In this document: positions 1 through 64,000 of the stretch, piece by piece
How positions within the stretch are numbered: the stretch's first letter is position 1
Layout of the letters: the number at the start of each line of letters is the position of its first letter
Origin: Candidatus Gastranaerophilales bacterium
GTDB taxonomy: Bacteria; Cyanobacteriota; Vampirovibrionia; Gastranaerophilales; Gastranaerophilaceae
NCBI GenBank assembly: GCA_944325635.1
Contig: CALVBD010000001.1
Span: forward strand, 186,001 to 250,000
DNA length: 64,000 nt
Direction: 5' to 3'
Position numbers and translations under genes: made by a program
Notes under the pieces: generated by a model
What the model was told of the DNA's origin: nothing
Database searches by the model: none
What the model saw: only the letters and a program-made list of their open reading frames with translations

Positions 1-781
1 ATTCCTGTGACACCATACCGTTAATAACGGCATCTGCAATCTGGTAAGCAGGTCTAATATATTGCTGCGCAGTTCTGTTTACATCTTTGAATTGTAAATC
101 TGCTGCAGCGCCTGTTTTTCCTCTCAATGCTGCACGTCTGTACCAGCGGTCTTTAATGACTTCCAGAGGCGTATAGACATAAACTTTAACATCCATGATA
201 TCTCTGATGCCTTCGTTTAAGACATATAAACCTTCTGTCAAAACAACCTTTGCAGGTTTTTTAACTTCTCCGTTCGGGTCTGATACGCAGGTGACAAAAT
301 TATAATTAGGAGAAACTACGGTTTCACCTTTTTTTAGCCCCATAAGATGTTCTTTCATTAAGTCAAGATCAATCGCCTCAGGAGTATCAAAACTGAAACC
401 TGTTTTAAAAAGTTCTTCATAACTCCCTGCTTCAAGTAATTCTTTAGAGGTATCTTTATAATAGTCATCACAACGAACTACGGTATAAATACCTTCTTTT
501 TTATCTTTTACGCAAGCTTTTATCGTATTATCTACAAATACAGTTTTACCGGACGCGCTTTCGCCTGTTATCCCTATAAGAAATGTTTTTTTCTTTTCCT
601 GTACAACTTTTCTTGCGATATTAAGAATCAGATTATCAGACGTTTTAAGAAATAGCGGCTGAGTTTCACGTTTATCTTCTTCAAGCACTCTTTTCAGCGA
701 TTCTACGATATTTGAAATAATCTCCATATCACTGCGGCTTGAATAATAATCATAACTTGTCAAATGAAAGCTTGTGGTCAT
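1..781 (-). CDS. Uridine kinase / phosphoribulokinase-like P-loop kinase, C-terminus cut by window edge
   Basis: About 260 residues are visible; the 3' end lies outside the window. The N-terminal ~60 residues precede a clear Walker A motif, GITGESASGKT, followed by RCDDYYKD, which fits the nucleoside-binding Asp region of uridine kinases, and later by YRRAALRG. The fold belongs to the uridine kinase/phosphoribulokinase family, which phosphorylates uridine/cytidine or a sugar phosphate with ATP or GTP. The start ATG at 781 is preceded by GGGGA. The family is clear but the substrate is not: the N-terminal extension ahead of the P-loop is longer than in classical Udk. It is transcribed away from the next gene. 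Confidence 0.8.
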   Translation of the reverse strand, partial: MTTSFHLTSYDYYSSRSDMEIISNIVESLKRVLEEDKRETQPLFLKTSDNLILNIARKVVQEKKKTFLIGITGESASGKTVFVDNTIKACVKDKKEGIYTVVRCDDYYKDTSKELLEAGSYEELFKTGFSFDTPEAIDLDLMKEHLMGLKKGETVVSPNYNFVTCVSDPNGEVKKPAKVVLTEGLYVLNEGIRDIMDVKVYVYTPLEVIKDRWYRRAALRGKTGAAADLQFKDVNRTAQQYIRPAYQIADAVINGMVSQE

Positions 782-939
782 AATTTTTCTTATTCCCCTA
801 ATGAACTATTTTAACATTGTACTTTAAAGGTAAATTATTTTCTAATAATTATAAATCTTTGTAACAAATATTTTTATTTTCTAAAGATTTTTGACGAATT
901 ACCGTAAATAAATATGTGATAGTCAAATGGGAGTTCTAT

Positions 940-1101
940 ATGAGTGAAGATTTATTTAAAGAAGCCTTTTTAGAAGCCAGCGCAGAAGCAGCAGCCGAAT
1001 ATAGAGAAGAATTTAGTGAAATCGGAATGGCATTAGAAAAATTCTTTAATAACGTATTAGAAACAATTTCTCTGGGTGACAGGGATATGATGAAGCTTTA
1101 G
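940..1101 (+). CDS. Small acidic hypothetical protein (53 aa)
   Basis: The frame is open from a GTG at 916, but the ATG at 940 has GGGAG six bases upstream and is the better start (MSEDLFKEAF). The product is acidic and Ala/Glu-rich, predicted mostly helical, with no Cys and no signal peptide. Not recognised. A strong hairpin terminator follows directly, which supports a single-gene transcript. Confidence 0.6.
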   Translation: MSEDLFKEAFLEASAEAAAEYREEFSEIGMALEKFFNNVLETISLGDRDMMKL

Positions 1102-1106
1102 TTAAT

Positions 1107-1138
1107 AAAAAAAGAACTCTTTAAAGGGTTCTTTTTTT
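1107..1138. terminator. Bidirectional rho-independent terminator
   Basis: An A-run, a symmetrical stem built on AAAGAAC and GTTCTTT, and a T-run. It lies between convergent genes and overlaps the stop codon of the minus-strand gene, so it can serve both. Confidence 0.85.
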
Positions 1139-2300
1139 ATGCTGATTGAGCTTGTGTAATTTTTTTATATGACTCAATAACCTCTGTATTTTGTTGTCCC
1201 ATATTATCATTTTCGAGTTTTTGTTTTGTTGCAGCAATTAATTCCTGTTCAAAATTTTTATCAAACTTAGCTTTTAGAGCAATAACTTTTGCATTGTAGT
1301 CATTATTCTTTTGTAATTCTGATTCTCCGACGACTGCTCTGGAGGCTTTTCCGGCAAGCCAGCTTCCGACAAGTCCGACTGCGGCTCCGACAACGGCCCC
1401 TACAGCGGTACCGACGCCCGGAATAGGAATACAGGTTCCAATCGCGGCACCTGCTGCAGCTCCGGCTTTCATGCCTATTGCAAATCCGGCTGTTTCTGCA
1501 GCTACGTTTACAACGGATCTCGCAAGCTGCTTATTGCCGGCAGATGTTCCTAATTTGCTGTACGTTTCTGATATTTCCGGCGCAGCCGCAAGAAGAGAAA
1601 TTCCTGCAAATAACGCATTACCTTTTACTGCTTTAGAAAGTGTTCTAAAAGTCCCTGATTTCACTGCAAGTTCTTTCGCTGCAGTAGAGGCTTTGGTTAT
1701 TCCTGTTTTATTTTTAGCCCATTGAATGGCTTTACCGGCTTTTGTAACCGGTGCAAGCTCTCCGGCCGCTTTTGCCGTCTGTACATTTAAATCAGCTTTT
1801 GCAATTGCAGCGTACACTTCTTTCATTTTGCTTTTATAAGCATCACCACTCAGCTTCCCAGCTTCTCTGAGGAGTTTTCTTACATCGTTATAATATTTTG
1901 ACTTTGAAATGTTTTGTAAATATTTAAGTCTTGCATTTCCTGTGAGTTTTGCAGCTTCATCTGCCGGTAATTCAGTAAATGCTTTGTATTTTTGCGATAG
2001 TTCTTTCAGCGTATTATTCCGGTAGAAATTTTTCGTTGTCTGTACTATGTTATCGCCTTTAAGACTTTTTTGGAGTTCATCTGTAGCTTTTATTGATTTT
2101 TGGAGTGTATTCCAAAAACCTTTATCTTTAAAATTTTTCTTATTATCCAAAAGCCATTTAGTACCTCTGATACCTCCGTCAAATACCAGATATCCCGCAA
2201 CCCCTGCACCCAAATCAAGATTGTAGTGGTTAATGCCTGCACCTGTTGCGTATTTAGCAAGATTCAACAAATCGTTACTATTATAACCTATATTTGTCAT
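1137..2300 (-). CDS. Glycine-zipper hypothetical protein (387 aa)
   Basis: No known enzyme domain. The N-terminal ~45 residues contain GVAGYLVFDGGIRGTKW; the middle ~200 residues are Lys/Ala-rich and helical (KELSQKYKAF, AAKADLNVQTAKAAGEL); residues about 270-320 form a glycine zipper (GMKAGAAAGAAIG, GVGTAVGAVVGAAVGLVG) able to enter or cross a membrane; the C-terminus is a charged helix. There is no cleavable signal. The overall plan (basic helical region, Gly/Ala/Pro-rich membrane segment, polar tail) is shared with the next gene, and both contain the core PIP(G)VG, suggesting distant paralogues. It has the bipartite promoter element also found before four other genes here. The role is unknown; a pore-forming or secreted effector-like protein is only a guess. 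Confidence 0.75.
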   Translation of the reverse strand: MTNIGYNSNDLLNLAKYATGAGINHYNLDLGAGVAGYLVFDGGIRGTKWLLDNKKNFKDKGFWNTLQKSIKATDELQKSLKGDNIVQTTKNFYRNNTLKELSQKYKAFTELPADEAAKLTGNARLKYLQNISKSKYYNDVRKLLREAGKLSGDAYKSKMKEVYAAIAKADLNVQTAKAAGELAPVTKAGKAIQWAKNKTGITKASTAAKELAVKSGTFRTLSKAVKGNALFAGISLLAAAPEISETYSKLGTSAGNKQLARSVVNVAAETAGFAIGMKAGAAAGAAIGTCIPIPGVGTAVGAVVGAAVGLVGSWLAGKASRAVVGESELQKNNDYNAKVIALKAKFDKNFEQELIAATKQKLENDNMGQQNTEVIESYKKITQAQSA

Positions 2301-2322
2301 ATTTTCCCCGTGTAAATTTTCC

Positions 2323-2359
2323 TTATATATATAAAGTATTTTTATTAAAAAAAATTGCC
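2323..2359 (-). promoter_or_regulatory. Bipartite promoter element, copy A
   Basis: Read on the minus strand: GGCAAT, 15 nt, then TACTTTATATATATAA, about 23 nt before the ATG at 2300. The same two boxes at the same spacing precede the genes ending at 20558, 22090, 30217 and 52940. The position fits a core promoter; the sigma factor is unknown. Confidence 0.75.
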
Positions 2360-2370
2360 ATCAAAGAAGC

Positions 2371-2399
2371 AAAAAGGGCGTTAATTTCTTAACGCCCTT
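2371..2399 (-). terminator. Terminator of the 2450-3307 gene
   Basis: Perfect 9-bp stem GGGCGTTAA/TTAACGCCC with a TTTC loop, followed on the minus strand by a T-run. It insulates the downstream promoter element at 2323-2359. Confidence 0.85.
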
Positions 2400-2449
2400 C
2401 CCGTCGGGTTATTGGGTGGGTTTGTTTTTACTACCTGCTACCCTGAACC

Positions 2450-3307
2450 CTAGTAAAACAGTCCTGCCTGTCTGGCCATAAAATCATCGCTGTATTTACC
2501 GCCGCCGTACATCTGCATTTGAAGCATAGCGAGTTCCTGCGGGGTCAGCGTAGGCTGCATGAACGGGTTGGTTGATCCTGTATCAAAGTGATATTGTCCT
2601 TGACCTGTTTTTTGCTGCTGGGCTTGTGCCTGAGCCTCCATTTTCTTTTCAGTGTGGCTTTTACCTGTAATAAGGCTTGCAAGTCCATCCCCTGCCATAT
2701 AACCGATGATACTGCCTAAAATCGGCCCTACAACAGGAATCGGAGATAATAGTGCCGCACCTATTGCACCGCCAACCATGCCTGAAGTTACTCTTGCTGC
2801 TGTTTTAACTGTTTCTGTAGCTCCGCCTATAATTCCTTTATCTTTAGTCGCACTCCAGATATTCGGAATTTCAACAGCTATTGCAAATAAACCTGCAAGC
2901 AGCGGTAATCTTTTCCCTAAGGCGCCTATAGAACCTTTTAAGCCACCCCACCATTTTGTTTTTCCTGCTTTAGCTGCATTTGCTGCTCCAAGCCTCCAGC
3001 CAGCCTTCATTCTGCTTGGAATTGTTTTTGTTTGATGGAACATGTTTTTGAAGAAACCGCCATGTCTCTTTATTTGCTTATTATTGTAATCTTCAGTAGC
3101 TTTAGCCGCATCTTTTAATTGTGACCAAAAGTTCTTGAAATGTTTGCCGCCGGATCTTTTTCCTTCTGCATTTGCTACTCCATAGAAAGAGTCTGTTAAT
3201 TTCTTTGAAAATATTTCATTTCCTGTGCCTAATACAAAATCAGGAGCAATCTGTGCACCACGCTTAATGTAATTCCAGGCTCTTGAACCTATTGCACCAA
3301 TTCCCAT
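2450..3307 (-). CDS. Glycine-zipper hypothetical protein (285 aa)
   Basis: Start: ATGs exist at 3313 and 3307; the upstream AGGT is too close to the first, and the second gives MGIGAIGSRAW, resembling the MG- starts of other members of this gene set. A basic helical N-terminal half (many Lys/Trp, e.g. KTKWWGGLKGS) leads to a hydrophobic stretch at about 130-150 (LPLLAGLFAIAVEIPNIW) and a glycine zipper at about 175-210 (GMVGGAIGAALLSPIPVVGP). A Gln-rich tail (AQAQAQQQKTGQGQ) ends in GGGKYSDDFMARQAGLFY. Function not recognised. A terminator follows and a degenerate copy of the shared promoter element precedes it. Confidence 0.72.
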   Translation of the reverse strand: MGIGAIGSRAWNYIKRGAQIAPDFVLGTGNEIFSKKLTDSFYGVANAEGKRSGGKHFKNFWSQLKDAAKATEDYNNKQIKRHGGFFKNMFHQTKTIPSRMKAGWRLGAANAAKAGKTKWWGGLKGSIGALGKRLPLLAGLFAIAVEIPNIWSATKDKGIIGGATETVKTAARVTSGMVGGAIGAALLSPIPVVGPILGSIIGYMAGDGLASLITGKSHTEKKMEAQAQAQQQKTGQGQYHFDTGSTNPFMQPTLTPQELAMLQMQMYGGGKYSDDFMARQAGLFY

Positions 3308-3343
3308 AACCATTACCTACTTAATTTTATAAACTACCTTACT

Positions 3344-3375
3344 TATATAAAAAATTTTTCGTTTACCCAATTGTT
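3344..3375 (-). promoter_or_regulatory. Degenerate copy of the bipartite promoter element (copy B)
   Basis: On the minus strand: AACAAT, exactly 15 nt, then TTTTTTATATAA, 36 nt before the ATG at 3307. Only the CAAT and TTTATATA cores match the other five copies, but spacing and position are the same. Confidence 0.4.
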
Positions 3376-3427
3376 ATAAATTAGCTTATATGTTACAAAA
3401 CTTTAACAAAATTTTTTCTGTAAAAAG

Positions 3428-3456
3428 TTGCATTATATTGCAAAGAAGTGTATAAT
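3428..3456 (+). promoter_or_regulatory. Sigma-70-type promoter, probably giving a leaderless mRNA
   Basis: TTGCAT, 17 nt, TATAAT. The -10 box ends six bases before the ATG at 3463, so the expected transcription start falls on or next to the start codon. Confidence 0.75.
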
Positions 3457-3462
3457 CTTTTT

Positions 3463-3696
3463 ATGTTTTGCGAGGATTCAAGGATTTTTATTGAAACTGA
3501 TGACTTATGTAATACCTGTGAAAATTATATAAAAGAATTGGATTGCCCTCTCTTAGGGGCTTTAATTCAGGGAGATGTATTTCTGGAAGATAATCTGTTG
3601 GTCACTCGTTGTGGTTTTTATAAGGAATTTAAAAGAAATCTGTATATTGTGAAAGGTAAAAAAAGAAATGAAAACAGTAACATTAATAAAGGGTGA
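3463..3696 (+). CDS. Small Cys-containing hypothetical protein (77 aa) upstream of icd
   Basis: The frame also opens with GTG at 3448, but that lies inside the promoter; ATG 3463 fits a leaderless transcript. The N-terminal half contains CNTC and CPLLGALIQGD, then TRCGFYKEF, so four Cys residues could bind a metal or form disulfides. The last ~10 codons overlap the start of icd by 29 nt, in a different frame, which suggests translational coupling. Not recognised; the overlap plus a strong promoter make it likely real. Confidence 0.6.
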   Translation: MFCEDSRIFIETDDLCNTCENYIKELDCPLLGALIQGDVFLEDNLLVTRCGFYKEFKRNLYIVKGKKRNENSNINKG

Positions 3697-4663
3697 TGGT
3701 ATTGGACCTGAAATTTCAGATGCAGTAATGAGAATTATTGAGGCCAGCGGACTTAAAATCAACTGGGATATCCAGACTGCCGGTACTGACGTTATTGCAG
3801 AAGAAGGCACTCCCTTGCCGGCAAGGGTTCTTGAATCTATTAAAATTAATCAAGTTGCATTAAAGGCTCCGATAACGACACCTATAGGTACAGGATTTCG
3901 TTCTGTAAATGTTCAGCTTCGTAAGGCGCTTGATTTATATGCGAATGTGCGTCCAGCTAAAAATCTTCCGAATGTTAAAACAAGATATGAAGGTGTTGAT
4001 TTAGTTGTTATCCGCGAAAATACTGAAGATTTGTATGCAGGTTTGGAGCATAAAATAGATGATGGCACGGCTGAAAGCATTAAAGTTATATCGAGAAAAG
4101 CTTCTGAGCGAATTTGCCGTTATGCATTTGATTATGCGGTTCGTCATAAGAGAAAAGAGGTTTGCTGCGCTACTAAAGCGAATATCTGTAAGCTTTCTGA
4201 CGGATTATTCCTGGATTGCTTCAGAAATGTAGGTGCTGAATATCCCAAAATTAAGCAGAGAGAAATCCTCGTGGATAATCTTTGCCTCCAACTGGTTCAG
4301 GATCCTACAGAATTTGATGTTCTTGTTATGCCTAATATGTACGGAGATATAGTTTCTGACTTGACCGCAGGTCTAATCGGCGGCCTCGGAGTTGCGCAAG
4401 GTGCAAATATCGGGAAATATGGTGCAGTTTTTGAGCCTGTACATGGTTCTGCTCCGGATTTGAAAGGCAAAAATAAAGCTAATCCTACGGCATTGCTTCT
4501 TTCTGCGATAGATATGCTTAGATATATTGAAGAGAATGAATATGCTGACAAAATTGAGAAAGCTTTGTTTAGAGTTTTTGAAGACGGATGCTTTACAGAG
4601 GATCTGGGTGGAAAAATGAAAACAACAGAATTCAGGGATGCCATTATTATGAATTTAAATTAA
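3668..4663 (+). CDS. icd: NAD-dependent isocitrate dehydrogenase (isopropylmalate dehydrogenase superfamily)
   Basis: Beta-decarboxylating dehydrogenase of 331 aa, the usual length of the NAD-type enzyme. Motifs in order: KGDGIGPEI (N-terminus), TPIGTGFRSVNVQLRK (substrate loop, about 71-86), NVRPAKN, RENTEDLYAG (about 116-125, isocitrate-type), ATKANICKLSDG, MPNMYGDIVSDL (metal-binding Asp residues) and FEPVHGSAPDL (cofactor loop). It oxidises isocitrate to 2-oxoglutarate. The RENTED sequence argues against LeuB, although homoisocitrate dehydrogenase cannot be excluded. The usual VHKANI is CATKANI here. AAAGG lies about 10 nt upstream; the gene shares the promoter at 3428 and ends at a terminator. 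Confidence 0.85.
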   Translation: MKTVTLIKGDGIGPEISDAVMRIIEASGLKINWDIQTAGTDVIAEEGTPLPARVLESIKINQVALKAPITTPIGTGFRSVNVQLRKALDLYANVRPAKNLPNVKTRYEGVDLVVIRENTEDLYAGLEHKIDDGTAESIKVISRKASERICRYAFDYAVRHKRKEVCCATKANICKLSDGLFLDCFRNVGAEYPKIKQREILVDNLCLQLVQDPTEFDVLVMPNMYGDIVSDLTAGLIGGLGVAQGANIGKYGAVFEPVHGSAPDLKGKNKANPTALLLSAIDMLRYIEENEYADKIEKALFRVFEDGCFTEDLGGKMKTTEFRDAIIMNLN

Positions 4664-4682
4664 TTTTTGTATAAAGTCTGAT

Positions 4683-4714
4683 AAAAAAAGACAGCTGTGA
4701 AAGCTGTCTTTTTT
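4683..4714. terminator. Bidirectional terminator between icd and the TMEM43-like gene
   Basis: Stem AGACAGCT/AGCTGTCT with a 5-nt loop, an A-run on one side and a T-run on the other; the flanking genes converge on it. Confidence 0.9.
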
Positions 4715-4722
4715 ATTGAAAA

Positions 4723-5784
4723 TTAATTTGTTGGGGTTTGTTTTCTCCGCAATGCAAATCTAATCCCGACAACCGAAACAATTATCACTGGAATTGATAT
4801 AAGGGGTCTTACAGCTATCCATGCGATCGAAATTGTAATCAAAGAAAGTGCAAGTGCAATTAAGAAGCAGACAAATCCTGTGAAATACTCAGCTATATCC
4901 CCAATGATAGGTATAAATGAAAATATTATTGACAAAGGAGAGATTAACAATTTAAGCCCTGCAGCCATTAGCATAAAGCCGAGAATTCTCAGCATAAAAA
5001 GAAGGAATTTTGCATTATCTTTAAATATAGTGACCATATCATCTGCAGAATGTGTCCCGTTGTATACTAAGGCTATATCATATTTATTATTTGAAAATTC
5101 ATAGAAAATTTTATTATACTGCGCTGCAATAATTGAAACAGTAGAATTGATTGGCATATATTGATAAGAAATCCTATAATCACCGATTTGAGGTGATGAA
5201 AAATTCGTGCCGCTGTAATAGTATTCGGAATAAATTTGATACCCCTGTTTTGGCGGCAAGTTAAGGAGCTTGGTTTTAGGATTTAGTTTTTTTATTAATT
5301 CTGGGTCGAGTCGAAAATCGTCAACGGAAACATTATTTGCAAAAATTTCATCTGATTTAAATTCCATAGTAGGATTGTCATATCCTCTTTCTTTAAAACT
5401 GGTGGAGTTAATTTGTTTATCAGACCATTTTTTAGTGTAGCTGCATGATTTTGTTCTATGAGAACCGCTTTTGGTGCTTCTGCATCTTTCGTCCCATTGA
5501 TACATTTCCACTGTTCTTTTTAATGCCGGAGTATTTACACTGACAAAATCGTCTGATATAGTATCATTCGTATTTACACTACCTGTATAGTGGACAAGTT
5601 TCCGGTTATACTCAGGGCTATATTGGGAGATACTGATTACATTTTTCTGTATATAATCAGCTTTTTGCAAACTTTTTACATAGCCGGCTTCATTAAACCA
5701 CAACAAAAAGAAAGAACCTACAAAAAGAATAAGTCCAATCAACATGCCTGAAAAGACATTTCTAACATTTTCTTGAGTCTCCAT
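4723..5784 (-). CDS. TMEM43-family membrane protein
   Basis: 353 aa. One N-terminal membrane helix (about 14-31, MLIGLILFVGSFFLLWFNEA), a ~220-residue extracytoplasmic or lumenal domain with the family signature around RTVEMYQWDE, a Ser/Cys-rich insert (CRSTKSGSHRTKSCSYTKKW) and SFKERGYDNPTM, then a cluster of three or four hydrophobic helices at the C-terminus (about 255-345). This matches the TMEM43/LUMA family, whose bacterial role is unknown. It is transcribed alone and convergent with icd. Confidence 0.75.
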   Translation of the reverse strand: METQENVRNVFSGMLIGLILFVGSFFLLWFNEAGYVKSLQKADYIQKNVISISQYSPEYNRKLVHYTGSVNTNDTISDDFVSVNTPALKRTVEMYQWDERCRSTKSGSHRTKSCSYTKKWSDKQINSTSFKERGYDNPTMEFKSDEIFANNVSVDDFRLDPELIKKLNPKTKLLNLPPKQGYQIYSEYYYSGTNFSSPQIGDYRISYQYMPINSTVSIIAAQYNKIFYEFSNNKYDIALVYNGTHSADDMVTIFKDNAKFLLFMLRILGFMLMAAGLKLLISPLSIIFSFIPIIGDIAEYFTGFVCFLIALALSLITISIAWIAVRPLISIPVIIVSVVGIRFALRRKQTPTN

Positions 5785-5856
5785 TTAACCTCCAGATATT
5801 ATTTAAATTTTACCAAAGAAATTATAACAATGTAGACTTAAGATGACATCCTTTAT

Positions 5857-6192
5857 TTAATCTAAAAGACCTAAATCACGGAGAAATCTTGAGTTATCGG
5901 CAAGGCGTTCAAGTTTTTCATCTTCAAGCGGGTCTACAGTACCGTTTTTAAAAAGCTCATCCACCAAGTCATTATGGGAAGTATTTTCAGGGTCAGAAAG
6001 CACTAATTTTGAAAACTTTTTTATATCGTGCTGCTTTTCATATAGTTTAACCGCACGTTTTGATAATCCGTCAAGAAATTCATTTTTTGACATATCAAAA
6101 TTTACATCAATAGGCTTTATCATGCCATTTGTTGCAGCCTTTTTGCTGTTTTTTGTGCTTAATTTTTCGGAAAGTTTTTTAAAAAGTTCCAT
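5857..6192 (-). CDS. Hypothetical protein (111 aa)
   Basis: The start is the ATG at 6192 (MELFKKLSEKL), with AGGA about 10 nt upstream, in preference to an earlier TTG. A basic N-terminus with KKAATNG is followed by an acidic helical C-terminal half (NEFLDGLSKRAVKLYEKQ; DPLEDEKLERLADNSRFLRDLGLLD). No signal peptide or membrane segment. Not recognised. Confidence 0.65.
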   Translation of the reverse strand: MELFKKLSEKLSTKNSKKAATNGMIKPIDVNFDMSKNEFLDGLSKRAVKLYEKQHDIKKFSKLVLSDPENTSHNDLVDELFKNGTVDPLEDEKLERLADNSRFLRDLGLLD

Positions 6193-6342
6193 GACACATA
6201 TCCTCAATGATATTATCCTATTTTTTTGTTAATTTGGCAATCATCCCATGGATTTAGATTAGGGCAGTGTTTAAATCTTGATTAATGTTTCTATTTAATT
6301 TATAATATTTGTGCTGAATACTAAATAAGAAAGAGGTTTGAA

Positions 6343-7608
6343 ATGCTTGATATAAAACTAATTCGGGAATGTCCAGATAAAATTAACGAACTTTTAAAAA
6401 GAAGAAATCCCGAATTATCAATTGATGAAGTTATTAAGATTGATGAAGAAAGAAGAAAGATTCAGACTGCGGCAGATGAATTAAGAGCAAAAAGAAAAAA
6501 AGATTCGCAGATGATAGGCGAATTAAAGAAAAAGGGTGAAAATACGGACGCTGTGCAGGCTGAGGTAAAAAAACTCGGTGATGAAATAAAGTCTTTGGAA
6601 GATAAGCAGTCTGTTTTGGATGAAAAACAGCGCGATTTACTTTTGCATATCCCTAATATTCCTGATGAAACAACTCCTATTGGAGCCTCAGAGGATGACA
6701 ATCAGGAGGTTTATAAATGGGGTGAACCGAGAAAATTTGACTTTGAATTCAAACCTCACTGGGATTTATGTGAAGAAAAAGGACTTGTCGACTTTGAGCG
6801 CGGCGTAAAACTTTCACAGAGCCGTTTTACATTGTATCGCGGCAAGGGGGCAAAACTCGAGCGCGCTATTATAAATTTCTTCCTTGATTATCATTGCAGC
6901 GAGCAGGGATATGAGGAAATTTTACCGCCATTTATGGCAAATGCTGCAACAATGACCGGAACCGGTCAGCTTCCAAAATTTGCCGAAGATATGTATAAGT
7001 GCGTTGATGAAGATTTATATCTTATCCCGACGGCAGAAGTTCCTGTAACAAACATTTATGCAGGCGAAATTCTCTCCGAAGATGATTTGCCGAAATATAT
7101 GACTGCCTATACCCCTTGCTTCCGTCGCGAAGCCGGTTCTGCCGGTAAAGATACAAGAGGCTTAATCCGCGTTCACCAGTTTAATAAGGTTGAACTCGTA
7201 AAGCTCTGCACGCCTCAGACAAGCAAAGATGAACACGAAAAATTGACAGAAGATGCTGAAAAAATGCTTCAGCTTCTTGAACTTCCGTACAGACGTGAAG
7301 CGCTTTGTACCGCTGATATAGGTTTCTCTGCAAACAAATGCTGGGATTTAGAGGTCTGGATGCCGTCTTACGGTACTTATAAAGAGATTTCAAGCTGTTC
7401 AAATTACGGCGATTATCAGGCAAGACGCGCAAATATCCGCTACCGCGATAAAGAGACAGGAAAAGTTCAATTCGTTCACACCATTAACGGTTCAGGGCTT
7501 GCGGTCGGAAGAACTTTTGCGGCAATTGTCGAAAATTACCAGCAGGCTGACGGAACGATTATCATACCGGAAGTCCTCAGAAAATACACCGGTTTTGATA
7601 GAATATAG
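6343..7608 (+). CDS. serS: Seryl-tRNA synthetase
   Basis: 421 aa, standard length. The N-terminal ~110 residues form the tRNA-binding antiparallel coiled coil (many Lys/Glu, [20 protein letters not shown]). The class II catalytic core follows: [14 protein letters not shown], motif 2 in [38 protein letters not shown], and motif 3 in [16 protein letters not shown]. It charges tRNA-Ser and tRNA-Sec with serine. AGAAAGAGG upstream is the ribosome-binding site. It is transcribed alone, with its own terminator. Confidence 0.97.
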
Positions 7609-7609
7609 T

Positions 7610-7637
7610 AAAAAAACTCCCTTATGGGAGTTTTTTT
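7610..7637 (+). terminator. serS terminator
   Basis: ACTCCC/GGGAGT stem, TTAT loop, flanking A- and T-runs, starting directly after the serS stop. Confidence 0.9.
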
Positions 7638-7642
7638 GTGAT

Positions 7643-8116
7643 ATGATATGCTCAATGGCGCAGGAGAGATTTGATACTATTTTAGAAGCTGTTGAAAAGC
7701 CTTTTTTTGTAAAAGATACTTTTATTTTTAAAGTGCTTACTGTTTTATGCCAAATTACGATTCTTGTCAGATTTATTTACCTGAAAACTCATGTAATTAT
7801 TAAGTATTTATTAGGAGTTCCTCTTTTATTGTTTAACTGGCAGTCATTTGTTTTTTATTTTTTGTTTGTTATCTGGTCTCGCATACTGGATACTAGATTT
7901 CATTATGATTTTTCAGTTACTGCTTTTTCTTTAAAGTATTATTTTAAAGTTTTGTTTTTGCGTTTATTGCTGTTTATAATAACGGCTTTAATGATGGATG
8001 CCTATTACAGGGAACCTTTTGGCTGGTTAGGATTTATTTATTCACTTCCTATGTGTTTTCTTGCTATAGGATATACTGTACCTGTGTTTGATTACAGGCT
8101 GAGTAATATAGAATAA
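7643..8116 (+). CDS. Polytopic membrane protein, unknown function (157 aa)
   Basis: The frame runs into serS, but the gene must start after the serS stop and terminator: ATG 7643 or ATG 7655 (MAQERFDTIL). A short polar N-terminus is followed by about four or five hydrophobic helices rich in Phe and Leu (LTVLCQITILVRFIY, FVFYFLFVIW, FLRLLLFIITALMM, GFIYSLPMCFLAIGYTV). No family recognised. It lies 50 nt before the Ski2-like helicase and may be co-transcribed. No good Shine-Dalgarno is visible for either start. Confidence 0.6.
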   Translation: MICSMAQERFDTILEAVEKPFFVKDTFIFKVLTVLCQITILVRFIYLKTHVIIKYLLGVPLLLFNWQSFVFYFLFVIWSRILDTRFHYDFSVTAFSLKYYFKVLFLRLLLFIITALMMDAYYREPFGWLGFIYSLPMCFLAIGYTVPVFDYRLSNIE

Positions 8117-8166
8117 TCTTTCTATTCGTGTTATAATATAAAAGACAGCTTTTGTAAGGAGTATGA

Positions 8167-10452
8167 ATGTACGAATTTCCGTTTGAACTTGATGATTTTC
8201 AAAAAGAAGCCTGTGAATATATTGATGCCGGAAAAAGCGTTGTTGTTTGCGCACCGACAGGAGCGGGCAAAACTGTTATTGCCCAGCACGCAATACATCG
8301 AGCACTTAAAGAAGGTACACGGATTTTTTATACAACACCTTTGAAAGCTTTATCTAACCAGAAGTATTATGATTTTTCCGAAAAATACGGGGCTGATAAA
8401 GTCGGGCTTTTAACCGGTGACACTTCAATTAATAGAACAGCCCAAATTGTTGTTATGACAACGGAAGTTTTCAGAAACATGCTCTACGGAACGAATTTCG
8501 GAGCGGTTGCTGATAATTTAAAAGATGTTAAATATGTTGTCCTTGATGAAGTTCACTATATGAACGACGAGCAGCGCGGAACTGTCTGGGAAGAAAGCAT
8601 TATCTACTGTCCGACAAATGTTCAAATTATAGCGCTTTCTGCAACCGTTGCGAATGCTGATGAACTTACAGACTGGATTAATACCGTACATAGCAGAACA
8701 GAACTTGTGAATACTGATTTCAGACCGGTACCTTTAAGGTTTTTCTACTTTGATAGTTCTCAGCCGGATAAGCTTCTCCCGCTTCTCACGCCATCAGGAC
8801 AATTAAATAAAAAGATTAAACCTGAAAAAAGATTATGGGGACACAACAGAAAAAAACAGCGTTCTTATGTCAAAGATATTGTGAGAAACCTCTATAATCA
8901 GGATATGCTGCCTGCGATTTATTTTACCTTCTCGCGTAAAAAATGTGATGAACAAATGGAAAAATGTGCAGGACTTGAACTTGTGACAAAGGGCGAACGC
9001 GCTCAAATCAGGCAGTTTATTGATGATTACATAGCGGAGAATCCACACCTTTATAATAATAAACATATTGAATACCTTCTTTGCGGGGTTGCCTCTCACC
9101 ATGCCGGGCTTTTGCCTTCGTGGAAAATTCTTGTAGAAAAACTTTTCCAGAAAGGTTTGATTAAAGTAGTCTTTGCAACAGAAACCCTTGCTGCTGGGAT
9201 TAACATGCCGGCTCGTTCGACTGTCATAAGTTCAATCAGCAAAAAAACGGATAGCGGGCACAGAATGCTTACGGCAAGTGAATTTTTGCAGATGTCAGGT
9301 CGTGCAGGCCGCCGCGGTATGGATGAAATAGGCTACGTCACGGTTGTCGGAACCCAGTTCCAGTCGCCGGAAGAGGTCGCTGAACTAGTTCTGAGTGATG
9401 CAAACCCTCTCGAAAGCCGCTTTTCACCGAGTTATTCCATGGTTTTGAACCTTCTCCAGCGTTTCAGTCTTGATGAAGCAAAAGAACTTATCCTGAAAAG
9501 TTTCGGGTATTTTTCATCAGGGTCGCGCCTAAAGCCGCTGCTTCAACTGAAATCTTCAATGGAGGGTGAAATTAAAGCAAGAGAATTTGTCTGTCCTTAT
9601 AAATTAACCGACGCTCAACTCCATGAATACGATAAAACCCGTCATATATATGTTCAGAACCGACAGACTTACAAAAAAATTACCAAGCAGGAGCGCTCAA
9701 AAAATCGTCCGTTGTCTGATGATGTTATAAAATTCGGCAAAGAAACCAAAGCACTCCTTGAAAAAATGCATAATTTCCAATGCGATACCTGCAAGCTTTA
9801 CAAAAAACATACTAAAAATATTGAGGTTATAAATAGATTTGACTCAAAACTTAAAAAACTTGATAAAGAAATAGACCGGCAGCGTGATATTTTCTGGAAT
9901 AAATTCCTCGCACATAGAAGCGTACTGATGGATTTTGGCTACCTGAAAGACGATTATCCGACTGAAAAAGGAATTACAACCTCACAAATCCGCTCGGAAA
10001 ACGAATTATTTATCGCGGAAATTATTTTCTCACACGTTCTTGAAAATTTGACACCATCCCAGTTGGCAGCTGTCATTTGTGCAATTACAACAGAAGAATT
10101 AAGGATTGATATTCCGTATCTTCCGATATCAGAACCCGTCAGAAAAACTCTTAACCAAATCCGCAATATTAAAAGAAAAATTGAAAAGGTACAGAATTCT
10201 TACGATGTCGAAGCGCCGCTGTATATAAACCCGTATTTCAGCTCTCTTATTGAACTTTGGGTCGAAGGCGCCGAATGGGAAACAATTACGGAGCAGATTG
10301 ACATAGGAGAAGGCGACATTGTCCGCTCTTTCAAGCGTGTAGTCGATGTCTTAAGACAATTTACAACCATAGCTAATGTTCCGGAAGCTCTCGTCTTTAC
10401 TGCACGCGATGCAATTGACAAAATTATGAGAGAACCTGTTGATATAGACTAA
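8167..10452 (+). CDS. Ski2-like DEAD/DEAH-box RNA helicase
   Basis: 761 aa. RecA domain 1 carries FQKEA (Q-like), APTGAGKT (Walker A, about 30-37), TTPLKALSNQK, GDTSINRTA, DEVHYM (DExH) and SATVAN (motif III). Domain 2 has SHHAGLLP, FATETLAAGINMPAR and QMSGRAGRRGMD (motif VI). A C-terminal winged-helix/ratchet-like part contains CDTCKLYKKH and a DSHCT-like end. This is the Ski2/Mtr4-type superfamily 2 helicase found in nearly all Cyanobacteria, where it is linked to RNA turnover. AAGGAGT precedes the ATG. Confidence 0.9.
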   Translation: MYEFPFELDDFQKEACEYIDAGKSVVVCAPTGAGKTVIAQHAIHRALKEGTRIFYTTPLKALSNQKYYDFSEKYGADKVGLLTGDTSINRTAQIVVMTTEVFRNMLYGTNFGAVADNLKDVKYVVLDEVHYMNDEQRGTVWEESIIYCPTNVQIIALSATVANADELTDWINTVHSRTELVNTDFRPVPLRFFYFDSSQPDKLLPLLTPSGQLNKKIKPEKRLWGHNRKKQRSYVKDIVRNLYNQDMLPAIYFTFSRKKCDEQMEKCAGLELVTKGERAQIRQFIDDYIAENPHLYNNKHIEYLLCGVASHHAGLLPSWKILVEKLFQKGLIKVVFATETLAAGINMPARSTVISSISKKTDSGHRMLTASEFLQMSGRAGRRGMDEIGYVTVVGTQFQSPEEVAELVLSDANPLESRFSPSYSMVLNLLQRFSLDEAKELILKSFGYFSSGSRLKPLLQLKSSMEGEIKAREFVCPYKLTDAQLHEYDKTRHIYVQNRQTYKKITKQERSKNRPLSDDVIKFGKETKALLEKMHNFQCDTCKLYKKHTKNIEVINRFDSKLKKLDKEIDRQRDIFWNKFLAHRSVLMDFGYLKDDYPTEKGITTSQIRSENELFIAEIIFSHVLENLTPSQLAAVICAITTEELRIDIPYLPISEPVRKTLNQIRNIKRKIEKVQNSYDVEAPLYINPYFSSLIELWVEGAEWETITEQIDIGEGDIVRSFKRVVDVLRQFTTIANVPEALVFTARDAIDKIMREPVDID

Positions 10453-10658
10453 ATAAATTTTCCCTTTTCACCGGCGAGAGATGGAAATGTAGCTCATTTC
10501 CATAACGGGCTATACAATTCAGCTTTTTGTGTAATTAGTAATCAATTTACAAAAGATTGCTTATTGAATAAAATTACCGCTATTTTACTTTCCGTAAATC
10601 ACGATTAAGTGTATGTTTACCATTATTTAGTTTTGTAAAAGCCTTGCTATCAGAGAAC
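10453..10658. other. Intergenic stretch with one perfect hairpin
   Basis: No convincing ORF. A perfect 9-bp inverted repeat, ATGGAAATG-TAGCT-CATTTCCAT, lies at 10481-10503 about 30 nt after the helicase stop. It has no T-run, so it is a weak terminator candidate at best. The rest is AT-rich without visible structure. Confidence 0.5.
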
Positions 10659-10687
10659 TTGAACTATTTGTAAAAATATGTTACAAT
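10659..10687 (+). promoter_or_regulatory. Sigma-70-type promoter
   Basis: TTGAAC, 17 nt, TACAAT. The predicted transcription start is near 10694, leaving a leader of about 155 nt before the glycosidase gene. Confidence 0.7.
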
Positions 10688-10693
10688 AATAGT

Positions 10694-10850
10694 AGGAAGT
10701 CCCTGTAAATGGTTGGCTCTTTTGAAAAAACTTTATGGTTATAATGACACTTTCAAACAGGCGTAAAAGCAGGTTTCCGATGAGTGTTATTCCCCACCCC
10801 ACTCTAAAATAAAAAAGGTATCCGGTTACTTTAACTTATGAGGTGACACT
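10694..10850 (+). other. Long 5' leader, possible structured or regulatory RNA
   Basis: The leader runs from the predicted start to the ATG at 10851. It contains possible pairings of CCTG near 10702 with either of two CAGG segments near 10760-10775, and a GAGTG/CACTC hairpin at about 10784-10806 with a C-rich loop. It ends with GAGGTG as the ribosome-binding site. No known riboswitch consensus was recognised. Confidence 0.35.
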
Positions 10851-12119
10851 ATGGATACGCTCTTTTATGCTGCAAATCGTGAGAGGATTTTGAACTCATT
10901 TATCATTTCTTCGATAATGGGTATGCTGCTATTTACTCAGACGATTTTTATTAATCCGCCTATTTATGCTGATGATATAAAGATTGCCCAGATATCAGAA
11001 CCTTCTGTTGGATTAGATACAGGACAAATTAAAGATAAAATACTAAATGAATTTTCTATGGAGACGAGGGCTAAAAATTTTGACGAAAAGATTAAAAGAA
11101 AATATCCTAAGGCTACAATTGTCGATGTTGACAGCGGGGTAAAGCATATTAAAGTTACAAAATACTATGACGGTAGGCCTGTAAGGATTAATATAGTTGA
11201 AATTGATTTAAAACTTGCTGATGATTTCGAATTAAAACCTGCACTCTCATCAACCTCTAATAACTTAAAAAGCAGAAAAACAATTACAACAATTGCAAAA
11301 AATACAAATTCAATAGTAGCTGTGAACGGTACATACTTTAAACCCCAGACGGGCGTTCCATTAGGAACTTTAATGATTGACGGAAAGATGTACACCGGCC
11401 CTGTTTATGACAGGGTAGCCATGGGCATTTTTGATAATGGCTTTGATATGGCACGTTTGCAATTTGATAGTTCTTTAGAGGGTTCTAAAAGTTCCGTAAA
11501 GGTCGATAATATTAATCAGCCCCGAATGTTAGCAACTCATGTTATAGCCTACTCAAATGAATGGGGAAAGACCTCTCCTACATCTCCTAAATATGGATTT
11601 CAAATCGCAATTAAAGATAATAAGGTTGTAGGTGCATCATATTCTTCTTTATCAATTCCTGAAGGCGGTTATGTCATTGTTGGTCCTGCAAAGCTTCTCA
11701 GGCCGCTTGCTTTTGAGAACAAAGTTAAATTAAGAATAGGTACCTCTCCTGATTGGAATAATGTTAACCATATTATAAGCGGCGGGCCGTATCTTGTTAA
11801 AAATTCGGAAGTATTTGTAGATATGACGGCACAAAAACTTGGCTCTGTCGGCGGTAAAAATCCTCGTACAGCAATAGGTTATACAAAAGACAACGAAATG
11901 ATTATGGTTGCTGTGGACGGCAGGGAAGGAAGTTCTGTCGGAATGACATTGATGCAGCTTGCAAATTTTATGAAATCTTTAGGCTGTGTTAATGCGATGA
12001 ACCTCGATGGTGGCGGCTCAACTGTAATGTACGTTAACGGTCAGGTTGTAAACAGACCTCAGGTTCGGGGCGGTATTACTCTTTCTAATGCACTTGTTCT
12101 TTCAAAAAAGATTAATTAG
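10851..12119 (+). CDS. Exported phosphodiester glycosidase (NAGPA-like domain)
   Basis: 422 aa. The N-terminus has a signal anchor or late signal peptide (FIISSIMGMLLFTQTIFIN, about 17-36) followed by a ~90-residue linker. The C-terminal ~280 residues match the NAGPA/phosphodiester glycosidase domain: VNGTYFKPQTGVPLGTLMI, RMLATHVIAYSNEWG, HIISGGPYLVKN, NPRTAIGYTKDNE, and the hallmark MNLDGGGSTVMYVNG. Such enzymes remove N-acetylglucosamine or other sugars from phosphodiesters and probably act on envelope polymers outside the cytoplasmic membrane. It has its own promoter and a long leader. The last 8 bases overlap the convergent GNAT gene. Confidence 0.85.
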   Translation: MDTLFYAANRERILNSFIISSIMGMLLFTQTIFINPPIYADDIKIAQISEPSVGLDTGQIKDKILNEFSMETRAKNFDEKIKRKYPKATIVDVDSGVKHIKVTKYYDGRPVRINIVEIDLKLADDFELKPALSSTSNNLKSRKTITTIAKNTNSIVAVNGTYFKPQTGVPLGTLMIDGKMYTGPVYDRVAMGIFDNGFDMARLQFDSSLEGSKSSVKVDNINQPRMLATHVIAYSNEWGKTSPTSPKYGFQIAIKDNKVVGASYSSLSIPEGGYVIVGPAKLLRPLAFENKVKLRIGTSPDWNNVNHIISGGPYLVKNSEVFVDMTAQKLGSVGGKNPRTAIGYTKDNEMIMVAVDGREGSSVGMTLMQLANFMKSLGCVNAMNLDGGGSTVMYVNGQVVNRPQVRGGITLSNALVLSKKIN

Positions 12120-12687
12120 TCGGCTTTTGCCATAGAAATCTGTTAGTGTTCTCGCGCATACGCTTAAATCCGTTTTTTAAATAGAATACTGTGGCTGAAG
12201 AAGCAGAATTTAAAGTAATACAATCATATTTATCTTTTAAATAATTTATTATTGCTGTACCTATTCTCTTTATATAAGGAGGCCCGTATGAGTAAATGTA
12301 TTGTGGATTTGTGTTTAAATACTCTATTTCAATTTTTTTATTATTAAGTTCAGAAATTTCAACTACACCGAGAACTTCATCCGCTTTTAAGTCATTGAAG
12401 TTGGATGTTTGTCTTGTAAGCGCTAATATGCGCATATCATCACTTAAATCAGATCTGGAGTCTTTATATACATATGCGTGCTTGATATTAAAGGCAATAT
12501 TATTAACAAAAGTATCTGATCCAAATTCTTTTGCAATTTCTTCAACGGATTTTACATCATTTATATCAAAAGGATTTAAGTCAACAATATCCGCAGTTGA
12601 GGGCTGATAGAGTTTCTTTTCGTATGAATATTTAAGTACCGGCAGTTTTTGTAAAAATCTTGCGCCAAAAGAGATATTATTGTCCAT
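12112..12687 (-). CDS. GNAT-like acetyltransferase (191 aa)
   Basis: The N-terminus carries NISFGARFLQKLP, a short motif resembling the start of the unrelated 131-aa protein at 45649. The second half is GNAT-like: LGVVEIS (beta-4), IEIEYLNTNPQY, then KRIGTAIINYL (pyrophosphate loop, a variant of [QR]xxGx[GA]) and ATVFYLKNGFKR (the usual A-x-x-FYxxxGF end). It probably transfers an acyl group from acyl-CoA to an unknown amine. Last gene of a minus-strand cluster with Tic20-like, TPR and rsfS, 35 nt after the preceding stop. Confidence 0.65.
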   Translation of the reverse strand: MDNNISFGARFLQKLPVLKYSYEKKLYQPSTADIVDLNPFDINDVKSVEEIAKEFGSDTFVNNIAFNIKHAYVYKDSRSDLSDDMRILALTRQTSNFNDLKADEVLGVVEISELNNKKIEIEYLNTNPQYIYSYGPPYIKRIGTAIINYLKDKYDCITLNSASSATVFYLKNGFKRMRENTNRFLWQKPTN

Positions 12688-12722
12688 TTGCGGATTATAA
12701 AATCTGTAAAAAAATTTTTTTG

Positions 12723-13133
12723 CTATCTGATATTTTGCCTAATTATATCGGAAACCCATGGCAGATAACTGTATTTTCCCATAAAAGCCGTAATTGTAAG
12801 GTAGATTATCACGGTATAGATACAAGCTTGAATTAATGAATATCCGAAAATAGCAGGCATATTTAACCAGAATATAATCTGCGCAGTTAATTTATTAATT
12901 AAAGGAATAACGCTAAGAATATTGCTTAATACTCCGATTAGAATAGATACAATTACATACGCAATTGACAGGAAAATTGATTGAAATATGTGATACTGCG
13001 TAAATGTACGTAGTTTCGCTCTTGTTATCAGGCCGAGCAGTAACCATATAAAACCAATCATTCCCATTGTAGGATATGTTAGTCCGGATACGATTCTTTC
13101 AATCATATACGGTTTTTCGTAATCTGAATGCAT
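12723..13133 (-). CDS. Tic20-like / small multi-span membrane protein
   Basis: 136 aa with four predicted membrane helices (about 15-33, 48-70, 80-98, 102-122). The segment RTFTQYHIFQSIFLSIAYVI resembles the RxxxFNxxQAxLL motif of cyanobacterial Tic20 homologues, and the end SYLPWVSDII resembles their Y-x-P-x-[IVS]-S-[ED]-A terminus. Chloroplast Tic20 is a translocon component; the bacterial role is unknown. Its ATG overlaps the TPR stop codon by one base (TAATG), so the two are translationally coupled. Confidence 0.55.
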   Translation of the reverse strand: MHSDYEKPYMIERIVSGLTYPTMGMIGFIWLLLGLITRAKLRTFTQYHIFQSIFLSIAYVIVSILIGVLSNILSVIPLINKLTAQIIFWLNMPAIFGYSLIQACIYTVIIYLTITAFMGKYSYLPWVSDIIRQNIR

Positions 13134-14206
13134 TATGCTGCTTCACCTCTGCGTTTGTCATCAATATATTCATCAAGTACCTGGAAATAAATAAGTTTAA
13201 ACTCATCATTTTCAGGTTCAAGTTTAATAGCAGCTCTATAGGAAGCAATGGCTTTTTCTATATCACCCTGCAGGTAATGAGCATTCCCCAGAAGTATATA
13301 TGTCTGTGCATCATTTTGCTTAAAGTGCAGAACGGATTTATATTCATTCATAGCATCATCAAGTCGGTTAAGGTTTGTATATAAGTTTCCGAGAAGCTGA
13401 TATGCATTAGGCTCTTTAGGGAATATAGCTTTTGCTTTTTCGTACATTGCAATTGCCATATCTGTTTCGCCGAATTCAGAAAGTGAAATTGCATAACAGA
13501 TGTAGGCTCTGTAATTATCCCCTTCCATTGTGAGGGCTTTTTCATAATAGCTGTATGCTTCTTCACGCTTTTTCATAAGAGTGTATGTGTTACCGATACA
13601 GATTGCAACTACCTTGTTGTCTATATTCAGTGCAAATACTCTTTTATAAAGATCAAGCGCAGTCTCATAATCAAAAATCTTAAAACAAACATTACCCATA
13701 TCAACGAGTGCTGTAATATTTTCAGGGTCAAGCGAGAGAGCCTTTTCATAGTATGCTTTAGACTCAATATATTCTTCGTTGTCCTGATAAAGAAGCGCAA
13801 TAGCGTTGTAAATTTCAGGATTTGTCGCATTCAAATCAATGGCTCTGTTGTAATAGAATAAAGCTTTGTCAAAATTTTTCCATTCAGCGAATACGTTTCC
13901 GATATTGTAGTATATCAGATAGTTTTTCGGGTTAATTTCAAGTGCTTTGTTGTAATAAGAGAGAGATTTTCTAAAATCTCTTTCATAAAACCACATTGTC
14001 CCCATTCCGACAAGTGCCTGTACATCCGTCGGGTATATTTCCAAAAGACTTTCCAGAACTGACATTACCTTGTCGTAATCTTCAAGCTTCATGTATAATC
14101 TGGATAATTTGTGGTAATTATCTGCATTTTTCGGATCTTTAGCCATTTCGACAATTAAGTCGGAGATTTGTTTATTTATTTCCTGTTTAGTTTCTAAATT
14201 TTCCAT
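13133..14206 (-). CDS. Tetratricopeptide-repeat protein (357 aa)
   Basis: About nine consecutive 34-residue TPR units from residue 15 to near the end, with typical repeats such as ALEINPKNYLIYYNIGNVFA, ALSLDPENITALVDMGNVCF and AIKLEPENDEF. No signal peptide or membrane segment, so probably a cytoplasmic scaffold. It is 45 nt downstream of rsfS and overlaps the Tic20-like gene by one base. Confidence 0.9.
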   Translation of the reverse strand: MENLETKQEINKQISDLIVEMAKDPKNADNYHKLSRLYMKLEDYDKVMSVLESLLEIYPTDVQALVGMGTMWFYERDFRKSLSYYNKALEINPKNYLIYYNIGNVFAEWKNFDKALFYYNRAIDLNATNPEIYNAIALLYQDNEEYIESKAYYEKALSLDPENITALVDMGNVCFKIFDYETALDLYKRVFALNIDNKVVAICIGNTYTLMKKREEAYSYYEKALTMEGDNYRAYICYAISLSEFGETDMAIAMYEKAKAIFPKEPNAYQLLGNLYTNLNRLDDAMNEYKSVLHFKQNDAQTYILLGNAHYLQGDIEKAIASYRAAIKLEPENDEFKLIYFQVLDEYIDDKRRGEAA

Positions 14207-14251
14207 ATGCTTATTTTATCTCTTTCTTATTTATTTGTAAAATTTGTAACA

Positions 14252-14647
14252 CTAATTATAAGTTCCGTATTCTTTTGAAGTTTCTTTCCACTCCTCTTCG
14301 GAAATACTGAATGCATTGCTCCAGAATTTTTCGATTGCATAGGTTTGACGTTCTTCTTTATGGAGAATATGAACAACTACATCCCCGTAATCAAGTAAAT
14401 TCCAGCGATTTTTAGCATCGTTTTCCATCCGTAAAGGCATTCTGTTGAAAAAAGTTTTCATTCTCTCTTTTACAGCTTCCATCAAAGCTTTTACTTGAGG
14501 GGTAGAATCACCTGTTACAATAACAAAATAATCGGCAAGCGAAGATACGTGTCCGATATTTAATATAGCAATATCTTTACCTAATTTATCATCCAAAGTT
14601 CTTGCTATGACGCAGGCAAACTTATGTGAATCAATATCATTTGTCAT
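14252..14647 (-). CDS. rsfS: Ribosome silencing factor RsfS (Iojap family)
   Basis: 131 aa. Family motifs: KLGKDIAILNIGHVSSLADYFVI (about 22-44, the SxxADYFVI signature), GDSTPQVKALMEAVKERM, NRWNLLDYGDVVVHI (W-x-L-x-D-[YF]-GDVVVH) and ERQTYAIEKFWSNA. RsfS binds ribosomal protein L14 and blocks subunit joining during starvation. First gene of the minus-strand cluster with TPR, Tic20-like and GNAT genes. Confidence 0.93.
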   Translation of the reverse strand: MTNDIDSHKFACVIARTLDDKLGKDIAILNIGHVSSLADYFVIVTGDSTPQVKALMEAVKERMKTFFNRMPLRMENDAKNRWNLLDYGDVVVHILHKEERQTYAIEKFWSNAFSISEEEWKETSKEYGTYN

Positions 14648-14716
14648 TATTATTTCCTTTTTAATAAATTATAGCAGAAAACGGCAATTATGTGAAGATG
14701 TTAAGAAAATTGCGCA

Positions 14717-14747
14717 ATAAAAAAGCCGGCATTTGCCGACAAAAAAA
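14717..14747 (-). terminator. Terminator of the 14855-15901 gene
   Basis: On the minus strand, GTCGGCA/TGCCGGC stem followed by a T-run; about 110 nt after the stop codon. Confidence 0.75.
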
Positions 14748-14854
14748 TAAAGGAAATAAAATTGTAAAGGGGAAAATAAATTTTTTTTCTAACCGCGTCC
14801 TTGAAATATTGATTATTAGCTGGCGGTTTAGTTTGAAGTTTGCTGAAAAGCAGA

Positions 14855-15901
14855 TTAACCGAAGGTTTTGAAAGTAGATTCGACGTTCTTTTCGATAACT
14901 TTCTGAACAGCGTCCATTTCGGTAGAGATGGCATCTTGTTCAGTATCGAGCTGTTTAAGACGGAGTTCAAGGTTTTTATCTTCAGCCTGAATAATTTCAA
15001 TTTTAGCGTTGATATCCTGAACAGATTTGTCGTAAGTAGCTTTGTCGAATTCATACTGGTTCATAGCGTCGTCGTAGGCTTGCTGATCAGAAGTAGTGTT
15101 AGCAGTGAGGGCATAAGTAACTTCTTCATCAGTCCCCGGATCGAGAGTGATGTTAATATATCTGCCAGTAGAATCTTGTTCTAATTTAGCTGTAGCGCCT
15201 TTGATTTCATCGGTTTTCTTTTCAGTACCGACAGTGTAAGCAGGAATGAAAGACTGAGAAGCGCCGGTAGTTTCAGAATAGATAGTAGAATCTTTTTCGA
15301 GATCGTTTTTCTTGTAGAAAACCGGATTGTAAGTACCTGAAGTAGTGTCTAATCTGTAATAAACGAGCCAATCAGTAGCGTTGCCTTTGTTGTATTCCTG
15401 TTCTAATTTTTCTTTGTATAAAGCTTCTTCTTGAATTAAAGCAGTTAATTGATCATCAGTTAAAGTGCTGAGATAAGGATCTTTGTCAATGTAATCCTGA
15501 TCCGGCATAACGCCTAATTCTCTTAACCCTTTAGAACCAACGCTGTAAGAATAGTTACCTTGAGTACCGGTTCTAGTAACGATAGACGAAGTAGTAGCAA
15601 CAACAGCATTGTTATCAGTATAAGTTCTTGTGTAACTAACGAGGAAGTTCCCATCAGCCTGAGCAATGAGAGAAGTAACAGTGTTAGTTAAAGCACCGTC
15701 AGTGAAAGTATAAACGGTTTTAGTATAATCTTGAATGGAAGGCGGAGTAGGAACAGTCATACCAAGTAACTGGTTGTAGTAGTTGGCAGACTGGTTAGCC
15801 AAAACGGTTCTCTGTTGGTTAACCTGTTGTCCTTCATATTCAACGTTAGTTTTTCTTGCAGTCAGTCCTAAGAACCGAGCCTGCGAAGCTGCCATACCCA
15901 T
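14855..15901 (-). CDS. MGxAASQAR-family protein 1 (348 aa)
   Basis: Starts MGMAASQARFLGLTARK. The N-terminal ~60 residues are helical and Gln/Asn-rich, the middle (about 65-285) is Thr/Asp/Tyr-rich and beta-like, and the last ~65 residues form a coiled coil (DKSVQDINAKIEIIQAEDK) ending in KNVESTFKTFG. Both ends match the 682-aa protein at 34829 (MGLAASQARLLSIT; KNVERNFKMFEA), while the middles do not. Conserved helical ends around a variable middle recall flagellin and hook-associated proteins, and the promoter is FliA-like. No signal peptide, so export, if any, would be through a non-Sec route. No named family recognised. AAAGGG is the ribosome-binding site. Confidence 0.8.
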   Translation of the reverse strand: MGMAASQARFLGLTARKTNVEYEGQQVNQQRTVLANQSANYYNQLLGMTVPTPPSIQDYTKTVYTFTDGALTNTVTSLIAQADGNFLVSYTRTYTDNNAVVATTSSIVTRTGTQGNYSYSVGSKGLRELGVMPDQDYIDKDPYLSTLTDDQLTALIQEEALYKEKLEQEYNKGNATDWLVYYRLDTTSGTYNPVFYKKNDLEKDSTIYSETTGASQSFIPAYTVGTEKKTDEIKGATAKLEQDSTGRYINITLDPGTDEEVTYALTANTTSDQQAYDDAMNQYEFDKATYDKSVQDINAKIEIIQAEDKNLELRLKQLDTEQDAISTEMDAVQKVIEKNVESTFKTFG

Positions 15902-15939
15902 GACAATTACCCTTTCCGATTTTTATTTCCTTGTAATAT

Positions 15940-15967
15940 ATATCGGCACACTGAGTTAAAATCTTTA
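15940..15967 (-). promoter_or_regulatory. Sigma-28/sigma-D-type promoter
   Basis: On the minus strand: TAAAGATT, 12 nt, GCCGATAT (TAAA-N16-GCCGATAT), 38 nt before the ATG at 15901. It closely matches the FliA/SigD consensus TAAA-N15-GCCGATA[AT]. The other MGxAASQAR gene has the same boxes and spacing. Confidence 0.7.
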
Positions 15968-16059
15968 ATTTTTTATTCCTTTTTTGTAATATTTCTTAAT
16001 AAAAATCGAAAGGTCTATATATACAAGGAATGACGACTGACGTGATAGATTTCGGCAGC

Positions 16060-16123
16060 TTGTGTTTGTTTTCGAAACGATAGCGTGAGCAGGGACGGGA
16101 GCGTGTTGAAAAAATAAACACAA
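16060..16123. repeat. Imperfect inverted repeat, possible small mobile or regulatory element
   Basis: TTGTGTTTGTTTTC at one end and its near-complement ending in AAATAAACACAA at the other enclose a GC-richer core (GATAGCGTGAGCAGGGACGG), which contrasts with the AT-rich flanks. No ORF. Could be a MITE-like relic. Confidence 0.35.
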
Positions 16124-16156
16124 CAGGCCTTTAGGGTTAAGTAAAGTAGGGATACT

Positions 16157-16186
16157 AAAAAAAGACCGGCTTTTTAGCCGGTCTTT
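16157..16186 (-). terminator. Terminator of the GT35 gene
   Basis: Perfect 11-bp stem AAAGACCGGCT/AGCCGGTCTTT; on the minus strand it is followed by a T-run. Confidence 0.9.
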
Positions 16187-16206
16187 CAAGGTATTTATAT
16201 CTTCAA

Positions 16207-17898
16207 CTATTTAATGTTGGAGAATGTCCAAGCATCAAAGGTCGGAGTTTCTGAAATTTTCATTTCTTTTTTGTCAGTACCTGAAGTTGCATCATCGTGA
16301 GCAATCGGTTTATACAATCTGTTGTAGTATTCGATTACCATTCTGTCAGAATTGAAGTAAGCTTCTGATGTTCTGATAGCCTGTCTCATCAATCTAGCCC
16401 ATTCCTGTTTGTTTTCGTAGTAAGTAGGAATGATTCTGTTTTCGATGATGTTCATGATGCATTCATGGTCTTTCCAATGACGTTCTTCCCAAGGCATTTC
16501 ATCATCAAGTCCAGGGTATTCAACTGTGTATCCGTTAATACCATCGAATGTACCTTCAACAGTCCATCCGTCATAGATTGATAAGTGTAATGCGCCGTTA
16601 GCGTTTGCTGACATACCGGAAGTACCTGAAGCTTCAAACGGTCTGAGCGGAGTATTCAACCAGATATCTGAACCGCGTTTGAGCAATCCTGACAATTGAA
16701 GTTCATAGCCAGGTAATACAACAACGTTTTTCAATGAGTGAGAACGGTTCAACAATTTATTGAACATTTCTTTACCCATAACATCATCCGGATGGAATTT
16801 ACCAGCAAATATGATTTGAACTTTATTTGCATCCAGAAGTTTGTTAATTCTGTCTTTATCCATCAAGATTAACCAAGCACGTTTGTAGTCTGCAAATCTT
16901 CTTGCCCATGTAATTGTTAATACGTCAGGATCGAATTTTTTACCTGCAACGTTAGCAACATGTTTGAACAATTCTACTTTCATTTCACGTTTAACAGCAA
17001 GCAATTCTTCAGGTGTATGAGCATTTTTAATACGTTCATCCTGCCAGTAGTGGAGGTTTACAGCATTTGTAATAGCTCTAATCGGACATCTGCCGTCAAC
17101 CCATTCCCACATCTTGTTTGCAACAAGGCCGTGAAGCTGAGATACAGCGTTAGCAATTCTTGACATTCTCAAAGCTGCAACTGTCAGTGAGAAGTTTTCA
17201 CCACCCAGGTTAACTGCTGTTTCTCTTGAAGCGCCGGCAAAGAAACCGCCTTCCATAAGTGTATCTACCCAGTGAACTTCGTTACCTGCAGCAACAGGAG
17301 TGTGAGTTGTGAATACAGTATGTTTTTTAACTTCTTCAAGGTTGCCGTTATGCTGTCTTAATAATTCAAATGCAGCCGGAAGTGCGTGACCTTCATTCAT
17401 GTGGACTACATCAAATTTATAGCCTACAGCCTGCAATATTCTTACACCGGCAATACCTAAAACAGTTTCCTGAGCAATTCTGATTTTTTCATTTCCATCG
17501 TAAAGTTTGTGAGAAATGCTCTTAGCCCAGTCGCTGTTGCCTTCAATATCCGTAGTTAAAAGATATACAGGGCAGGCGCCGAACAACTCAGGTTCAACCA
17601 GGTATGCTTTAACTTTAACTTTTTCACCGAAAATATCAACTTCTGTTTGAACATTGATGTCTTTTAAGAAATCATAATATTTTCTGATGTAAGCAACTTC
17701 AACCTGACCGTCGTGTGCAATTCTCTGGTCATAGTAGCCGTATGACCACAACATAGTTACACCAACCATAGGCATTTGCAGATATCCGGCAGATAACATG
17801 TGAGATCCTGCTAAAAATCCCAAACCGCCTGAATAAGTTTTCAAAGATTGGTCTAGTGCAATTTCCATTGAAAAGTAAGCTACATTTGGTAATGACAT
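16207..17898 (-). CDS. GT35 alpha-glucan-phosphorylase-like protein lacking the PLP lysine
   Basis: 563 aa, short alpha-glucan-phosphorylase type. Recognisable blocks: YFSMEIAL and YSGGLGFLAGSH (N-terminus), HMNEGHALPAAFELL (about 167-181), FTTHTPVAAGNEVHW, AITNAVNLHYW, LTITWARRFADYKRA, IIFAGKFHPDD and NTPLRPFEASGTSGMS. In phosphorylases the last block reads EASGxxxMK and the Lys carries pyridoxal phosphate; here the codon is TCA (Ser) and the following residues are ANANG. Without that Lys a PLP-dependent phosphorolysis is not expected, so the activity may be a different glucan transfer, or regulatory. The nearby 5' leader has an ACCC/GGGT inverted repeat. Transcribed alone. Confidence 0.85.
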   Translation of the reverse strand: MSLPNVAYFSMEIALDQSLKTYSGGLGFLAGSHMLSAGYLQMPMVGVTMLWSYGYYDQRIAHDGQVEVAYIRKYYDFLKDINVQTEVDIFGEKVKVKAYLVEPELFGACPVYLLTTDIEGNSDWAKSISHKLYDGNEKIRIAQETVLGIAGVRILQAVGYKFDVVHMNEGHALPAAFELLRQHNGNLEEVKKHTVFTTHTPVAAGNEVHWVDTLMEGGFFAGASRETAVNLGGENFSLTVAALRMSRIANAVSQLHGLVANKMWEWVDGRCPIRAITNAVNLHYWQDERIKNAHTPEELLAVKREMKVELFKHVANVAGKKFDPDVLTITWARRFADYKRAWLILMDKDRINKLLDANKVQIIFAGKFHPDDVMGKEMFNKLLNRSHSLKNVVVLPGYELQLSGLLKRGSDIWLNTPLRPFEASGTSGMSANANGALHLSIYDGWTVEGTFDGINGYTVEYPGLDDEMPWEERHWKDHECIMNIIENRIIPTYYENKQEWARLMRQAIRTSEAYFNSDRMVIEYYNRLYKPIAHDDATSGTDKKEMKISETPTFDAWTFSNIK

Positions 17899-18252
17899 AT
17901 TTTACCCTTTCCTCTTATACTAAATACGAATTTTCATCACCCTTAAAGGGGTCAACTAACAGCATACCACAAAAAACTTCTAGTCAATTGTAATTATGTA
18001 AATATTTTTAACTAATCCTTAAGAATTAGTTGTATGGTGCTATTTGGGTTTAACAAAACTTAATATAATTGTGATTTCACAAGAATTCTCGTTATTAGAC
18101 AAAGTTTTTAAGAAAGAGTGGTATGTTATGAGTTTAGAGACTTTATTATTGTTGAACCTCTCACCATTCAATTTCAAAAAAGGCTGGATTGCTTCGCTAG
18201 CACTCGCAATGACGTATCCTCCTGAGGAGAAAGCAAAGTCATTCAAGAAACG
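17899..18252. other. Intergenic region: GT35-gene 5' leader and dispersed repeat
   Basis: Minus-strand side: the GT35 leader with a weak promoter candidate (TTGACT and TATGCT, spacing 15) near 17960-17985 and a 7-bp hairpin AACTAAT/ATTAGTT at about 18009-18031. Plus-strand side: a repeat at 18182-18216, listed separately. The ~80 bases before the aluminium-resistance-type gene stop hold no T-run terminator. Confidence 0.4.
18182..18216. repeat. Dispersed intergenic repeat, copy 1
   Basis: GGCTGGATTGCTTCGCT followed by CTCGCAATGACG. A second copy is at 19984-20019. Both are preceded within ~45 bases by GAACC and ACCATTCA or CATTCAC, so the repeated unit is longer than the core. Such cores are common REP-like elements. 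Confidence 0.6.
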
Positions 18253-19482
18253 TCACATAACCTTATCAAGAATTTTAGTGAGCGCAATTTTTACGTGCGC
18301 ATAGTTCAAGCCGCCCTGCATATAAGCTACATAAGGCGCTCTCATTGGACCGTCAGCCGAAAGTTCTATGGTAGAACCTTCAATAAATGTTCCACCCGCC
18401 ATAATAACTTTATCTTCATAGCCCGGAATATATTCAGGTATCGGGGTCACATAGCCATTTACAGGTGACAAAGACTGAATTGTTCGGCAGAATTGTTCAA
18501 GCGGTTCCGGAGAGCCGAAAGTAATGTTTTGTATTATGTCAGTGCGCTTTTCGTTAAATTTAGGAGTTGAATCGTAACCTATTTCATCAAAGATTTTTGA
18601 AGCAAGAACTGCACCCTTAACTGCTTCTGATACAATTGACGGTGCCATAAAAAGCCCCTGAAAAATTAATCTGTGTTGATTAAACATAGCCCCGCCTTCT
18701 GAACCTATACCAGGAGCCGTAAGCCTGTTAGCGGATTTTTCTACAAGGCGTGCTTTACCTGCGATATAGCCGCCGGCTTCGACAATTCCACCGCCGGGAT
18801 TTTTTATTAGAGAACCTGCAATTATGTCAGCGCCTACTTCCAAAGGTTCTTTATCCTCTACAAATTCTCCGTAGCAATTATCAACAAAGCAGATACAATC
18901 CGGATTATTCTTTTTTACAATTTTACAAATTTCACCGATTTCATCAACCGTTAAAGATTTTCTTGTTGAATAGCCTTTTGAACGTTGTATAAGAACCATT
19001 TTAACGGTTTCATCAATGGTTTTTTCTATTGCATCTAAATCAACGTCATCATTTTTTAGAGGCACTTCATCGTATATAATCCCATGCGCAATGAGTGAAT
19101 CTTCTCGGATTTCTTCTTCTCCAAGTGTTCCGATTACCTCCTGCATGGTATCATAGGGAGCACCCACTACGGAAACAAGTTTATCTCCGGGTCTAAGGTT
19201 TCCGAAAAGCACACAGGCAAGAGTGTGAGTGCCTGAGGCAAAGTGTATTCTGGCAATAGCCTTTTCTGCTTTGAAAACATCTGCAAAAACTCTATCCAGA
19301 ACTTCTCGTCCCATATCGTCATGTCCATAGCCCGATACTGTATAAAAATGTTCAGGTGCGACTTTGTTTTCTATAAACGCGTTTAAAACTTTTTCCTGAT
19401 TGTAATCTCTTATTTCATCAATAATTTCAAATTGTTCTCTAAGGTCTTTTTCGGCCTGTTTTATAATTTCTTTGCTATTCAT
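18253..19482 (-). CDS. Methionine gamma-lyase family PLP protein (aluminium-resistance type)
   Basis: 409 aa. The Cys/Met metabolism PLP-enzyme fold with the signatures of the family annotated as 'involved in aluminium resistance' (YnbB-like): GYGHDDMGREVLD, RIHFASGTHTLACVLFG, VGAPYDTMQEVIG, LIQRSKGYSTRKSL, CFVDNCYGEFVE (PLP-Asp region), ADIIAGSLIKNPGGGI (Lys forming the Schiff base) and the glycine-rich GGYIAG. Probable C-S lyase; the true substrate is unsettled for the family. Transcribed divergently from the small gene at 19561. Confidence 0.88.
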   Translation of the reverse strand: MNSKEIIKQAEKDLREQFEIIDEIRDYNQEKVLNAFIENKVAPEHFYTVSGYGHDDMGREVLDRVFADVFKAEKAIARIHFASGTHTLACVLFGNLRPGDKLVSVVGAPYDTMQEVIGTLGEEEIREDSLIAHGIIYDEVPLKNDDVDLDAIEKTIDETVKMVLIQRSKGYSTRKSLTVDEIGEICKIVKKNNPDCICFVDNCYGEFVEDKEPLEVGADIIAGSLIKNPGGGIVEAGGYIAGKARLVEKSANRLTAPGIGSEGGAMFNQHRLIFQGLFMAPSIVSEAVKGAVLASKIFDEIGYDSTPKFNEKRTDIIQNITFGSPEPLEQFCRTIQSLSPVNGYVTPIPEYIPGYEDKVIMAGGTFIEGSTIELSADGPMRAPYVAYMQGGLNYAHVKIALTKILDKVM

Positions 19483-19560
19483 ATCATATCCCTCAATTTG
19501 ATTGTAACACGAATATTATTTTGTAGTAAAATATATGTTAAATGAGAAAGGAGTAAGATT

Positions 19561-19761
19561 ATGTATCACGTTTACACTGAAAGGGATTATTCAGAATTTT
19601 CAAGAGCTTTAATCGGTGAATATACCGACCTTGATGAGGCAAAAGCTGTTGCGGAAAAAGCTATTAAAGAAGATCCAGAATTGAATTACATAATATTAGA
19701 AACAGATGGTCATGTAAATAATTACGGAGACTTGATTACAACGGTTGTAGCTCAAAGTTAA
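19561..19761 (+). CDS. Small conserved-looking hypothetical protein (66 aa)
   Basis: AAAGGAG six to seven bases before ATG. Sequence pattern MYHVYTERDYSEFSR, then DLDEAKAVAEKAIKE (helix) and LNYIILETDGHVNNYGDLIT (two strands): a small alpha/beta protein without Cys or a signal. Not recognised. A very strong hairpin follows, fitting a monocistronic unit divergent from the PLP enzyme. Confidence 0.7.
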   Translation: MYHVYTERDYSEFSRALIGEYTDLDEAKAVAEKAIKEDPELNYIILETDGHVNNYGDLITTVVAQS

Positions 19762-19780
19762 ATTTTGTACTAATACTTTG

Positions 19781-19819
19781 AAGTGAGGCGCAGCTTCTAA
19801 AAGAAGCTGCGCCTCACTT
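19781..19819 (+). terminator. Long hairpin after the 66-aa gene
   Basis: A perfect 17-bp stem (AAGTGAGGCGCAGCTTC and its complement) with a 5-nt loop TAAAA. Only a short T/A stretch follows, so it may act as an mRNA-stabilising hairpin or palindromic repeat as much as a terminator. Confidence 0.6.
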
Positions 19820-19872
19820 ATTGAACCCTTTCCCGAATTTGTAAATTAGCTGGCGCTCATTAACAAATTCAA

Positions 19873-19923
19873 CCCTCTCACAAAGAGAGAGGGTAAGTAT
19901 TTTAGTTGGGCTGGTAAGCCCAA
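19873..19923. repeat. Two adjacent short palindromes in intergenic repeat material
   Basis: CCCTCTC/GAGAGGG at 19873-19893 and TTGGGCT-GGTA-AGCCCAA at 19906-19923. They resemble the widespread palindromic intergenic repeats also seen near 41887 and 61927 in this window. No ORF. Confidence 0.5.
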
Positions 19924-19983
19924 CCTACAAACTTTAAACTGCTTTATATTGAACCATTCACTACTCACTATTCACTTTCCAAA

Positions 19984-20019
19984 AAGCTGGATTTCTTCGC
20001 TATCGCTTGCAATGACGTG
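19984..20019. repeat. Dispersed intergenic repeat, copy 2
   Basis: AGCTGGATTTCTTCGCT followed by CTTGCAATGACG, a diverged copy of the unit at 18182-18216 in the same orientation, preceded by a CATTCAC-type stretch. Confidence 0.6.
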
Positions 20020-20027
20020 TTTGTAAA

Positions 20028-20462
20028 TTATTCAATCATATCGACTCTGCGTTTGTGGCGGTTTCCTTCAAATCCGGTATGAAGCCAAATATCAACAATA
20101 TCAAGCATTAAGTGTTCTCCGATAACTCTTTCTCCAAGGCAAAGAACGTTAGCATTGTTATGAGCGCGGGAGGTTCTTGCGGAATACGTATCACTGCAGA
20201 GTGCTGCTCTAATTCCGCGGACTTTGTTTGCGGCAATTGACATTCCTATACCTGTTCCGCAGATTAAAATTCCACGGTTGGATTTCCCGCTGATAACTCT
20301 TTCGCAAACGGAGCGGGCAATTACAGGATAATCACATGATTCTTTTGTGTGAGTTCCTATGTCTGTATAAGGAATATTCCTTGCATTAAGATAATCTATA
20401 ATTTTTTCTTTGTATTCATAACCAGCATGATCAGAACCTATTACAACTTTTAAATCTTCCAT
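20028..20462 (-). CDS. rpiB: Ribose-5-phosphate isomerase B
   Basis: 144 aa. Motifs: IGSDHAGYEYKEKI (substrate-binding Asp-His), YTDIGTHTKESCDYPVIA, GILICGTGIGMSIAANKV (catalytic Cys in CGTGIG), AALCSDTYSARTSRAHNNANVLCLGERVIG and WLHTGFEG. It interconverts ribose 5-phosphate and ribulose 5-phosphate, and possibly allose 6-phosphate. The ATG at 20462 has GAGGTG upstream; the GTG six bases earlier lies inside that site and is not the start. Confidence 0.95.
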   Translation of the reverse strand: MEDLKVVIGSDHAGYEYKEKIIDYLNARNIPYTDIGTHTKESCDYPVIARSVCERVISGKSNRGILICGTGIGMSIAANKVRGIRAALCSDTYSARTSRAHNNANVLCLGERVIGEHLMLDIVDIWLHTGFEGNRHKRRVDMIE

Positions 20463-20532
20463 AAACACACCTCTTTTCAGTAATATGTAATTTTTTACTT
20501 TATTCTACCATTTTTAATGAATTTGCACAATA

Positions 20533-20556
20533 AAAAACTCCCTGAAGGGAGTTTTT
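20533..20556 (-). terminator. Terminator of the 20558-21949 gene
   Basis: AAAAACTCCC/GGGAGTTTTT stem with a TGAA loop and a T-run on the minus strand, two bases after the stop codon. Confidence 0.88.
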
Positions 20557-20557
20557 A

Positions 20558-21949
20558 TTAGAATGTGCTTCCAGCGCCACCGCCGCCGCCTTCTCCACCG
20601 CCGTATGAACCTGGTTTCGGTTTTAATTCCTCTAATAGTTTATTGATGATTTTATCCAGTTGATCTGCAGCATTATTTCCAAGTTTTGTTGTGTCTGCAT
20701 TCATATTAAGGAATTTGTCGCAATATGCCTGTTCATTTGAACTTAGTTTAACGCCAGCCTCATTTGCTTTTTCCAATAAGCTGCTAAGGATTTGTTTCTG
20801 GGCTTCCACTTTTTCCTGATTTGTCCAGCCATATTCAGTGTTAATTTGTCTTATTATATTGTCTCCAAGACCTTTATTGTCCTTATAGCTTTGTAAAAAG
20901 TCTACAATATTTGTGCTGTCAATATTATTTGAAACATTGTTAATAATTCTTTCTTTTTCGGCATCATTTGTGTAACCGACAAGGTCATCTGCAACCTGTT
21001 TACCGATTTTTGTTCCATCAGGTTTTGGAGTTACGACCACTTCCGGTAATACTCCGCCATCATATATTTTCTCATTATCTGTAGTTTCGTCAGGTTTTTC
21101 TTTAGTAGCTGTCGGATTTGTGTTTGTAGCTACTGCAGATTTTGTTTCTGTTCCGGAAGCAATGCTTCCGAATTTTAATCCTGTGCTGTAATTATCTTGA
21201 TTTGAATACTGTACTAATTCAGGTTTGCCATCATTCATTTCAAGCGTGTACTGGTTAGCCTGAGCGGTTTGACCATTCATTGATTTACAGGTGTATACAG
21301 GTTTTCCATCACTTGATTTTCCTGTTAATTCAAAAGTATATGTATGCGGTGTTCCGGATGATGTATCAGTAATTGTAAATTCCTGTGGAGGTTCACCTTC
21401 TGCTCCTGCCTGTGTTATATTAAAGCTTCCTGAAATATTCTGTGTTTTGCCGCTTGCGTCACGACAAACCATATTGCTTAAATCATTCCAGTTGAAGCCA
21501 GTATCCGTTTTTTCTTCGGGTTTTCCACTGGTTATTTCTTCTGCAACTGTTTCTGGGGTTTCAACTTCAGTATTAGCTTTTTTAACAACTTTATCATTAT
21601 TAGGTGCTTCTTGTTTTATTTCAGGCTGATTAGGCTCTTCTTGAACAGCACCTGCTTCATCTTTGCCGCCAACACCGAACAATTTTAAAATACCGCCAAG
21701 TAATGTTGTACCAACGCCAAGACCGAGCATCCACTTCATACCTTTGCTCATGCCGCCGTCATCGTGGTTGCAGTAGCTTCCATAGTTGCTATAGCTGCCG
21801 TAGTTAAAACCTGTGCCGTAGCCGGAACCAAAGAAATTGTTCTGGATATAAGTTGTATGTTTAGTACCAATTTTTGCACCCTGCCACTGTCCTGGTCTGA
21901 ATGGCTGGCGACCTAAAGGTCTGCTTGTTGGTCTTAACGTAACGCTCAT
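20558..21949 (-). CDS. Membrane-anchored hypothetical protein, tandem paralogue 1 (463 aa)
   Basis: Basic N-terminus (RPTSRPLGRQPFRPG), then TTYIQNNFFG, a Gly/Tyr/Asn-rich stretch, and at about 66-95 the block DDGGMSKGMKWMLGLGVG followed by TTLLGGILKLFGVGG, a likely membrane helix. A Pro/Glu/Thr-rich linker (100-150) leads to a probable exported domain of about 310 residues that ends in a Gly-rich tail (YGGGEGGGGGAG). The first ~95 residues are shared with the gene at 22090, almost identical at DNA level over the anchor; the rest is unrelated. Not recognised. It carries the shared bipartite promoter. Confidence 0.75.
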   Translation of the reverse strand: MSVTLRPTSRPLGRQPFRPGQWQGAKIGTKHTTYIQNNFFGSGYGTGFNYGSYSNYGSYCNHDDGGMSKGMKWMLGLGVGTTLLGGILKLFGVGGKDEAGAVQEEPNQPEIKQEAPNNDKVVKKANTEVETPETVAEEITSGKPEEKTDTGFNWNDLSNMVCRDASGKTQNISGSFNITQAGAEGEPPQEFTITDTSSGTPHTYTFELTGKSSDGKPVYTCKSMNGQTAQANQYTLEMNDGKPELVQYSNQDNYSTGLKFGSIASGTETKSAVATNTNPTATKEKPDETTDNEKIYDGGVLPEVVVTPKPDGTKIGKQVADDLVGYTNDAEKERIINNVSNNIDSTNIVDFLQSYKDNKGLGDNIIRQINTEYGWTNQEKVEAQKQILSSLLEKANEAGVKLSSNEQAYCDKFLNMNADTTKLGNNAADQLDKIINKLLEELKPKPGSYGGGEGGGGGAGSTF

Positions 21950-21976
21950 AGCTTTAATCCTCTTATTTTTACTCTT

Positions 21977-22013
21977 TTATATATATAAAGTATATATTAA
22001 GTAAATAATTGCC
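21977..22013 (-). promoter_or_regulatory. Bipartite promoter element, copy C
   Basis: On the minus strand: GGCAAT, 15 nt, TACTTTATATATATAA, ending about 27 nt before the ATG at 21949. Confidence 0.75.
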
Positions 22014-22089
22014 TTTTTGGACCATTTTATGTTTACAATTCGTTACAAATCTGAAATGGATTAATCATAGGTAGTTTTAAGTCTGGCTG

Positions 22090-23004
22090 CTATTCATTTT
22101 TCTGCTTTGTAATTTTTACTTCACCTTTTTCCATTGCAGTTTTAATCTGGTCAGCAGAGAAGCCTTTAGCTTTAAGCTGTGCTGTTACATCTTTGCCTGA
22201 ACCTGATATAGTACCGATTGATTGGCCATCAATCGTACCGGTTGCTGTGTAGTTAGTGGTCTTTTTCTCTTGGAAACCTGTTCCATCGTAATCTTTATAA
22301 TTTTTGGTCTCAAAGTTCTCATTTTTAGTGACTTCACCATTTATGTCAAGTTTATACTGCTTAAATTCGTTAGGCAGTTCAATATTTGCAGGCATACCGT
22401 CTGCATCACTGCTTACTCCGCATTCTTTTTTCAGTTGCGTCCAGAGTTCTTTTGCATCTGAGAAGCTTATAGGGTTTCCGTTTTCATCTTTATATTTTCC
22501 CATAATAACGTTAGCCCAGGTATCTCCATATTGTACAGGATACGTTGTTGTTGTTTTAACTTCTTTTTTATCAACCTTAAGAATGTCTTGTTTCGAGGCC
22601 GTATTATCTAATTTAGTACTGTCATCAGCTTTATCGGTTTTAGCAATGGTTTCATCTTCTGTATCAGTTTTTACTTCATCGGTATTTGTTTTTACCGGAT
22701 CTGTACCGGTTTTTGTGTCGGCACCGGTTTTTACTTCTGCCGTTTTCTCATTGCCTCCGACACCGAATAATTTTAAAATACCGCCAAGTAATGTTGTACC
22801 AACGCCAAGGCCGAGCATCCATTTCATACCTTTGCTCATGCCATCATCATTATTGTGGCAGCATTGCGCATGAGTATTTTGATAGCCAAACACGCTATTG
22901 CCATAAAAGTTGTTCTGGATATAGGTTGTAGTGCTTCGCGACGGAAGACTCTGACGACCTACAGGTTTCATTATTAATCGTTGTGTTTTAAGGCTCATGC
23001 TCAT
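22090..23004 (-). CDS. Membrane-anchored LysM-like protein, tandem paralogue 2 (304 aa)
   Basis: Residues 1-55 are basic and then Asn/His/Cys-rich (TTYIQNNFYG, CCHNNDD); 56-84 is the anchor block (GMSKGMKWMLGLGVG, TTLLGGILKLFGVGG) shared with the gene at 20558. A Lys/Thr/Asp-rich linker with repeated TDxxKTxT units (about 90-135) follows. At about 155-200, YPVQYGDTWANVIMGKY ... ELWTQLKKECG resembles a LysM domain (V.YGDTW..I), which would bind peptidoglycan or chitin-like glycans. The C-terminus ends KGFSADQIKTAMEKGEV. Probably faces the cell wall. It carries the shared promoter. Confidence 0.75.
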   Translation of the reverse strand: MSMSLKTQRLIMKPVGRQSLPSRSTTTYIQNNFYGNSVFGYQNTHAQCCHNNDDGMSKGMKWMLGLGVGTTLLGGILKLFGVGGNEKTAEVKTGADTKTGTDPVKTNTDEVKTDTEDETIAKTDKADDSTKLDNTASKQDILKVDKKEVKTTTTYPVQYGDTWANVIMGKYKDENGNPISFSDAKELWTQLKKECGVSSDADGMPANIELPNEFKQYKLDINGEVTKNENFETKNYKDYDGTGFQEKKTTNYTATGTIDGQSIGTISGSGKDVTAQLKAKGFSADQIKTAMEKGEVKITKQKNE

Positions 23005-23021
23005 AGTTATCTACTCTCTTG

Positions 23022-23055
23022 TATATATAAAGTATATACTTTTAAGAAAATTGAC
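23022..23055 (-). promoter_or_regulatory. Bipartite promoter element, copy D
   Basis: On the minus strand: GTCAAT (one mismatch to GGCAAT), 15 nt, TACTTTATATATA, about 18 nt before the ATG at 23004. Confidence 0.7.
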
Positions 23056-23143
23056 TTTTTAGGGCTTATGTATTTAATATTTGTTAACAATTATCCCCAT
23101 TATATCTATTATGCCCGTTTTTAGGCATTTTATAACTAATCTA

Positions 23144-23242
23144 GAGTCGCCGCTTTCCGCCGGCTGAACGCCGCCGTGCAGCGGCTCACTTTTTCAAACT
23201 ATCACTCAAAAATTTCGCTTTACTACCTTATCGCGAAATTTT
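23144..23242. other. GC-rich palindromic patch and hairpin downstream of recG
   Basis: GCCGCT and AGCGGC bracket a GC-rich core (23149-23186) inside otherwise AT-rich DNA. Next to it is a perfect 10-bp stem AAAATTTCGC/GCGAAATTTT with a 14-nt loop at 23209-23242, ten bases after the recG stop. The hairpin is a plausible transcription terminator for recG; the GC-rich part looks like a repeat relic. Confidence 0.45.
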
Positions 23243-23251
23243 CTCGGACAA

Positions 23252-25636
23252 CTATATGTCAAGCCCGCTGAACATCTGGAGAGAGGTTACTTTTTGAAGG
23301 AGTGGAAAATCGTTTATATCGTGGGTGTGCAGGAAATCTATTGCTTCTTGTCTTGCAAGTTCAAGGATTTTGGCATCTCTGACAATATCAGAAATAATTA
23401 AATCCGGCAGTCCGCTCTGGCGGGTTCCGAGGAATTCTCCCGGTCCGCGAAGCTGTAAATCCTTTTCCGCAATTACAAAGCCGTCATTGGTTTGGGTCAT
23501 GATATTTAATCTTTCGCGTGTTTCCTGAGAACGGGTTGAACTTACAAGAACGCAGTATGACTGCAATTGATTACGCCCGACGCGGCCTCTAAGCTGGTGG
23601 AGCTGTGAAAGTCCGAAACGTTCCGCATTTTCTATTACCATGACTGTTGCGTTCGGAACGTCAACCCCGACTTCTACAACGGTTGTGGAAACTAAAATGT
23701 CATATTCTTTATTCTTAAAATCCGCCATTACTTTGTCTTTTTCGTCATTTTTGAGTTTGCCGTGGAGAAGTCCGACTTTGAACTGTGGAAATATTTCGTT
23801 TTGAAGTTTTTCAGCCTCAATTGTGGCGGCTTTGGCGGAAAGAGTTTCACTTTCTTCAATCAGCGGATAAACCACATAAGCTTGACGCCCTGCTTCAACT
23901 TCACGTTTAATAAGATCATAAACCTGTTTATGAGAGCCTGTAAGAGTTGTTATAATTGGTTTTCTGCCTTTTGGAAGCTCATCAATAACAGTCAGGTCTA
24001 AATCTCCGTGAACTGTCATTGCAAGCGTACGCGGGATAGGTGTTGCTGTCATTGTAAGTATTTGCGGATTTTGGGATTTTTTTCTTAATATGTTTCGCTG
24101 TTTTACACCGAACCTGTGCTGCTCATCCACAACAATTGCCCCGAGGTTGTTGAATTCCACATCATCCTGAATAAGTGCATGGGTTCCGACCGCAATATTT
24201 GTCTGTCCGTTACGTAAATCTGTTCTGAATTTTTCTCTGACGCGTTTGCCCTGACTTCCGAGAAAAAGCCCGACACTCAGTCCTAATGGTGTAAGCCATT
24301 GCACAAGATTATTGTAGTGCTGCTGTGCAAGAATTTCCGTCGGAGCCATAAATGCTCCCTGATACCCGTTTTCAATTCCTGCAAGAAGCATAATGCATGC
24401 AACGACTGTTTTTCCGCTGCCGACATCCCCCTGCAAAAGCCGCGCCATAGGCTGTTCGGAATTCAGGTCGTGTAAAATTTCATTGACGGCTTTTTTCTGT
24501 CCGCCGGTGAGTTCAAACGGCAGACTTTTTATGAATTTCTGCACAAGCCCGTCCTCTTTTATTTTCAAAGCAATCGCCGAATGCGTATTGTTTTCATTCC
24601 TTAATCTGACAAGTTTCAGTTGTACAAGAAAAAGTTCCTCAAATATCAGACTGAACCGTGCATGCTCCAAGGCATCCATGTTTTCCGGAAAATGTATCTG
24701 TTCAACTGCCTCTTTTTTATCCATAAGCCCGAGCCGTTCGCGGATTTCATCAGGTACAATATTTGTGATATAGCCTTTATAAAGCTGGATTGCGTTGTAG
24801 ATTGCACGGCGGAGAGTTTTTATACTTAAATCTTCGCATACGGTATAAATAGGTACAATACGCGCCATATGAAGGTTAGTTGTATTACCTTCCAGAAATT
24901 CTCCGGTCATTATTGAATATGTCGGCTTATCTATGGTTAATTTATGGCTGTAGTTGTTGAGTTTAACTGTACCGGAAAGCATTATACCGGCATTTACAGG
25001 AAATTGTGCCTTTGTTCTTTCAAGAATAAATCTGTTAGACTTAGCATTGAAAAAGCTTATTTCAATCCTGCCGCTCTCGTCTGCCACAGTAACCTTTACA
25101 ACAGAGAGGTTATTTTTCGTATTAAATGCAGAAACAGATTTTATGTACCCGAAAATAGTCGTATTTTCGCCTTCTTTTAAATCTTTAATAAGGGTTCTGG
25201 AGGAATAATCCACATGTTTTTTCGGAAAATAGCACATCAAATCGCTTGCGGTATAAATCCCGAGTTTATTAAGTTTATATGCGACTTTTGGTCCAACGCC
25301 TTTGACATACATTACATCCACTTCATTCGGGTTTTTCGGGGTTTCTCCGGAAACCTTTTCTTCTGGTTGTGTTTGAGCGGTCTGAATTTCAGATTTAATA
25401 ACTTTTATTAATCTTTCAATTGCCCTTCGCCGCTCATTTAAGGAAGCAAAAGGATAATGCTCAAAAGCCTCAATAATCACAGCCCAGCGCGGATTTTTTT
25501 GCGTTGCTTTATATAATTTTTTAGCTTCATTTTTTATAAATGAAGAAAATGTCTGGGTTTTACCGTGGATATCTATATAGCGGTGCTTAACCTCAACGTC
25601 AATCGCAATTTTAATTTTATCAAGGTTTTCTATCAT
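23252..25636 (-). CDS. recG: ATP-dependent DNA helicase RecG
   Basis: 794 aa, longer than E. coli RecG (about 690) because of a ~110-residue N-terminal extension before KGVGPKVAYKLNKLGI. Then the wedge/OB domain (TTIFGYIKSVSAF), FELTGGQKKAV, Walker A GDVGSGKT (about 400), DEQHRFGVKQR (DExH-type motif II), TATPIPRTLA (motif III), GVDVPNATVMVIENAERFGLSQLHQLRGRVGR (motifs V/VI) and the C-terminal FLGTRQSGLPD. It remodels stalled forks and Holliday junctions. Its ATG abuts the cyclase stop codon, so the two are one transcript. Confidence 0.96.
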   Translation of the reverse strand: MIENLDKIKIAIDVEVKHRYIDIHGKTQTFSSFIKNEAKKLYKATQKNPRWAVIIEAFEHYPFASLNERRRAIERLIKVIKSEIQTAQTQPEEKVSGETPKNPNEVDVMYVKGVGPKVAYKLNKLGIYTASDLMCYFPKKHVDYSSRTLIKDLKEGENTTIFGYIKSVSAFNTKNNLSVVKVTVADESGRIEISFFNAKSNRFILERTKAQFPVNAGIMLSGTVKLNNYSHKLTIDKPTYSIMTGEFLEGNTTNLHMARIVPIYTVCEDLSIKTLRRAIYNAIQLYKGYITNIVPDEIRERLGLMDKKEAVEQIHFPENMDALEHARFSLIFEELFLVQLKLVRLRNENNTHSAIALKIKEDGLVQKFIKSLPFELTGGQKKAVNEILHDLNSEQPMARLLQGDVGSGKTVVACIMLLAGIENGYQGAFMAPTEILAQQHYNNLVQWLTPLGLSVGLFLGSQGKRVREKFRTDLRNGQTNIAVGTHALIQDDVEFNNLGAIVVDEQHRFGVKQRNILRKKSQNPQILTMTATPIPRTLAMTVHGDLDLTVIDELPKGRKPIITTLTGSHKQVYDLIKREVEAGRQAYVVYPLIEESETLSAKAATIEAEKLQNEIFPQFKVGLLHGKLKNDEKDKVMADFKNKEYDILVSTTVVEVGVDVPNATVMVIENAERFGLSQLHQLRGRVGRNQLQSYCVLVSSTRSQETRERLNIMTQTNDGFVIAEKDLQLRGPGEFLGTRQSGLPDLIISDIVRDAKILELARQEAIDFLHTHDINDFPLLQKVTSLQMFSGLDI

Positions 25637-27577
25637 TTAACTTAGCCTTAATACTTCATAAATATCCATTTTCTTGGCTTTGCCGCGGATTTGAACCTCG
25701 CTTATCTTTATAACGTCAGCCATTGAACTAACGTAAGAGTATGTTGAACTGCTTATGAGGAAATTTGTCTTATAGACCTTGTTGTAACTTTCAATACGGC
25801 TTGCAAGGTTCACGGTGTCGCCGATTACTGTGTATTCAAGACGTTTTTCCGACCCGATATTTCCGACAAAGGCTTCTCCGGTATTAATTCCGATACCGAT
25901 TTCTATTTTCGGTTTGCCTTCAAAAAGCCATTTGTCCTGTAATCTGTCAACGGTTTTTAACATTTCGTAAGCACATTTGACAGCGTTTTGCGGGTGGTTC
26001 ATGTCCTGAATCGGCTCGCCGAATATTGCCATAACCGCGTCCCCTATGAATTTGTTGATAACGCCGTTGTATTTAGTGATTATCGGTTCAATTTCAGTAA
26101 AATATTCGTTCAGGATGACGGAAACTTCCTCCGCTGTCATTTTTTCGCTCATGCTTGTAAACCCGCGTATATCCGCAAACAAAACCGTTACGATTGCACG
26201 TTTCCCGCCAAGCTTGATGTCATCAATATTCTGGACAACGTTTTTCATAATGTCCTGCGATAAATATTTCCCCATTGCCTGCTTAATTTTTTCTTTGTTT
26301 TTACCCTCAAGCAGAAATCTGTATGAATACCCGAAAATTGTTGTCAAAAGCTGTATTGCAAGAGGGGTAATTACATTCACGGCAATTCCGCTCTGGTAGC
26401 AGACCATAGAAAATACCATATAAAAAGCCGCAACCAGTATCAACAGTGCAAGCGACGCAAAAAATGTAAATTTACTTATTATAACAAATGTCAGGATAGA
26501 TATAGCAACAAGGATTGCCAAATCCGTGAAAAATCCTGTCTGACGCAGAAATTCATTATTAATCAGGTTATCAAGGTTTGTTGCTTGAATATCTACCCCC
26601 GGATGCTTTTGTTCAATAGGGGTTGATAGAGCATCTTCAAGTCCGAGAGCCGCCGCCTTTGCGTTTGCTCCTACAAAAATAATTTTATTATCAAATTCAG
26701 AAGGATTTATAATCGGTTTTTTGCCCTGTTTGATAAGTTCAAGAGATTTTATAACATCAATTGCCGAATATTTTTTATGTGTGTAAGCCGTATCTGAAAG
26801 TTTGTAATACTTAATAAGGTTTTGAATTCCTTTAGAATTTGCAACCGCCGGAATTTGCAAGCCAGTTTTATCAACAGTTATATTATCCGTGTTAACTGTT
26901 ACATCTTGCGTGTCATTGAGTGCCAGATACATTCTTAATCCAAGTGACGGATAGTAATGCCCGTTAACTGATACGACCTGATCCATATATGTCAGGTATC
27001 CGTTGGAATTTTGCGTAACATTAACGGAACCCGTCTGCTTTACAGCGTTAAAGTATGGCTCAGGAAATTTTGATATGCTTTTATATCGCCCGAAATCGTA
27101 AGGCGTATAGTTTAACTTTATATTTACATCAAACTTTTCACGGAATTTTTTATCGTATTCTGCATCCGCCTGACTTTCATATGGCTGCTGAAGCGGGCTG
27201 AAACCTACAACTACATTAGGAATTTTTTTTATAGTATCAAAAAAGTATTTGTCTGATTTAGGATTGTCTTTATCTAAGGTTGTTACAATCGCATCGTAAC
27301 CGATAAGTTTGGGCTTTGAATATGTATTTAGAAATTCCATCATCTGTGCGTAATACTCTCTCGGCCATGGCCAGCGGTGATATGCTATTGATTTGTCGTC
27401 TATAACTATAACCGCAATATCCGAAGATCCCGATTGCGTCGCGACAAAACTTTTTACCATGAAGTTATACGCGTTCGGCTCTATTAAACTCCACGAAAGC
27501 GCGATTACAACTATTGATAAAAACAGATGTAAAAAAAATGATTTTATAAAAAAAGCCTTTTTCTTAAAGAATTTCAT
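25637..27577 (-). CDS. CHASE2-domain class III adenylate/guanylate cyclase
   Basis: 646 aa from ATG 27577 (MKFFKKKAFF). One N-terminal helix, an extracytoplasmic CHASE2 sensor (about 50-340; IAVIVIDDKSI, WPWPREYYAQMM, KIIFVGANAKAAALG), three membrane helices (about 350-425), and a C-terminal cyclase domain. The catalytic domain has both metal-binding Asp residues (LFADIRGFTSMSEKM and FIGDAVMAIFGEP) and LEYTVIGDTVNLASRIE. It should make cAMP or cGMP in response to an external signal. recG follows without a gap; eda is divergent, with 60 bp between them. Confidence 0.93.
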   Translation of the reverse strand: MKFFKKKAFFIKSFFLHLFLSIVVIALSWSLIEPNAYNFMVKSFVATQSGSSDIAVIVIDDKSIAYHRWPWPREYYAQMMEFLNTYSKPKLIGYDAIVTTLDKDNPKSDKYFFDTIKKIPNVVVGFSPLQQPYESQADAEYDKKFREKFDVNIKLNYTPYDFGRYKSISKFPEPYFNAVKQTGSVNVTQNSNGYLTYMDQVVSVNGHYYPSLGLRMYLALNDTQDVTVNTDNITVDKTGLQIPAVANSKGIQNLIKYYKLSDTAYTHKKYSAIDVIKSLELIKQGKKPIINPSEFDNKIIFVGANAKAAALGLEDALSTPIEQKHPGVDIQATNLDNLINNEFLRQTGFFTDLAILVAISILTFVIISKFTFFASLALLILVAAFYMVFSMVCYQSGIAVNVITPLAIQLLTTIFGYSYRFLLEGKNKEKIKQAMGKYLSQDIMKNVVQNIDDIKLGGKRAIVTVLFADIRGFTSMSEKMTAEEVSVILNEYFTEIEPIITKYNGVINKFIGDAVMAIFGEPIQDMNHPQNAVKCAYEMLKTVDRLQDKWLFEGKPKIEIGIGINTGEAFVGNIGSEKRLEYTVIGDTVNLASRIESYNKVYKTNFLISSSTYSYVSSMADVIKISEVQIRGKAKKMDIYEVLRLS

Positions 27578-27637
27578 GTCCACAAATCCCAATATCTGTA
27601 TTTTATGATATAATAAATTTTAAAAAAGGGATAGATT

Positions 27638-28246
27638 ATGACAAAAAATTTAATTAATCTTCTGGCAAAAGAGAAGGTATTTCCTATTATTAGGAAGAAA
27701 AATCCGCAGGAAGTATTGGATATTGCGCATGCATTAATAGATGGCGGAATTCAGGTTCTTGAAATAAATGTGGAAAATCCAAAGATTTATTCAGCAATAG
27801 CGGAAATATCCAAAGAAGCAACAGTGTGCGCGGGCGGCATAATAACAACCCTGCAGGCTAATACGGCACTTCAATCCGGAGCCGCTATTTTATCTTCTCC
27901 GATATTTCACATGAATCTTGTTAAATTATCAAAAGATAAACAGGTTCCGTTTATTGCAGGTGCCTCAACCGCTAACGAAGCCTATGACGCCTGGAAAGCA
28001 AGGGTTCCTTTGATAAAATTATATCCTATAACAGCACTCGGAGGAGCCTTGTATGTTGAAGATTTGTTAAGACCAATGCCGTTTTTAAATGTCATGGCTC
28101 AGGGAAATGTTAAGTTGTCAGAAGTTCCGGCTTATATCAAAGCCGGTGCGCTTGCTGTCGGCGTCGGCCGCAACTTTTATGAAGGATATTCTTACTCAGA
28201 AATTTCAAAACGCGCAGCCAATATTATTAAGGAATTGAAAGGTTAG
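27638..28246 (+). CDS. eda: KDPG / KHG aldolase
   Basis: 202 aa TIM-barrel aldolase: KVFPIIRKKNPQEVLDIAHALIDGGIQVLEINVENP (catalytic Glu in LEI), CAGGIITTLQA, SSPIFHMNLV, PFIAGASTANEA, and the Schiff-base Lys in PLIKLYPITALGG (usually KFFPA). It cleaves 2-keto-3-deoxy-6-phosphogluconate to pyruvate and glyceraldehyde 3-phosphate. The kinase gene begins one base after its stop. The -10-like TATAAT at about 27610 lies in the 60-bp divergent region shared with the cyclase. Confidence 0.9.
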   Translation: MTKNLINLLAKEKVFPIIRKKNPQEVLDIAHALIDGGIQVLEINVENPKIYSAIAEISKEATVCAGGIITTLQANTALQSGAAILSSPIFHMNLVKLSKDKQVPFIAGASTANEAYDAWKARVPLIKLYPITALGGALYVEDLLRPMPFLNVMAQGNVKLSEVPAYIKAGALAVGVGRNFYEGYSYSEISKRAANIIKELKG

Positions 28247-28247
28247 T

Positions 28248-29189
28248 ATGGACGAAAAACTTGATATTGTAGCTATAGGCGAAAGTTTAATAGAATTGTC
28301 CAGCGATGAGAAACTCTGCTGCTCTGAATGTTTGTATAAATATTATGGAGGAGATGCTCTTGCTACTGCTATTGCAGCGCTCCGAGCAGGTTCACGAGTC
28401 GGGTTTATTACACGTGTCGGCAATGATGTTTTTAAAGATTTTCTTATGGACAGCTGGCAGTCAGAAGGGCTTGATATTTCTCAGGTTAAATTAACGAATG
28501 AGCCTAACGGAATATATTTTATTGCCAGACCTCATGATTCAGATAAAGAGCTTGCTTACTATAGAAGAAAAATTGCACCTTCAAAATTATCAATTGAAGA
28601 TATATCTGAGGATTATATTTCAAATTCTAAGGTTTTGTATTCTACAGGAACTACAATGTCTCTATCTTTATCAGCATCGGAAGCAGTTATGAAGGCTTTT
28701 AAGATTGCAAAAGAGAAAAATATTACAACAGCCTTTGATCCTAATTATTCTTCAAGATTATCAACTCCGGACGATGCAAGAGAAAATTTTAATAATATTA
28801 TTCCTTATGTTGATATTTTATTTATGAATGATAAATACGATACAACGAATATTCTGGAAATTGATTCCGCGGAAAATATAATAAAAAAATTGTGGGATTT
28901 AGGCAGTTCAACCGTCATAATAAAATCAGGCCAAAAAGGCGGATATTATACAGGTTATAGCGGTAATGTTTATTTTACGGAATTCTATACCCGTGATATT
29001 GTTGATACAACTTGTACCGGAGATGCTTTCAACGGCGGGTATCTCCATGCCATAACACACGGTTATACACCTGTAGAAGCAACAAAATTCGCATCTGTAA
29101 TTGCAGGACTTCAGGCAACAGGAATTGGTGCTATAAAGTCAATTCCTTATAAAAATGATATTGAAGAAGCGCTGAAAGAGGTTATGTAA
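28248..29189 (+). CDS. kdgK: PfkB-family 2-keto-3-deoxygluconate kinase
   Basis: 313 aa ribokinase-fold kinase: IVAIGESLIELSS, YYGGDALATAIAALRAG (PfkB signature 1 region), FITRVGNDVFKDFL, FDPNYSSRL, TVIIKSGQKGGYY, and signature 2 DTTCTGDAFNGGYLHAI with the catalytic Asp. The coupling to eda suggests the substrate is 2-keto-3-deoxygluconate, giving a KDG to KDPG to pyruvate route from uronates or gluconate. It overlaps csaB by one base (TAATG). Confidence 0.85.
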   Translation: MDEKLDIVAIGESLIELSSDEKLCCSECLYKYYGGDALATAIAALRAGSRVGFITRVGNDVFKDFLMDSWQSEGLDISQVKLTNEPNGIYFIARPHDSDKELAYYRRKIAPSKLSIEDISEDYISNSKVLYSTGTTMSLSLSASEAVMKAFKIAKEKNITTAFDPNYSSRLSTPDDARENFNNIIPYVDILFMNDKYDTTNILEIDSAENIIKKLWDLGSSTVIIKSGQKGGYYTGYSGNVYFTEFYTRDIVDTTCTGDAFNGGYLHAITHGYTPVEATKFASVIAGLQATGIGAIKSIPYKNDIEEALKEVM

Positions 29190-30208
29190 TGGGAAAAAAT
29201 GTTGCACTTTCCGGATACTACGGCTTTGATAATTTTGGCGATGAAGCAATTCTTGCCTGTATTGTAGATCACTTGCGCTCAAGAGGTTCTAACGTTGCAG
29301 TTATTTCCAATAATCCTAAAAAAACATCTGCAATGTTTCAGGTTTTTTCGGTTAAGAATTTCAACATTCTTGCTGTTTTTGCTCTTCTCGCAAATTCTGA
29401 CGTTTTAATATCCGGTGGAGGAAGTTTGCTGCAGGACGTCACGAGCTTTAAAAGTTTACTTTATTATTCTCTTGTAATTAAAATGGCTCAACTTCTTGGT
29501 AAAAAAGTCATTATTTTTGCACAAGGAATAGGCCCGCTGCAAAAAGAGCGCTCAGAAAAGATCGTACGAGGAATTTTAGAAAAAGCTGATTTAATTACTG
29601 TAAGAGATGAAAAAAGTCTTGAAAGAGTTAAAAATTGGGGTTTGAAAGCAACACTTGTAAATGATCCGGTTTTCTCGCTTGATTTGCCGAAACATGAAGC
29701 AGATTCCGGAATTATAGGGGTTCAATTAAGGGACTGCAAGACCATGAATGACATTCTTTTAAACAGACTTGCGGACAAAATTGTAAGTGAGTTTCCTGAT
29801 AAAAAAATTGAACTCTATGCTTTTCAAAAGTCAGTTGATTTAAAAATATGTAAAATGTTTGAAAAAATGTTAAAACTCAGAAATCCTGAAATTCAGACTG
29901 AAATTTTACATTCTCTTTCTCAGATAGATTTTATAATCAAAATTTCAAAACTAGATTACATGATAGCCATGAGATTTCATGCAGTTCTTGTTGCGTTAAA
30001 ATGCGGGGTTAAGACTCTTGCTATAAACTATGATACAAAAGTTATGAAACTAGCTTATGAAGCTCTTATTCCTATTCTGACTATGAATGGCGATGATGAT
30101 TATGATGAGGCATTTGCAAAAATGAAAAATCTCGATAAAAAGCGGATTATGGATTTTGCCAATAATAAGCCTTTTGAATGGAATATTTTTGACCCTCTGA
30201 TCTCATAG
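29189..30208 (+). CDS. csaB: Polysaccharide pyruvyl transferase CsaB
   Basis: 339 aa. GT-B-like pyruvyltransferase fold: ALSGYYGFDNFGDEAILA at the N-terminus, LISGGGSLLQDVTSFKSLLYY, VIIFAQGIGPL, ITVRDEKSLERVKNWG, VNDPVFSL and YMIAMRFHAVLVALKCGV (M-R-x-H). CsaB adds pyruvate ketals to cell-wall polysaccharide, the anchor for SLH-domain surface proteins in Firmicutes and Cyanobacteria. Third gene of the eda-kdgK-csaB operon, which couples pyruvate-forming sugar breakdown to envelope pyruvylation. Confidence 0.88.
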   Translation: MGKNVALSGYYGFDNFGDEAILACIVDHLRSRGSNVAVISNNPKKTSAMFQVFSVKNFNILAVFALLANSDVLISGGGSLLQDVTSFKSLLYYSLVIKMAQLLGKKVIIFAQGIGPLQKERSEKIVRGILEKADLITVRDEKSLERVKNWGLKATLVNDPVFSLDLPKHEADSGIIGVQLRDCKTMNDILLNRLADKIVSEFPDKKIELYAFQKSVDLKICKMFEKMLKLRNPEIQTEILHSLSQIDFIIKISKLDYMIAMRFHAVLVALKCGVKTLAINYDTKVMKLAYEALIPILTMNGDDDYDEAFAKMKNLDKKRIMDFANNKPFEWNIFDPLIS

Positions 30209-30216
30209 TATTATAA

Positions 30217-31194
30217 CTATTCATTATCATCTTTTGAATCAGTATTTCCGAATAACCTTGTATACTCGGTTCTTAATTTTTGATCCATGGTTGTGGACGT
30301 TCCATCCATAAGCCCTGTACCGGCTGCGGCTAATTCTTCGTTTGTAATCTTCCCGTCACGTGAACCGCTCATTGAATCATAAACACTCAATGTTGCTGCC
30401 ATTTCTTTCCAATCTATTTTGCCGTCTCCGTTTTGATCAATTTTCTTAAAAGCAGTTTTTGACAGTGTCTTGTATTCTGTTTTTTCTGCTTCTGTTGCAT
30501 TTTCATCCAAATCAGATGCCATATTAAATTTAGTAAATTCTTCTTCAGTTATCTCGTTATCTTCGTTGCCGGCTTTTTTATCCATGTTTGCAATGTATGA
30601 TTTTGCAAAGTTTGAAGCATATTGGGTATATTCTTTATCTTTTTCTTCACCTGCAGCTTTTTCTTCCCAATCAGACATTACAAATTGTGTAGTTGCTCCG
30701 GTTTTTGTATGTTCTTCAAACTGTTCACCAAGCTCTGTATTATGTGAAGTAAATTTTTCTGCAGCTTCATTTTTAGTTGGTTCTATCTGCTGCTGTTGTT
30801 GTTGCTGTTGCATCATTTGTAATGCCGGGGTTTGGAAACCAGGCATTGTAAACATGCCGCCGCCCTGAGCCTTGAGTTGCTCACCTAATGCGTAACCTTG
30901 TCCGTAAGATTGACCTATAGTCATTTGTGCATAAGGATTCATTAAAGCCATGTTAGCTCCGTAGGTATAACCGCCTAGTCCCATACCACCCATGCCTGCA
31001 TAGCCGAAAGAGTATCCGCCCATCATGCCGCCCATAGGCATGCAGGAGCCGAATGTTCCGCAACCAAAAATACTTACTCCTCTGTTGCATGGAGAATTGA
31101 GCGTTTTTGCTGCCGCATAGAACGTTCCTGTCTGCAAGGTACTCTTACCTATCTTTAATAAAGTATCGCCCAAGTTGTTTAGACTAAAGCCCAT
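30217..31194 (-). CDS. EF-hand protein with Gly/Met-rich N-terminus (325 aa)
   Basis: Starts MGFSLNNLGDTLLKIG. Residues about 35-110 are Gly/Met/Tyr-rich (GGMMGGYSFGYAGMGG), followed by a poly-Gln run of eight at about 133-140. The C-terminal half has EF-hands: DQNGDGKIDWKE at about 251-262 is canonical, MDKKAGNEDNEITEEEF at about 203-219 is plausible, and SGSRDGKITNEEL is degenerate. It probably binds calcium. No signal peptide. It carries the shared bipartite promoter and converges with csaB, 8 nt apart. Function unknown. Confidence 0.78.
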   Translation of the reverse strand: MGFSLNNLGDTLLKIGKSTLQTGTFYAAAKTLNSPCNRGVSIFGCGTFGSCMPMGGMMGGYSFGYAGMGGMGLGGYTYGANMALMNPYAQMTIGQSYGQGYALGEQLKAQGGGMFTMPGFQTPALQMMQQQQQQQQIEPTKNEAAEKFTSHNTELGEQFEEHTKTGATTQFVMSDWEEKAAGEEKDKEYTQYASNFAKSYIANMDKKAGNEDNEITEEEFTKFNMASDLDENATEAEKTEYKTLSKTAFKKIDQNGDGKIDWKEMAATLSVYDSMSGSRDGKITNEELAAAGTGLMDGTSTTMDQKLRTEYTRLFGNTDSKDDNE

Positions 31195-31219
31195 AATAGA
31201 TCCTTATACTTTTATACTC

Positions 31220-31255
31220 TATATATATAAAGTCAATATAAATAATATAATTGCC
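31220..31255 (-). promoter_or_regulatory. Bipartite promoter element, copy E
   Basis: On the minus strand: GGCAAT, 15 nt, GACTTTATATATATA, ending about 25 nt before the ATG at 31194. Confidence 0.75.
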
Positions 31256-31309
31256 TAAATTACAAAAAACGTTAATATTTTGTAATAATAATAAAAAATA
31301 AAGAATTTA

Positions 31310-31338
31310 TTGACATAAAAACATATTTCGGCTATGAT
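31310..31338 (+). promoter_or_regulatory. Near-consensus sigma-70 promoter of the tRNA-Leu transcript
   Basis: TTGACA, 17 nt, TATGAT: only one mismatch to full consensus. The predicted start is near 31345, 128 nt before mature tRNA-Leu. Confidence 0.85.
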
Positions 31339-31364
31339 TAAATAGCTGAAAATAAAATATATGT

Positions 31365-31446
31365 CTGCCCTGGTGGCAAGGACTCCGGTTTTGATTAAGT
31401 ATCAAAAGTGGAGGGGAGGTAGACGCCGTCTACAGGTCCGCCAGAG
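31365..31446 (+). ncRNA. Structured RNA in the tRNA-Leu leader, tRNA-Leu-like in part
   Basis: It folds as a three-way junction: outer stem CTGGTGG/CCGCCAG (31370-31376 with 31438-31444), hairpin TTTTGAT/ATCAAAA extended by CTCC/GGAG, and hairpin GTAGAC-GCC-GTCTAC (31419-31433). Two blocks, CTGCCCTGGTGGC and GGTAGACGC, are identical and collinear with the 5' part of the real tRNA-Leu 106 bases downstream, but are separated here by 40 bases instead of 6. Either a tRNA relic with an insertion or a distinct small RNA. No known family recognised. Confidence 0.45.
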
Positions 31447-31472
31447 AAGAATTGAAAATTGAATATGTGCCT

Positions 31473-31559
31473 GCCCTGGTGGCGGAATCGGTAGACGCGT
31501 TGGACTTAAAATCCAATTGGGTTAATCACTCAGTGCCAGTTCAAGTCTGGCCCAGGGCA
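31473..31559 (+). tRNA. tRNA-Leu (anticodon UAA)
   Basis: Acceptor stem GCCCTGG/CCAGGGC, anticodon arm TTGGA-CTTAAAA-TCCAA, a long class II variable arm, and T-arm GCCAG-TTCAAGT-CTGGC. Discriminator A; CCA is not encoded. 87 nt. Confidence 0.97.
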
Positions 31560-31567
31560 TATATTTT

Positions 31568-31594
31568 AGGAGACTTTTAAAAGTCTCCTTTTTT
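31568..31594 (+). terminator. tRNA-Leu terminator
   Basis: GGAGACTTTT/AAAAGTCTCC palindrome followed by a T-run. Confidence 0.9.
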
Positions 31595-31621
31595 CATGCT
31601 TTTTCAATTTATTTTAAGTTT

Positions 31622-32815
31622 TTATTTACCAAGAAAATCCTTATACTCATTAGCCTTATCGCAAATTTTTATTAAGGTTTGTTCAAGAGTACAAAATACG
31701 TATTTTTCATTTTTAAGTTTTGCTTTTCCGAAAAGAGGCGGATAAATAATATTTTCAAACAAAGCGTTTTTGAAATCTTTTAGTGCCGCATAATCCAGCC
31801 TGTCAATAATTGAAACGTAATCGCATAGATATACAAATAATTCTGCCAGTAAGCATTTAGCTTTATGTATGTTGCTGGATTTAATATTTTTTTGTACTTT
31901 TTTTAATGATGATTCAATTTGAGAATAAACAGAAAGCAGTTTTTCTTTCTTTTTCGGCAGAACTTTTTGAAAATAATCAATAGTTTGTTGGTAACCGGCT
32001 TTCATAAGATTTTCACGTTTTTCTGCAGCAAGATTAAAATCAACAATATTAATGTCGCCTGTATTTATCACTATGTAGTCGTATTTATCTTTGTCATTGT
32101 AAATATCCATGATAAATTCCGTAGCAATAATTGTTGCATAGCTGTATAGTGAATTTATATATTCAATAGTATTTTTTTCGTTACCCTCAAAGTCCCCTTC
32201 AAGTCTGAATTCAAGTATTCTGGCATTATCAGGCTGAAGATTTTTGGAAAGCTTCCACATCGGAGAACTTTTTTGTAAATCCCCGTCAACAAGAACTCTG
32301 TTATTATACTCGTAAGGCTTCATAAGCCCGGGCATACTGCAAGAAATTCTTACTGCAGTCGCAACTTCAAAGTCAGGCGTTTCTGTTTTAGAAAACTCTT
32401 TGCACTTAAAACTTGATAAATCCGTAGTAATAATAACGAGATTTTTCTCCAAGTCATTGAATGTAACTGCCTTATGGGTTCCTTTCTTATAATTATCGCC
32501 ATAATATTTTTTTTCAATCAATTCTCTAATCCAGTCAAGAAAAACCTCACCCTTACTCAGCGCAAACTGAGGTCCGATTGCGAATTGAAGATCTCTAAAA
32601 AGTTCAAAGTTTACCTGCATAAAAATATCTTTAAGTTCTGCGGCACTGTAACCTACAGCAATAAGTCCTGCCAAAACAGAACCTACAGAAGAACCGGCTA
32701 CTATATTCGGATTAATTCCGAGTTCTTCCATAGCTTTTACCGTACCACAGTATGCGGCGCCTCTGATTGCGCCCCCGCCAAAAAGACATGCATATTCATA
32801 AGATTTATTATTCAT
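31622..32815 (-). CDS. Patatin-like phospholipase
   Basis: 397 aa. Oxyanion loop GGGAIRGAAY (about 13-22), nucleophile elbow GSSVGS with catalytic Ser, and DGD (about 178) supplying the Asp of the Ser-Asp dyad; TAVRISCSMPGLMKPY is typical of the family. The C-terminal ~150 residues are a Lys-rich helical extension not part of the catalytic core. It probably hydrolyses acyl chains of phospholipids; no signal peptide. The ATG is 7 nt from the stop of the polytopic gene upstream, so an operon. Confidence 0.9.
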   Translation of the reverse strand: MNNKSYEYACLFGGGAIRGAAYCGTVKAMEELGINPNIVAGSSVGSVLAGLIAVGYSAAELKDIFMQVNFELFRDLQFAIGPQFALSKGEVFLDWIRELIEKKYYGDNYKKGTHKAVTFNDLEKNLVIITTDLSSFKCKEFSKTETPDFEVATAVRISCSMPGLMKPYEYNNRVLVDGDLQKSSPMWKLSKNLQPDNARILEFRLEGDFEGNEKNTIEYINSLYSYATIIATEFIMDIYNDKDKYDYIVINTGDINIVDFNLAAEKRENLMKAGYQQTIDYFQKVLPKKKEKLLSVYSQIESSLKKVQKNIKSSNIHKAKCLLAELFVYLCDYVSIIDRLDYAALKDFKNALFENIIYPPLFGKAKLKNEKYVFCTLEQTLIKICDKANEYKDFLGK

Positions 32816-32822
32816 ATAATTA

Positions 32823-34343
32823 TTATACTCGTTTTTTAAATTTTATATCTGTACCAAATAGAGTATCTTTATAATATTTTGTATCATCCGAAGGTTTTTT
32901 ATAATTTTTTCTGACATTTTCTTTTTCTACAAATACTCCAAACCTTTTTCCTTCATATATTGATGTCCACGTCTTGGATTTTTTTAATGCATCATATACA
33001 GGATAATCGTTTTCAATAATCATTACATCAGGAGGGTATTTATCCAGAATTTCCTGCCAGTAAGGCAATACAAGGTAGAATTTTTTTAATAAAGGTACCA
33101 TTCCCTCATAATAAACTTCCTCATACCTTCCATCCATAAATATAAGATTGTTTGGATAAAGCTTATATGCAGCATAGCTTCCAAGTCCAAAATTAGTCAG
33201 AAGTTTACCTTTAATATTATTAATTTTAACAAATTCAACTTCTTTAACAGGATAAGCCTCCATATTAAGCGGTATCGAAATATTCTTTACGCATAGAGAA
33301 AACAGAGTCATAGTGATTAAAACGGTATACAGAACTTTATTTTTCCATGCTGGAAGCTTTACATTGCTGATTAAATTATAAAAATCTTCATAACCAAAGA
33401 TCGTTGCTGTAATAACAAAAAATGGCAATAGTTTTACTTTTGTTACTGCAAGATAAAGAGTTGTTAAAAGCAAAATATATTTTGATTTATCAAGTTTATT
33501 ATACCATTCGGAAATATTCGCTGCTTTGGTTCTAACAAGCTTAACCGATTCTATAGCAATAATAGCAAACATAAAGAGTTTAAACGGAATCAGTCTGAAC
33601 ATGTGAATTTTGGAAAAAATTCCCCACCATTCAGCGACATCCGGACGCGGCATTGTATTTGCCATTAAAAGAAATTTAATATAGTCATAACCCCACGGAT
33701 TAATTAAAAGCAGCGGAATTGAAGTTAATAATGTAATAAGGTACTTTTTAAATGTTTTTTTGTTTAATATTTCTCCTACAAAATATATAAAGATAAGTCC
33801 TAATCCGGAAACAACTCCGCCATGCAAATTATTCCACAAAATTATAAGCGGAGGAATAAGAAACAATGGTTTGTTTATGTTTTTTCTTGCAAGTTCAAGA
33901 ATATATATAAATATAGTAAATAGCAGAAAAGAGAATAAATGGCATCTTACAGGGTTATTAAAATTCTCAGCGAGCGCGATAATCGGGAATATGTAAAATA
34001 TTATATTGTAAGCGTTTGAGCCGGTACGAAGCTTGATAATCTTTGAAATTACAAAGAAAATTCCGCTATACAAGAGCCATTGAAGAATAATAAGACTGTA
34101 TGGTCCAAAGTACTTTAGAAAAGCATAAAAAACAACACCGGAACCCCATTCATGATCATACCAGGTATGAACAGGAGTATAAGACAAAAAATCAGCCTTT
34201 AAGACTCCGCCTCCGTCAATTACCCCCATGCCAGCAATTAAGCGAGCCCATAAATCAAAATCATAATACGAAGCATTTGTGCAAATTGCAAAAATCAGCA
34301 GTAAAAGAGTTCCATAAAATACTATACTTTTCCACATATCCAT
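32823..34343 (-). CDS. Polytopic membrane protein, possible glycosyltransferase (506 aa)
   Basis: About ten to eleven membrane helices, then a soluble ~110-residue C-terminal part. The first loop (DFDLWARLIAGMGVID ... HTWYDHEWGSGVVFYAF) has the Asp, Asp-His-Glu arrangement expected in GT-C/PMT-like glycosyltransferases acting on polyprenyl-linked sugars; the tail has GLGSYAAYKLYPNNLIFMDGRYE, common in such proteins. The substrate is unknown. Alternative start ATG 34337 (MWKS). Upstream partner of the patatin gene. Confidence 0.65.
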   Translation of the reverse strand: MDMWKSIVFYGTLLLLIFAICTNASYYDFDLWARLIAGMGVIDGGGVLKADFLSYTPVHTWYDHEWGSGVVFYAFLKYFGPYSLIILQWLLYSGIFFVISKIIKLRTGSNAYNIIFYIFPIIALAENFNNPVRCHLFSFLLFTIFIYILELARKNINKPLFLIPPLIILWNNLHGGVVSGLGLIFIYFVGEILNKKTFKKYLITLLTSIPLLLINPWGYDYIKFLLMANTMPRPDVAEWWGIFSKIHMFRLIPFKLFMFAIIAIESVKLVRTKAANISEWYNKLDKSKYILLLTTLYLAVTKVKLLPFFVITATIFGYEDFYNLISNVKLPAWKNKVLYTVLITMTLFSLCVKNISIPLNMEAYPVKEVEFVKINNIKGKLLTNFGLGSYAAYKLYPNNLIFMDGRYEEVYYEGMVPLLKKFYLVLPYWQEILDKYPPDVMIIENDYPVYDALKKSKTWTSIYEGKRFGVFVEKENVRKNYKKPSDDTKYYKDTLFGTDIKFKKRV

Positions 34344-34360
34344 AGGAAAAATCTTAACAT

Positions 34361-34390
34361 AAAAAAATCCGCCTGTTAAGCGGATTTTTT
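34361..34390. terminator. Terminator between the HEAT-like gene and the polytopic gene
   Basis: AAATCCGC/GCGGATTT stem with A- and T-runs on both sides; on the minus strand it ends the transcript of the 98-aa gene region. Confidence 0.85.
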
Positions 34391-34409
34391 AGATTAATAA
34401 AACTTTCTT

Positions 34410-34694
34410 TTAAGCAGCCATTTCGCCTTTGATTTCTCTGATTAAGTATTCAGCAACCCATTCAAAGTCTTTATTTTCGTGAGCAGCTTTTTCTAAATAT
34501 TTAATGGAAGCATCACCGATTCTAATCAAAGTCATAGCAACAACGCCTCTTTTAATACCTCTAACAACCTGCAATTGATCAACAAGCTGAGGAAGTACTT
34601 CTGTACCTATATCAACCAATTTATTTTCAAGTTCATTTTTAGTTGTATTGTCTGCATTTTCTAACTTTGTAAGAATTTCATTAACTGTGTCCAT
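34410..34694 (-). CDS. Small HEAT-repeat-like protein (94 aa)
   Basis: ATG 34694 (MDTVNEIL) has GGAG upstream; an ATG four codons earlier sits on that site. All-helical: LENKLVDIGTEVLPQLVDQL and RGVVAMTLIRIGDASIKYLEKAA look like two or three HEAT-type helix pairs. Probably a binding or scaffold protein in the cytoplasm. Transcribed between two terminators. Confidence 0.7.
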   Translation of the reverse strand: MDTVNEILTKLENADNTTKNELENKLVDIGTEVLPQLVDQLQVVRGIKRGVVAMTLIRIGDASIKYLEKAAHENKDFEWVAEYLIREIKGEMAA

Positions 34695-34796
34695 GATAAT
34701 CTCCATATATTTTCTAACCTATGTTATTATTATAATTCAAAAGATGAGCCAATAGGGATTTCCTTACATAATCTTTATATCGTATAAAGAAAGGCT

Positions 34797-34823
34797 AAAA
34801 AACCCGCATTTGCTGCGGGTTTT
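34797..34823 (-). terminator. Terminator of the 682-aa MGxAASQAR gene
   Basis: AAACCCGCA/TGCGGGTTT stem, T-run on the minus strand, six bases after the stop codon. Confidence 0.88.
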
Positions 34824-34828
34824 AATCT

Positions 34829-36877
34829 TTATGCTTCAAACATTTTGAAGTTTCTCTCAACGTTTTTATCCATTACGGATTTTATTGAATCATATTCTGT
34901 TTGTAGTGAATTGTGTTCTGTATCAATATTTTTTAATTCAATATCATAACGTTTATCTTTAGCCTGAATAGCATTCATTTTCTTAGTGTATTCTGCTTCA
35001 GCACGGGTTATATCAACGTCAACAGTGGATTCTGTAATATCACTACAATTTGTATACATTGTAGAAACCCACATATCTTCATCATTAACCTGTTCCATTG
35101 AAACAAGGCCGCTTTCCAATGCATATTGCAGCCATTCTTGACTTGATGCAAGTCCTTTTTCAATAGTGGTGTAACCGCCTTCAAGCATACGCTGGAAGAG
35201 ATTTGTATACCATTTAGCTTTAGCTTCGCCGTCTGAATCAGGATCATTTACATCAACCCAGGTATATTTAGGTGTGCCGTATAGCTCAATGGCTTTTTCA
35301 CAGAGGTAAACATCAATGATAGCCTGGAAGTTACAATAGTATTCTTCATCTTCTAAATCTATTTTACCATCGCCGTCTTCATCAACACCTGTACTGATTT
35401 GTACATATTCACCTTCGACTCCGCCTTCAGAACCGTCAAGTGCTGTTGTAGGGAAGAGTGGAGCATTTGTTCTGCCCTCTGATGGATTATCTGGATTTAT
35501 GTAATCTCCATAAAGAATCCATTCCATATCATCAAGATTACCATAGTATTTTTCATCTATTTTCTGGCCAAATATAAACTGTGATAGTTGTTCTGAAGCT
35601 ACATAGTATCGATTTTGCGCCTTTTTCGCCTCAGAATTATCAGGTAAACTATCGATTATTTTATCTCTGTCCAATGCTCCCATAATGCCGCCCTGGAAGT
35701 ATTTGTACATTTCAGTGACCAACTCTGCCATTTCGTCATCAGTAGGAGTATAGCTGTAACGTTCAACAAAAGGACCGGTTACGACGCTTCCGTCGTTCAT
35801 TGTTAATTGACCTAAATTACCATCTTGTGAAGGTGCAATTTCTTCAAGGTTTGCGTTTACTTGATTCCATGTAATTACGTATACCCCATTTTCTTGTGTA
35901 ATGGTTGCGCCTTTTGCTATATAGTCTGCTTCAGTAGAAAGACCTCTGTTCGGAGCAGGAGAGTTCTCATCAGTTATTCCTGTGGTTGTATCCATGCTCA
36001 AATATTCTTCCATTTGAGCAGCGAAAACTTTTGAGGTCTCATCATCAAGCATGTCTTTGATGTTATCCCAAATTTTACCTAGGGCATCTTGATAAGTACC
36101 ATAATTCCCGGAGGTTGCACCTCCTGCACCCATGAGTTCTTTATACCAATCCTGATATGATTTTCCGGTTCCACCTTCTTCTTTATATATATAGTCTTTC
36201 ATGTAGTCTTTTACTGCAGCTGTATATGCAGCATCAGCAGCCTGGTATTCAGTTAATAATTCTGTATAAACACCATATTCAACAGATGTTTTGGATTTGT
36301 CGTAACCATAGTGAAGTCCTGATACTCTTATTACTTCAGGGGTAGGATTTTGCTCTGTAGCAGGGATATATTCATATACCATATCCCCTTCCCAAATCCT
36401 CTGCAAATCTTTTTCAAATTCATATACCTGATCTTGTTCAAAGTAAGTTGTAGTTTTTTCAAGACCGTATGATTTCAAAAATTCTTCTAATGCTTTTGCA
36501 TTCAAACCTTCAGTATCGCCTTCTTCAATTTCTTTATCTTCTGAAGCTTTTTTGAAGGCTTCTTCGAATCTTGCAGTATCAAGTTCTGAAACAAGAAGTT
36601 CACCGGATTTATTTACAAGACCATATTGGTTGTTAAGCGGACTGTATGCTGTTAAGCTGTTAAATGTCAAATCCTGATACTGTGCTTCTCCGAGCAGGTT
36701 ATAATTGCTCATCATTAATTGGGTTTTATTTAAAGCAGCAATATATTCGTCACTAACCTTAGAACTTTCTGTTGTAAGGCGCATTTTGGCGTTATTAATG
36801 AGCTGAGAACGCAGTTCATTATCCGCCATACGTGACGTGATAGATAATAATCTCGCTTGTGATGCTGCCAATCCCAT
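34829..36877 (-). CDS. MGxAASQAR-family protein 2 (682 aa), with EF-hand-like loop
   Basis: Starts MGLAASQARLLSITSRMAD. N-terminal ~90 residues helical; a very acidic, Tyr/Thr/Asp-rich middle of ~500 residues; at about 497-508 DEDGDGKIDLED, a canonical calcium loop; the last ~55 residues form a coiled coil with AIQAKDKRYDIELKNIDTE, ending KNVERNFKMFEA. Both ends match the 348-aa protein at 14855. No signal peptide or membrane helix. The high Asp/Glu content, calcium loop and FliA-type promoter fit a secreted surface filament or adhesin, but no function is established. AAAGGAAAA precedes the ATG. Confidence 0.8.
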   Translation of the reverse strand: MGLAASQARLLSITSRMADNELRSQLINNAKMRLTTESSKVSDEYIAALNKTQLMMSNYNLLGEAQYQDLTFNSLTAYSPLNNQYGLVNKSGELLVSELDTARFEEAFKKASEDKEIEEGDTEGLNAKALEEFLKSYGLEKTTTYFEQDQVYEFEKDLQRIWEGDMVYEYIPATEQNPTPEVIRVSGLHYGYDKSKTSVEYGVYTELLTEYQAADAAYTAAVKDYMKDYIYKEEGGTGKSYQDWYKELMGAGGATSGNYGTYQDALGKIWDNIKDMLDDETSKVFAAQMEEYLSMDTTTGITDENSPAPNRGLSTEADYIAKGATITQENGVYVITWNQVNANLEEIAPSQDGNLGQLTMNDGSVVTGPFVERYSYTPTDDEMAELVTEMYKYFQGGIMGALDRDKIIDSLPDNSEAKKAQNRYYVASEQLSQFIFGQKIDEKYYGNLDDMEWILYGDYINPDNPSEGRTNAPLFPTTALDGSEGGVEGEYVQISTGVDEDGDGKIDLEDEEYYCNFQAIIDVYLCEKAIELYGTPKYTWVDVNDPDSDGEAKAKWYTNLFQRMLEGGYTTIEKGLASSQEWLQYALESGLVSMEQVNDEDMWVSTMYTNCSDITESTVDVDITRAEAEYTKKMNAIQAKDKRYDIELKNIDTEHNSLQTEYDSIKSVMDKNVERNFKMFEA

Positions 36878-36932
36878 AGTTTACGAACTTTTTCCTTTCA
36901 AATCTTTGTTTCGTAATATATTCTTTGTATGG

Positions 36933-36960
36933 TTATCGGCTTTTTGGGGAGTTTTCTTTA
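36933..36960 (-). promoter_or_regulatory. Sigma-28/sigma-D-type promoter
   Basis: On the minus strand: TAAAGAAA, 12 nt, GCCGATAA (TAAA-N16-GCCGATAA), 55 nt before the ATG at 36877. The -10 octamer is a perfect FliA match; spacing is identical to the site at 15940. Confidence 0.72.
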
Positions 36961-36987
36961 ATTAATCAGGGGAATTTTTACAATTTG

Positions 36988-38025
36988 TTACAATCTTCTT
37001 AATGCATCTTCAAGGCGTTTTAAATTTTTTATATCAGTACCGATGCCGCACAGAAGCATTGTTGATTTTGAATTAGTTTTTTCATCTTCTATATTTTCTT
37101 TTTCGTACAGGTGCTCAGAGAGTTCAAAACCTGTATAATCCTTATGTTTTACAAGAATTTTTGTAATGTCGTCTCCAAAAAATTCACAATTTCCACAACG
37201 TTTTTTTAAAGAATTAATGTTCTGAATAAGTTCATCAAGTTTTTTTCTGCCTCTTTTGGAGTTAAGAAAGTTTATATTTGCCTCGATTGAGGCAAGCAGA
37301 GGGTATGATGGCGAAGTTGTATTAATCACACTTAGTGAATATTTGATATCGGCATTACAGTTAGAGTGTAGAAGAGCAGTAGGATTTAAGCCTCCTGCAG
37401 TTTTATGAAGAGACTGTATTGTAAAATCTGCAATTTTAACTGCACTTTTCGGCAGCATATCTGAAAACGGATAAAGCGCTCCGTGTGCTTCATCAACAAT
37501 GAGATAGGCTCCGTATTTTTCACAAAGCTTTTTTATTGCAGATATATCAGATACAATTCCTTCATAGGTAGGCGATGTAACAATAAGAGCTTTAATCTTA
37601 TTCGATTTAAAATGATTTTCTAAATTTTCTACACTTGTTGCAAGCGGCACTCCCCATTCTTCAGATTTCGGTAATTCATAGTAAACCGCTGATGCTCCGG
37701 CAAGCGTTACCGCATTCTTATGGCAGGGGTGTGAATTAGTCCAGATAAGAACTTTCTCATTTTGTTTTACACATGCCAACACTGCAGCTATAATCCCGCT
37801 TGAAGAACCATTCGTTAAAAATAAGGTTGATTTAGTACCGTAAATTTTTCCGGCTTTATCCTCCGCCTTTTCAAGCGCTTCCTGTGGATTATAAAAATCT
37901 GTCTCAGAAATATCATATTTATAAAAATTTCTGAATTTATTGAATATAAAATAATGCTGTCCATGCGAAGGTGTTGTAAAAAGTGTTTTATTACATTTTT
38001 TACGAAGTATTGTAATTAGATTCAT
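36988..38025 (-). CDS. Orn/Lys/Arg-decarboxylase-like PLP enzyme, short form (345 aa)
   Basis: Fold-type I PLP enzyme: TTPSHGQH (for TPGHxxG), FLTNGSSSGIIAAVLA, VTSPTYEGIVSDI, IVDEAHGALYPF (PLP-Asp) and IQSLHKTAGGLNPTALLH with the Schiff-base Lys. The C-terminal decarboxylase domain of full-length enzymes (over 450 aa) is missing, so activity could be decarboxylase or another PLP reaction on a basic amino acid. The ATG is two bases from the PilZ gene stop: same operon. Confidence 0.78.
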   Translation of the reverse strand: MNLITILRKKCNKTLFTTPSHGQHYFIFNKFRNFYKYDISETDFYNPQEALEKAEDKAGKIYGTKSTLFLTNGSSSGIIAAVLACVKQNEKVLIWTNSHPCHKNAVTLAGASAVYYELPKSEEWGVPLATSVENLENHFKSNKIKALIVTSPTYEGIVSDISAIKKLCEKYGAYLIVDEAHGALYPFSDMLPKSAVKIADFTIQSLHKTAGGLNPTALLHSNCNADIKYSLSVINTTSPSYPLLASIEANINFLNSKRGRKKLDELIQNINSLKKRCGNCEFFGDDITKILVKHKDYTGFELSEHLYEKENIEDEKTNSKSTMLLCGIGTDIKNLKRLEDALRRL

Positions 38026-38027
38026 AT

Positions 38028-38618
38028 TTATTTGTTTTTAATCTCTATACTTCTTTTTGTACAATACTGGACAAGAGTCATTTTATCCCTGTTTTCGTAA
38101 AAGGAAAAACGTCCGGAATGTGTATATTCACCATTTGAACCTTTTTCAATTCTTATAGGGCTGTACTTGCATGTAACACTTTGAGCCTCAGACAAAGGAA
38201 GCGTAATATTATATTCGCCCTCAATATTTACATTTGACTTTGTTTTAAATTTCATACCGCCTGCTGAAATATCAAGTGTTGTAATAGGATATTTTTCTTC
38301 TCCGCATGAAAGTTCAAGATCAAGGACATACTTTATACGTGTATACTGACGGCGCTGTAAAAATTTATGTTTAGCAGGACTCGCAATAAATAATATTTTA
38401 CCTTCTATTGATTTAGGATAGGAATCAAAATAAAGCGTTCCATATTTTGATTCAAGATAAAATTCGCAATAATTGCTTCTTAATATACCTTTAGGTTCGT
38501 ATTCGAGTTCAAGAGTGAAACCTTCAGGTTTTACGTCTGTCACGGTACCTTTATTGGCAAATTTGAAATCTGCCGGAATCATTATAACTTTTTGACCTTT
38601 TTCAAGTAATTCTCTCAT
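38028..38618 (-). CDS. PilZ-domain (c-di-GMP-binding) protein
   Basis: 196 aa. The N-terminal half resembles the YcgR-type flagellar-brake domain (GQKVIMIPADFKF, GTVTDVKPEGFTLEL). The C-terminal PilZ domain has RRQYTRI (RxxxR, about 104-110) and TLDISAGGMKF (D/NxSxxG, about 128-138), both needed to bind cyclic di-GMP. No membrane segment. It is a candidate effector linking c-di-GMP to motility or surface features, and is co-transcribed with the PLP enzyme. No GGDEF or EAL protein lies in the window. Confidence 0.85.
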   Translation of the reverse strand: MRELLEKGQKVIMIPADFKFANKGTVTDVKPEGFTLELEYEPKGILRSNYCEFYLESKYGTLYFDSYPKSIEGKILFIASPAKHKFLQRRQYTRIKYVLDLELSCGEEKYPITTLDISAGGMKFKTKSNVNIEGEYNITLPLSEAQSVTCKYSPIRIEKGSNGEYTHSGRFSFYENRDKMTLVQYCTKRSIEIKNK

Positions 38619-38701
38619 TATTAAATCCTCTTATAAAATATTTTTTCTTATTATAGCCTATTAGAATTGATTTGTCATCTTCTTAATATAAGTAAAGAAA
38701 A

Positions 38702-38724
38702 GCCCCGTCCAAAACCGGCGGGGC
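38702..38724 (-). terminator. Second terminator-like hairpin downstream of secY
   Basis: GCCCCG/CGGGGC stem with a T-rich tail on the minus strand. Confidence 0.6.
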
Positions 38725-38778
38725 AAATACTGAGCAATCAGAAGAGTTGAGGATTTACATTTATATGCTACATCTATT

Positions 38779-38802
38779 CTTTTGGTGAAACATTACCAAA
38801 AG
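38779..38802. other. Perfect short hairpin
   Basis: 8-bp inverted repeat CTTTTGGT/ACCAAAAG with an 8-nt loop between the two secY-side terminators. No clear role. Confidence 0.35.
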
Positions 38803-38818
38803 TAAGTAATTTTATATT

Positions 38819-38851
38819 AAAAAAGCAGTCCCTAAAGATTAAGGACTGCTT
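38819..38851 (-). terminator. secY operon terminator
   Basis: AAGCAGTCC/GGACTGCTT 9-bp stem with an 11-nt loop; followed by a T-run on the minus strand, 22 bases after the secY stop. Confidence 0.88.
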
Positions 38852-38873
38852 AGTCAGTTTGTATAACACTTTG

Positions 38874-40208
38874 TTACTCTTTCAGGAAAGATTCGTAATT
38901 TCTAGCAAGCAAGTGTGTCTTAACTTGATTAATTAAATCTAAGGCAACACCGACCATGATTATCAAAGATGTTGCACCGATACCCTGTAATGTTTTGATA
39001 TTGGTTATATAACTTGCAAAAGACGGAACAAGTGCTATTATACCAAGAGCGATTGCGCCGATAAATGTTGTTTTTGTAAGTATTTTATCTAACGCTTCCG
39101 CAGTTGGTTTACCCGGTTTTACACCCGGAATTGAAGAACCGTATTTTTTCAAGTTTTTCGCAATATCTTTTGGCTGCATATTCGGCATGATTGATGCATA
39201 GAAGAATGTTAAGCCTACAATCAATAAGAAATACAGCACGTAATACGGAATTCCGTCAGGACTCATATATCTTGTCAGAGTCATTACGAAATCTTTGACC
39301 GCTTCGCTTTTGAAGTTTAATTGTCCGATTAAACTCAGAACGGTTGAAGGGAATAACAAAATTGCAACCGCAAAGATAATCGGCATAACGCCGCCCGGAT
39401 TAAGCTTGAACGGAATAAATGAATTCATTCCGCCGTAAACTTTATTTCCAACCTGACGTTTAGGATTAACAATAATAACTTTTCTTACAGCTTCTTGCAT
39501 GATTACGATGAAAACCATAGTCACAAAGAATATTGCAAGGAGCGCAAGCAGCCCGAATTGTAACGCAGTGCTGTGGGATACCATTTGAGCAGTTCTTCCC
39601 GCATACACAGGAATACCTGAAATAATACCGACAAAGATAATTAAAGAACCTCCGTTGCCGATACCTTTTTCAGTGATAAGCTCTGATATCCACATTACAA
39701 GCATTGAACCCGCAGTTAATACAGCAATTGAACTGATAAAGAACAAGTGATGATTAACTCCCGGCATAATAGCACCCGGCAGGTGTTTCATAAATATCAT
39801 AAAGACCAAAGATTGAAACACAGCAAGTACTACCGTGAAAATACGTGTATATTGTGATAATTTTCGTCTGCCGGCTTCCCCTTCTTCAGTTTGAAGTTTT
39901 TCCAAAGAAGGGATTACAACTGAAACCAGCTGAACAATGATTGAAGATGTAATGAACGGACCTATACCCAGAGCGAATATAGATACGTTTCCAAGAGCAC
40001 CGCCCGTGAATAAATCAAGAAAACCAATTATATTGTTTCCGGATGCAATATTTGAGAACACTGCGTTGTTTATACCATAAAGCGGTAATTGCGCGCCGAG
40101 TCTGAATACTGCTATCATCAGAAACGTAAAAATAATTTTCTGTTTTAAGCCGGACGCATGCCACATTGACATTAAATCTTCCGTAGAAGGCATTCTCATT
40201 TGTGCCAT
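38874..40208 (-). CDS. secY: Preprotein translocase subunit SecY
   Basis: 444 aa with ten membrane helices. Typical features: RLGAQLPLYGI, the plug-region LFTGGALGNVSIFALGIGPFITSSIIVQL, EGEAGRRKLSQYTR, ITEKGIGNGGSLIIF, QVGNKVYGGMNSFIPFKLNPGGVMPIIFA, and LKKYGSSIPGVKPGKPT in cytosolic loop 5. It forms the Sec channel. Its ATG overlaps the rplO stop by one base. The gene is followed by a terminator, not by adk or map. Confidence 0.98.
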   Translation of the reverse strand: MAQMRMPSTEDLMSMWHASGLKQKIIFTFLMIAVFRLGAQLPLYGINNAVFSNIASGNNIIGFLDLFTGGALGNVSIFALGIGPFITSSIIVQLVSVVIPSLEKLQTEEGEAGRRKLSQYTRIFTVVLAVFQSLVFMIFMKHLPGAIMPGVNHHLFFISSIAVLTAGSMLVMWISELITEKGIGNGGSLIIFVGIISGIPVYAGRTAQMVSHSTALQFGLLALLAIFFVTMVFIVIMQEAVRKVIIVNPKRQVGNKVYGGMNSFIPFKLNPGGVMPIIFAVAILLFPSTVLSLIGQLNFKSEAVKDFVMTLTRYMSPDGIPYYVLYFLLIVGLTFFYASIMPNMQPKDIAKNLKKYGSSIPGVKPGKPTAEALDKILTKTTFIGAIALGIIALVPSFASYITNIKTLQGIGATSLIIMVGVALDLINQVKTHLLARNYESFLKE

Positions 40209-40660
40209 TATACTAACTCAACCTTTCCGCCTGCAGCTTCAATTTTAGCTTTAGCCGACGGTGTTACGTAGCTTGCTTTAACTGTAATTGCAGATTTAAT
40301 TTCTCCGTTACCTAAAATTCTCAAGCCATCTGCAGACGGATGAGCTTTTCTAGCTTCTTTCAAAGCTTCAATAGAAACTTCTTTCATGCCTAATCCTTCA
40401 AGTCTGCCGACATTGATAGCTTCAAATGATAATTTTTTGTATACCTGGAAGCCTTTTAATTTAGGTAATCTTCTGTAAGCTGGCATCTGACCGCCTTCAA
40501 AACCTCTTTTAGAAGCACTGCCTGAACGTTGTCCTTCACCGTTATGACCGCGGCAAGATGTTTTACCTCTGCCTGATGAACGGCCTCTGCCTACTCTTTT
40601 TGTTTTATGAGTTGAACCTTCTGCAGGTTGCAAGCTTTCTAATGTAATCATTTCTGACAT
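40208..40660 (-). CDS. rplO: 50S ribosomal protein L15
   Basis: 150 aa: KRVGRGRSSGRGKTSCRGHNGEGQRSG and RGFEGGQMPAYRRLPKLKGF at the N-terminus, both hallmarks of L15; C-terminal KAKIEAAGGKVELV. A 129-nt gap separates it from rpmD, in which TGACTGC (40688-40694) can pair with GCAGTCA (40776-40782), so the leader may be structured. Confidence 0.97.
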   Translation of the reverse strand: MSEMITLESLQPAEGSTHKTKRVGRGRSSGRGKTSCRGHNGEGQRSGSASKRGFEGGQMPAYRRLPKLKGFQVYKKLSFEAINVGRLEGLGMKEVSIEALKEARKAHPSADGLRILGNGEIKSAITVKASYVTPSAKAKIEAAGGKVELV

Positions 40661-40789
40661 TTTTAATTTCCTTTTTTATAATTTGTATGACTGCTCGCCT
40701 AATGTCGACTTTTATTTTTAACACTTAAAGCGCTCATATATTACAGAGCCCATATGTCAGCCGACCCTCACTTACGCAGTCAGCTAACA

Positions 40790-40981
40790 TTAATCAACGA
40801 TTTGAACAAGGTGTGAAACTTTGTTTACCATACCTAAAATAGTAGGTGAATCATAGTGTTCAACAACCTGATCTTTTTTAGTAAAGCCGAGGGCTCTTAC
40901 TACTTTTCTTTGAGCTTCGGAAGCTCCGATTAAACCTCTTACGAGTTTAACCTTTATTTGTTTATTTCCTGTTTTTGCCAT
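40790..40981 (-). CDS. rpmD: 50S ribosomal protein L30
   Basis: 63 aa, normal length: IKVKLVRGLIGASEAQRKVVRALGF and YDSPTILGMVNKVSHLVQIV match L30. It sits between rpsE and rplO in the standard spc order. Confidence 0.96.
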   Translation of the reverse strand: MAKTGNKQIKVKLVRGLIGASEAQRKVVRALGFTKKDQVVEHYDSPTILGMVNKVSHLVQIVD

Positions 40982-41040
40982 AATATTTTTTCCTTTATTT
41001 ATTATTCTTTTTCAACTTTTAAATACAATTGGAACATTGA

Positions 41041-41688
41041 CTAGTTTAAAAGTTCAGCCATTGTTAAACCGCGTTTTTTAGCAACATCTGCAAACGGAGT
41101 TAATCTTTTTAAAGCATCCATTGTTGCGTTAGCTGCGTTAAGCGGAGATTTTGAACCTAAAGATTTTGATAAGATATTACCAATACCAGCAAGTTCAAGC
41201 ACTGAACGAACAGCACCGCCTGCGATAATACCGGTACCTTCTGATGCCGGTCTTAACATAACAGCACCTGCACCTGATTTACCTGTGATAGGGTGCGGAA
41301 TAGTTGTTTTGAAGATAGGCACTGTAATAAGATTTTTTCTTCCGTCAGCGATTGCTTTTTGAATAGCTATTATAACTTCAGAAGCCTTAGCACAGCCAAC
41401 GCCTACCTGGCCTTTCTGATTACCTACGATAACGATTGCGCGGAAGCTTAATTTTTTACCGCCCTTAACAACTTTTGTTACACGGCTGATTTGAACTACT
41501 CTTTCAGTCCATTCGCTCTGAGGTTTTTCTTCAGAAGTTTCTATTTTTTGTTTTCTGCCGCGACCTTTTCTGCCTCTTGCAGGTTTTTCTTCAGCGGCTG
41601 CTTCTTCTTGAGCAGGAGCGTCAACAGTTTCATTTTCGACAGTTGAAGTTTCTTCTGCTGTTAATTCGTCTTTGTTTTCTAAATCCAT
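41041..41688 (-). CDS. rpsE: 30S ribosomal protein S5 with acidic/basic N-terminal extension
   Basis: 215 aa versus ~165 in E. coli. Residues 1-35 are strongly acidic (Glu/Thr/Ala), 36-50 basic ([11 protein letters not shown]), then the S5 core from about 58: [23 protein letters not shown] (S5 signature region), [42 protein letters not shown]. It acts in decoding fidelity. rplR, which usually precedes rpsE, is absent; about 500 nt of non-coding DNA with a repeat lies upstream. Confidence 0.97.
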
Positions 41689-42192
41689 TGATTTTACCTT
41701 TCATAAATTAATAGTAATAAATTTCGTATGAATTGAATACGCCAAAATAAAGCTATTTAAAGCCTATTGGAATTCGTATTCGGGTTAAACTTTTCTGACA
41801 GATTTAAGTTAACATAAAAATATTTAAAAATCAAGCCTGAAGCTAAGGGCATTGTTAACTTTCTATTGCAATGAATTTTAAAATTTTGTCCTCCCCTTGT
41901 GGGAGGACCGAAATCTTTGATTTCGAGGAGGGGTAGCAATGAAAAGTTAACTGACTTGAAGCTTAAGGGGATATATCACAGTTTAGACTAAAGCTGTGCA
42001 ATACTGTCATACAAATAAATAAAAATTTGTCTTTAACGCAAAGAGCAGTTGTTATTCAGCGAAACAAAGTCAAAAGCAAGTGCTGTCCGAGCGAAGCGAG
42101 TTCACTTGCTTTAGGTTGAGCTGATTATATACGACTAGCGAATGGAGTTCCAGATCAAATTTTTATTTATTTGCATTGTCTTTAAAAAACTG
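41689..42192. other. Gene-free region upstream of rpsE
   Basis: Holds the rpsE leader (promoter not firmly identified), the inverted-repeat element at 41854-41951, a small CACAG/CTGTG hairpin near 41978-42000 and a 10-bp stem AAAGCAAGTG/CACTTGCTTT at 42073-42112 whose loop contains GCGAAGCGAG. No believable ORF. Confidence 0.6.
41854..41951. repeat. MITE-like 98-bp element with terminal inverted repeats
   Basis: GTTAACTTTCTATTGC at the left end and the near-perfect complement GCAATGAAAAGTTAAC at the right end. Inside are nested palindromes GTCCTCCC/GGGAGGAC and CGAAATC/GATTTCG. No coding capacity. The internal GAGGAGGGG resembles the intergenic palindromes near 61880-61960. Confidence 0.55.
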
Positions 42193-42876
42193 CTATTTTA
42201 CCTTAAACGGGTAATCATCCGGTATCTGCCAGCCGTTATTTTGAATAATCGCTGTGCAGAAAACGTTTGCAGAACTCGCTGCACCACACCCGTAGGGTCC
42301 TTCTGTCAGAGAGTCTGTTGTATTTTCAGTTAAAGAATGCCTGTATGGTTCGAACCCCTTTTTATAGTGAAATCTGTTTGCTTCAGTTTGTGCCCAGGGC
42401 GTAAAGCGAAATGCAAAGTATGCAGTACCGCAATCCTTTCGCACAACTCCTCCGTCTTCTGTCTCTACTGCAAAAGTATCTTTATCAAAATTTTTAGCGT
42501 TAGGGAAAAAGTACCAATCGGTTATGGCTTTCCCCACAAGAAGTGTACCGTCATTGAAGTATATTGCTATATTATATCCTCCATATCCGGAAAACTGCAG
42601 CGTCCTTATACTTGAAAGATATGGTAAGAAATAGGTCTTATAAAAATCTTCACAAGTGTCATCCTTGCAGCTTTGCGGCCAGTATTCTTTTGGACCGTTA
42701 TCCTTTTCTGACAAGAGTATTGCCTGATTCATAACTGAATAAATCTTTTTTAATTTTGCTTCAACTTCCTTATTTTTGTTGCTTTGAATTAGTGTCGGCA
42801 GTGTCATTGCCGCAACAATTCCGATTATCCCAAGAGTTATTAAAACTTCTGCTAATGTGAAAGCTATTTTCTTCAT
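42193..42876 (-). CDS. Type IV pseudopilin-like protein (prepilin N-terminus)
   Basis: 227 aa. Begins MKKIAFTLAEVLITLGIIGI: a four-residue leader, cleavage before Phe with Ala at -1 instead of the usual Gly, and Glu at +5, followed by the hydrophobic stalk helix. The exported domain is Cys-containing (SCKDDTCEDFYKTYFLPYL; YGCGAASS) and ends NNGWQIPDDYPFKVK, the same ending as the pseudopilin at 49224. Such proteins are abundant in Gastranaerophilales. Assembly machinery is not in the window. Confidence 0.88.
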   Translation of the reverse strand: MKKIAFTLAEVLITLGIIGIVAAMTLPTLIQSNKNKEVEAKLKKIYSVMNQAILLSEKDNGPKEYWPQSCKDDTCEDFYKTYFLPYLSSIRTLQFSGYGGYNIAIYFNDGTLLVGKAITDWYFFPNAKNFDKDTFAVETEDGGVVRKDCGTAYFAFRFTPWAQTEANRFHYKKGFEPYRHSLTENTTDSLTEGPYGCGAASSANVFCTAIIQNNGWQIPDDYPFKVK

Positions 42877-42976
42877 AAATTATACACCGCTAAAAATGTT
42901 ATCCCATACGTAATTCTACTATAAAATCTTCAAAATAGCAATATTTTTATTCTGATTATTTGATATACCTTAATTT

Positions 42977-43201
42977 ATGACAAAGAAGCTGGATAAAGTT
43001 TTTCATAGAAAATTCGGACAGAGGGTTAGATATCTGCGAAAGGAAAAAGGTTTAACCCAAGAACAGCTGAGTTTTGAAATTGATGCAGATAACTCATATA
43101 TTGCAAATATAGAAAATGCGCATAGAGATATCCCGCTTTCACGTGTCAATAAAATTGCAAAAGCCCTCGGTGTGACATTAAAAGAATTGTTTGACTACTA
43201 A
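42977..43201 (+). CDS. XRE-family helix-turn-helix regulator
   Basis: 74 aa, a single HTH_3 domain: FGQRVRYLRKEKGLTQEQLSFEIDADNSYIANIENAHRDI, SRVNKIAKALGVTLKELFDY. Cro/CI-type DNA-binding repressor of unknown target. No Shine-Dalgarno is visible; TATACC ends 7 nt before ATG, so the message may be leaderless. It is divergent from the pseudopilin gene, with 100 bp between, and could regulate it. Confidence 0.88.
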   Translation: MTKKLDKVFHRKFGQRVRYLRKEKGLTQEQLSFEIDADNSYIANIENAHRDIPLSRVNKIAKALGVTLKELFDY

Positions 43202-43244
43202 TTCTTCTGCAGTCTTACAAACCTAAATATTCCATTTTTTCTGT

Positions 43245-44723
43245 CTATTTGTTGCATTTTACATTATCAAGCGCGCTTTCAAGCATTTTTATCATGCAGT
43301 TTTGGAAAAGCTCGCACTGGTCTCTATTTTTTGCTTCAAATCTTAAGGTAAAAACAGGCTCTGTGTTGCTCTGGCGAATAAGTGCAAAACCTCCGTCAAA
43401 GACAATTCTCATTCCGTCAAGCGTTATAATATCTTTTATAGGTGAGCCGAAAATATCTTTGTTATTGTTTACTGTTTCTTTTACTTGCTCAAGAACTGTT
43501 TTTTTCAAATCATTCGGACAAGGGAAGCGTACTTCAGGTGATGAATATACGTTATCGAAAGGTTTAAGCATATCCTGAATAGTGAATTCAGGATTTACTT
43601 TTTTGTGTTTTGATATAATTTCAATAATTCTGCAGCCTGCGTAAATCGCGTCATCAAAACCGTAGTATCTGTCTTTAAAGAATGTATGACCGCTCATTTC
43701 GCCGGCTAAGATAGCACCGGATTTTTTCATCATATCTTTAATATAGCCGTGTCCTGTTTTGCACATAATTGCTTCGCCACCTGAATTATTTATTGTGTCA
43801 TAGAGAACCTGAGAGCATTTAACTTCACTCACGACTTTTGGAGTAATCCCCTGCTTTTTATAATTTTCAATAACATCAAGGGCATAGATTAAAAGCAGTT
43901 TGTCTCCTGTTAAGAATTTCCCGTTATTATCAATAACGCCTATTCTGTCGCTGTCGCCGTCGTAGGCAATTCCTACATCAGCTTTTTCTTTAATAACAGT
44001 TTCTTTTAAAACGTCAAGAGTTTTTTCGACACTTGGGTTCGGGTGGTGGTTCGGGAAAGTCCCGTCAGGCTCTGAATAAAGTTCCACAACCTCACAGCCG
44101 AGTTTTTTATATAATTCAGGCCCCACAATTCCGCCTGTTGCGTTTGCACTATCAACAACGACTTTTACACCTTCACCGATTTTGCCGAAACGTTTTTCCA
44201 TATCAGAAATATAATCAGGAATTATATTATATGTTTTTACAACTCCCGCTTTATCGGAAATTTCAGGCGAGTCAAAGTCTTTAAAAGTATACTCTTTAAC
44301 TTCCTTAATCTGAGTCTCATTAAGAGTATGTTTTTCATAAGTCATTTTAAGCCCGTTATATTCTTTAGGGTTATGGCTTGCCGTAATAATGCAGGCAGAA
44401 ATAATGTCGTTTCCGTTTGTTAAAGTTTTTGGAACTCCTACGACTTCGGAGTAATATCCTATAGGGGTAGGCGCAAGCCCTAAATCAACAACGTTTGCGC
44501 CGGTTGAGGTTATCCCCTCAATCAAAGCTTTTGAAAGAGAAGGAGAATGTGTTCTTGCATCCATACATACTGTGAACCACATATCAGAAGGGCTTTTGCC
44601 TGATTTTCCTTTTAAATAGGCTACAAGACCGCGGCCTGTATGTATATATAATTCTTCTGTTATATCCTCACCGTAAATCCCTCTTATGTCATTTTTTCCG
44701 AAAGCGTGGTCATATTTTTGCAT
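43245..44723 (-). CDS. Phosphomannomutase / phosphoglucomutase
   Basis: 492 aa from ATG 44723 (MQKYDHAFGKNDIRG), with GGGGAG upstream; an earlier ATG at 44750 lacks a site. Alpha-D-phosphohexomutase motifs: CIITASHNPKEYNGLK (phospho-Ser, about 112-127), IAYDGDSDRIGVID (Mg-binding), GEMSGHTFFKDRYYGFDDA (sugar specificity, E-x-S-G as in PMM/PGM) and RQSNTEPVFTLRFE (phosphate-binding). It makes Man-1-P or Glc-1-P for envelope polysaccharides or glycogen. Confidence 0.9.
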   Translation of the reverse strand: MQKYDHAFGKNDIRGIYGEDITEELYIHTGRGLVAYLKGKSGKSPSDMWFTVCMDARTHSPSLSKALIEGITSTGANVVDLGLAPTPIGYYSEVVGVPKTLTNGNDIISACIITASHNPKEYNGLKMTYEKHTLNETQIKEVKEYTFKDFDSPEISDKAGVVKTYNIIPDYISDMEKRFGKIGEGVKVVVDSANATGGIVGPELYKKLGCEVVELYSEPDGTFPNHHPNPSVEKTLDVLKETVIKEKADVGIAYDGDSDRIGVIDNNGKFLTGDKLLLIYALDVIENYKKQGITPKVVSEVKCSQVLYDTINNSGGEAIMCKTGHGYIKDMMKKSGAILAGEMSGHTFFKDRYYGFDDAIYAGCRIIEIISKHKKVNPEFTIQDMLKPFDNVYSSPEVRFPCPNDLKKTVLEQVKETVNNNKDIFGSPIKDIITLDGMRIVFDGGFALIRQSNTEPVFTLRFEAKNRDQCELFQNCMIKMLESALDNVKCNK

Positions 44724-44767
44724 GTTAATTACTCCCCTAATTTTCTTCATTATTGTATAATTATATC

Positions 44768-45652
44768 ATGAAAAGATTTTTCTCGAAATTATCTTCAAAC
44801 GAAGCGGCTGCGGGGTGGATATTTATTCTTCCTGCACTTCTGGGAACTGTAATATTTATTATAATTCCTGTAATTTGTTCTTTTGGGTTAAGTTTTGCAA
44901 AATGGGATTTATTAAATCCGATTGAATTCGTGGGGCTTGCAAATTACAAGGAAATATTCACGGAACCGCTATTCGGGAAAATATTTTTAAATACTGTTGT
45001 TTTTGCTGTTTCAACGTCTGTTTTCGGAGTTATAATACCTTTAATTCTCGCAGTTATTCTGAATAGCAGAATAAGAGGTTCGGAATTTTTTAAAACAGCA
45101 TATTTTTTGCCTTTTATCACACCGATGATTGTAATCGGAATTGTCTGGCAGTGGATTTTTGATCCGAACATAGGAGTTATGAATAAAGTTTTACAGCTGC
45201 ATATAAACTGGCTTTATGACACTCATTTTGCAATGCCGGCACTTATTATCGTATCTGTATGGAAGCTTATCGGTTACAATATGATAATTTTCCTCTCTTC
45301 CCTCAGCGGAATTTCCAACAGCATGTTTGAGGCTGCTAAAATTGACGGCGCCGGATCTGTAAAAACCTTCTTCTACGTAACTGTTCCATTGTTGTCGCCT
45401 TCTATATTTTTTGTTGTTATTATTACAGCAATAAGCTCTTTTCAGATATTTGATTTAATTTACCTTATGACACAGGGAGGGCCGCTCGACAGTACAAACG
45501 TTCTTGTATATGCAATTTACAAAAATGCATTTGAATACTTTAATGTGGGGAAAGCCTCTGCAATTGCTTATGTATTATTTATAATAATACTTGTCTTGAC
45601 GCTTATACAGTGGAGTCTGCGTAAAAAACTCGTTTATAATGAAACAGATTAG
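44768..45652 (+). CDS. Carbohydrate ABC transporter permease (MalF/UgpA type)
   Basis: 294 aa from ATG 44768; TATAAT ends six bases before it, so the message is probably leaderless. Six membrane helices; the EAA loop is FEAAKIDGAGSVKTFFYVTVPLL (about 197-219), contacting the ATPase. This is the first permease of a sugar or glycerol-phosphate importer. Its partner permease, binding protein and ATPase are not next to it. It overlaps the convergent gene at 45649 by 4 nt. Confidence 0.88.
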   Translation: MKRFFSKLSSNEAAAGWIFILPALLGTVIFIIIPVICSFGLSFAKWDLLNPIEFVGLANYKEIFTEPLFGKIFLNTVVFAVSTSVFGVIIPLILAVILNSRIRGSEFFKTAYFLPFITPMIVIGIVWQWIFDPNIGVMNKVLQLHINWLYDTHFAMPALIIVSVWKLIGYNMIIFLSSLSGISNSMFEAAKIDGAGSVKTFFYVTVPLLSPSIFFVVIITAISSFQIFDLIYLMTQGGPLDSTNVLVYAIYKNAFEYFNVGKASAIAYVLFIIILVLTLIQWSLRKKLVYNETD

Positions 45653-46044
45653 CGCTTATCCTTAACTACTTTTTTATACATGTTATTGTGAGGCGCGTCG
45701 TTTCCCATTTTTATAATTTTCTCAAACGCAAATTTTAACGGATTCATTTTAACAGAGGACTTAAATACGGTTATTTTTTCCGGTCTGAAATCGTCCATAG
45801 TATAATCCAGCGGGGCGTTCGGTTTTAGGTTATATCTGGTAAATCTTACAAACGGTCTGCCTTCGTCATTGCCTATGTCTACCTTTAATCGTGTTGAAAA
45901 ATGAGTGTTATCAATATTTTTACGAGCAGTATTTAATTTGTCGAATTTACCATGTTCGATTGCGTAATTCACAACCTGCTCCAATGAATCGCTTTTTAAA
46001 AATTTTGCCTGAAAATTTACCTGTGTTGTTTTTTGTATCTTCAT
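45649..46044 (-). CDS. Hypothetical protein with N-terminal NFQAKF motif (131 aa)
   Basis: Starts MKIQKTTQVNFQAKFLKSD; the [NS]F[GQ]A[RK]FL pattern also appears at the start of the GNAT protein at 12112. The rest is basic with FSTRLKVDIGNDEGRPFVRFTRYNL and a helical end (KFAFEKIIKMG). No signal peptide or domain recognised. The ribosome-binding site is AGGAGAAAT-like (46045-46058 region, minus strand). Confidence 0.6.
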   Translation of the reverse strand: MKIQKTTQVNFQAKFLKSDSLEQVVNYAIEHGKFDKLNTARKNIDNTHFSTRLKVDIGNDEGRPFVRFTRYNLKPNAPLDYTMDDFRPEKITVFKSSVKMNPLKFAFEKIIKMGNDAPHNNMYKKVVKDKR

Positions 46045-46197
46045 ATTTATATTTCTCCTAATAATGGTAAATTGCTGAATATTAATTTTTGCATAAAAAA
46101 GTTTAAATATTAATCTATGTTACAAAACACAGAAAATATTAAAGTTATGACCCGATTAGTCCGTAACTATTCATATAGTTTGAGGAGAATGTGTGTC

Positions 46198-46338
46198 ATG
46201 TACGAAGATTTAAAAAAGGAACAAATTATAGTTGAATTAAAATCCCTGATTAATAAAGCTGATGAGTTTAAGTCTGATATTGACTGCTATTGCGAATTTA
46301 TGCGTGAAACTTTTCTTGCAACTTCAGGACTAAATTAG
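46198..46338 (+). CDS. Small hypothetical protein (46 aa)
   Basis: The frame is open from 46117, but GAGGAG ten bases before ATG 46198 marks the likely start (MYEDLKKEQIIVELK). One long helix, CDC-type Cys residues in SDIDCYCEFM. Not recognised. It ends 46 nt before the flavoprotein gene. Confidence 0.5.
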   Translation: MYEDLKKEQIIVELKSLINKADEFKSDIDCYCEFMRETFLATSGLN

Positions 46339-46384
46339 TCATGAGTGTAATGGATTTTTAAATCGTCTATTTTATTATCAGAGT

Positions 46385-47746
46385 ATGAAGATAGTTATAA
46401 TAGGCGGCGTGGCAGCAGGAGCAAAAGCCGCTGCAAAATCCAGACGTCTGCTGCCAGATGCAGAAATTAATTTATACACTGACGATACACATGTTTCATA
46501 TTCAGCCTGTGGAATTCCTTTTTATGTTGAAGGAAATTTTGAAGATTACAGAACTCTTCTCGTCCGCTCTCCAGAGGAATTTGCCAAGGATGGCATATTT
46601 ATTCATCTTCAAAATAGAGTGTCTAAAATTTTACCTGAATGTAAAAAAATTCTTGTTGAAGACCTAATTACAAAAAATGCGTTCCTTGTTAATTATGACA
46701 AATTGATTATAGCAACTGGCTCGCGACCTTTTATACCTCCAATAAAAAATCTAGCCCTGAATAATATTTTTACAGTTCGTCGAATTGAGGACGCTATTGC
46801 AATACGGAAAAAAATAAAAACCTCAAAAGAAGCAATTATTGTAGGTGGAGGCTATATCGGAATAGAAATGTTAGAAGCGTTCGTTCGACAAGGGCTTAAG
46901 GTAACTTTATTCGAACGAAATGACCATATTATGTCAATTTTTGATAATGACATGGCTGATTTAATTCAAAGCCAGCTTATCTCAATTAGTAACGGACGTT
47001 TTGAGATATTTACATCAGAATCCGTAAGTGAATTTACTGGAGATAATAATGGTGTTAACGGAGTACGTACTGCCTCCGGAAAATCTCTTGATATAGACAT
47101 GGCCTTAATTTGTACAGGAGTTAATCCAAATGTTGAAATCGCACTTGACTGCGGGATTAAGCTTGGCGCAACAGGTGCTATTGAAGTTAATGAAAAAATG
47201 GAGACATGTCTGCCGGATATTTATGCCTGCGGAGACTGTATTCAGGTTAATAATATTGTGTCCGGAAAACCGGTATGGATGCCTCTCGGTTCAAATGCAA
47301 ATAAAGAAGGCAGGGTTGCAGCAATGAATGCCTGCGGTTTTCCTGATCTCTTTCCTGGCGTACTTGGTTCTGCGGTAACGAGGTGTTTAGGGCTTACTAT
47401 GTCAGCTACCGGATTGACGGAGGCTGCTGCTATGGAGGCCGGATTTGAGCCGGTATCCGTTACTGTCAATAAGTATGACAAAGTAGGCTATATGCCGGAT
47501 GCAAATAATATTACTCTAAAGTTAACTGCCGATAAAAAAACAGGTTTGCTGCTCGGCGGGCAAGGGGTTGGCGCAGGTGACGCCGATAAACGAATTAATA
47601 CTCTTGCCACGGCACTTCTTGCAAAGTTAACCGTTGAACAGTTTGTAAATAACGATTTAACCTATGCTCCGCCGTTTTCACCGACAATTGATCCGCTTTT
47701 AAATGCGGCACAAATATTAATGACTAAGATTGAACCAGCGTCCTGA
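46385..47746 (+). CDS. CoA-disulfide reductase / NADH oxidase-type flavoprotein
   Basis: 453 aa. Class III pyridine-nucleotide disulfide oxidoreductase: FAD motif IIGGVAAGAKAAAKSRR (N-terminus), single redox Cys in SYSACGIPFYV (about 39-49), IIATGSRPFIPP, second dinucleotide motif EAIIVGGGYIGIEMLEAF, and DIYACGDCIQV; C-terminal dimerisation domain with GGQGVGAGDADKRI. It reduces CoA-disulfide, persulfides or O2 with NAD(P)H. TATTAT ends 6 nt before ATG without a Shine-Dalgarno: leaderless candidate. The 3' end overlaps the next, convergent gene by 23 nt. Confidence 0.88.
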   Translation: MKIVIIGGVAAGAKAAAKSRRLLPDAEINLYTDDTHVSYSACGIPFYVEGNFEDYRTLLVRSPEEFAKDGIFIHLQNRVSKILPECKKILVEDLITKNAFLVNYDKLIIATGSRPFIPPIKNLALNNIFTVRRIEDAIAIRKKIKTSKEAIIVGGGYIGIEMLEAFVRQGLKVTLFERNDHIMSIFDNDMADLIQSQLISISNGRFEIFTSESVSEFTGDNNGVNGVRTASGKSLDIDMALICTGVNPNVEIALDCGIKLGATGAIEVNEKMETCLPDIYACGDCIQVNNIVSGKPVWMPLGSNANKEGRVAAMNACGFPDLFPGVLGSAVTRCLGLTMSATGLTEAAAMEAGFEPVSVTVNKYDKVGYMPDANNITLKLTADKKTGLLLGGQGVGAGDADKRINTLATALLAKLTVEQFVNNDLTYAPPFSPTIDPLLNAAQILMTKIEPAS

Positions 47747-49022
47747 TATATTTAGCAACGCCTTCACCCATTGAAAAACAGCTTGATTGAACTCTTAAAG
47801 CCCCCTGTGCCATATAATCGGCTGACAAACATCTACCAGCAACAAAAAGATTGCTAATATCTGCTGACATTAAGCATTCCAACGGAAGCTGATACTCATT
47901 ATATGTTTTCAATGTAGAACCATTTTTCTTATTGGAATGCACATCTACAGGATAATCTGATATAACAACAGGATTTTCAAACTTTTTGCCTGCCCTTAAA
48001 TCCTCTATGGTATAAATATATTTGCCTCTAATTCTGCGGGAAACCCTTACGCCAAGCATATCCGCTATATTTGATATGAATGCATTTTCAAAGCCCGGGA
48101 AATATTTTCTGCAGAATATCAGATATCTGTAAATGTTTTGGCGCGCTAATTGCAGTGCTTTTGAGATGTTTTTTACTTCAAGAGAATTGTTGTAATCTAT
48201 AATTCTAGGGCAATTAAATGCCACAGTATCAGGCATTCCGGGTACTGTAAATATCTGAAAATAGTTAGTGTCGTAAGGTTTCAGGATACACCTTTTTACA
48301 GCATCTTTAAACAATGGCTCCAGCGCCCACTTTTTATCCTTATCCCACGTATATGCCGTTGACAGGTGTATGTTTCCGTCTATATTTTCATACGTTGTGA
48401 CATTCCTGTCCTTATCATACTCGATAAGCCAATCTGAAAATTTCTTTAAATCAACGCCTCCCATCATAAAACGCAGTGTAACCGGTTGAAATTCTTTATC
48501 TTTTTCCAGAAATCTGCAATCACAAATTTTTCCGATTTCACAATTACCTGTCGCGTCAACCACATATCTCGCCCCGATAGATACTGATAACTTTTTCTCA
48601 TCCATATCTCTCTCATCGGTAGATACGTATAATATTTCCTTTGAAATTTTAATGCGCTTAATCTCATTATCTTCAACCTTTACGCCTATAATATGTGTAT
48701 CAAAAAACACTTCTACATTGGCTTTTCGCATAAGATTGTCCAAAGCAATTTTTGCAAGTTCAGGATTAAACCAGCCGGAGTTGTCGTGGTAAGTTGCTTG
48801 CCCGCCAAGAGAGCGTAATTCAGCAGTTAAAGCCTCTTTAAATTCTGTATTTATCTGGTTATTACCGGATTTCATAACCGGAATTACAAGCCCGGATGTA
48901 ATAGTTCCGCCAAGGTGAATTTTTTTCTCGATAATAAGGGTCTTTAAGCCTAATTTCCCTGCCGTATATGCAGCGGCACACCCTGCGGTTCCTCCTCCGA
49001 CAACTACAACATCATAAATCAT
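47724..49022 (-). CDS. FAD-dependent oxidoreductase (FAD_oxidored family)
   Basis: 432 aa from ATG 49022 (MIYDVVVVGGGTAG), with AGAGGG upstream. Rossmann FAD site VVVGGGTAGCAAAYTAGKLGLKTLIIEK, GGTITSGLVIPVM (the GG[TM]..[GS]G loop of the family), ARYVVDATGNCEIGKIC, and a C-terminal FAD-binding LFVAGRCLSADYMAQGALRVQSSC. The substrate is unknown. It faces the CoA-disulfide reductase gene and overlaps it by 23 nt, so transcriptional interference is possible. Confidence 0.85.
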   Translation of the reverse strand: MIYDVVVVGGGTAGCAAAYTAGKLGLKTLIIEKKIHLGGTITSGLVIPVMKSGNNQINTEFKEALTAELRSLGGQATYHDNSGWFNPELAKIALDNLMRKANVEVFFDTHIIGVKVEDNEIKRIKISKEILYVSTDERDMDEKKLSVSIGARYVVDATGNCEIGKICDCRFLEKDKEFQPVTLRFMMGGVDLKKFSDWLIEYDKDRNVTTYENIDGNIHLSTAYTWDKDKKWALEPLFKDAVKRCILKPYDTNYFQIFTVPGMPDTVAFNCPRIIDYNNSLEVKNISKALQLARQNIYRYLIFCRKYFPGFENAFISNIADMLGVRVSRRIRGKYIYTIEDLRAGKKFENPVVISDYPVDVHSNKKNGSTLKTYNEYQLPLECLMSADISNLFVAGRCLSADYMAQGALRVQSSCFSMGEGVAKYIRTLVQS

Positions 49023-49092
49023 GATAATCCCTCTAAGTCCTTTTAAATAATGCACGCATTATTATACAGTTTCTCAAATGATATTGCAAGTT

Positions 49093-49128
49093 TTAAAATT
49101 TAAACGGATAATCATCAGGAATTTTCCA
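49093..49128 (-). pseudogene. Remnant of a pseudopilin 3' end
   Basis: Encodes WKIPDDYPFKF and stop, identical to the last 11 residues of the intact gene at 49224, but the sequence diverges directly upstream. A 15-base inverted copy of the neighbouring AATTTTCCAGCCGTT lies at 49197-49211. It looks like a rearrangement scar from a lost tandem pilin gene. Confidence 0.65.
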
Positions 49129-49223
49129 CCGGACGAAGTCCGGCTTTTTACCTGCCATAGATTTTCGTTCAAAAACGCCGGTTATCGTGCAGGATGAACG
49201 GCTGGAAAATTATATTTTAAATA

Positions 49224-49961
49224 TTAAAACTTGAATGGATAATCATCAGGAATTTTCCAGCCGTTTTCTTGAATTAAAGCTGTACAGTAACCCTTATAAG
49301 GTGATGATTTATTACATCCGTAACTTGAGTTATTAAGCAGCTCATCACGGCTCAAATCGTTGCATACACTTTGTTTTGTCCCGTCCTCAGCTGTTTCTGT
49401 TTTGCAGATAAGTCCTCTGTATGGCTCAATCCCTTTTCCTTTATGAGCTGTCGAGATAATATTATCAATGTTGGGTCTGAAACTGAAAGTAAAAAACTTT
49501 GTGCCGCCACCGGTGCGGGAAATTGCACCTTCATCACTTACGCTAAAGAATTCATTTTTGTCAAAATCCTTTCCAAACGGGTAAAAAAAGATGTCATAAC
49601 CGGATTTAATTACCATAACACTGCCGTCTGCAAAATATGCAGCTGTATTTTGGTATCTGTTATCAAAATGTTCAACCCGAACTGTTTTTAGATAATCTTT
49701 TAAATATGTATTATACCAGGTTTCGCAGTCAATAGTTGTATTTGAAACTGTCTGCACACCATCAGTGCAGCGCGCCCAGTATTCTTTAGGTCCGTTTTTA
49801 AGTTCTGACAATTTTATTGCCTGATTTGCAACAGAATAAAATTTTTCTAAGCGAGTCTCAACAGTTTTTTGCCTGTATTTTCCGACAAGTGACGGCATTG
49901 TCATTGCGGCAACTATCCCTATAATCCCCAGCGTAATCAATACCTCAGCCAGCGTGAACAT
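49224..49961 (-). CDS. Type IV pseudopilin-like protein lacking a leader peptide
   Basis: 245 aa starting MFTLAEVLITLGIIGIVAAM, i.e. directly at the mature pilin N-terminus with Met where the leader Gly should be; no in-frame ATG/GTG/TTG lies upstream before a stop. The rest is a normal stalk and an exported domain with Cys residues (CTDGVQ, DCETWYNTYLKDYL, YGCNKSS) and the shared ending NGWKIPDDYPFKF. No clear Shine-Dalgarno. The 5' end is only 12 bp from the divergent gene at 49974, as if the leader was lost in a rearrangement. Confidence 0.8.
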   Translation of the reverse strand: MFTLAEVLITLGIIGIVAAMTMPSLVGKYRQKTVETRLEKFYSVANQAIKLSELKNGPKEYWARCTDGVQTVSNTTIDCETWYNTYLKDYLKTVRVEHFDNRYQNTAAYFADGSVMVIKSGYDIFFYPFGKDFDKNEFFSVSDEGAISRTGGGTKFFTFSFRPNIDNIISTAHKGKGIEPYRGLICKTETAEDGTKQSVCNDLSRDELLNNSSYGCNKSSPYKGYCTALIQENGWKIPDDYPFKF

Positions 49962-49973
49962 CTTGGAGAATAT

Positions 49974-50198
49974 ATGACAGCACGTGGATTTGTAAAAATA
50001 TTACTGGCAAAAGAAGGGCTGACGCTAAAAGAACTTGCCCAGATTGCAACGCAAAAAGGTACAAAAAAGTTTACACCTGATGGTCTATCGCACAAAATGC
50101 GTCTGGGAACTCTTAGATTTGACGATGCTGAATTCTTTGCAAAAATATTAGGATACGAAATTGAATTAAGAAAAATTCACCAAAACAATCTTGATTAA
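49974..50198 (+). CDS. DUF6471-like small DNA-binding-type protein (74 aa)
   Basis: GGAGA lies seven bases before ATG. FVKILLAKEGLTLKELAQIATQ followed by FTPDGLSHKMRLGTLRFDDAEFFAKILGYEIEL has the helix-turn-helix-like layout of the DUF6471 family (short XRE relatives with a K-x-x-x-G-T-[LF] element). It could regulate the divergent pilin gene 12 bp away. The family call comes from memory of the pattern. Confidence 0.6.
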   Translation: MTARGFVKILLAKEGLTLKELAQIATQKGTKKFTPDGLSHKMRLGTLRFDDAEFFAKILGYEIELRKIHQNNLD

Positions 50199-50270
50199 AT
50201 TTTTATAACGCACAGTTATATACGGATAACATTTTTAACAAGAATAATTATTTGACAATGTTACACTTTA

Positions 50271-51581
50271 TTAATGCTGTTTATTCCAATCTTTTATAAA
50301 TTTAGAACTTGAAATTAAATTAGAAGATTCAATATCAATTTGGTGCCTTTTTATAATCGCCTCATTAAGGTCGGTTAAATTTTCGTCACGATAAAATATA
50401 CCAGCCTTTGTTTTTAAAAGCCCTAAATCGTATTCTGAAAGTTCATGTTCTATAAGCGATTTATTTTTTACAGCAATAGTACCTGTAAATTTATTCATAT
50501 CAGGATTAAAAATTTTACCGATGAAAAATCCGGCGTTTAAAAATGCATTTCTCACGGCTGCTGAATTTGAATAAGTTAAAATCATACCATCAGCATTAAG
50601 ATGTCTAAAAAGCAGTTTAAAAAAGTCTACAGTCCACAATGCAGGACACTTGGCTGGTGTAAAAGCGTCCAAAAATATAAAATCATACATATTATCATCT
50701 TGAACTAGTTCCTTTCGAGCATCCTCAATTTTTAGGTCAAAAATAAAGTTAGCTGATTTAAAGCGTTTCAGAGGCTTTTTATAACGTTTTGATATGTTCA
50801 GATAATATATATTATGTAAGAAGGCATAAAAACCCCTTAGAGGGGTATAAGAACACCTTGAAAATTTATCTAATATAAATAAACGGCAAATAGAGGGGTC
50901 AAAATAGTCACGGTATTTTTTATCGCGCAAAATGCAAGCAATTTCCTGATTTTCGAAAATTTCTCCATATTTTTCGCATATTTTTTCGAGAAAAAGCAAA
51001 TTTACTCCATCATAAAATTCAAATTTTCTTTCGGTTGTTTTTTTTAGCATTCTCTCGATTTTTTCATTCTTAAATGGTAATTTATAATTTTTTGGAAGCT
51101 TTTTCTTGTTGCAAACAATAAAAGGAGAGAGAAAAGCCAAAATTTTATCTGTGTCAATTGCTTTTATATAAATTTTAAAATTCTCTAAATTTTTATAATT
51201 TTCAGTGCTGCGTGCAGAATTTTTAGAAAAAGCATTATCAGTATATAGCGTATCGTTATATGTTTTAACAGTAGTATTATCCGTATCTATCTGAGCGTTA
51301 CAAGTGATACTGGAGATATTATTTGTATCTATCGCATCGTTATATAGATTTTTGATAAAATAATTTATAAAACTTTTTGAGTTATATCCGATTCCAAAAC
51401 AAATATCTAAAATTTTTATTTCTGAATTTTTCTGAAAAAATTTATCAAAATGCGCAGGAAGGATAAATTTTTCATACGCTTCAGATAACGCACCATAGGT
51501 TGAATGATAAATGTCATTATCTGTTTCCGAATACAGCCCTACAGAGCCGTCATTTGTAAAATAAGGGTAGAATTCATACAT
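50271..51581 (-). CDS. MnmD-like tRNA methyltransferase with a large insertion
   Basis: 436 aa. The outer parts match MnmC1/MnmD, which methylates the aminomethyl group of (s2)U34 in tRNA: STYGALSEAYEKFI, SAM motif ILDICFGIGYNS (about 57-68), DFIFLDAFTPAKCPALWT (about 297-314), YSNSAAVRNAFLNAGF. Between SAM motif and DAFTP lie ~230 residues, far more than the usual ~100, including a Thr/Asp/Asn-rich stretch (TDNNISS, TDNTTVK, YTDNAF) with repeated DNA words and a Lys-rich helical part. No oxidase domain (MnmC2) is fused. Confidence 0.78.
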   Translation of the reverse strand: MYEFYPYFTNDGSVGLYSETDNDIYHSTYGALSEAYEKFILPAHFDKFFQKNSEIKILDICFGIGYNSKSFINYFIKNLYNDAIDTNNISSITCNAQIDTDNTTVKTYNDTLYTDNAFSKNSARSTENYKNLENFKIYIKAIDTDKILAFLSPFIVCNKKKLPKNYKLPFKNEKIERMLKKTTERKFEFYDGVNLLFLEKICEKYGEIFENQEIACILRDKKYRDYFDPSICRLFILDKFSRCSYTPLRGFYAFLHNIYYLNISKRYKKPLKRFKSANFIFDLKIEDARKELVQDDNMYDFIFLDAFTPAKCPALWTVDFFKLLFRHLNADGMILTYSNSAAVRNAFLNAGFFIGKIFNPDMNKFTGTIAVKNKSLIEHELSEYDLGLLKTKAGIFYRDENLTDLNEAIIKRHQIDIESSNLISSSKFIKDWNKQH

Positions 51582-51694
51582 ATATTTATTGTAGTATTCT
51601 TATCTCGTATTGCAAGTATGTTAAGCTTTTTAGCACTATAAGGTTGATTTTTTATATTTATGTTAAAATATATCAGTAGATTGATGAGGAAGAT

Positions 51695-52642
51695 ATGAAA
51701 GTAACAGTAAAAGTACCTGCTACGACAGCTAATATAGGACCCGGCTTTGATTGTATGGGAATGGCTCTGCCTATTTATAATACAATTACAATAGAAGAAA
51801 CTGTTTTGCCGGGAACAGGCGTCCAGATTAATGTTATGGCTGAAAACGATACCGCCGATGAATTTTCTCTGGAACACATTCCCATGGATGAAAACAGTAT
51901 TATTTATAAGGCTGTTGAGCTTTTATATAATTCTATCGGGCAGACTCCGAGTGAATTAAAAATCACAATACATTCACAGATACCTATAGCAAGGGGTCTT
52001 GGCAGCAGCGCATCTGTTATTGTAGGCGGACTTATTGCTGCAAATGAATTATTAGGCAGACCTGCTGATGAAGCAGCTCTATTATCAATTGCAACTGAGG
52101 TGGAGGGTCATCCTGATAATGTTACTCCTGCGATTGTCGGCGGTTTGACTCTTACGTCAAGCGAAGATGATGGAAGTATTGTTTATAGAAAACTTGATTG
52201 GCCTGAGGAATGGACTTTGACGGTTTGTATTCCTGAATATGAGCTTGCAACCGATATTTCACGCTCTGTTCTTCCTAAGGAAGTTCCTATGCAGGATGCA
52301 GTTTATAATGCACAACGTATGGGAATGTTCATACATGCTATTCATACAAAAGATGCAAAATTAATGAAGCTTGCATTGAAAGACAAATTGCATCAACCTT
52401 ACAGGATGAAGCTTGTCCCAGGCTTGGAAAAAATTGCAGAACGTTTAAAACATGAAGAAAACGTTATAGGCTGTGTATTAAGCGGAGCCGGTCCTTCCAT
52501 ACTTATAATTTCAGAAAAGAATAATATCGATAAGATTAAATCTGTTGTAAAAGAAGTTTGGAATGACCTTAATGTCAAAGCTGATATTATTACTTTGCCT
52601 GTAGAAAAGAATGGCGCAGTTGTTCTTACTCAGGATGAGTAA
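51695..52642 (+). CDS. thrB: Homoserine kinase
   Basis: 315 aa GHMP kinase: VPATTANIGPGFDCMGMAL at the N-terminus, PIARGLGSSASVIVGGLIAAN (ATP-binding motif 2, about 102-122), EGHPDNVTPAIVGGLTL and CVLSGAGPSILI (motif 3). It phosphorylates homoserine in threonine synthesis. GAGGAAG precedes the ATG. Confidence 0.95.
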   Translation: MKVTVKVPATTANIGPGFDCMGMALPIYNTITIEETVLPGTGVQINVMAENDTADEFSLEHIPMDENSIIYKAVELLYNSIGQTPSELKITIHSQIPIARGLGSSASVIVGGLIAANELLGRPADEAALLSIATEVEGHPDNVTPAIVGGLTLTSSEDDGSIVYRKLDWPEEWTLTVCIPEYELATDISRSVLPKEVPMQDAVYNAQRMGMFIHAIHTKDAKLMKLALKDKLHQPYRMKLVPGLEKIAERLKHEENVIGCVLSGAGPSILIISEKNNIDKIKSVVKEVWNDLNVKADIITLPVEKNGAVVLTQDE

Positions 52643-52714
52643 TCTTTTTGTGCAATGAAATCTGAAAAATATATTAAATACTTATAATGTGTGTAGCAAT
52701 ATTATAGGTGTTAT

Positions 52715-52900
52715 ATGTTCGTAAGTGTTTCAGAAAGATGCGTAGGCTGCGGTATTTGCACAACCGTTAGTCCTGAAGTCTTTGATATGATGGGTAATTA
52801 TGCCATTGCAAATCAGAATAAAGTCTGCGGGAACGAAGAAAGTTGCTTAGATGCTGCTATCTGTTGCCCGTACAGTGCTATAGATATTCATGAAATTTAA
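52715..52900 (+). CDS. Single-cluster ferredoxin
   Basis: 61 aa. CVGCGICTTVSPEVFDM at about 9-25 gives three Cys (CxxCGxC), the following site being Val-Ser rather than CP; CLDAAICCPYSAI supplies the fourth ligand. This matches the small [4Fe-4S]/[3Fe-4S] ferredoxins of the Fer4_13 type. Electron carrier; partner unknown. TAGGTG precedes the ATG; a terminator follows. Confidence 0.9.
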   Translation: MFVSVSERCVGCGICTTVSPEVFDMMGNYAIANQNKVCGNEESCLDAAICCPYSAIDIHEI

Positions 52901-52902
52901 CT

Positions 52903-52936
52903 AAAAAAAGGTTCGGCGGAGGCCGAACCTTTTCTT
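52903..52936. terminator. Bidirectional terminator
   Basis: AAAGGTTCGGC/GCCGAACCTTT stem with a GGAG loop, A-run before and T-run after; sits between the convergent ferredoxin gene and the gene at 52940. Confidence 0.92.
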
Positions 52937-52939
52937 TTA

Positions 52940-53476
52940 TTAACCTTGACCCGTGTAATCCGGGACGGCATCTTTGAGTGAATCTTTTTCCATCTGTTTT
53001 GCAGATTCGTTCTGTTCTTTGATTGTTGCGAGTCTGGATTCCAGATTTGCTTTTTCCATTGCCAGACTTTCTTCCAAATTCTGAAGCGGTTCCAATTGCA
53101 TTGTTCGGAATTGTTCAAAACTTTCATCCATCATAAATTTCTGTTGTTGGAACTTAATAGCATTTAATTGCTGTGCAGCCTGATACTGGTTATTTGCAGT
53201 TTGCATAGCCTGTGCATCATTTGCATTAATTGTCGATTGACCTGTCTGCGGATTTATGCCAAAAATACTCTGATATGCGCCATAATTAGCTGCCTGCATT
53301 GAAGCATTAAACACTGAATTCTGATTTTGCTGCATTCGGGTTAACTGTTTCTCCATCTCTCCAACTTGTTTTTGAACCTTGTTGTGACGGAGCATAACAC
53401 TGGTTAATTGCCGTTGCAATTGCAACTGCAATTTTTTCGTATACATTTTTAGGTATCCAGCAGTTAGTAAACCCAT
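52940..53476 (-). CDS. Coiled-coil Gln-rich hypothetical protein (178 aa)
   Basis: Starts MGLLTAGYLKMYTKKLQLQL. Two long helical segments (about 10-55 and 100-165) rich in Gln, Met and Glu, separated by an Asn/Ala-rich linker (NASMQAANYGAYQ, NANDAQAMQTANNQYQAAQQ); the end is DAVPDYTGQG. No signal peptide. Its MG start, Gln-rich helices and shared promoter place it with the other genes of this set. Not recognised. Confidence 0.75.
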   Translation of the reverse strand: MGLLTAGYLKMYTKKLQLQLQRQLTSVMLRHNKVQKQVGEMEKQLTRMQQNQNSVFNASMQAANYGAYQSIFGINPQTGQSTINANDAQAMQTANNQYQAAQQLNAIKFQQQKFMMDESFEQFRTMQLEPLQNLEESLAMEKANLESRLATIKEQNESAKQMEKDSLKDAVPDYTGQG

Positions 53477-53510
53477 TTTGAGTCCTTCGTGTTTATTTAT
53501 TTTCTCTTAA

Positions 53511-53543
53511 ATATATAAAGTATATATTCAAACTAATATTGCC
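53511..53543 (-). promoter_or_regulatory. Bipartite promoter element, copy F
   Basis: On the minus strand: GGCAAT, 15 nt, TACTTTATATAT, ending about 34 nt before the ATG at 53476. Confidence 0.75.
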
Positions 53544-53648
53544 TAATTTTTAATTTCTTCGTAACATTTCTTTACATATTTATAAGATAAATTGCTGATT
53601 GCATATTATTATTGTTTTCTATAGAATTGTTATGAATAAGGAGGGATA

Positions 53649-54701
53649 ATGTTAAAACAGTATTTAACGCTTAAGAATATAATTTTTTTAATCCTTGTGA
53701 TATTCCTAATATATATTATGCCCAAAATTACGGGGATTGCACTGTTATTTTTTGCAGCATACGTAATTGCATGTGCTCTCAACCCTTATGTTGTAAAGCT
53801 TCAGGGTAAAATGTCACGAAGTACTGCTTCAGCGCTTGCTGTTTCGGTTTGTACTGCTGCGGTTGTCGCTCTTTTTATACCTATTATGCTCATTGCATAT
53901 AAAGAAATTAGAACTTTTTTAATATATTTGCCTAAAAAGATAGGATTTATAATAAATTATTTATCAACATTAAATATATTCGGACATAAACTGTCAGATT
54001 TAGTTTCTATGAACAATGTTGTTGGCGCCTCTCCTGATGTAGCCCAAAATATAGTAAACCATTCCTGGTCTTTTACATTGGGTATATTTCAGGTAGCGGT
54101 CATTATTGTAGCTTTAACCATGATAATATACTATCTTTTGGCTGATAAGGATTACTTAAAGGAAAAATTTATTGAATTTTTTCCTGAAGATTTAAAGGGA
54201 AAAGCGTCTGAAATACTTACAAATATAAGTAATAAAGTTGGTGGTTATGTAAGAGCGCAACTGCTTTCAATGCTTTCTGTCGGAATTATGATGATGATTG
54301 TACTTGTATTGCTTGGCGTTGATTATGCTCTTCTGCTGGGTATGATTACAGGTATTTTGGATATAATACCGCTTTTAGGACCTACTATTGCTCTTGGGGT
54401 TATACTTTTAATTGCTTATCCCCTCGGCCTCGTAAAAATTATATTAATTATTGTAGGATTTCTTCTGGTGCAGCAGTTGTCCAACTATATTGTAAGGCCT
54501 ATTTTATTCGGAAAATTTATGCAGCTTCATCCGCTGATGATCTTTTTAGCACTATTCTTAGCCGAGCAATTTTTAGGATTCTGGGGTGTAATACTTTCTC
54601 CTGCGATTGCAGCAACTGTTTGTGTACTCATAGATGAGCTGTACCTTGCTCCGATTAATGAAAAGGCAAACTCTGAGGAAGCTGTTAATGAAAACTCATG
54701 A
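53649..54701 (+). CDS. AI-2E / PerM-family membrane protein
   Basis: 350 aa with about eight membrane helices. Family features: GIALLFFAAYVIACALNPYVVKLQ near the N-terminus, the central GGYVRAQLLSMLSVGIMMMIVL, LLGMITGILDIIPLLGPTIAL, and FGKFMQLHPLMIFLALFLAEQFLGFWGVILSPAIAA. The family includes the quorum-signal exporter TqsA and sodium/proton antiporters, so the transported species is unclear. AGGAGGG precedes the ATG. Overlaps the radical-SAM gene by 14 nt. Confidence 0.92.
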   Translation: MLKQYLTLKNIIFLILVIFLIYIMPKITGIALLFFAAYVIACALNPYVVKLQGKMSRSTASALAVSVCTAAVVALFIPIMLIAYKEIRTFLIYLPKKIGFIINYLSTLNIFGHKLSDLVSMNNVVGASPDVAQNIVNHSWSFTLGIFQVAVIIVALTMIIYYLLADKDYLKEKFIEFFPEDLKGKASEILTNISNKVGGYVRAQLLSMLSVGIMMMIVLVLLGVDYALLLGMITGILDIIPLLGPTIALGVILLIAYPLGLVKIILIIVGFLLVQQLSNYIVRPILFGKFMQLHPLMIFLALFLAEQFLGFWGVILSPAIAATVCVLIDELYLAPINEKANSEEAVNENS

Positions 54702-56223
54702 TATTTATCTTTACAAATCTGACAGACATAAAGATACAGATTTCAATATGTGGCTGGCCTTCCCGGGGCCTGAATCTTTTGCGCTATCGTCCTTAGGTTT
54801 TTTATGGATGTTCAAAAATATTGATGAGGCTGATAATGTAAATGTTGAATATGTCTGTACAGACACACCAATGCCGCAATATAGAGTTGACGACTTAAGT
54901 CTTATCGGATTTTCTTTTACTTTTGATACTGATTTTTTAACTATTTTTTCTATGCTGGAAAAAAACAATATCCCGCTTCGAGCATCGGAAAGAGGAGATG
55001 ATTTCCCGTTAATATTTGCCGGAGGGCCTGTTGTTTCTGCAAATCCCGCACCTTATTCAGATTTTTTTGATTTTTTTGTAATTGGTGACGGAGAGGATAT
55101 AAATTTACAGGTAGTAAATATTTGTAAGGCTAACAAGGATAAATCAAAAACTGAGGTACTTACAATGCTTGATAAGCTGGAAGGTTTGTATATTCCATCG
55201 CTTAATCAGAAAAAAGTAAAAAAACTGACAAAAAAGCTCGAAGAATGCATTTATACGCCTATTATCAGTGACAGAGCCTTTTTTAAAAATACATTTATTC
55301 TGGAAGTTGCAAGAGGTTGTGCAAATCGCTGCGGTTTTTGCCTCGCTTCTTATTTAAACCTTCCTCTGCGATTTATGCATTATGAGGACGTTATAAAGAC
55401 AATTGAATTAGGGCTTGAACATACAGACAAAATAGCGCTTCTCGGAGCACAGTTAAGCGCGCATCCGCAATTTAACAAGATTTGCGAACATATATATGAA
55501 AAGGTCAAGGAAGGAAGAAATATTGAAATGAGTGTATCATCCCTGAGGGTTGATGCCATTACTCCGGAAATATTAAAGACACTTGTCGCAACAGGTCAAA
55601 AAAATATTACTCTTGCAATAGAAGCAGGCAGCGAGCGCCTGCGAAAAGTTATTAATAAACATCTTGAAGAACATCAGATTATGCGAGCTGTAGAAATTGC
55701 TGTAAATGCAGGCCTAAAAGGATTTAAATTTTACGGAATGATTGGACTGCCGACTGAAACTCAGGAAGATATTGATGAAATGATTGCCCTTGCAAAGCGA
55801 ATCAAAGAAAAATATAAAGGATTTAATATCTCATTCGGGTTTTCGACGTTTGTTCCGAAACCAAACACCCCTTTTCAATGGTATGGCAGGGAAGGAACTG
55901 CTTCTTTAGAACAAAAAGCAGCTTACCTGAAAAAAGAAATGCATAAACTCGGAATTGATATATCTGTCTCTAGTGCAAAATGGGATTACTGGCAGGCTGT
56001 GCTTTCCCGCGGTGATAATACATTCGGAGATTTTCTGATAGAGGTGTACAGAAATGGCGGAAAACTGGGCGCATTCAAGTCTGCAGCAAAAAAATATAAT
56101 ATAAATGCTGATTATTATGCGTTGGAAAATTATCCTTATAATAAAGAATTGCCGTGGGACTTCATTGATATAAGACCCGGTAAAGAATTCCTTATAGAAG
56201 AATCCAAGCGATTAGTTGGTTAA
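54688..56223 (+). CDS. B12-binding-type radical SAM protein
   Basis: 511 aa from ATG 54688 (MKTHDIYLYKSD), with GAGGAAG upstream inside the previous gene. The N-terminal ~150 residues resemble a cobalamin-binding-like Rossmann region (SSLGFLWMF, LIFAGGPVVSANPAPYSDFFDFFVIGDGE). The radical-SAM core has LEVARGCANRCGFC (CxxxCxxC, about 206-219), LLGAQLSAHP, ITLAIEAGSERLRKVINK and MIGLPTETQEDIDEM, and a TIGR03960-like C-terminal segment. The reaction is unknown; relatives act in tRNA or lipid modification. Confidence 0.88.
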   Translation: MKTHDIYLYKSDRHKDTDFNMWLAFPGPESFALSSLGFLWMFKNIDEADNVNVEYVCTDTPMPQYRVDDLSLIGFSFTFDTDFLTIFSMLEKNNIPLRASERGDDFPLIFAGGPVVSANPAPYSDFFDFFVIGDGEDINLQVVNICKANKDKSKTEVLTMLDKLEGLYIPSLNQKKVKKLTKKLEECIYTPIISDRAFFKNTFILEVARGCANRCGFCLASYLNLPLRFMHYEDVIKTIELGLEHTDKIALLGAQLSAHPQFNKICEHIYEKVKEGRNIEMSVSSLRVDAITPEILKTLVATGQKNITLAIEAGSERLRKVINKHLEEHQIMRAVEIAVNAGLKGFKFYGMIGLPTETQEDIDEMIALAKRIKEKYKGFNISFGFSTFVPKPNTPFQWYGREGTASLEQKAAYLKKEMHKLGIDISVSSAKWDYWQAVLSRGDNTFGDFLIEVYRNGGKLGAFKSAAKKYNINADYYALENYPYNKELPWDFIDIRPGKEFLIEESKRLVG

Positions 56224-56250
56224 GTTTTGCATCAAAAACTATATATAACA

Positions 56251-56277
56251 GTCATCCAGAACTGGTTTCAGGATCTC
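56251..56277. repeat. REP-like intergenic repeat
   Basis: GTCATCCAGAACTGGTTTC followed by AGGATCTC, a form of the common intergenic word GTCATCCTGAACTTGTTTC found in many bacteria. Lies between convergent genes; the flanking AGTTTTGC/GCAAAACT (56223 and 56299 areas) form an outer inverted repeat that may end transcription. Confidence 0.5.
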
Positions 56278-56309
56278 TTACAAAAGAGTAAGCCAATAGC
56301 AAAACTTAA

Positions 56310-56933
56310 TTACAGCGGGGTATAGTCGCTGTAGACAAGGCTCTTCCAGCTTTCAAAATAGCTTATCTGCGTAGCGCTTCCTGTTTTAATATATATGTGT
56401 TGAAGTGATGAATGCGGAATATCCAAAGCATCGCAGATAGCAGCTTTAATAACGTCCGGATGAGTAACAATGATAATTCTGTTCCCTTCATTTTGATTAA
56501 CAATATCTTCTATAGACTTCCCAACCCGGGTTATAAATTCTGTCACAGACTCAGCATCGTCAGGGGTGCTTTTTTCAGGCTCGGAAATAAGCCTCTGAAG
56601 CATGTCCGGTTGTTCTATTTCAATTTGTTCAAACGTTTTTCCGTTAAAACTGCCGCACTTTCTCGGTTTTAAAGTCTCAATAATGTCAAAGTCTTTTTTA
56701 TAGACTTTTGCAACCATTTTAGCAGACTGTAAGCATCTAGTTGCAGGAGAAGAATAAATTCTGTCATTCTTAACTCCGCGTTTTCTTAAATAATCACAGA
56801 TTTTTTCCATTTCTTCATAACCGTTTTCAGTTATCGGCGGATAATTTTCCACATCGGAAAATCTGAATTCATCCGAATAAATTGTTGCCCCGTGGCATAT
56901 ATATGTTATTTTACATTTTCTGCTAAAGTACAT
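56310..56933 (-). CDS. Histidine-phosphatase-superfamily protein with altered RHG motif
   Basis: 207 aa. Phosphoglycerate-mutase-like fold: YICHGATIYS (about 11-20) where the family has RHG, IYSSPATRCLQSAKMVA with the pocket Arg, and IIIVTHPDVIKAAICDAL with the second catalytic His. The phospho-acceptor His is kept, but the preceding phosphate-binding Arg is Cys, and the usual FGxWEG appears as GSFNGKTFEQIE. Activity may be weak or redirected. Confidence 0.78.
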   Translation of the reverse strand: MYFSRKCKITYICHGATIYSDEFRFSDVENYPPITENGYEEMEKICDYLRKRGVKNDRIYSSPATRCLQSAKMVAKVYKKDFDIIETLKPRKCGSFNGKTFEQIEIEQPDMLQRLISEPEKSTPDDAESVTEFITRVGKSIEDIVNQNEGNRIIIVTHPDVIKAAICDALDIPHSSLQHIYIKTGSATQISYFESWKSLVYSDYTPL

Positions 56934-57036
56934 AAAAACCTCTTCTCTTAAATTTTCTTAACTAAATTATACCACAGAAATCTTATTTTGTAGTAAACTT
57001 GATATCAAACATACAGATGAAAAATAAGGAGTAATC

Positions 57037-57531
57037 ATGAGAGGAAAAGCATTTAAGTTCGGGGATAACATTTCAACAGACCATATTGCACCAGGAAGAT
57101 TGTTTCATTTACGTTCAAACCTGCCTGAATTTGCAAAACACGTACTTGAAGATGCTGATCCTGAATTTGCATCAAAAATGAATAAGGGAGACTTTGTTGT
57201 TGCAGGGAATAACTTTGGTCTCGGATCTTCCAGAGAACACGCTCCTCAAATAATTAAAATTGCAGGTGTCGGAGCTGTAATTGCAAAATCATTCGCGCGT
57301 ATATTCTATAGAAATGCTATTAACATCGGACTTTTGGCTATTGAATGCGACACGGACGGAATAAATGCCGGTGATGAACTCGACCTTGATATTGAAAAAG
57401 GTATTCTTAAAAACCTCACAAACGGTGCCATCATACCTATTGAACCGCTGCCTCCTGTCATGATTAAACTTCTTCAAGACGGCGGGCTTGTCGAACATAT
57501 CAAAAAGAACGGCGACTTCAAACTTGTTTAA
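57037..57531 (+). CDS. leuD: 3-isopropylmalate dehydratase small subunit
   Basis: 164 aa, the short (archaeal/Thermotoga-like) LeuD type: KFGDNISTDHIAPGRLFHLRSN, VVAGNNFGLGSSREHAPQII (the swivelling-domain GxSSREHAP motif), IAKSFARIFYRNAINIGL. It forms isopropylmalate isomerase (or homoaconitase) with a LeuC-type subunit not seen in this window. AAGGAG lies ten bases before the ATG. Transcribed alone, just ahead of rpsL. Confidence 0.88.
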   Translation: MRGKAFKFGDNISTDHIAPGRLFHLRSNLPEFAKHVLEDADPEFASKMNKGDFVVAGNNFGLGSSREHAPQIIKIAGVGAVIAKSFARIFYRNAINIGLLAIECDTDGINAGDELDLDIEKGILKNLTNGAIIPIEPLPPVMIKLLQDGGLVEHIKKNGDFKLV

Positions 57532-57537
57532 ATACTG

Positions 57538-57566
57538 TTGACAATGCGTTTTTATCGTTGTTAAAT
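57538..57566 (+). promoter_or_regulatory. rpsL operon promoter
   Basis: TTGACA, 17 nt, TTAAAT (TAAATA with 18 nt is an alternative). Begins six bases after the leuD stop. Confidence 0.65.
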
Positions 57567-57573
57567 AATAATA

Positions 57574-57741
57574 CACCGGCCGTATGTTTTCGTGCTGAAA
57601 TTGCGGCAGGCTAGTGAAGCAGAGCCGGACCAGAAGGCGCTATACCAGCTTTCTTGAAAGATTGGCTCGTTGAACCGGAATGCGTAAGGGTTTCAGGTTT
57701 CAATCTTCACAAAATGATGTTACTAAATAAAGGAGAAAACA
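57574..57741 (+). other. Long rpsL leader, possible autoregulatory RNA
   Basis: About 165 nt of unusually GC-rich leader between the promoter and rpsL (GGCAGGCTAGTGAAGCAGAG; CCGGACCAGAAGGCGC; TTGGCTCGTTGAACCGG). Several short complementary segments (GAAACC/GGTTTC types, CCGG pairs) suggest folding. The first ribosomal protein genes of operons often have such leaders; no specific family is recognised. AAAGGAG precedes the ATG. Confidence 0.4.
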
Positions 57742-58128
57742 ATGCCTACAATTAACCAGCTTGTACGTCAAGAACGTAAAAAGCTTACTGACAAAACAAA
57801 ATCTCCTGCTTTGATGGATTGTCCTCAAAGACGTGGAGTTTGCACAAGGGTTTACACTACAACCCCTAAAAAACCTAACTCAGCTTTAAGAAAAGTTGCA
57901 AGGGTTCGTTTAACTAACGGTTTTGAAGTTACTTCATATATTCCGGGTATCGGCCACAACCTTCAGGAACACAGTGTTGTTCTGATAAGAGGCGGCAGGG
58001 TAAAAGACCTTCCGGGTGTTCGTTACCACATTATCCGCGGTACTTTAGATACTGCTGGTGTTGCCAACCGTGCACAGAGCAGATCTAAATACGGCGCTAA
58101 GAAAAATGCTAAAGGAGGGAAGAAATAA
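57742..58128 (+). CDS. rpsL: 30S ribosomal protein S12
   Basis: 128 aa: [51 protein letters not shown] (S12 signature) and [17 protein letters not shown]. The Lys residues at the two classical streptomycin sites (PKKPNS and RVKDLP) are present, i.e. wild-type. The stop overlaps the rpsG ATG (TAATG). Confidence 0.98.
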
Positions 58129-58598
58129 TGTCAAGACGTTCTAAACCAGCAAAAAGAATACCTTTAGCAGATCCGGTATACAACAGTGTTGATATATCTA
58201 AATTTATTAACCGTATCATGAGACGCGGTAAAAAATCATTAGCTGAAAAAATCTTCTATGCTACTATGCAGAGAATTGAAGAAAGAACTAACGAAAAAGC
58301 TATGGACATTTTCCAGAAAGCGCTTACTAATGCTACTCCATTACTTGAAGTTAAAGCAAGACGTATCGGCGGTTCTACTTATCAGGTGCCGATTGAAGTT
58401 AAAGCAGACAGAGGCTTTGCTCTCGCTTCTTCATGGTTAATCGAAGCTGCTAAAAAACGCAGCGGAAAATCGTTTATCGATAAATTGACTAACGAATTAA
58501 TCGACGCTTCAAACGGTTCGGGTTCTGCTTGCAAAAAGCGTGAAGATACCCACAAAATGGCTGAAGCTAACAAAGCTTTTGCTCATTACAGATATTAA
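58128..58598 (+). CDS. rpsG: 30S ribosomal protein S7
   Basis: 156 aa: [20 protein letters not shown] (typical MSRR start), FINRIMRRGKKSLAEKIFYATM (S7 signature region), KARRIGGSTYQVPIEV and HKMAEANKAFAHYRY. A terminator follows instead of fusA and tuf. Confidence 0.98.
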   Translation: MSRRSKPAKRIPLADPVYNSVDISKFINRIMRRGKKSLAEKIFYATMQRIEERTNEKAMDIFQKALTNATPLLEVKARRIGGSTYQVPIEVKADRGFALASSWLIEAAKKRSGKSFIDKLTNELIDASNGSGSACKKREDTHKMAEANKAFAHYRY

Positions 58599-58615
58599 TT
58601 TTATTATTAATATAT

Positions 58616-58646
58616 AAAAATCCCGTCAATTTTGGCGGGATTTTTT
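58616..58646 (+). terminator. rpsL-rpsG terminator
   Basis: AATCCCG/CGGGATT stem followed by a T-run, about 20 nt after the rpsG stop; its A-run side can also serve the convergent gene at 58651. Confidence 0.9.
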
Positions 58647-58650
58647 GTTA

Positions 58651-60246
58651 TTAGAGTTTTTCTGCATCTTTTTCAGGTGATGATGTCGTTTTAATTCCAT
58701 ATGTTTTTTCTAATGCAGACTGTACAGATGGATTTATTACGTTTGGAGAACACTGGAATAAATAAACATTTTTAGCGCCTTTATTTTTTAGCGATATAAT
58801 TTTTGAAATAGAACCAACATCGCACTTTGTTAGGAAAAAGCTTATTCTGGAAGAATTAATTTTGATTTTTTTAAATAATTCCATCAAGATATTGTACATC
58901 AACGGAAGATTATTAACGAGATGAATTTTTAAGATATTCCGGTAGTCAAATGCATAAGAAAAACTTATCACATAAGATTTTTCAGGTAAATGTTTAAAAA
59001 GGCTTTTAAAGTACATTTCTTGCTGTTTAGAGTAATTTGAAATTCCTACAATTATAAGTCTCTCTATTTCTTTATTATTGAATTTCCGGGCAATTTCATC
59101 CAATCTCTTAAAAAGCTCTGATTCATTATATCCTACCAGCTCATCGTCTCTTTTCTGTCCTTTTGCAAACCCTTTTGCTTCAAGAGCAGAATTAATGAGC
59201 GGTTTAAAGTCATTATTAACGATTTGTATAACGCCTTTTGGCTTAAAAATTTCTGTGGAAAACAATCTTCCGCGGTATAAATATTCAAGATTCTGGGATG
59301 AGTTTCTTGTAAGAAGGATAGCACCTGGAAATGTTGCAAAATCAAGTATACAGTTTTCTGCACAGGTTCCGTAATGACCTTTTAGCTGTTCGAATTTTTT
59401 AAAATTTTCAAATATATGTGCGACAAGCAAATCTCCATGTGTATATATATCAATTGTGTGATTTTCTGTATCACTTAAAAGCTTATATAATTCATCAAGA
59501 GATCCGCCGGAGACAAGTATTGCTTTACCAGCCGAGGTTGAATGTGAAACTGAAGTTTCTGAGATATTCCCATATAGTTTTTTCTCTTCTTTTGCTATTT
59601 TTTGTAATATTATTTCATCACAAATTGCTAAATCATTTATTTGTTTTTTGACTTTAAGCATGTAAAATCTTCCTGCATTTAAGATATCAAGACCTTTCAA
59701 AACAGCAATTTCTAAGTCCTGACACTCATAAGAATAATCTTTTAGTATAACAAGATTTGATGATACTGATTTTAAAACACTCAAAAGAATTTCGTACATG
59801 TTTCGCTGGGACGCAGACATCTTATTATACTTATTAAGAAAAAGTTTTTCCCCCTGCGCAATAATGGACGACAGAGTCATTTGAGGATTAATATCCAGGC
59901 CTGACTTAAGTTCTTCGCAGGCAGTATTTCTTTCCTTGCATGCTTGAAGATATTGACGCTTAGTCTTAACCAGGAACGCATATTGTTTACTAACAAGCCC
60001 AAGAAGCTGTTCATCACTATAGTCTGTGGTAGAAATTAATGTAGAGAGACTTTCAACAATATTTGAACTTATTTGTGAAATATTCTGACCAAATGTATTT
60101 AATTTTAATGCATAATGAGAAAGCTGTTTAAGGAATATAATCAACACTTCTTGCAAGGAAGAAATTTTCGGAGCTATTGAACAAGTTCCGCGTGCATTAC
60201 ATTCATTATATTCAGAGCCTTCATCTTTGTAATAATTATAAAACAT
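58651..60246 (-). CDS. Degenerate hybrid-cluster (Hcp/prismane-like) protein
   Basis: 531 aa, close to the ~550 of Hcp. The second half aligns block by block with hydroxylamine reductase Hcp: ILVSGGSLDELYKLL, DIYTHGDLLVAHIFENFKKF, GHYGTCAENCILDFATFPGAILLTRNS, RGRLFSTEIFKPKGV, KNKGAKNVYLFQCSPNVINPSV. Yet every expected hybrid-cluster Cys is changed: TxNC is TRNS, GGCDGAR is VGISNYS, LACGKYR is FSYAFDYR, and the GQCND position has no Cys. The N-terminal CxxC...C cluster motif is reduced to two Cys (CNARGTC). Probably a non-catalytic relative with a new role. Eight bases after the glutaredoxin gene. Confidence 0.75.
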   Translation of the reverse strand: MFYNYYKDEGSEYNECNARGTCSIAPKISSLQEVLIIFLKQLSHYALKLNTFGQNISQISSNIVESLSTLISTTDYSDEQLLGLVSKQYAFLVKTKRQYLQACKERNTACEELKSGLDINPQMTLSSIIAQGEKLFLNKYNKMSASQRNMYEILLSVLKSVSSNLVILKDYSYECQDLEIAVLKGLDILNAGRFYMLKVKKQINDLAICDEIILQKIAKEEKKLYGNISETSVSHSTSAGKAILVSGGSLDELYKLLSDTENHTIDIYTHGDLLVAHIFENFKKFEQLKGHYGTCAENCILDFATFPGAILLTRNSSQNLEYLYRGRLFSTEIFKPKGVIQIVNNDFKPLINSALEAKGFAKGQKRDDELVGYNESELFKRLDEIARKFNNKEIERLIIVGISNYSKQQEMYFKSLFKHLPEKSYVISFSYAFDYRNILKIHLVNNLPLMYNILMELFKKIKINSSRISFFLTKCDVGSISKIISLKNKGAKNVYLFQCSPNVINPSVQSALEKTYGIKTTSSPEKDAEKL

Positions 60247-60254
60247 ACTAATAC

Positions 60255-60497
60255 CTATATTGCTAAATTATACTTTGTTCTGATATAATCAATGATTACG
60301 TCAGATTCATACATTGACTTTCCATTATCATCATCTGTAAGAAACGGAACTTGTGCCATTCCCCCCAGAGATATTAATTTAGTGTAATTTTTGGTATCAG
60401 TAATATCTTTTCGGTTAAACTCTATTTTATTTGCATCTAAGTAAGAAAGCACCTTTCTGCAATAAGGACAAGTTTCTGAGTAATATAAATCAAGCAT
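60255..60497 (-). CDS. Glutaredoxin
   Basis: 80 aa: LYYSETCPYCRKVLSYLDANKI with the dithiol CPYC active site (about 10-13), GGMAQVPFL (cis-Pro) and SMYESDVIIDYI, all typical of GrxC-type glutaredoxins. First gene of a two-gene operon with the degenerate Hcp-like gene, a pairing that hints at redox or NO/nitrosothiol biology. GGAG is upstream of ATG. Confidence 0.93.
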   Translation of the reverse strand: MLDLYYSETCPYCRKVLSYLDANKIEFNRKDITDTKNYTKLISLGGMAQVPFLTDDDNGKSMYESDVIIDYIRTKYNLAI

Positions 60498-60559
60498 GTT
60501 GTTTTCTCCTTTGCAATTATTATATATTTTTATTTAAAAATTAAATCCGTCAGGCGAGA

Positions 60560-60588
60560 TTGCACAAGATTAATTTTTATATTAAACT
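60560..60588 (+). promoter_or_regulatory. wecB promoter, probably leaderless
   Basis: TTGCAC, 17 nt, TAAACT, ending 7 nt before the ATG at 60596. No Shine-Dalgarno between. Confidence 0.55.
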
Positions 60589-60595
60589 TTAAGCT

Positions 60596-61738
60596 ATGGA
60601 TAAGAAAAATATATTGGTAGTCTTTGGGACAAGACCAGAAGTTATAAAACTCGCACCGGTTATTTTGGAAATGAAAAAATTTCCCGAATGCTTTAATGTG
60701 ATAATTTGTAATACAGAACAGCAAAAAGAACTTTCTAACCAGACGCTTGCATATTTTGGTTTAAAGGCTGATATTAATCTCGATGTTATGAAGCCTGATC
60801 AGTCACTTTTAGAGGTTCAGACAAGAATATTGACGGCTCTAAACAGTGTTTACAACAACAATAAAATTGATGCAACGATTGTTCAGGGCGACACAATGAC
60901 TGTTCTTTGCGGAGCATTGGCAAGTTTTTATAACAAAATTCCGGTATTTCATGTCGAAGCAGGTTTACGCTCATACGATATATATGAACCTTTCCCAGAA
61001 GAAGTTATGCGTCAGATGACATCACGTGTTGCTGAACTTCATTTTGCGCCTACAGAAAAAAACAGGCAGGCGCTTTTAAAAGAAAATATACTTGATGAAA
61101 AAATTCATGTTGTAGGTAATACTGTAATTGATGCGCTCTTCTGCCTATCAGAAGAAACACTTTCGAAAGCCGCAAAATTTTTCAAAGAAAAAGACGTTAC
61201 TGTTGATGATAAACTAGTCCTCATAACAGCGCACAGAAGGGAAAATCACGGGGAAAGAATTGATAGGATTATTGCAGCAATTAAGCATTTAGCGGAAAAA
61301 TATTCTGACCATACATTTATTATTCCGGTTCATCCTAACCCGAATGTTAAGAATAAAATTCATGAGCGTCTTGGGCAATATGAGAATATAAAGCTTCTTG
61401 CGCCGCTTGATTATCCATACCTTGTCTACCTTATGAAAAATGCAAAATTAATTCTTACGGATTCAGGAGGTATTCAAGAAGAGGCACCGTCATTTGGATG
61501 CCCGACATTTGTAATGCGTTATGAAACAGAGCGTCAGGAAGGTATTGACGCAGGAGTTTCTACTCTTGTCGGCGCTGATTATGATAAAATCGTTTCTTTA
61601 AGTGAAAAAATTCTTTCGGACTCAAAGGAAAATACTAGACTAAAAGCTTCTAATCCTTATGGCGACGGGACCTCCGCAAAGAAAATTACAAGCATTATAA
61701 AAGAATATTTCAAACCGGCGGCTACTATTATCGAGTAG
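60596..61738 (+). CDS. wecB: UDP-N-acetylglucosamine 2-epimerase (non-hydrolysing)
   Basis: 380 aa GT-B-like fold: VVFGTRPEVIKLAPVILEM (N-terminus), QGDTMTVLCGALASFY, VFHVEAGLRSYDIYEPFPEEVMRQM, TAHRRENHGERI (about 214-225) and LTDSGGIQEEAPSFGCPTFVMRYETERQE, the UDP-binding motif. It makes UDP-ManNAc for envelope polysaccharide or teichoic-acid-like linkage units. Transcribed alone. Confidence 0.95.
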   Translation: MDKKNILVVFGTRPEVIKLAPVILEMKKFPECFNVIICNTEQQKELSNQTLAYFGLKADINLDVMKPDQSLLEVQTRILTALNSVYNNNKIDATIVQGDTMTVLCGALASFYNKIPVFHVEAGLRSYDIYEPFPEEVMRQMTSRVAELHFAPTEKNRQALLKENILDEKIHVVGNTVIDALFCLSEETLSKAAKFFKEKDVTVDDKLVLITAHRRENHGERIDRIIAAIKHLAEKYSDHTFIIPVHPNPNVKNKIHERLGQYENIKLLAPLDYPYLVYLMKNAKLILTDSGGIQEEAPSFGCPTFVMRYETERQEGIDAGVSTLVGADYDKIVSLSEKILSDSKENTRLKASNPYGDGTSAKKITSIIKEYFKPAATIIE

Positions 61739-62023
61739 GGATTGTGCTGCGTCTTTAGGGACATTGCAGGCATACACTCAGCAATCGTAGAGTTGTTATA
61801 TTTGGCAATTCTGAGATTTCGAATAGCTTGAAAACTTGATTCTATTTAGATCAAGTGGAAAAGTAGACACTTTGCCTATTTGCACCTCCCCCCTTTCAAA
61901 TAGGGCGAGAGGATATTATGCTAATTCCCTCCCCTGCTCGGGGAGGGTTAGGGTGGGGAGCAATTAAAAAAATCCGCCTCTAAGTGAAGCGGATGATTAA
62001 GGATTATTTATTTAGGTTCAAAT
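61739..62023. other. Intergenic region downstream of wecB with palindromic repeats
   Basis: No ORF. Contains CACCTCCCCCCTTTCAAATA-type repeat sequence at about 61883, then CCCTCCCC-TGCTC-GGGGAGGG (61927-61947) followed by TTAGGGTGGGGAG; this resembles widespread palindromic intergenic elements and those near 19873 and 41887. The terminator of the SPFH operon is listed separately. Confidence 0.55.
61966..61994 (-). terminator. SPFH operon terminator
   Basis: ATCCGC/GCGGAT stem with an 11-nt loop, T-run on the minus strand, 30 nt after the stop. Confidence 0.8.
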
Positions 62024-62824
62024 TTATCGTTTAAAATTTCCGGTTGACATATTCAAAAAAGGTACTGTATTTCCCATCATATACTGCGGAAGATGTCCGT
62101 CCCATTTTTGAACTGCTTCATATTCAACAAGCGCCTTATTCTGCGTTAAGGCATTTGCCCTTATTGCCATAGATTTCGCTTCTGCCTCAGCTGTGATAAT
62201 TTTTTGTTTTGCTTCTTCCTGAATTTGAACGGTTCTGTTTTTGGCTTTTAATGCATCTTGTTCTGCTGTAACCTTGCTTTCAATTGATTTTTCAAAAACG
62301 CTTGAATAATTTATATCGGTAATCTGAAATCCGGTAACATCAATATATCTTGGTGCAAGCTGTTTTTGAAGTTTGCGGAGAATATCAACAGTTGCAGTTT
62401 CTCTATTTGCAACCAGATCCTGAGCATTCCACTTACCTATAACATCTTTAATAGTACCTTCTGCAACCGGTATAAGCACCATATCAACGTAACCGGTACC
62501 GACTTCTCTATACATGTTATGCGCATTTTGTGGCTGAAGGTTGAAATTTATTACATAAGATATTTTTGCCTGCTGAATGTCTTTTGTGTATAAATCGGTC
62601 TCAATGTAAGTTTTCTGGGTTTTTACATTCATATTTTTAATTTTTGATATAAAAGGTGTTATCAGATGAATTCCTTCCGTATAACTGTGTGGAGAAACTT
62701 TTCCCAGTGTAACTTTAACCCCGCGCTCTCCAACGCCCACTATTGCAATTGGATTACAAATAACTATAAATGCTATAAGAAGTAATATTACAAGCGTTGG
62801 TGTTGCTAAACTTTTCTTATCCAT
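62024..62824 (-). CDS. SPFH / prohibitin-family protein
   Basis: 266 aa from ATG 62824 (MDKKSLATP), with AAAGGA upstream. One N-terminal membrane helix (about 8-28, LVILLLIAFIVICNPIAIVG), the SPFH domain (GERGVKVTLGKVSPHSYTEGIHLITPFI; KDIQQAKISYVINFNLQP; NRETATVDILRKLQKQLAPRYIDVTGFQITDINYS) and an Ala/Glu-rich coiled coil (EAKQKIITAEAEAKSMAIRAN). It forms membrane ring complexes. The same frame runs open upstream to ATG 63016, adding 64 residues with another membrane helix (HIELIFWLLILLLLMLSQF), so a longer form (330 aa) is possible. Confidence 0.85.
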   Translation of the reverse strand: MDKKSLATPTLVILLLIAFIVICNPIAIVGVGERGVKVTLGKVSPHSYTEGIHLITPFISKIKNMNVKTQKTYIETDLYTKDIQQAKISYVINFNLQPQNAHNMYREVGTGYVDMVLIPVAEGTIKDVIGKWNAQDLVANRETATVDILRKLQKQLAPRYIDVTGFQITDINYSSVFEKSIESKVTAEQDALKAKNRTVQIQEEAKQKIITAEAEAKSMAIRANALTQNKALVEYEAVQKWDGHLPQYMMGNTVPFLNMSTGNFKR

Positions 62825-63018
62825 AGTATTTATCCTTTCTTTTATATAATTATTTAATAATGAGCTTTTTGTCCTGATATTCTGTATATCAATAATTTTT
62901 TGAGATGTTTGTTTACGGCGGGATTTATTTTTATATATTTTATTAATTAGCTCTCCAAACTGGCTAAGCATAAGCAATAATAAAATTAGCAGCCAGAAAA
63001 TCAATTCTATATGCATAA

Positions 63019-63210
63019 TCACACCAATCCCAATATAGCAAGCACAACATAAACTGCTACAATAAATATCGCAAGAATTCCAAATCCGCCCAGAATAGCT
63101 TTCCCATGTTTATCATACAGGTTCACATTAAACAGATAGCTGCAAATTATTATAATTATGTTTGTAACAATTACAAGTGCAAGTAATAACAGTAATACTC
63201 TTAATGCCAT
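63019..63210 (-). CDS. Small two-helix membrane protein (63 aa)
   Basis: Two hydrophobic helices (MALRVLLLLLALVIVTN and GGFGILAIFIVAVYVVLAILGLV) joined by a short polar loop NVNLYDKHGKAI. It lies 8 nt after the 215-aa gene and ends inside the start region of the SPFH reading frame (TGA overlapping GTGATTATG), so the three genes form an operon. Not recognised. Confidence 0.65.
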   Translation of the reverse strand: MALRVLLLLLALVIVTNIIIIICSYLFNVNLYDKHGKAILGGFGILAIFIVAVYVVLAILGLV

Positions 63211-63218
63211 CGTTAATC

Positions 63219-63866
63219 CTATCTTTTAGCCGTTCTCTGCAGATGTCTTATGGTATCTGCCCGTCTTATGACATCCTGTACACGCGGATTTTTTATCTTG
63301 TAATCTATACTCGGTATTGTCAAAAGTTCTTTTCTGTAATTCCTATACATCTCAATTTCTCTGTCTCTCATATTTTTCTGGAGAGCCTCAGTTATTTCTT
63401 CCTGCGGGTCATCCTTAATATTCTTACTCATTAAAAAGATACTCGAAATTATTATAAAAGCCAGAGCACTCCATATAAGCATGTTTCTTGATATAGTATC
63501 TGATACAACAATAGGTGAAGATGCCGGTGTATCAAATATTATATTTGAATTTGCAGCGTTTTTGGCATTAATGTGAATTTTTACGGCATTTGCTCCGGCA
63601 TTTTCTACAATAACACTGTTGGCATCAGAAGTATTCCGGTAAAGAGTACTCAAAGAATTTGAGGCGGTTAAACCTTTAATCTCCAGAGTCAGTTTATCTT
63701 TACCGTTTTGAATTCTTTTTACTCCTGCAAGGTTATCAGAGCGAAGTATAATATTATAACCGTTTTCTGCTCCTTCAAGAATAACTGTATTCAAAAAATT
63801 ATCTCCGGCAATTGCAGAGCCTATTGTTAACATAAATATTGTAAGGATTAAAAATAACTTTTTCAT
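63219..63866 (-). CDS. Exported/membrane protein with AMIN-like domain (215 aa)
   Basis: Signal peptide MKKLFLILTIFMLTIGSAIAG (residues 1-21). Residues about 25-110 are beta-rich (NIILRSDNLAGVKRIQNGKD; LTLEIKGLTAS; AVKIHINAKN), resembling an AMIN-type envelope-binding domain. One membrane helix at about 132-150 (LIWSALAFIIISSIFLM) and a basic cytoplasmic tail (EIEMYRNYRKELL). Operon with the small membrane protein and SPFH gene. The domain call is tentative. Confidence 0.65.
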   Translation of the reverse strand: MKKLFLILTIFMLTIGSAIAGDNFLNTVILEGAENGYNIILRSDNLAGVKRIQNGKDKLTLEIKGLTASNSLSTLYRNTSDANSVIVENAGANAVKIHINAKNAANSNIIFDTPASSPIVVSDTISRNMLIWSALAFIIISSIFLMSKNIKDDPQEEITEALQKNMRDREIEMYRNYRKELLTIPSIDYKIKNPRVQDVIRRADTIRHLQRTAKR

Positions 63867-63974
63867 GATTCCTTTCCCTAATCTTCACACTACAAGAATA
63901 TCTGTTTTTATCAATAAAGACATCAATCAAAAGTTTACAATCCCTAAACCGATAGATGTATATTTAATGCAAAA

Positions 63975-63998
63975 GACCTTCGAAACAATTCAAAGGTC
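63975..63998 (-). terminator. Possible terminator at the window edge
   Basis: GACCTT/AAGGTC stem with an A-run on its left, i.e. a T-run on the minus strand; it would end a gene lying beyond the window. Confidence 0.5.
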
Positions 63999-64000
63999 CC

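Follow-up and report, generated by a model that had tools for sequence, protein, structure and literature searches.

The 64,000-nucleotide window analyzed here, a stretch of a Candidatus Gastranaerophilales bacterium contig, encodes on its minus strand a 531-aa homolog of the hybrid cluster protein (Hcp) that has lost all seven ligands of the hybrid cluster and has gained two covarying cysteines at positions of the old active site (58651..60246). The gene is maintained by purifying selection, and almost every genome sampled from the family that contains Candidatus Scatousia has a relative. We consider it close to an even call, falling slightly on the doubtful side, that this protein is a lineage-specific Hcp paralog in which the ligands of both metal clusters were lost and which was rebuilt as a thiol-redox protein. 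Because it fails the ligand tests that define Hcp, "Hcp" is unsuitable as a functional name, and we refer to it as pseudo-Hcp.

The reading frame at 58651-60246 (-) is open and full length, and its product scores 93 bits against the Pfam Prismane model (PF03063), well above the gathering cut-off of 27 and within the Prismane/CODH superfamily. The NCBIfam models PRK05290 and TIGR01703 align with it end to end at 212 and 196 bits, well under their respective equivalog cut-offs of 367 and 361. A PDB sequence search returned Hcps for all high-scoring matches (7de4, E=4e-33; 1e2u/1gnt, 8e-28), profile-profile comparison with canonical Hcps from the same phylum gave a probability of 100% (E=9e-47), and all 11 matches obtained at E<=0.001 in a Foldseek search with a weak model were likewise Hcps. 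Hcps of class I (D. vulgaris, 1W9M/1GNT; M. thermolithotrophicus, 8CNR) and class II (E. coli, 7DE4), which are homologous to pseudo-Hcp end to end and of similar length, were the first match in sequence, profile and fold searches alike. The Hcp alignment claimed in the original prediction is borne out by these comparisons, which establish, at the level of homology, that the protein belongs to the Prismane/CODH superfamily and is related to Hcp throughout.

Ligand positions were mapped onto pseudo-Hcp through an alignment with D. vulgaris Hcp, with numbering counted on that alignment, and we take the hybrid-cluster ligands of the D. vulgaris protein to be His244, Glu268, Cys312, Cys406, Cys434, Cys459 and Glu494. 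In that protein, these residues fall respectively within ISGHDLKD, YTHGEM, TTNC, GCDG, a Cys-Ala-Lys-Tyr-Arg block, GQCND and WYEQK. The Hcp hybrid cluster is held by seven ligands of the Cys, His and Glu types (PMC10502027), and none of the four Cys, two Glu and one His is retained in pseudo-Hcp. Gly248 (59503..59505, like all codons given below on the minus strand) stands at the His244 position, where just 4 of 157 aligned relatives have His, and Ser316 (59299..59301) at that of Cys312, where Cys is found in 2/157. The position of Cys406, the persulfide ligand, is taken by Ser403 (59038..59040); Cys is not a common residue in this column, and a single row (g4) among the 157 has any Cys within 4 columns of it. 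Tyr431 (58954..58956), shared by 98/157 relatives, replaces Cys434. The column nearest to Cys459 corresponds to residue 444 (58915..58917), which is not Cys and lies in a stretch about 14 residues shorter than that of Hcp, its flanking columns being 44 residues apart versus 58 in Hcp. Every hybrid-cluster Cys has been replaced, as predicted, and we further found both ligand Glu residues changed to Asp, a substitution that the original prediction does not mention: Asp272 (59431..59433) occupies the Glu268 position (Glu in 23/157), and Asp476 (58819..58821) that of Glu494 (Asp in 121/157, Glu in 6/157).

This loss extends to the whole group. Across the 157 aligned sequences, no hybrid-cluster ligand is kept in 123, one in 27, two in 6 and three in 1; for the four Cys ligands, 148 sequences keep none and 9 keep one. 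With at most three of seven ligands in any relative, and judging from the aligned residues, a hybrid cluster of the Hcp type cannot be built in any member of the group.

The N-terminal C-x2-C-x8-C-x5-C motif that binds the [4Fe-4S] cluster is halved, in keeping with the claim that most of it had been replaced: its first two Cys have been lost, and the third and fourth persist as Cys16 (60199..60201; Cys in 146/157) and Cys22 (60181..60183; Cys in 147/157). On this basis, the [4Fe-4S] cluster very probably cannot be assembled in the pseudo-Hcp group either. The two retained residues tend to vanish together, with both present in 145 rows, neither in 9 and one in 3. It is conceivable that they still bind a cluster, such as a [2Fe-2S] center bridging two protomers or the protein and a glutaredoxin, and that the protein serves as an electron carrier. 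Their alignment with the third and fourth [4Fe-4S] ligands and their joint presence in 145 rows are consistent with this proposal, as is the fact that glutaredoxins can bind bridged [2Fe-2S] clusters; it nonetheless appears distinctly improbable, given that a Cys occurs in the 14 residues before C16 in just 11/157 rows and that genera g12, g18, g32 and g41 have lost C16 and C22 jointly and retain the gene.

The best clue to a new function is a pair of cysteines that the original prediction had not noted. Cys475 (58822..58824) stands in for Tyr493, next to the position of the Glu494 ligand, and Cys499 (58750..58752) replaces the Thr at the end of the LGPTLP strand. Both are Cys in 150 of the 157 rows and both are absent in the remaining 7, with no row harboring a single one. 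On the tree, each changes 4 times, in identical rows. The resulting Jaccard index of 1.00 is the highest among 528 pairs of conserved columns (next highest, 0.81), and when four changes were placed at random 20,000 times, the coincidence was never reproduced exactly; a sign test on independent pairs gave 4/4, too few pairs to reach significance. In a low-confidence AlphaFold model, built from two sequences (mean pLDDT 50.7), C475 and C499 each follow the end of successive strands (468-472 and 493-496); at this pLDDT no distance is claimed, and their proximity is inferred from the strand positions. The loss of the pair in four lineages indicates that it is dispensable there and may be structural. 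A shorter and more divergent subgroup, comprising genera g3, g21, g26, g36, g37 and g39 (L076-L081, L091-L095; frames of ~480-530 aa), has a reduced region before C475 and retains C475 and C499 in most cases.

One residue is invariant in the family: Asp302 (59341..59343), part of the DFATFPGAILLT motif, is Asp in 157/157 rows, whereas the ten canonical Hcps used for comparison have Glu. Its conservation, together with that of D476 and of the Cys pair, would fit a different metal site, in which a mononuclear Zn or Fe or a small Fe-S center would be held in the old pocket by C475, C499 and acidic residues such as D302, D476 or D272, possibly together with H270; the HCP/CODH superfamily is known to have altered its ligand sets in the same pocket through point mutations (PMC10502027). 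We regard such a site as improbable, because it would have two Cys only, the lineages without them still have D302, D302 itself corresponds to no known ligand position, and the other candidate ligands vary, with D476 and D272 variable and H270 replaced by Asn in 34/157. Separately, a CxxxC at positions 295/299 was considered as a new metal site and discarded as clade-specific (C295 is Cys in 34/157 and C299 in 87/157).

Profile searches located ligand-poor homologs in about 39 genera of the Candidatus Scatousia family, in which 356 of 383 genomes yielded a match, canonical Hcp matches included. The same searches did not find the ligand-poor form in the sampled same-class family f2, and the other sampled Cyanobacteriota families presented canonical Hcp or nothing. 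No relatives were detected on the viral contigs searched, and a contig scan limited to close relatives matched one Scatousia record. In two genomes, Hcp-like genes occur in tandem, with two copies in G015 (L107, G015:C41) and three in G011 (L114, G011:C145:12619-17460), the middle copy of the latter lacking C16 and C22.

The pseudo-Hcp gene has dN/dS values of approximately 0.03-0.27 in close pairs of orthologs, and it has both rpsG and wecB in its vicinity in genera g1, g2, g7, g8, g13, g17, g20, g22, g35 and g38, and wecB in g27. That the gene is a decaying pseudogene or an assembly artifact is scarcely credible in view of its full length, its low dN/dS across ~39 genera and the conservation of rpsG/pseudo-Hcp/wecB synteny in several of them, even if a few relatives carry single in-frame stops and the gene is cleanly absent from two genomes. 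Decay is rejected by selection and breadth, as the original prediction had anticipated. The two genomes without the gene (G160 and G264) are otherwise near complete, which indicates that it is not indispensable.

Eight nucleotides upstream of pseudo-Hcp lies an 80-aa reading frame with a CPYC motif (60255..60497, minus strand), the glutaredoxin that had been reported next to it. This protein scores above the cut-offs for both GST_N_3 (57.6 bits versus 22) and Glutaredoxin (28.4 bits versus 22.9), and can be described as a glutaredoxin/GST-N-like protein. A glutaredoxin gene directly precedes pseudo-Hcp in 110 of 155 rows, corresponding to 16 of the 39 genera sampled. As assigned by profile scores and phmmer E-values, the adjacent glutaredoxin is related to the GST-N-like type of the window in 12 genera, whereas in g9, g18, g32 and g41 it is replaced by a Grx3-type protein. 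The presence of two different glutaredoxin types at one position favors a functional link with pseudo-Hcp. The proposal of a maintained redox partner holds to this extent but not across the family, since many genera have no adjacent glutaredoxin and the glutaredoxin gene survives in the two genomes without pseudo-Hcp, at the conserved rpsG/wecB locus (L191 3799-4053(-) in G160; L192 ~3898-4137(-) in G264). The pairing is not obligatory. About half of the genomes tested among those with glutaredoxin-less loci encode a close homolog elsewhere.

A strict association between the adjacent glutaredoxin and either cysteine pair was rejected. Adjacency tracks neither pair: it persists in g9 and in two g2 genomes, which have lost C475/C499, and in g18, g32 and g41, which have lost C16/C22. 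In g9 (L074/L075), the upstream glutaredoxin of the genomes without C475/C499 has CPYS instead of CPYC; some other rows also have CPYS and keep the pair.

The genome under study also encodes a separate, intact Hcp with all ligands present (G000:C1:635469-636980; L001 1483-3018(-)), preceded immediately upstream by a gene for an Rrf2-type regulator. Pseudo-Hcp is 22% identical to it. The intact protein shares 93% identity with that of g7 (G006), versus just 43% between the Hcp-like proteins of the same genomes, and this value points to strong constraint or transfer of the canonical Hcp. The pseudo-Hcp of the window is 26-50% identical to its orthologs in other genera, as opposed to 70-93% for canonical Hcp between the same genomes. 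This rapid divergence, the disappearance of the former catalytic residues and the retention of the gene in the four lineages that lost C475/C499 could be accounted for by a cluster-free scaffold or pseudoenzyme. The Hcp fold would then have been retained for interaction with other proteins, for example to regulate canonical Hcp or another partner, and the Cys pairs would be mere stabilizing disulfides or packing residues. We deem this explanation unlikely, though less so than a metal site. C475 and C499 occupy former active-site positions, a glutaredoxin gene repeatedly adjoins that of pseudo-Hcp, and the cytosol of anaerobes seldom contains structural disulfides. Moreover, canonical Hcp scored over the cut-off in just 34 of 83 genomes of the family and cannot therefore be the general partner of pseudo-Hcp.

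Taken together, family-wide ligand loss, full length and the presence of an intact Hcp elsewhere in the genome support the original idea of a cluster-free Hcp descendant, and the enzyme fold was apparently put to a new use, probably in thiol redox chemistry. In the thiol-redox reading, C475 and C499 would sit at the ends of neighboring strands within the former cluster pocket, where they could form a dithiol/disulfide or provide a thiol carrying persulfide, NO or glutathione, and the retained C16 and C22 may constitute a second dithiol pair. A glutaredoxin, adjacent or encoded elsewhere, would reduce these cysteines or exchange with them. In its most specific form, that the Fe-S-O cluster was evolutionarily replaced throughout the family by a Cys pair in the same pocket, yielding an enzyme or sensor that is free of metal, operates through thiol/disulfide (or persulfide/S-nitroso) chemistry and is served by glutaredoxin, this reading is put forward as tentative, and we would sooner doubt it than assert it.

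Among known systems, Hcps of classes I and II differ from the pseudo-Hcp group in having sufficient hybrid-cluster ligands and a complete N-terminal motif, whereas pseudo-Hcp is shorter around Cys459 and has acquired Cys in place of Tyr493 and of a Thr on the following strand. Conservation of the cluster ligands has been described for every HCP class (PMC10502027). The class III Hcp of Methanothermobacter is, like pseudo-Hcp, linked to a small redox protein, but the partner is a fused rubredoxin instead of a separate glutaredoxin and all cluster ligands are kept (PMC10502027). CODH-V, or the structural group D-1 Ni-CODHs, likewise comprises Prismane-superfamily members with changed active-site residues (PMC6344411, PMC10502027) in which the expected activity is absent (PMC13056359). 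CODH-V is the closest known example of an altered active site; it still binds an Fe-S-O cluster, while pseudo-Hcp derives from Hcp and has no Cys ligands. The literature searched yielded nothing on the pseudo-Hcp group, and no paper in it connects Melainabacteria to the hybrid cluster protein or Gastranaerophilales to hydroxylamine reductase.

A selected, family-wide Hcp relative without ligands implies that the fold is reusable without its metal center, and makes pseudo-Hcp a natural experiment on the function of the Hcp fold once the cluster is lost, with C475/C499 as a defined Cys pair to target by mutation. In these gut anaerobes, pseudo-Hcp would serve as a thiol redox enzyme or sensor devoid of clusters, and the reduction of NO or hydroxylamine would fall to the intact Hcp in those genomes that encode one separately.
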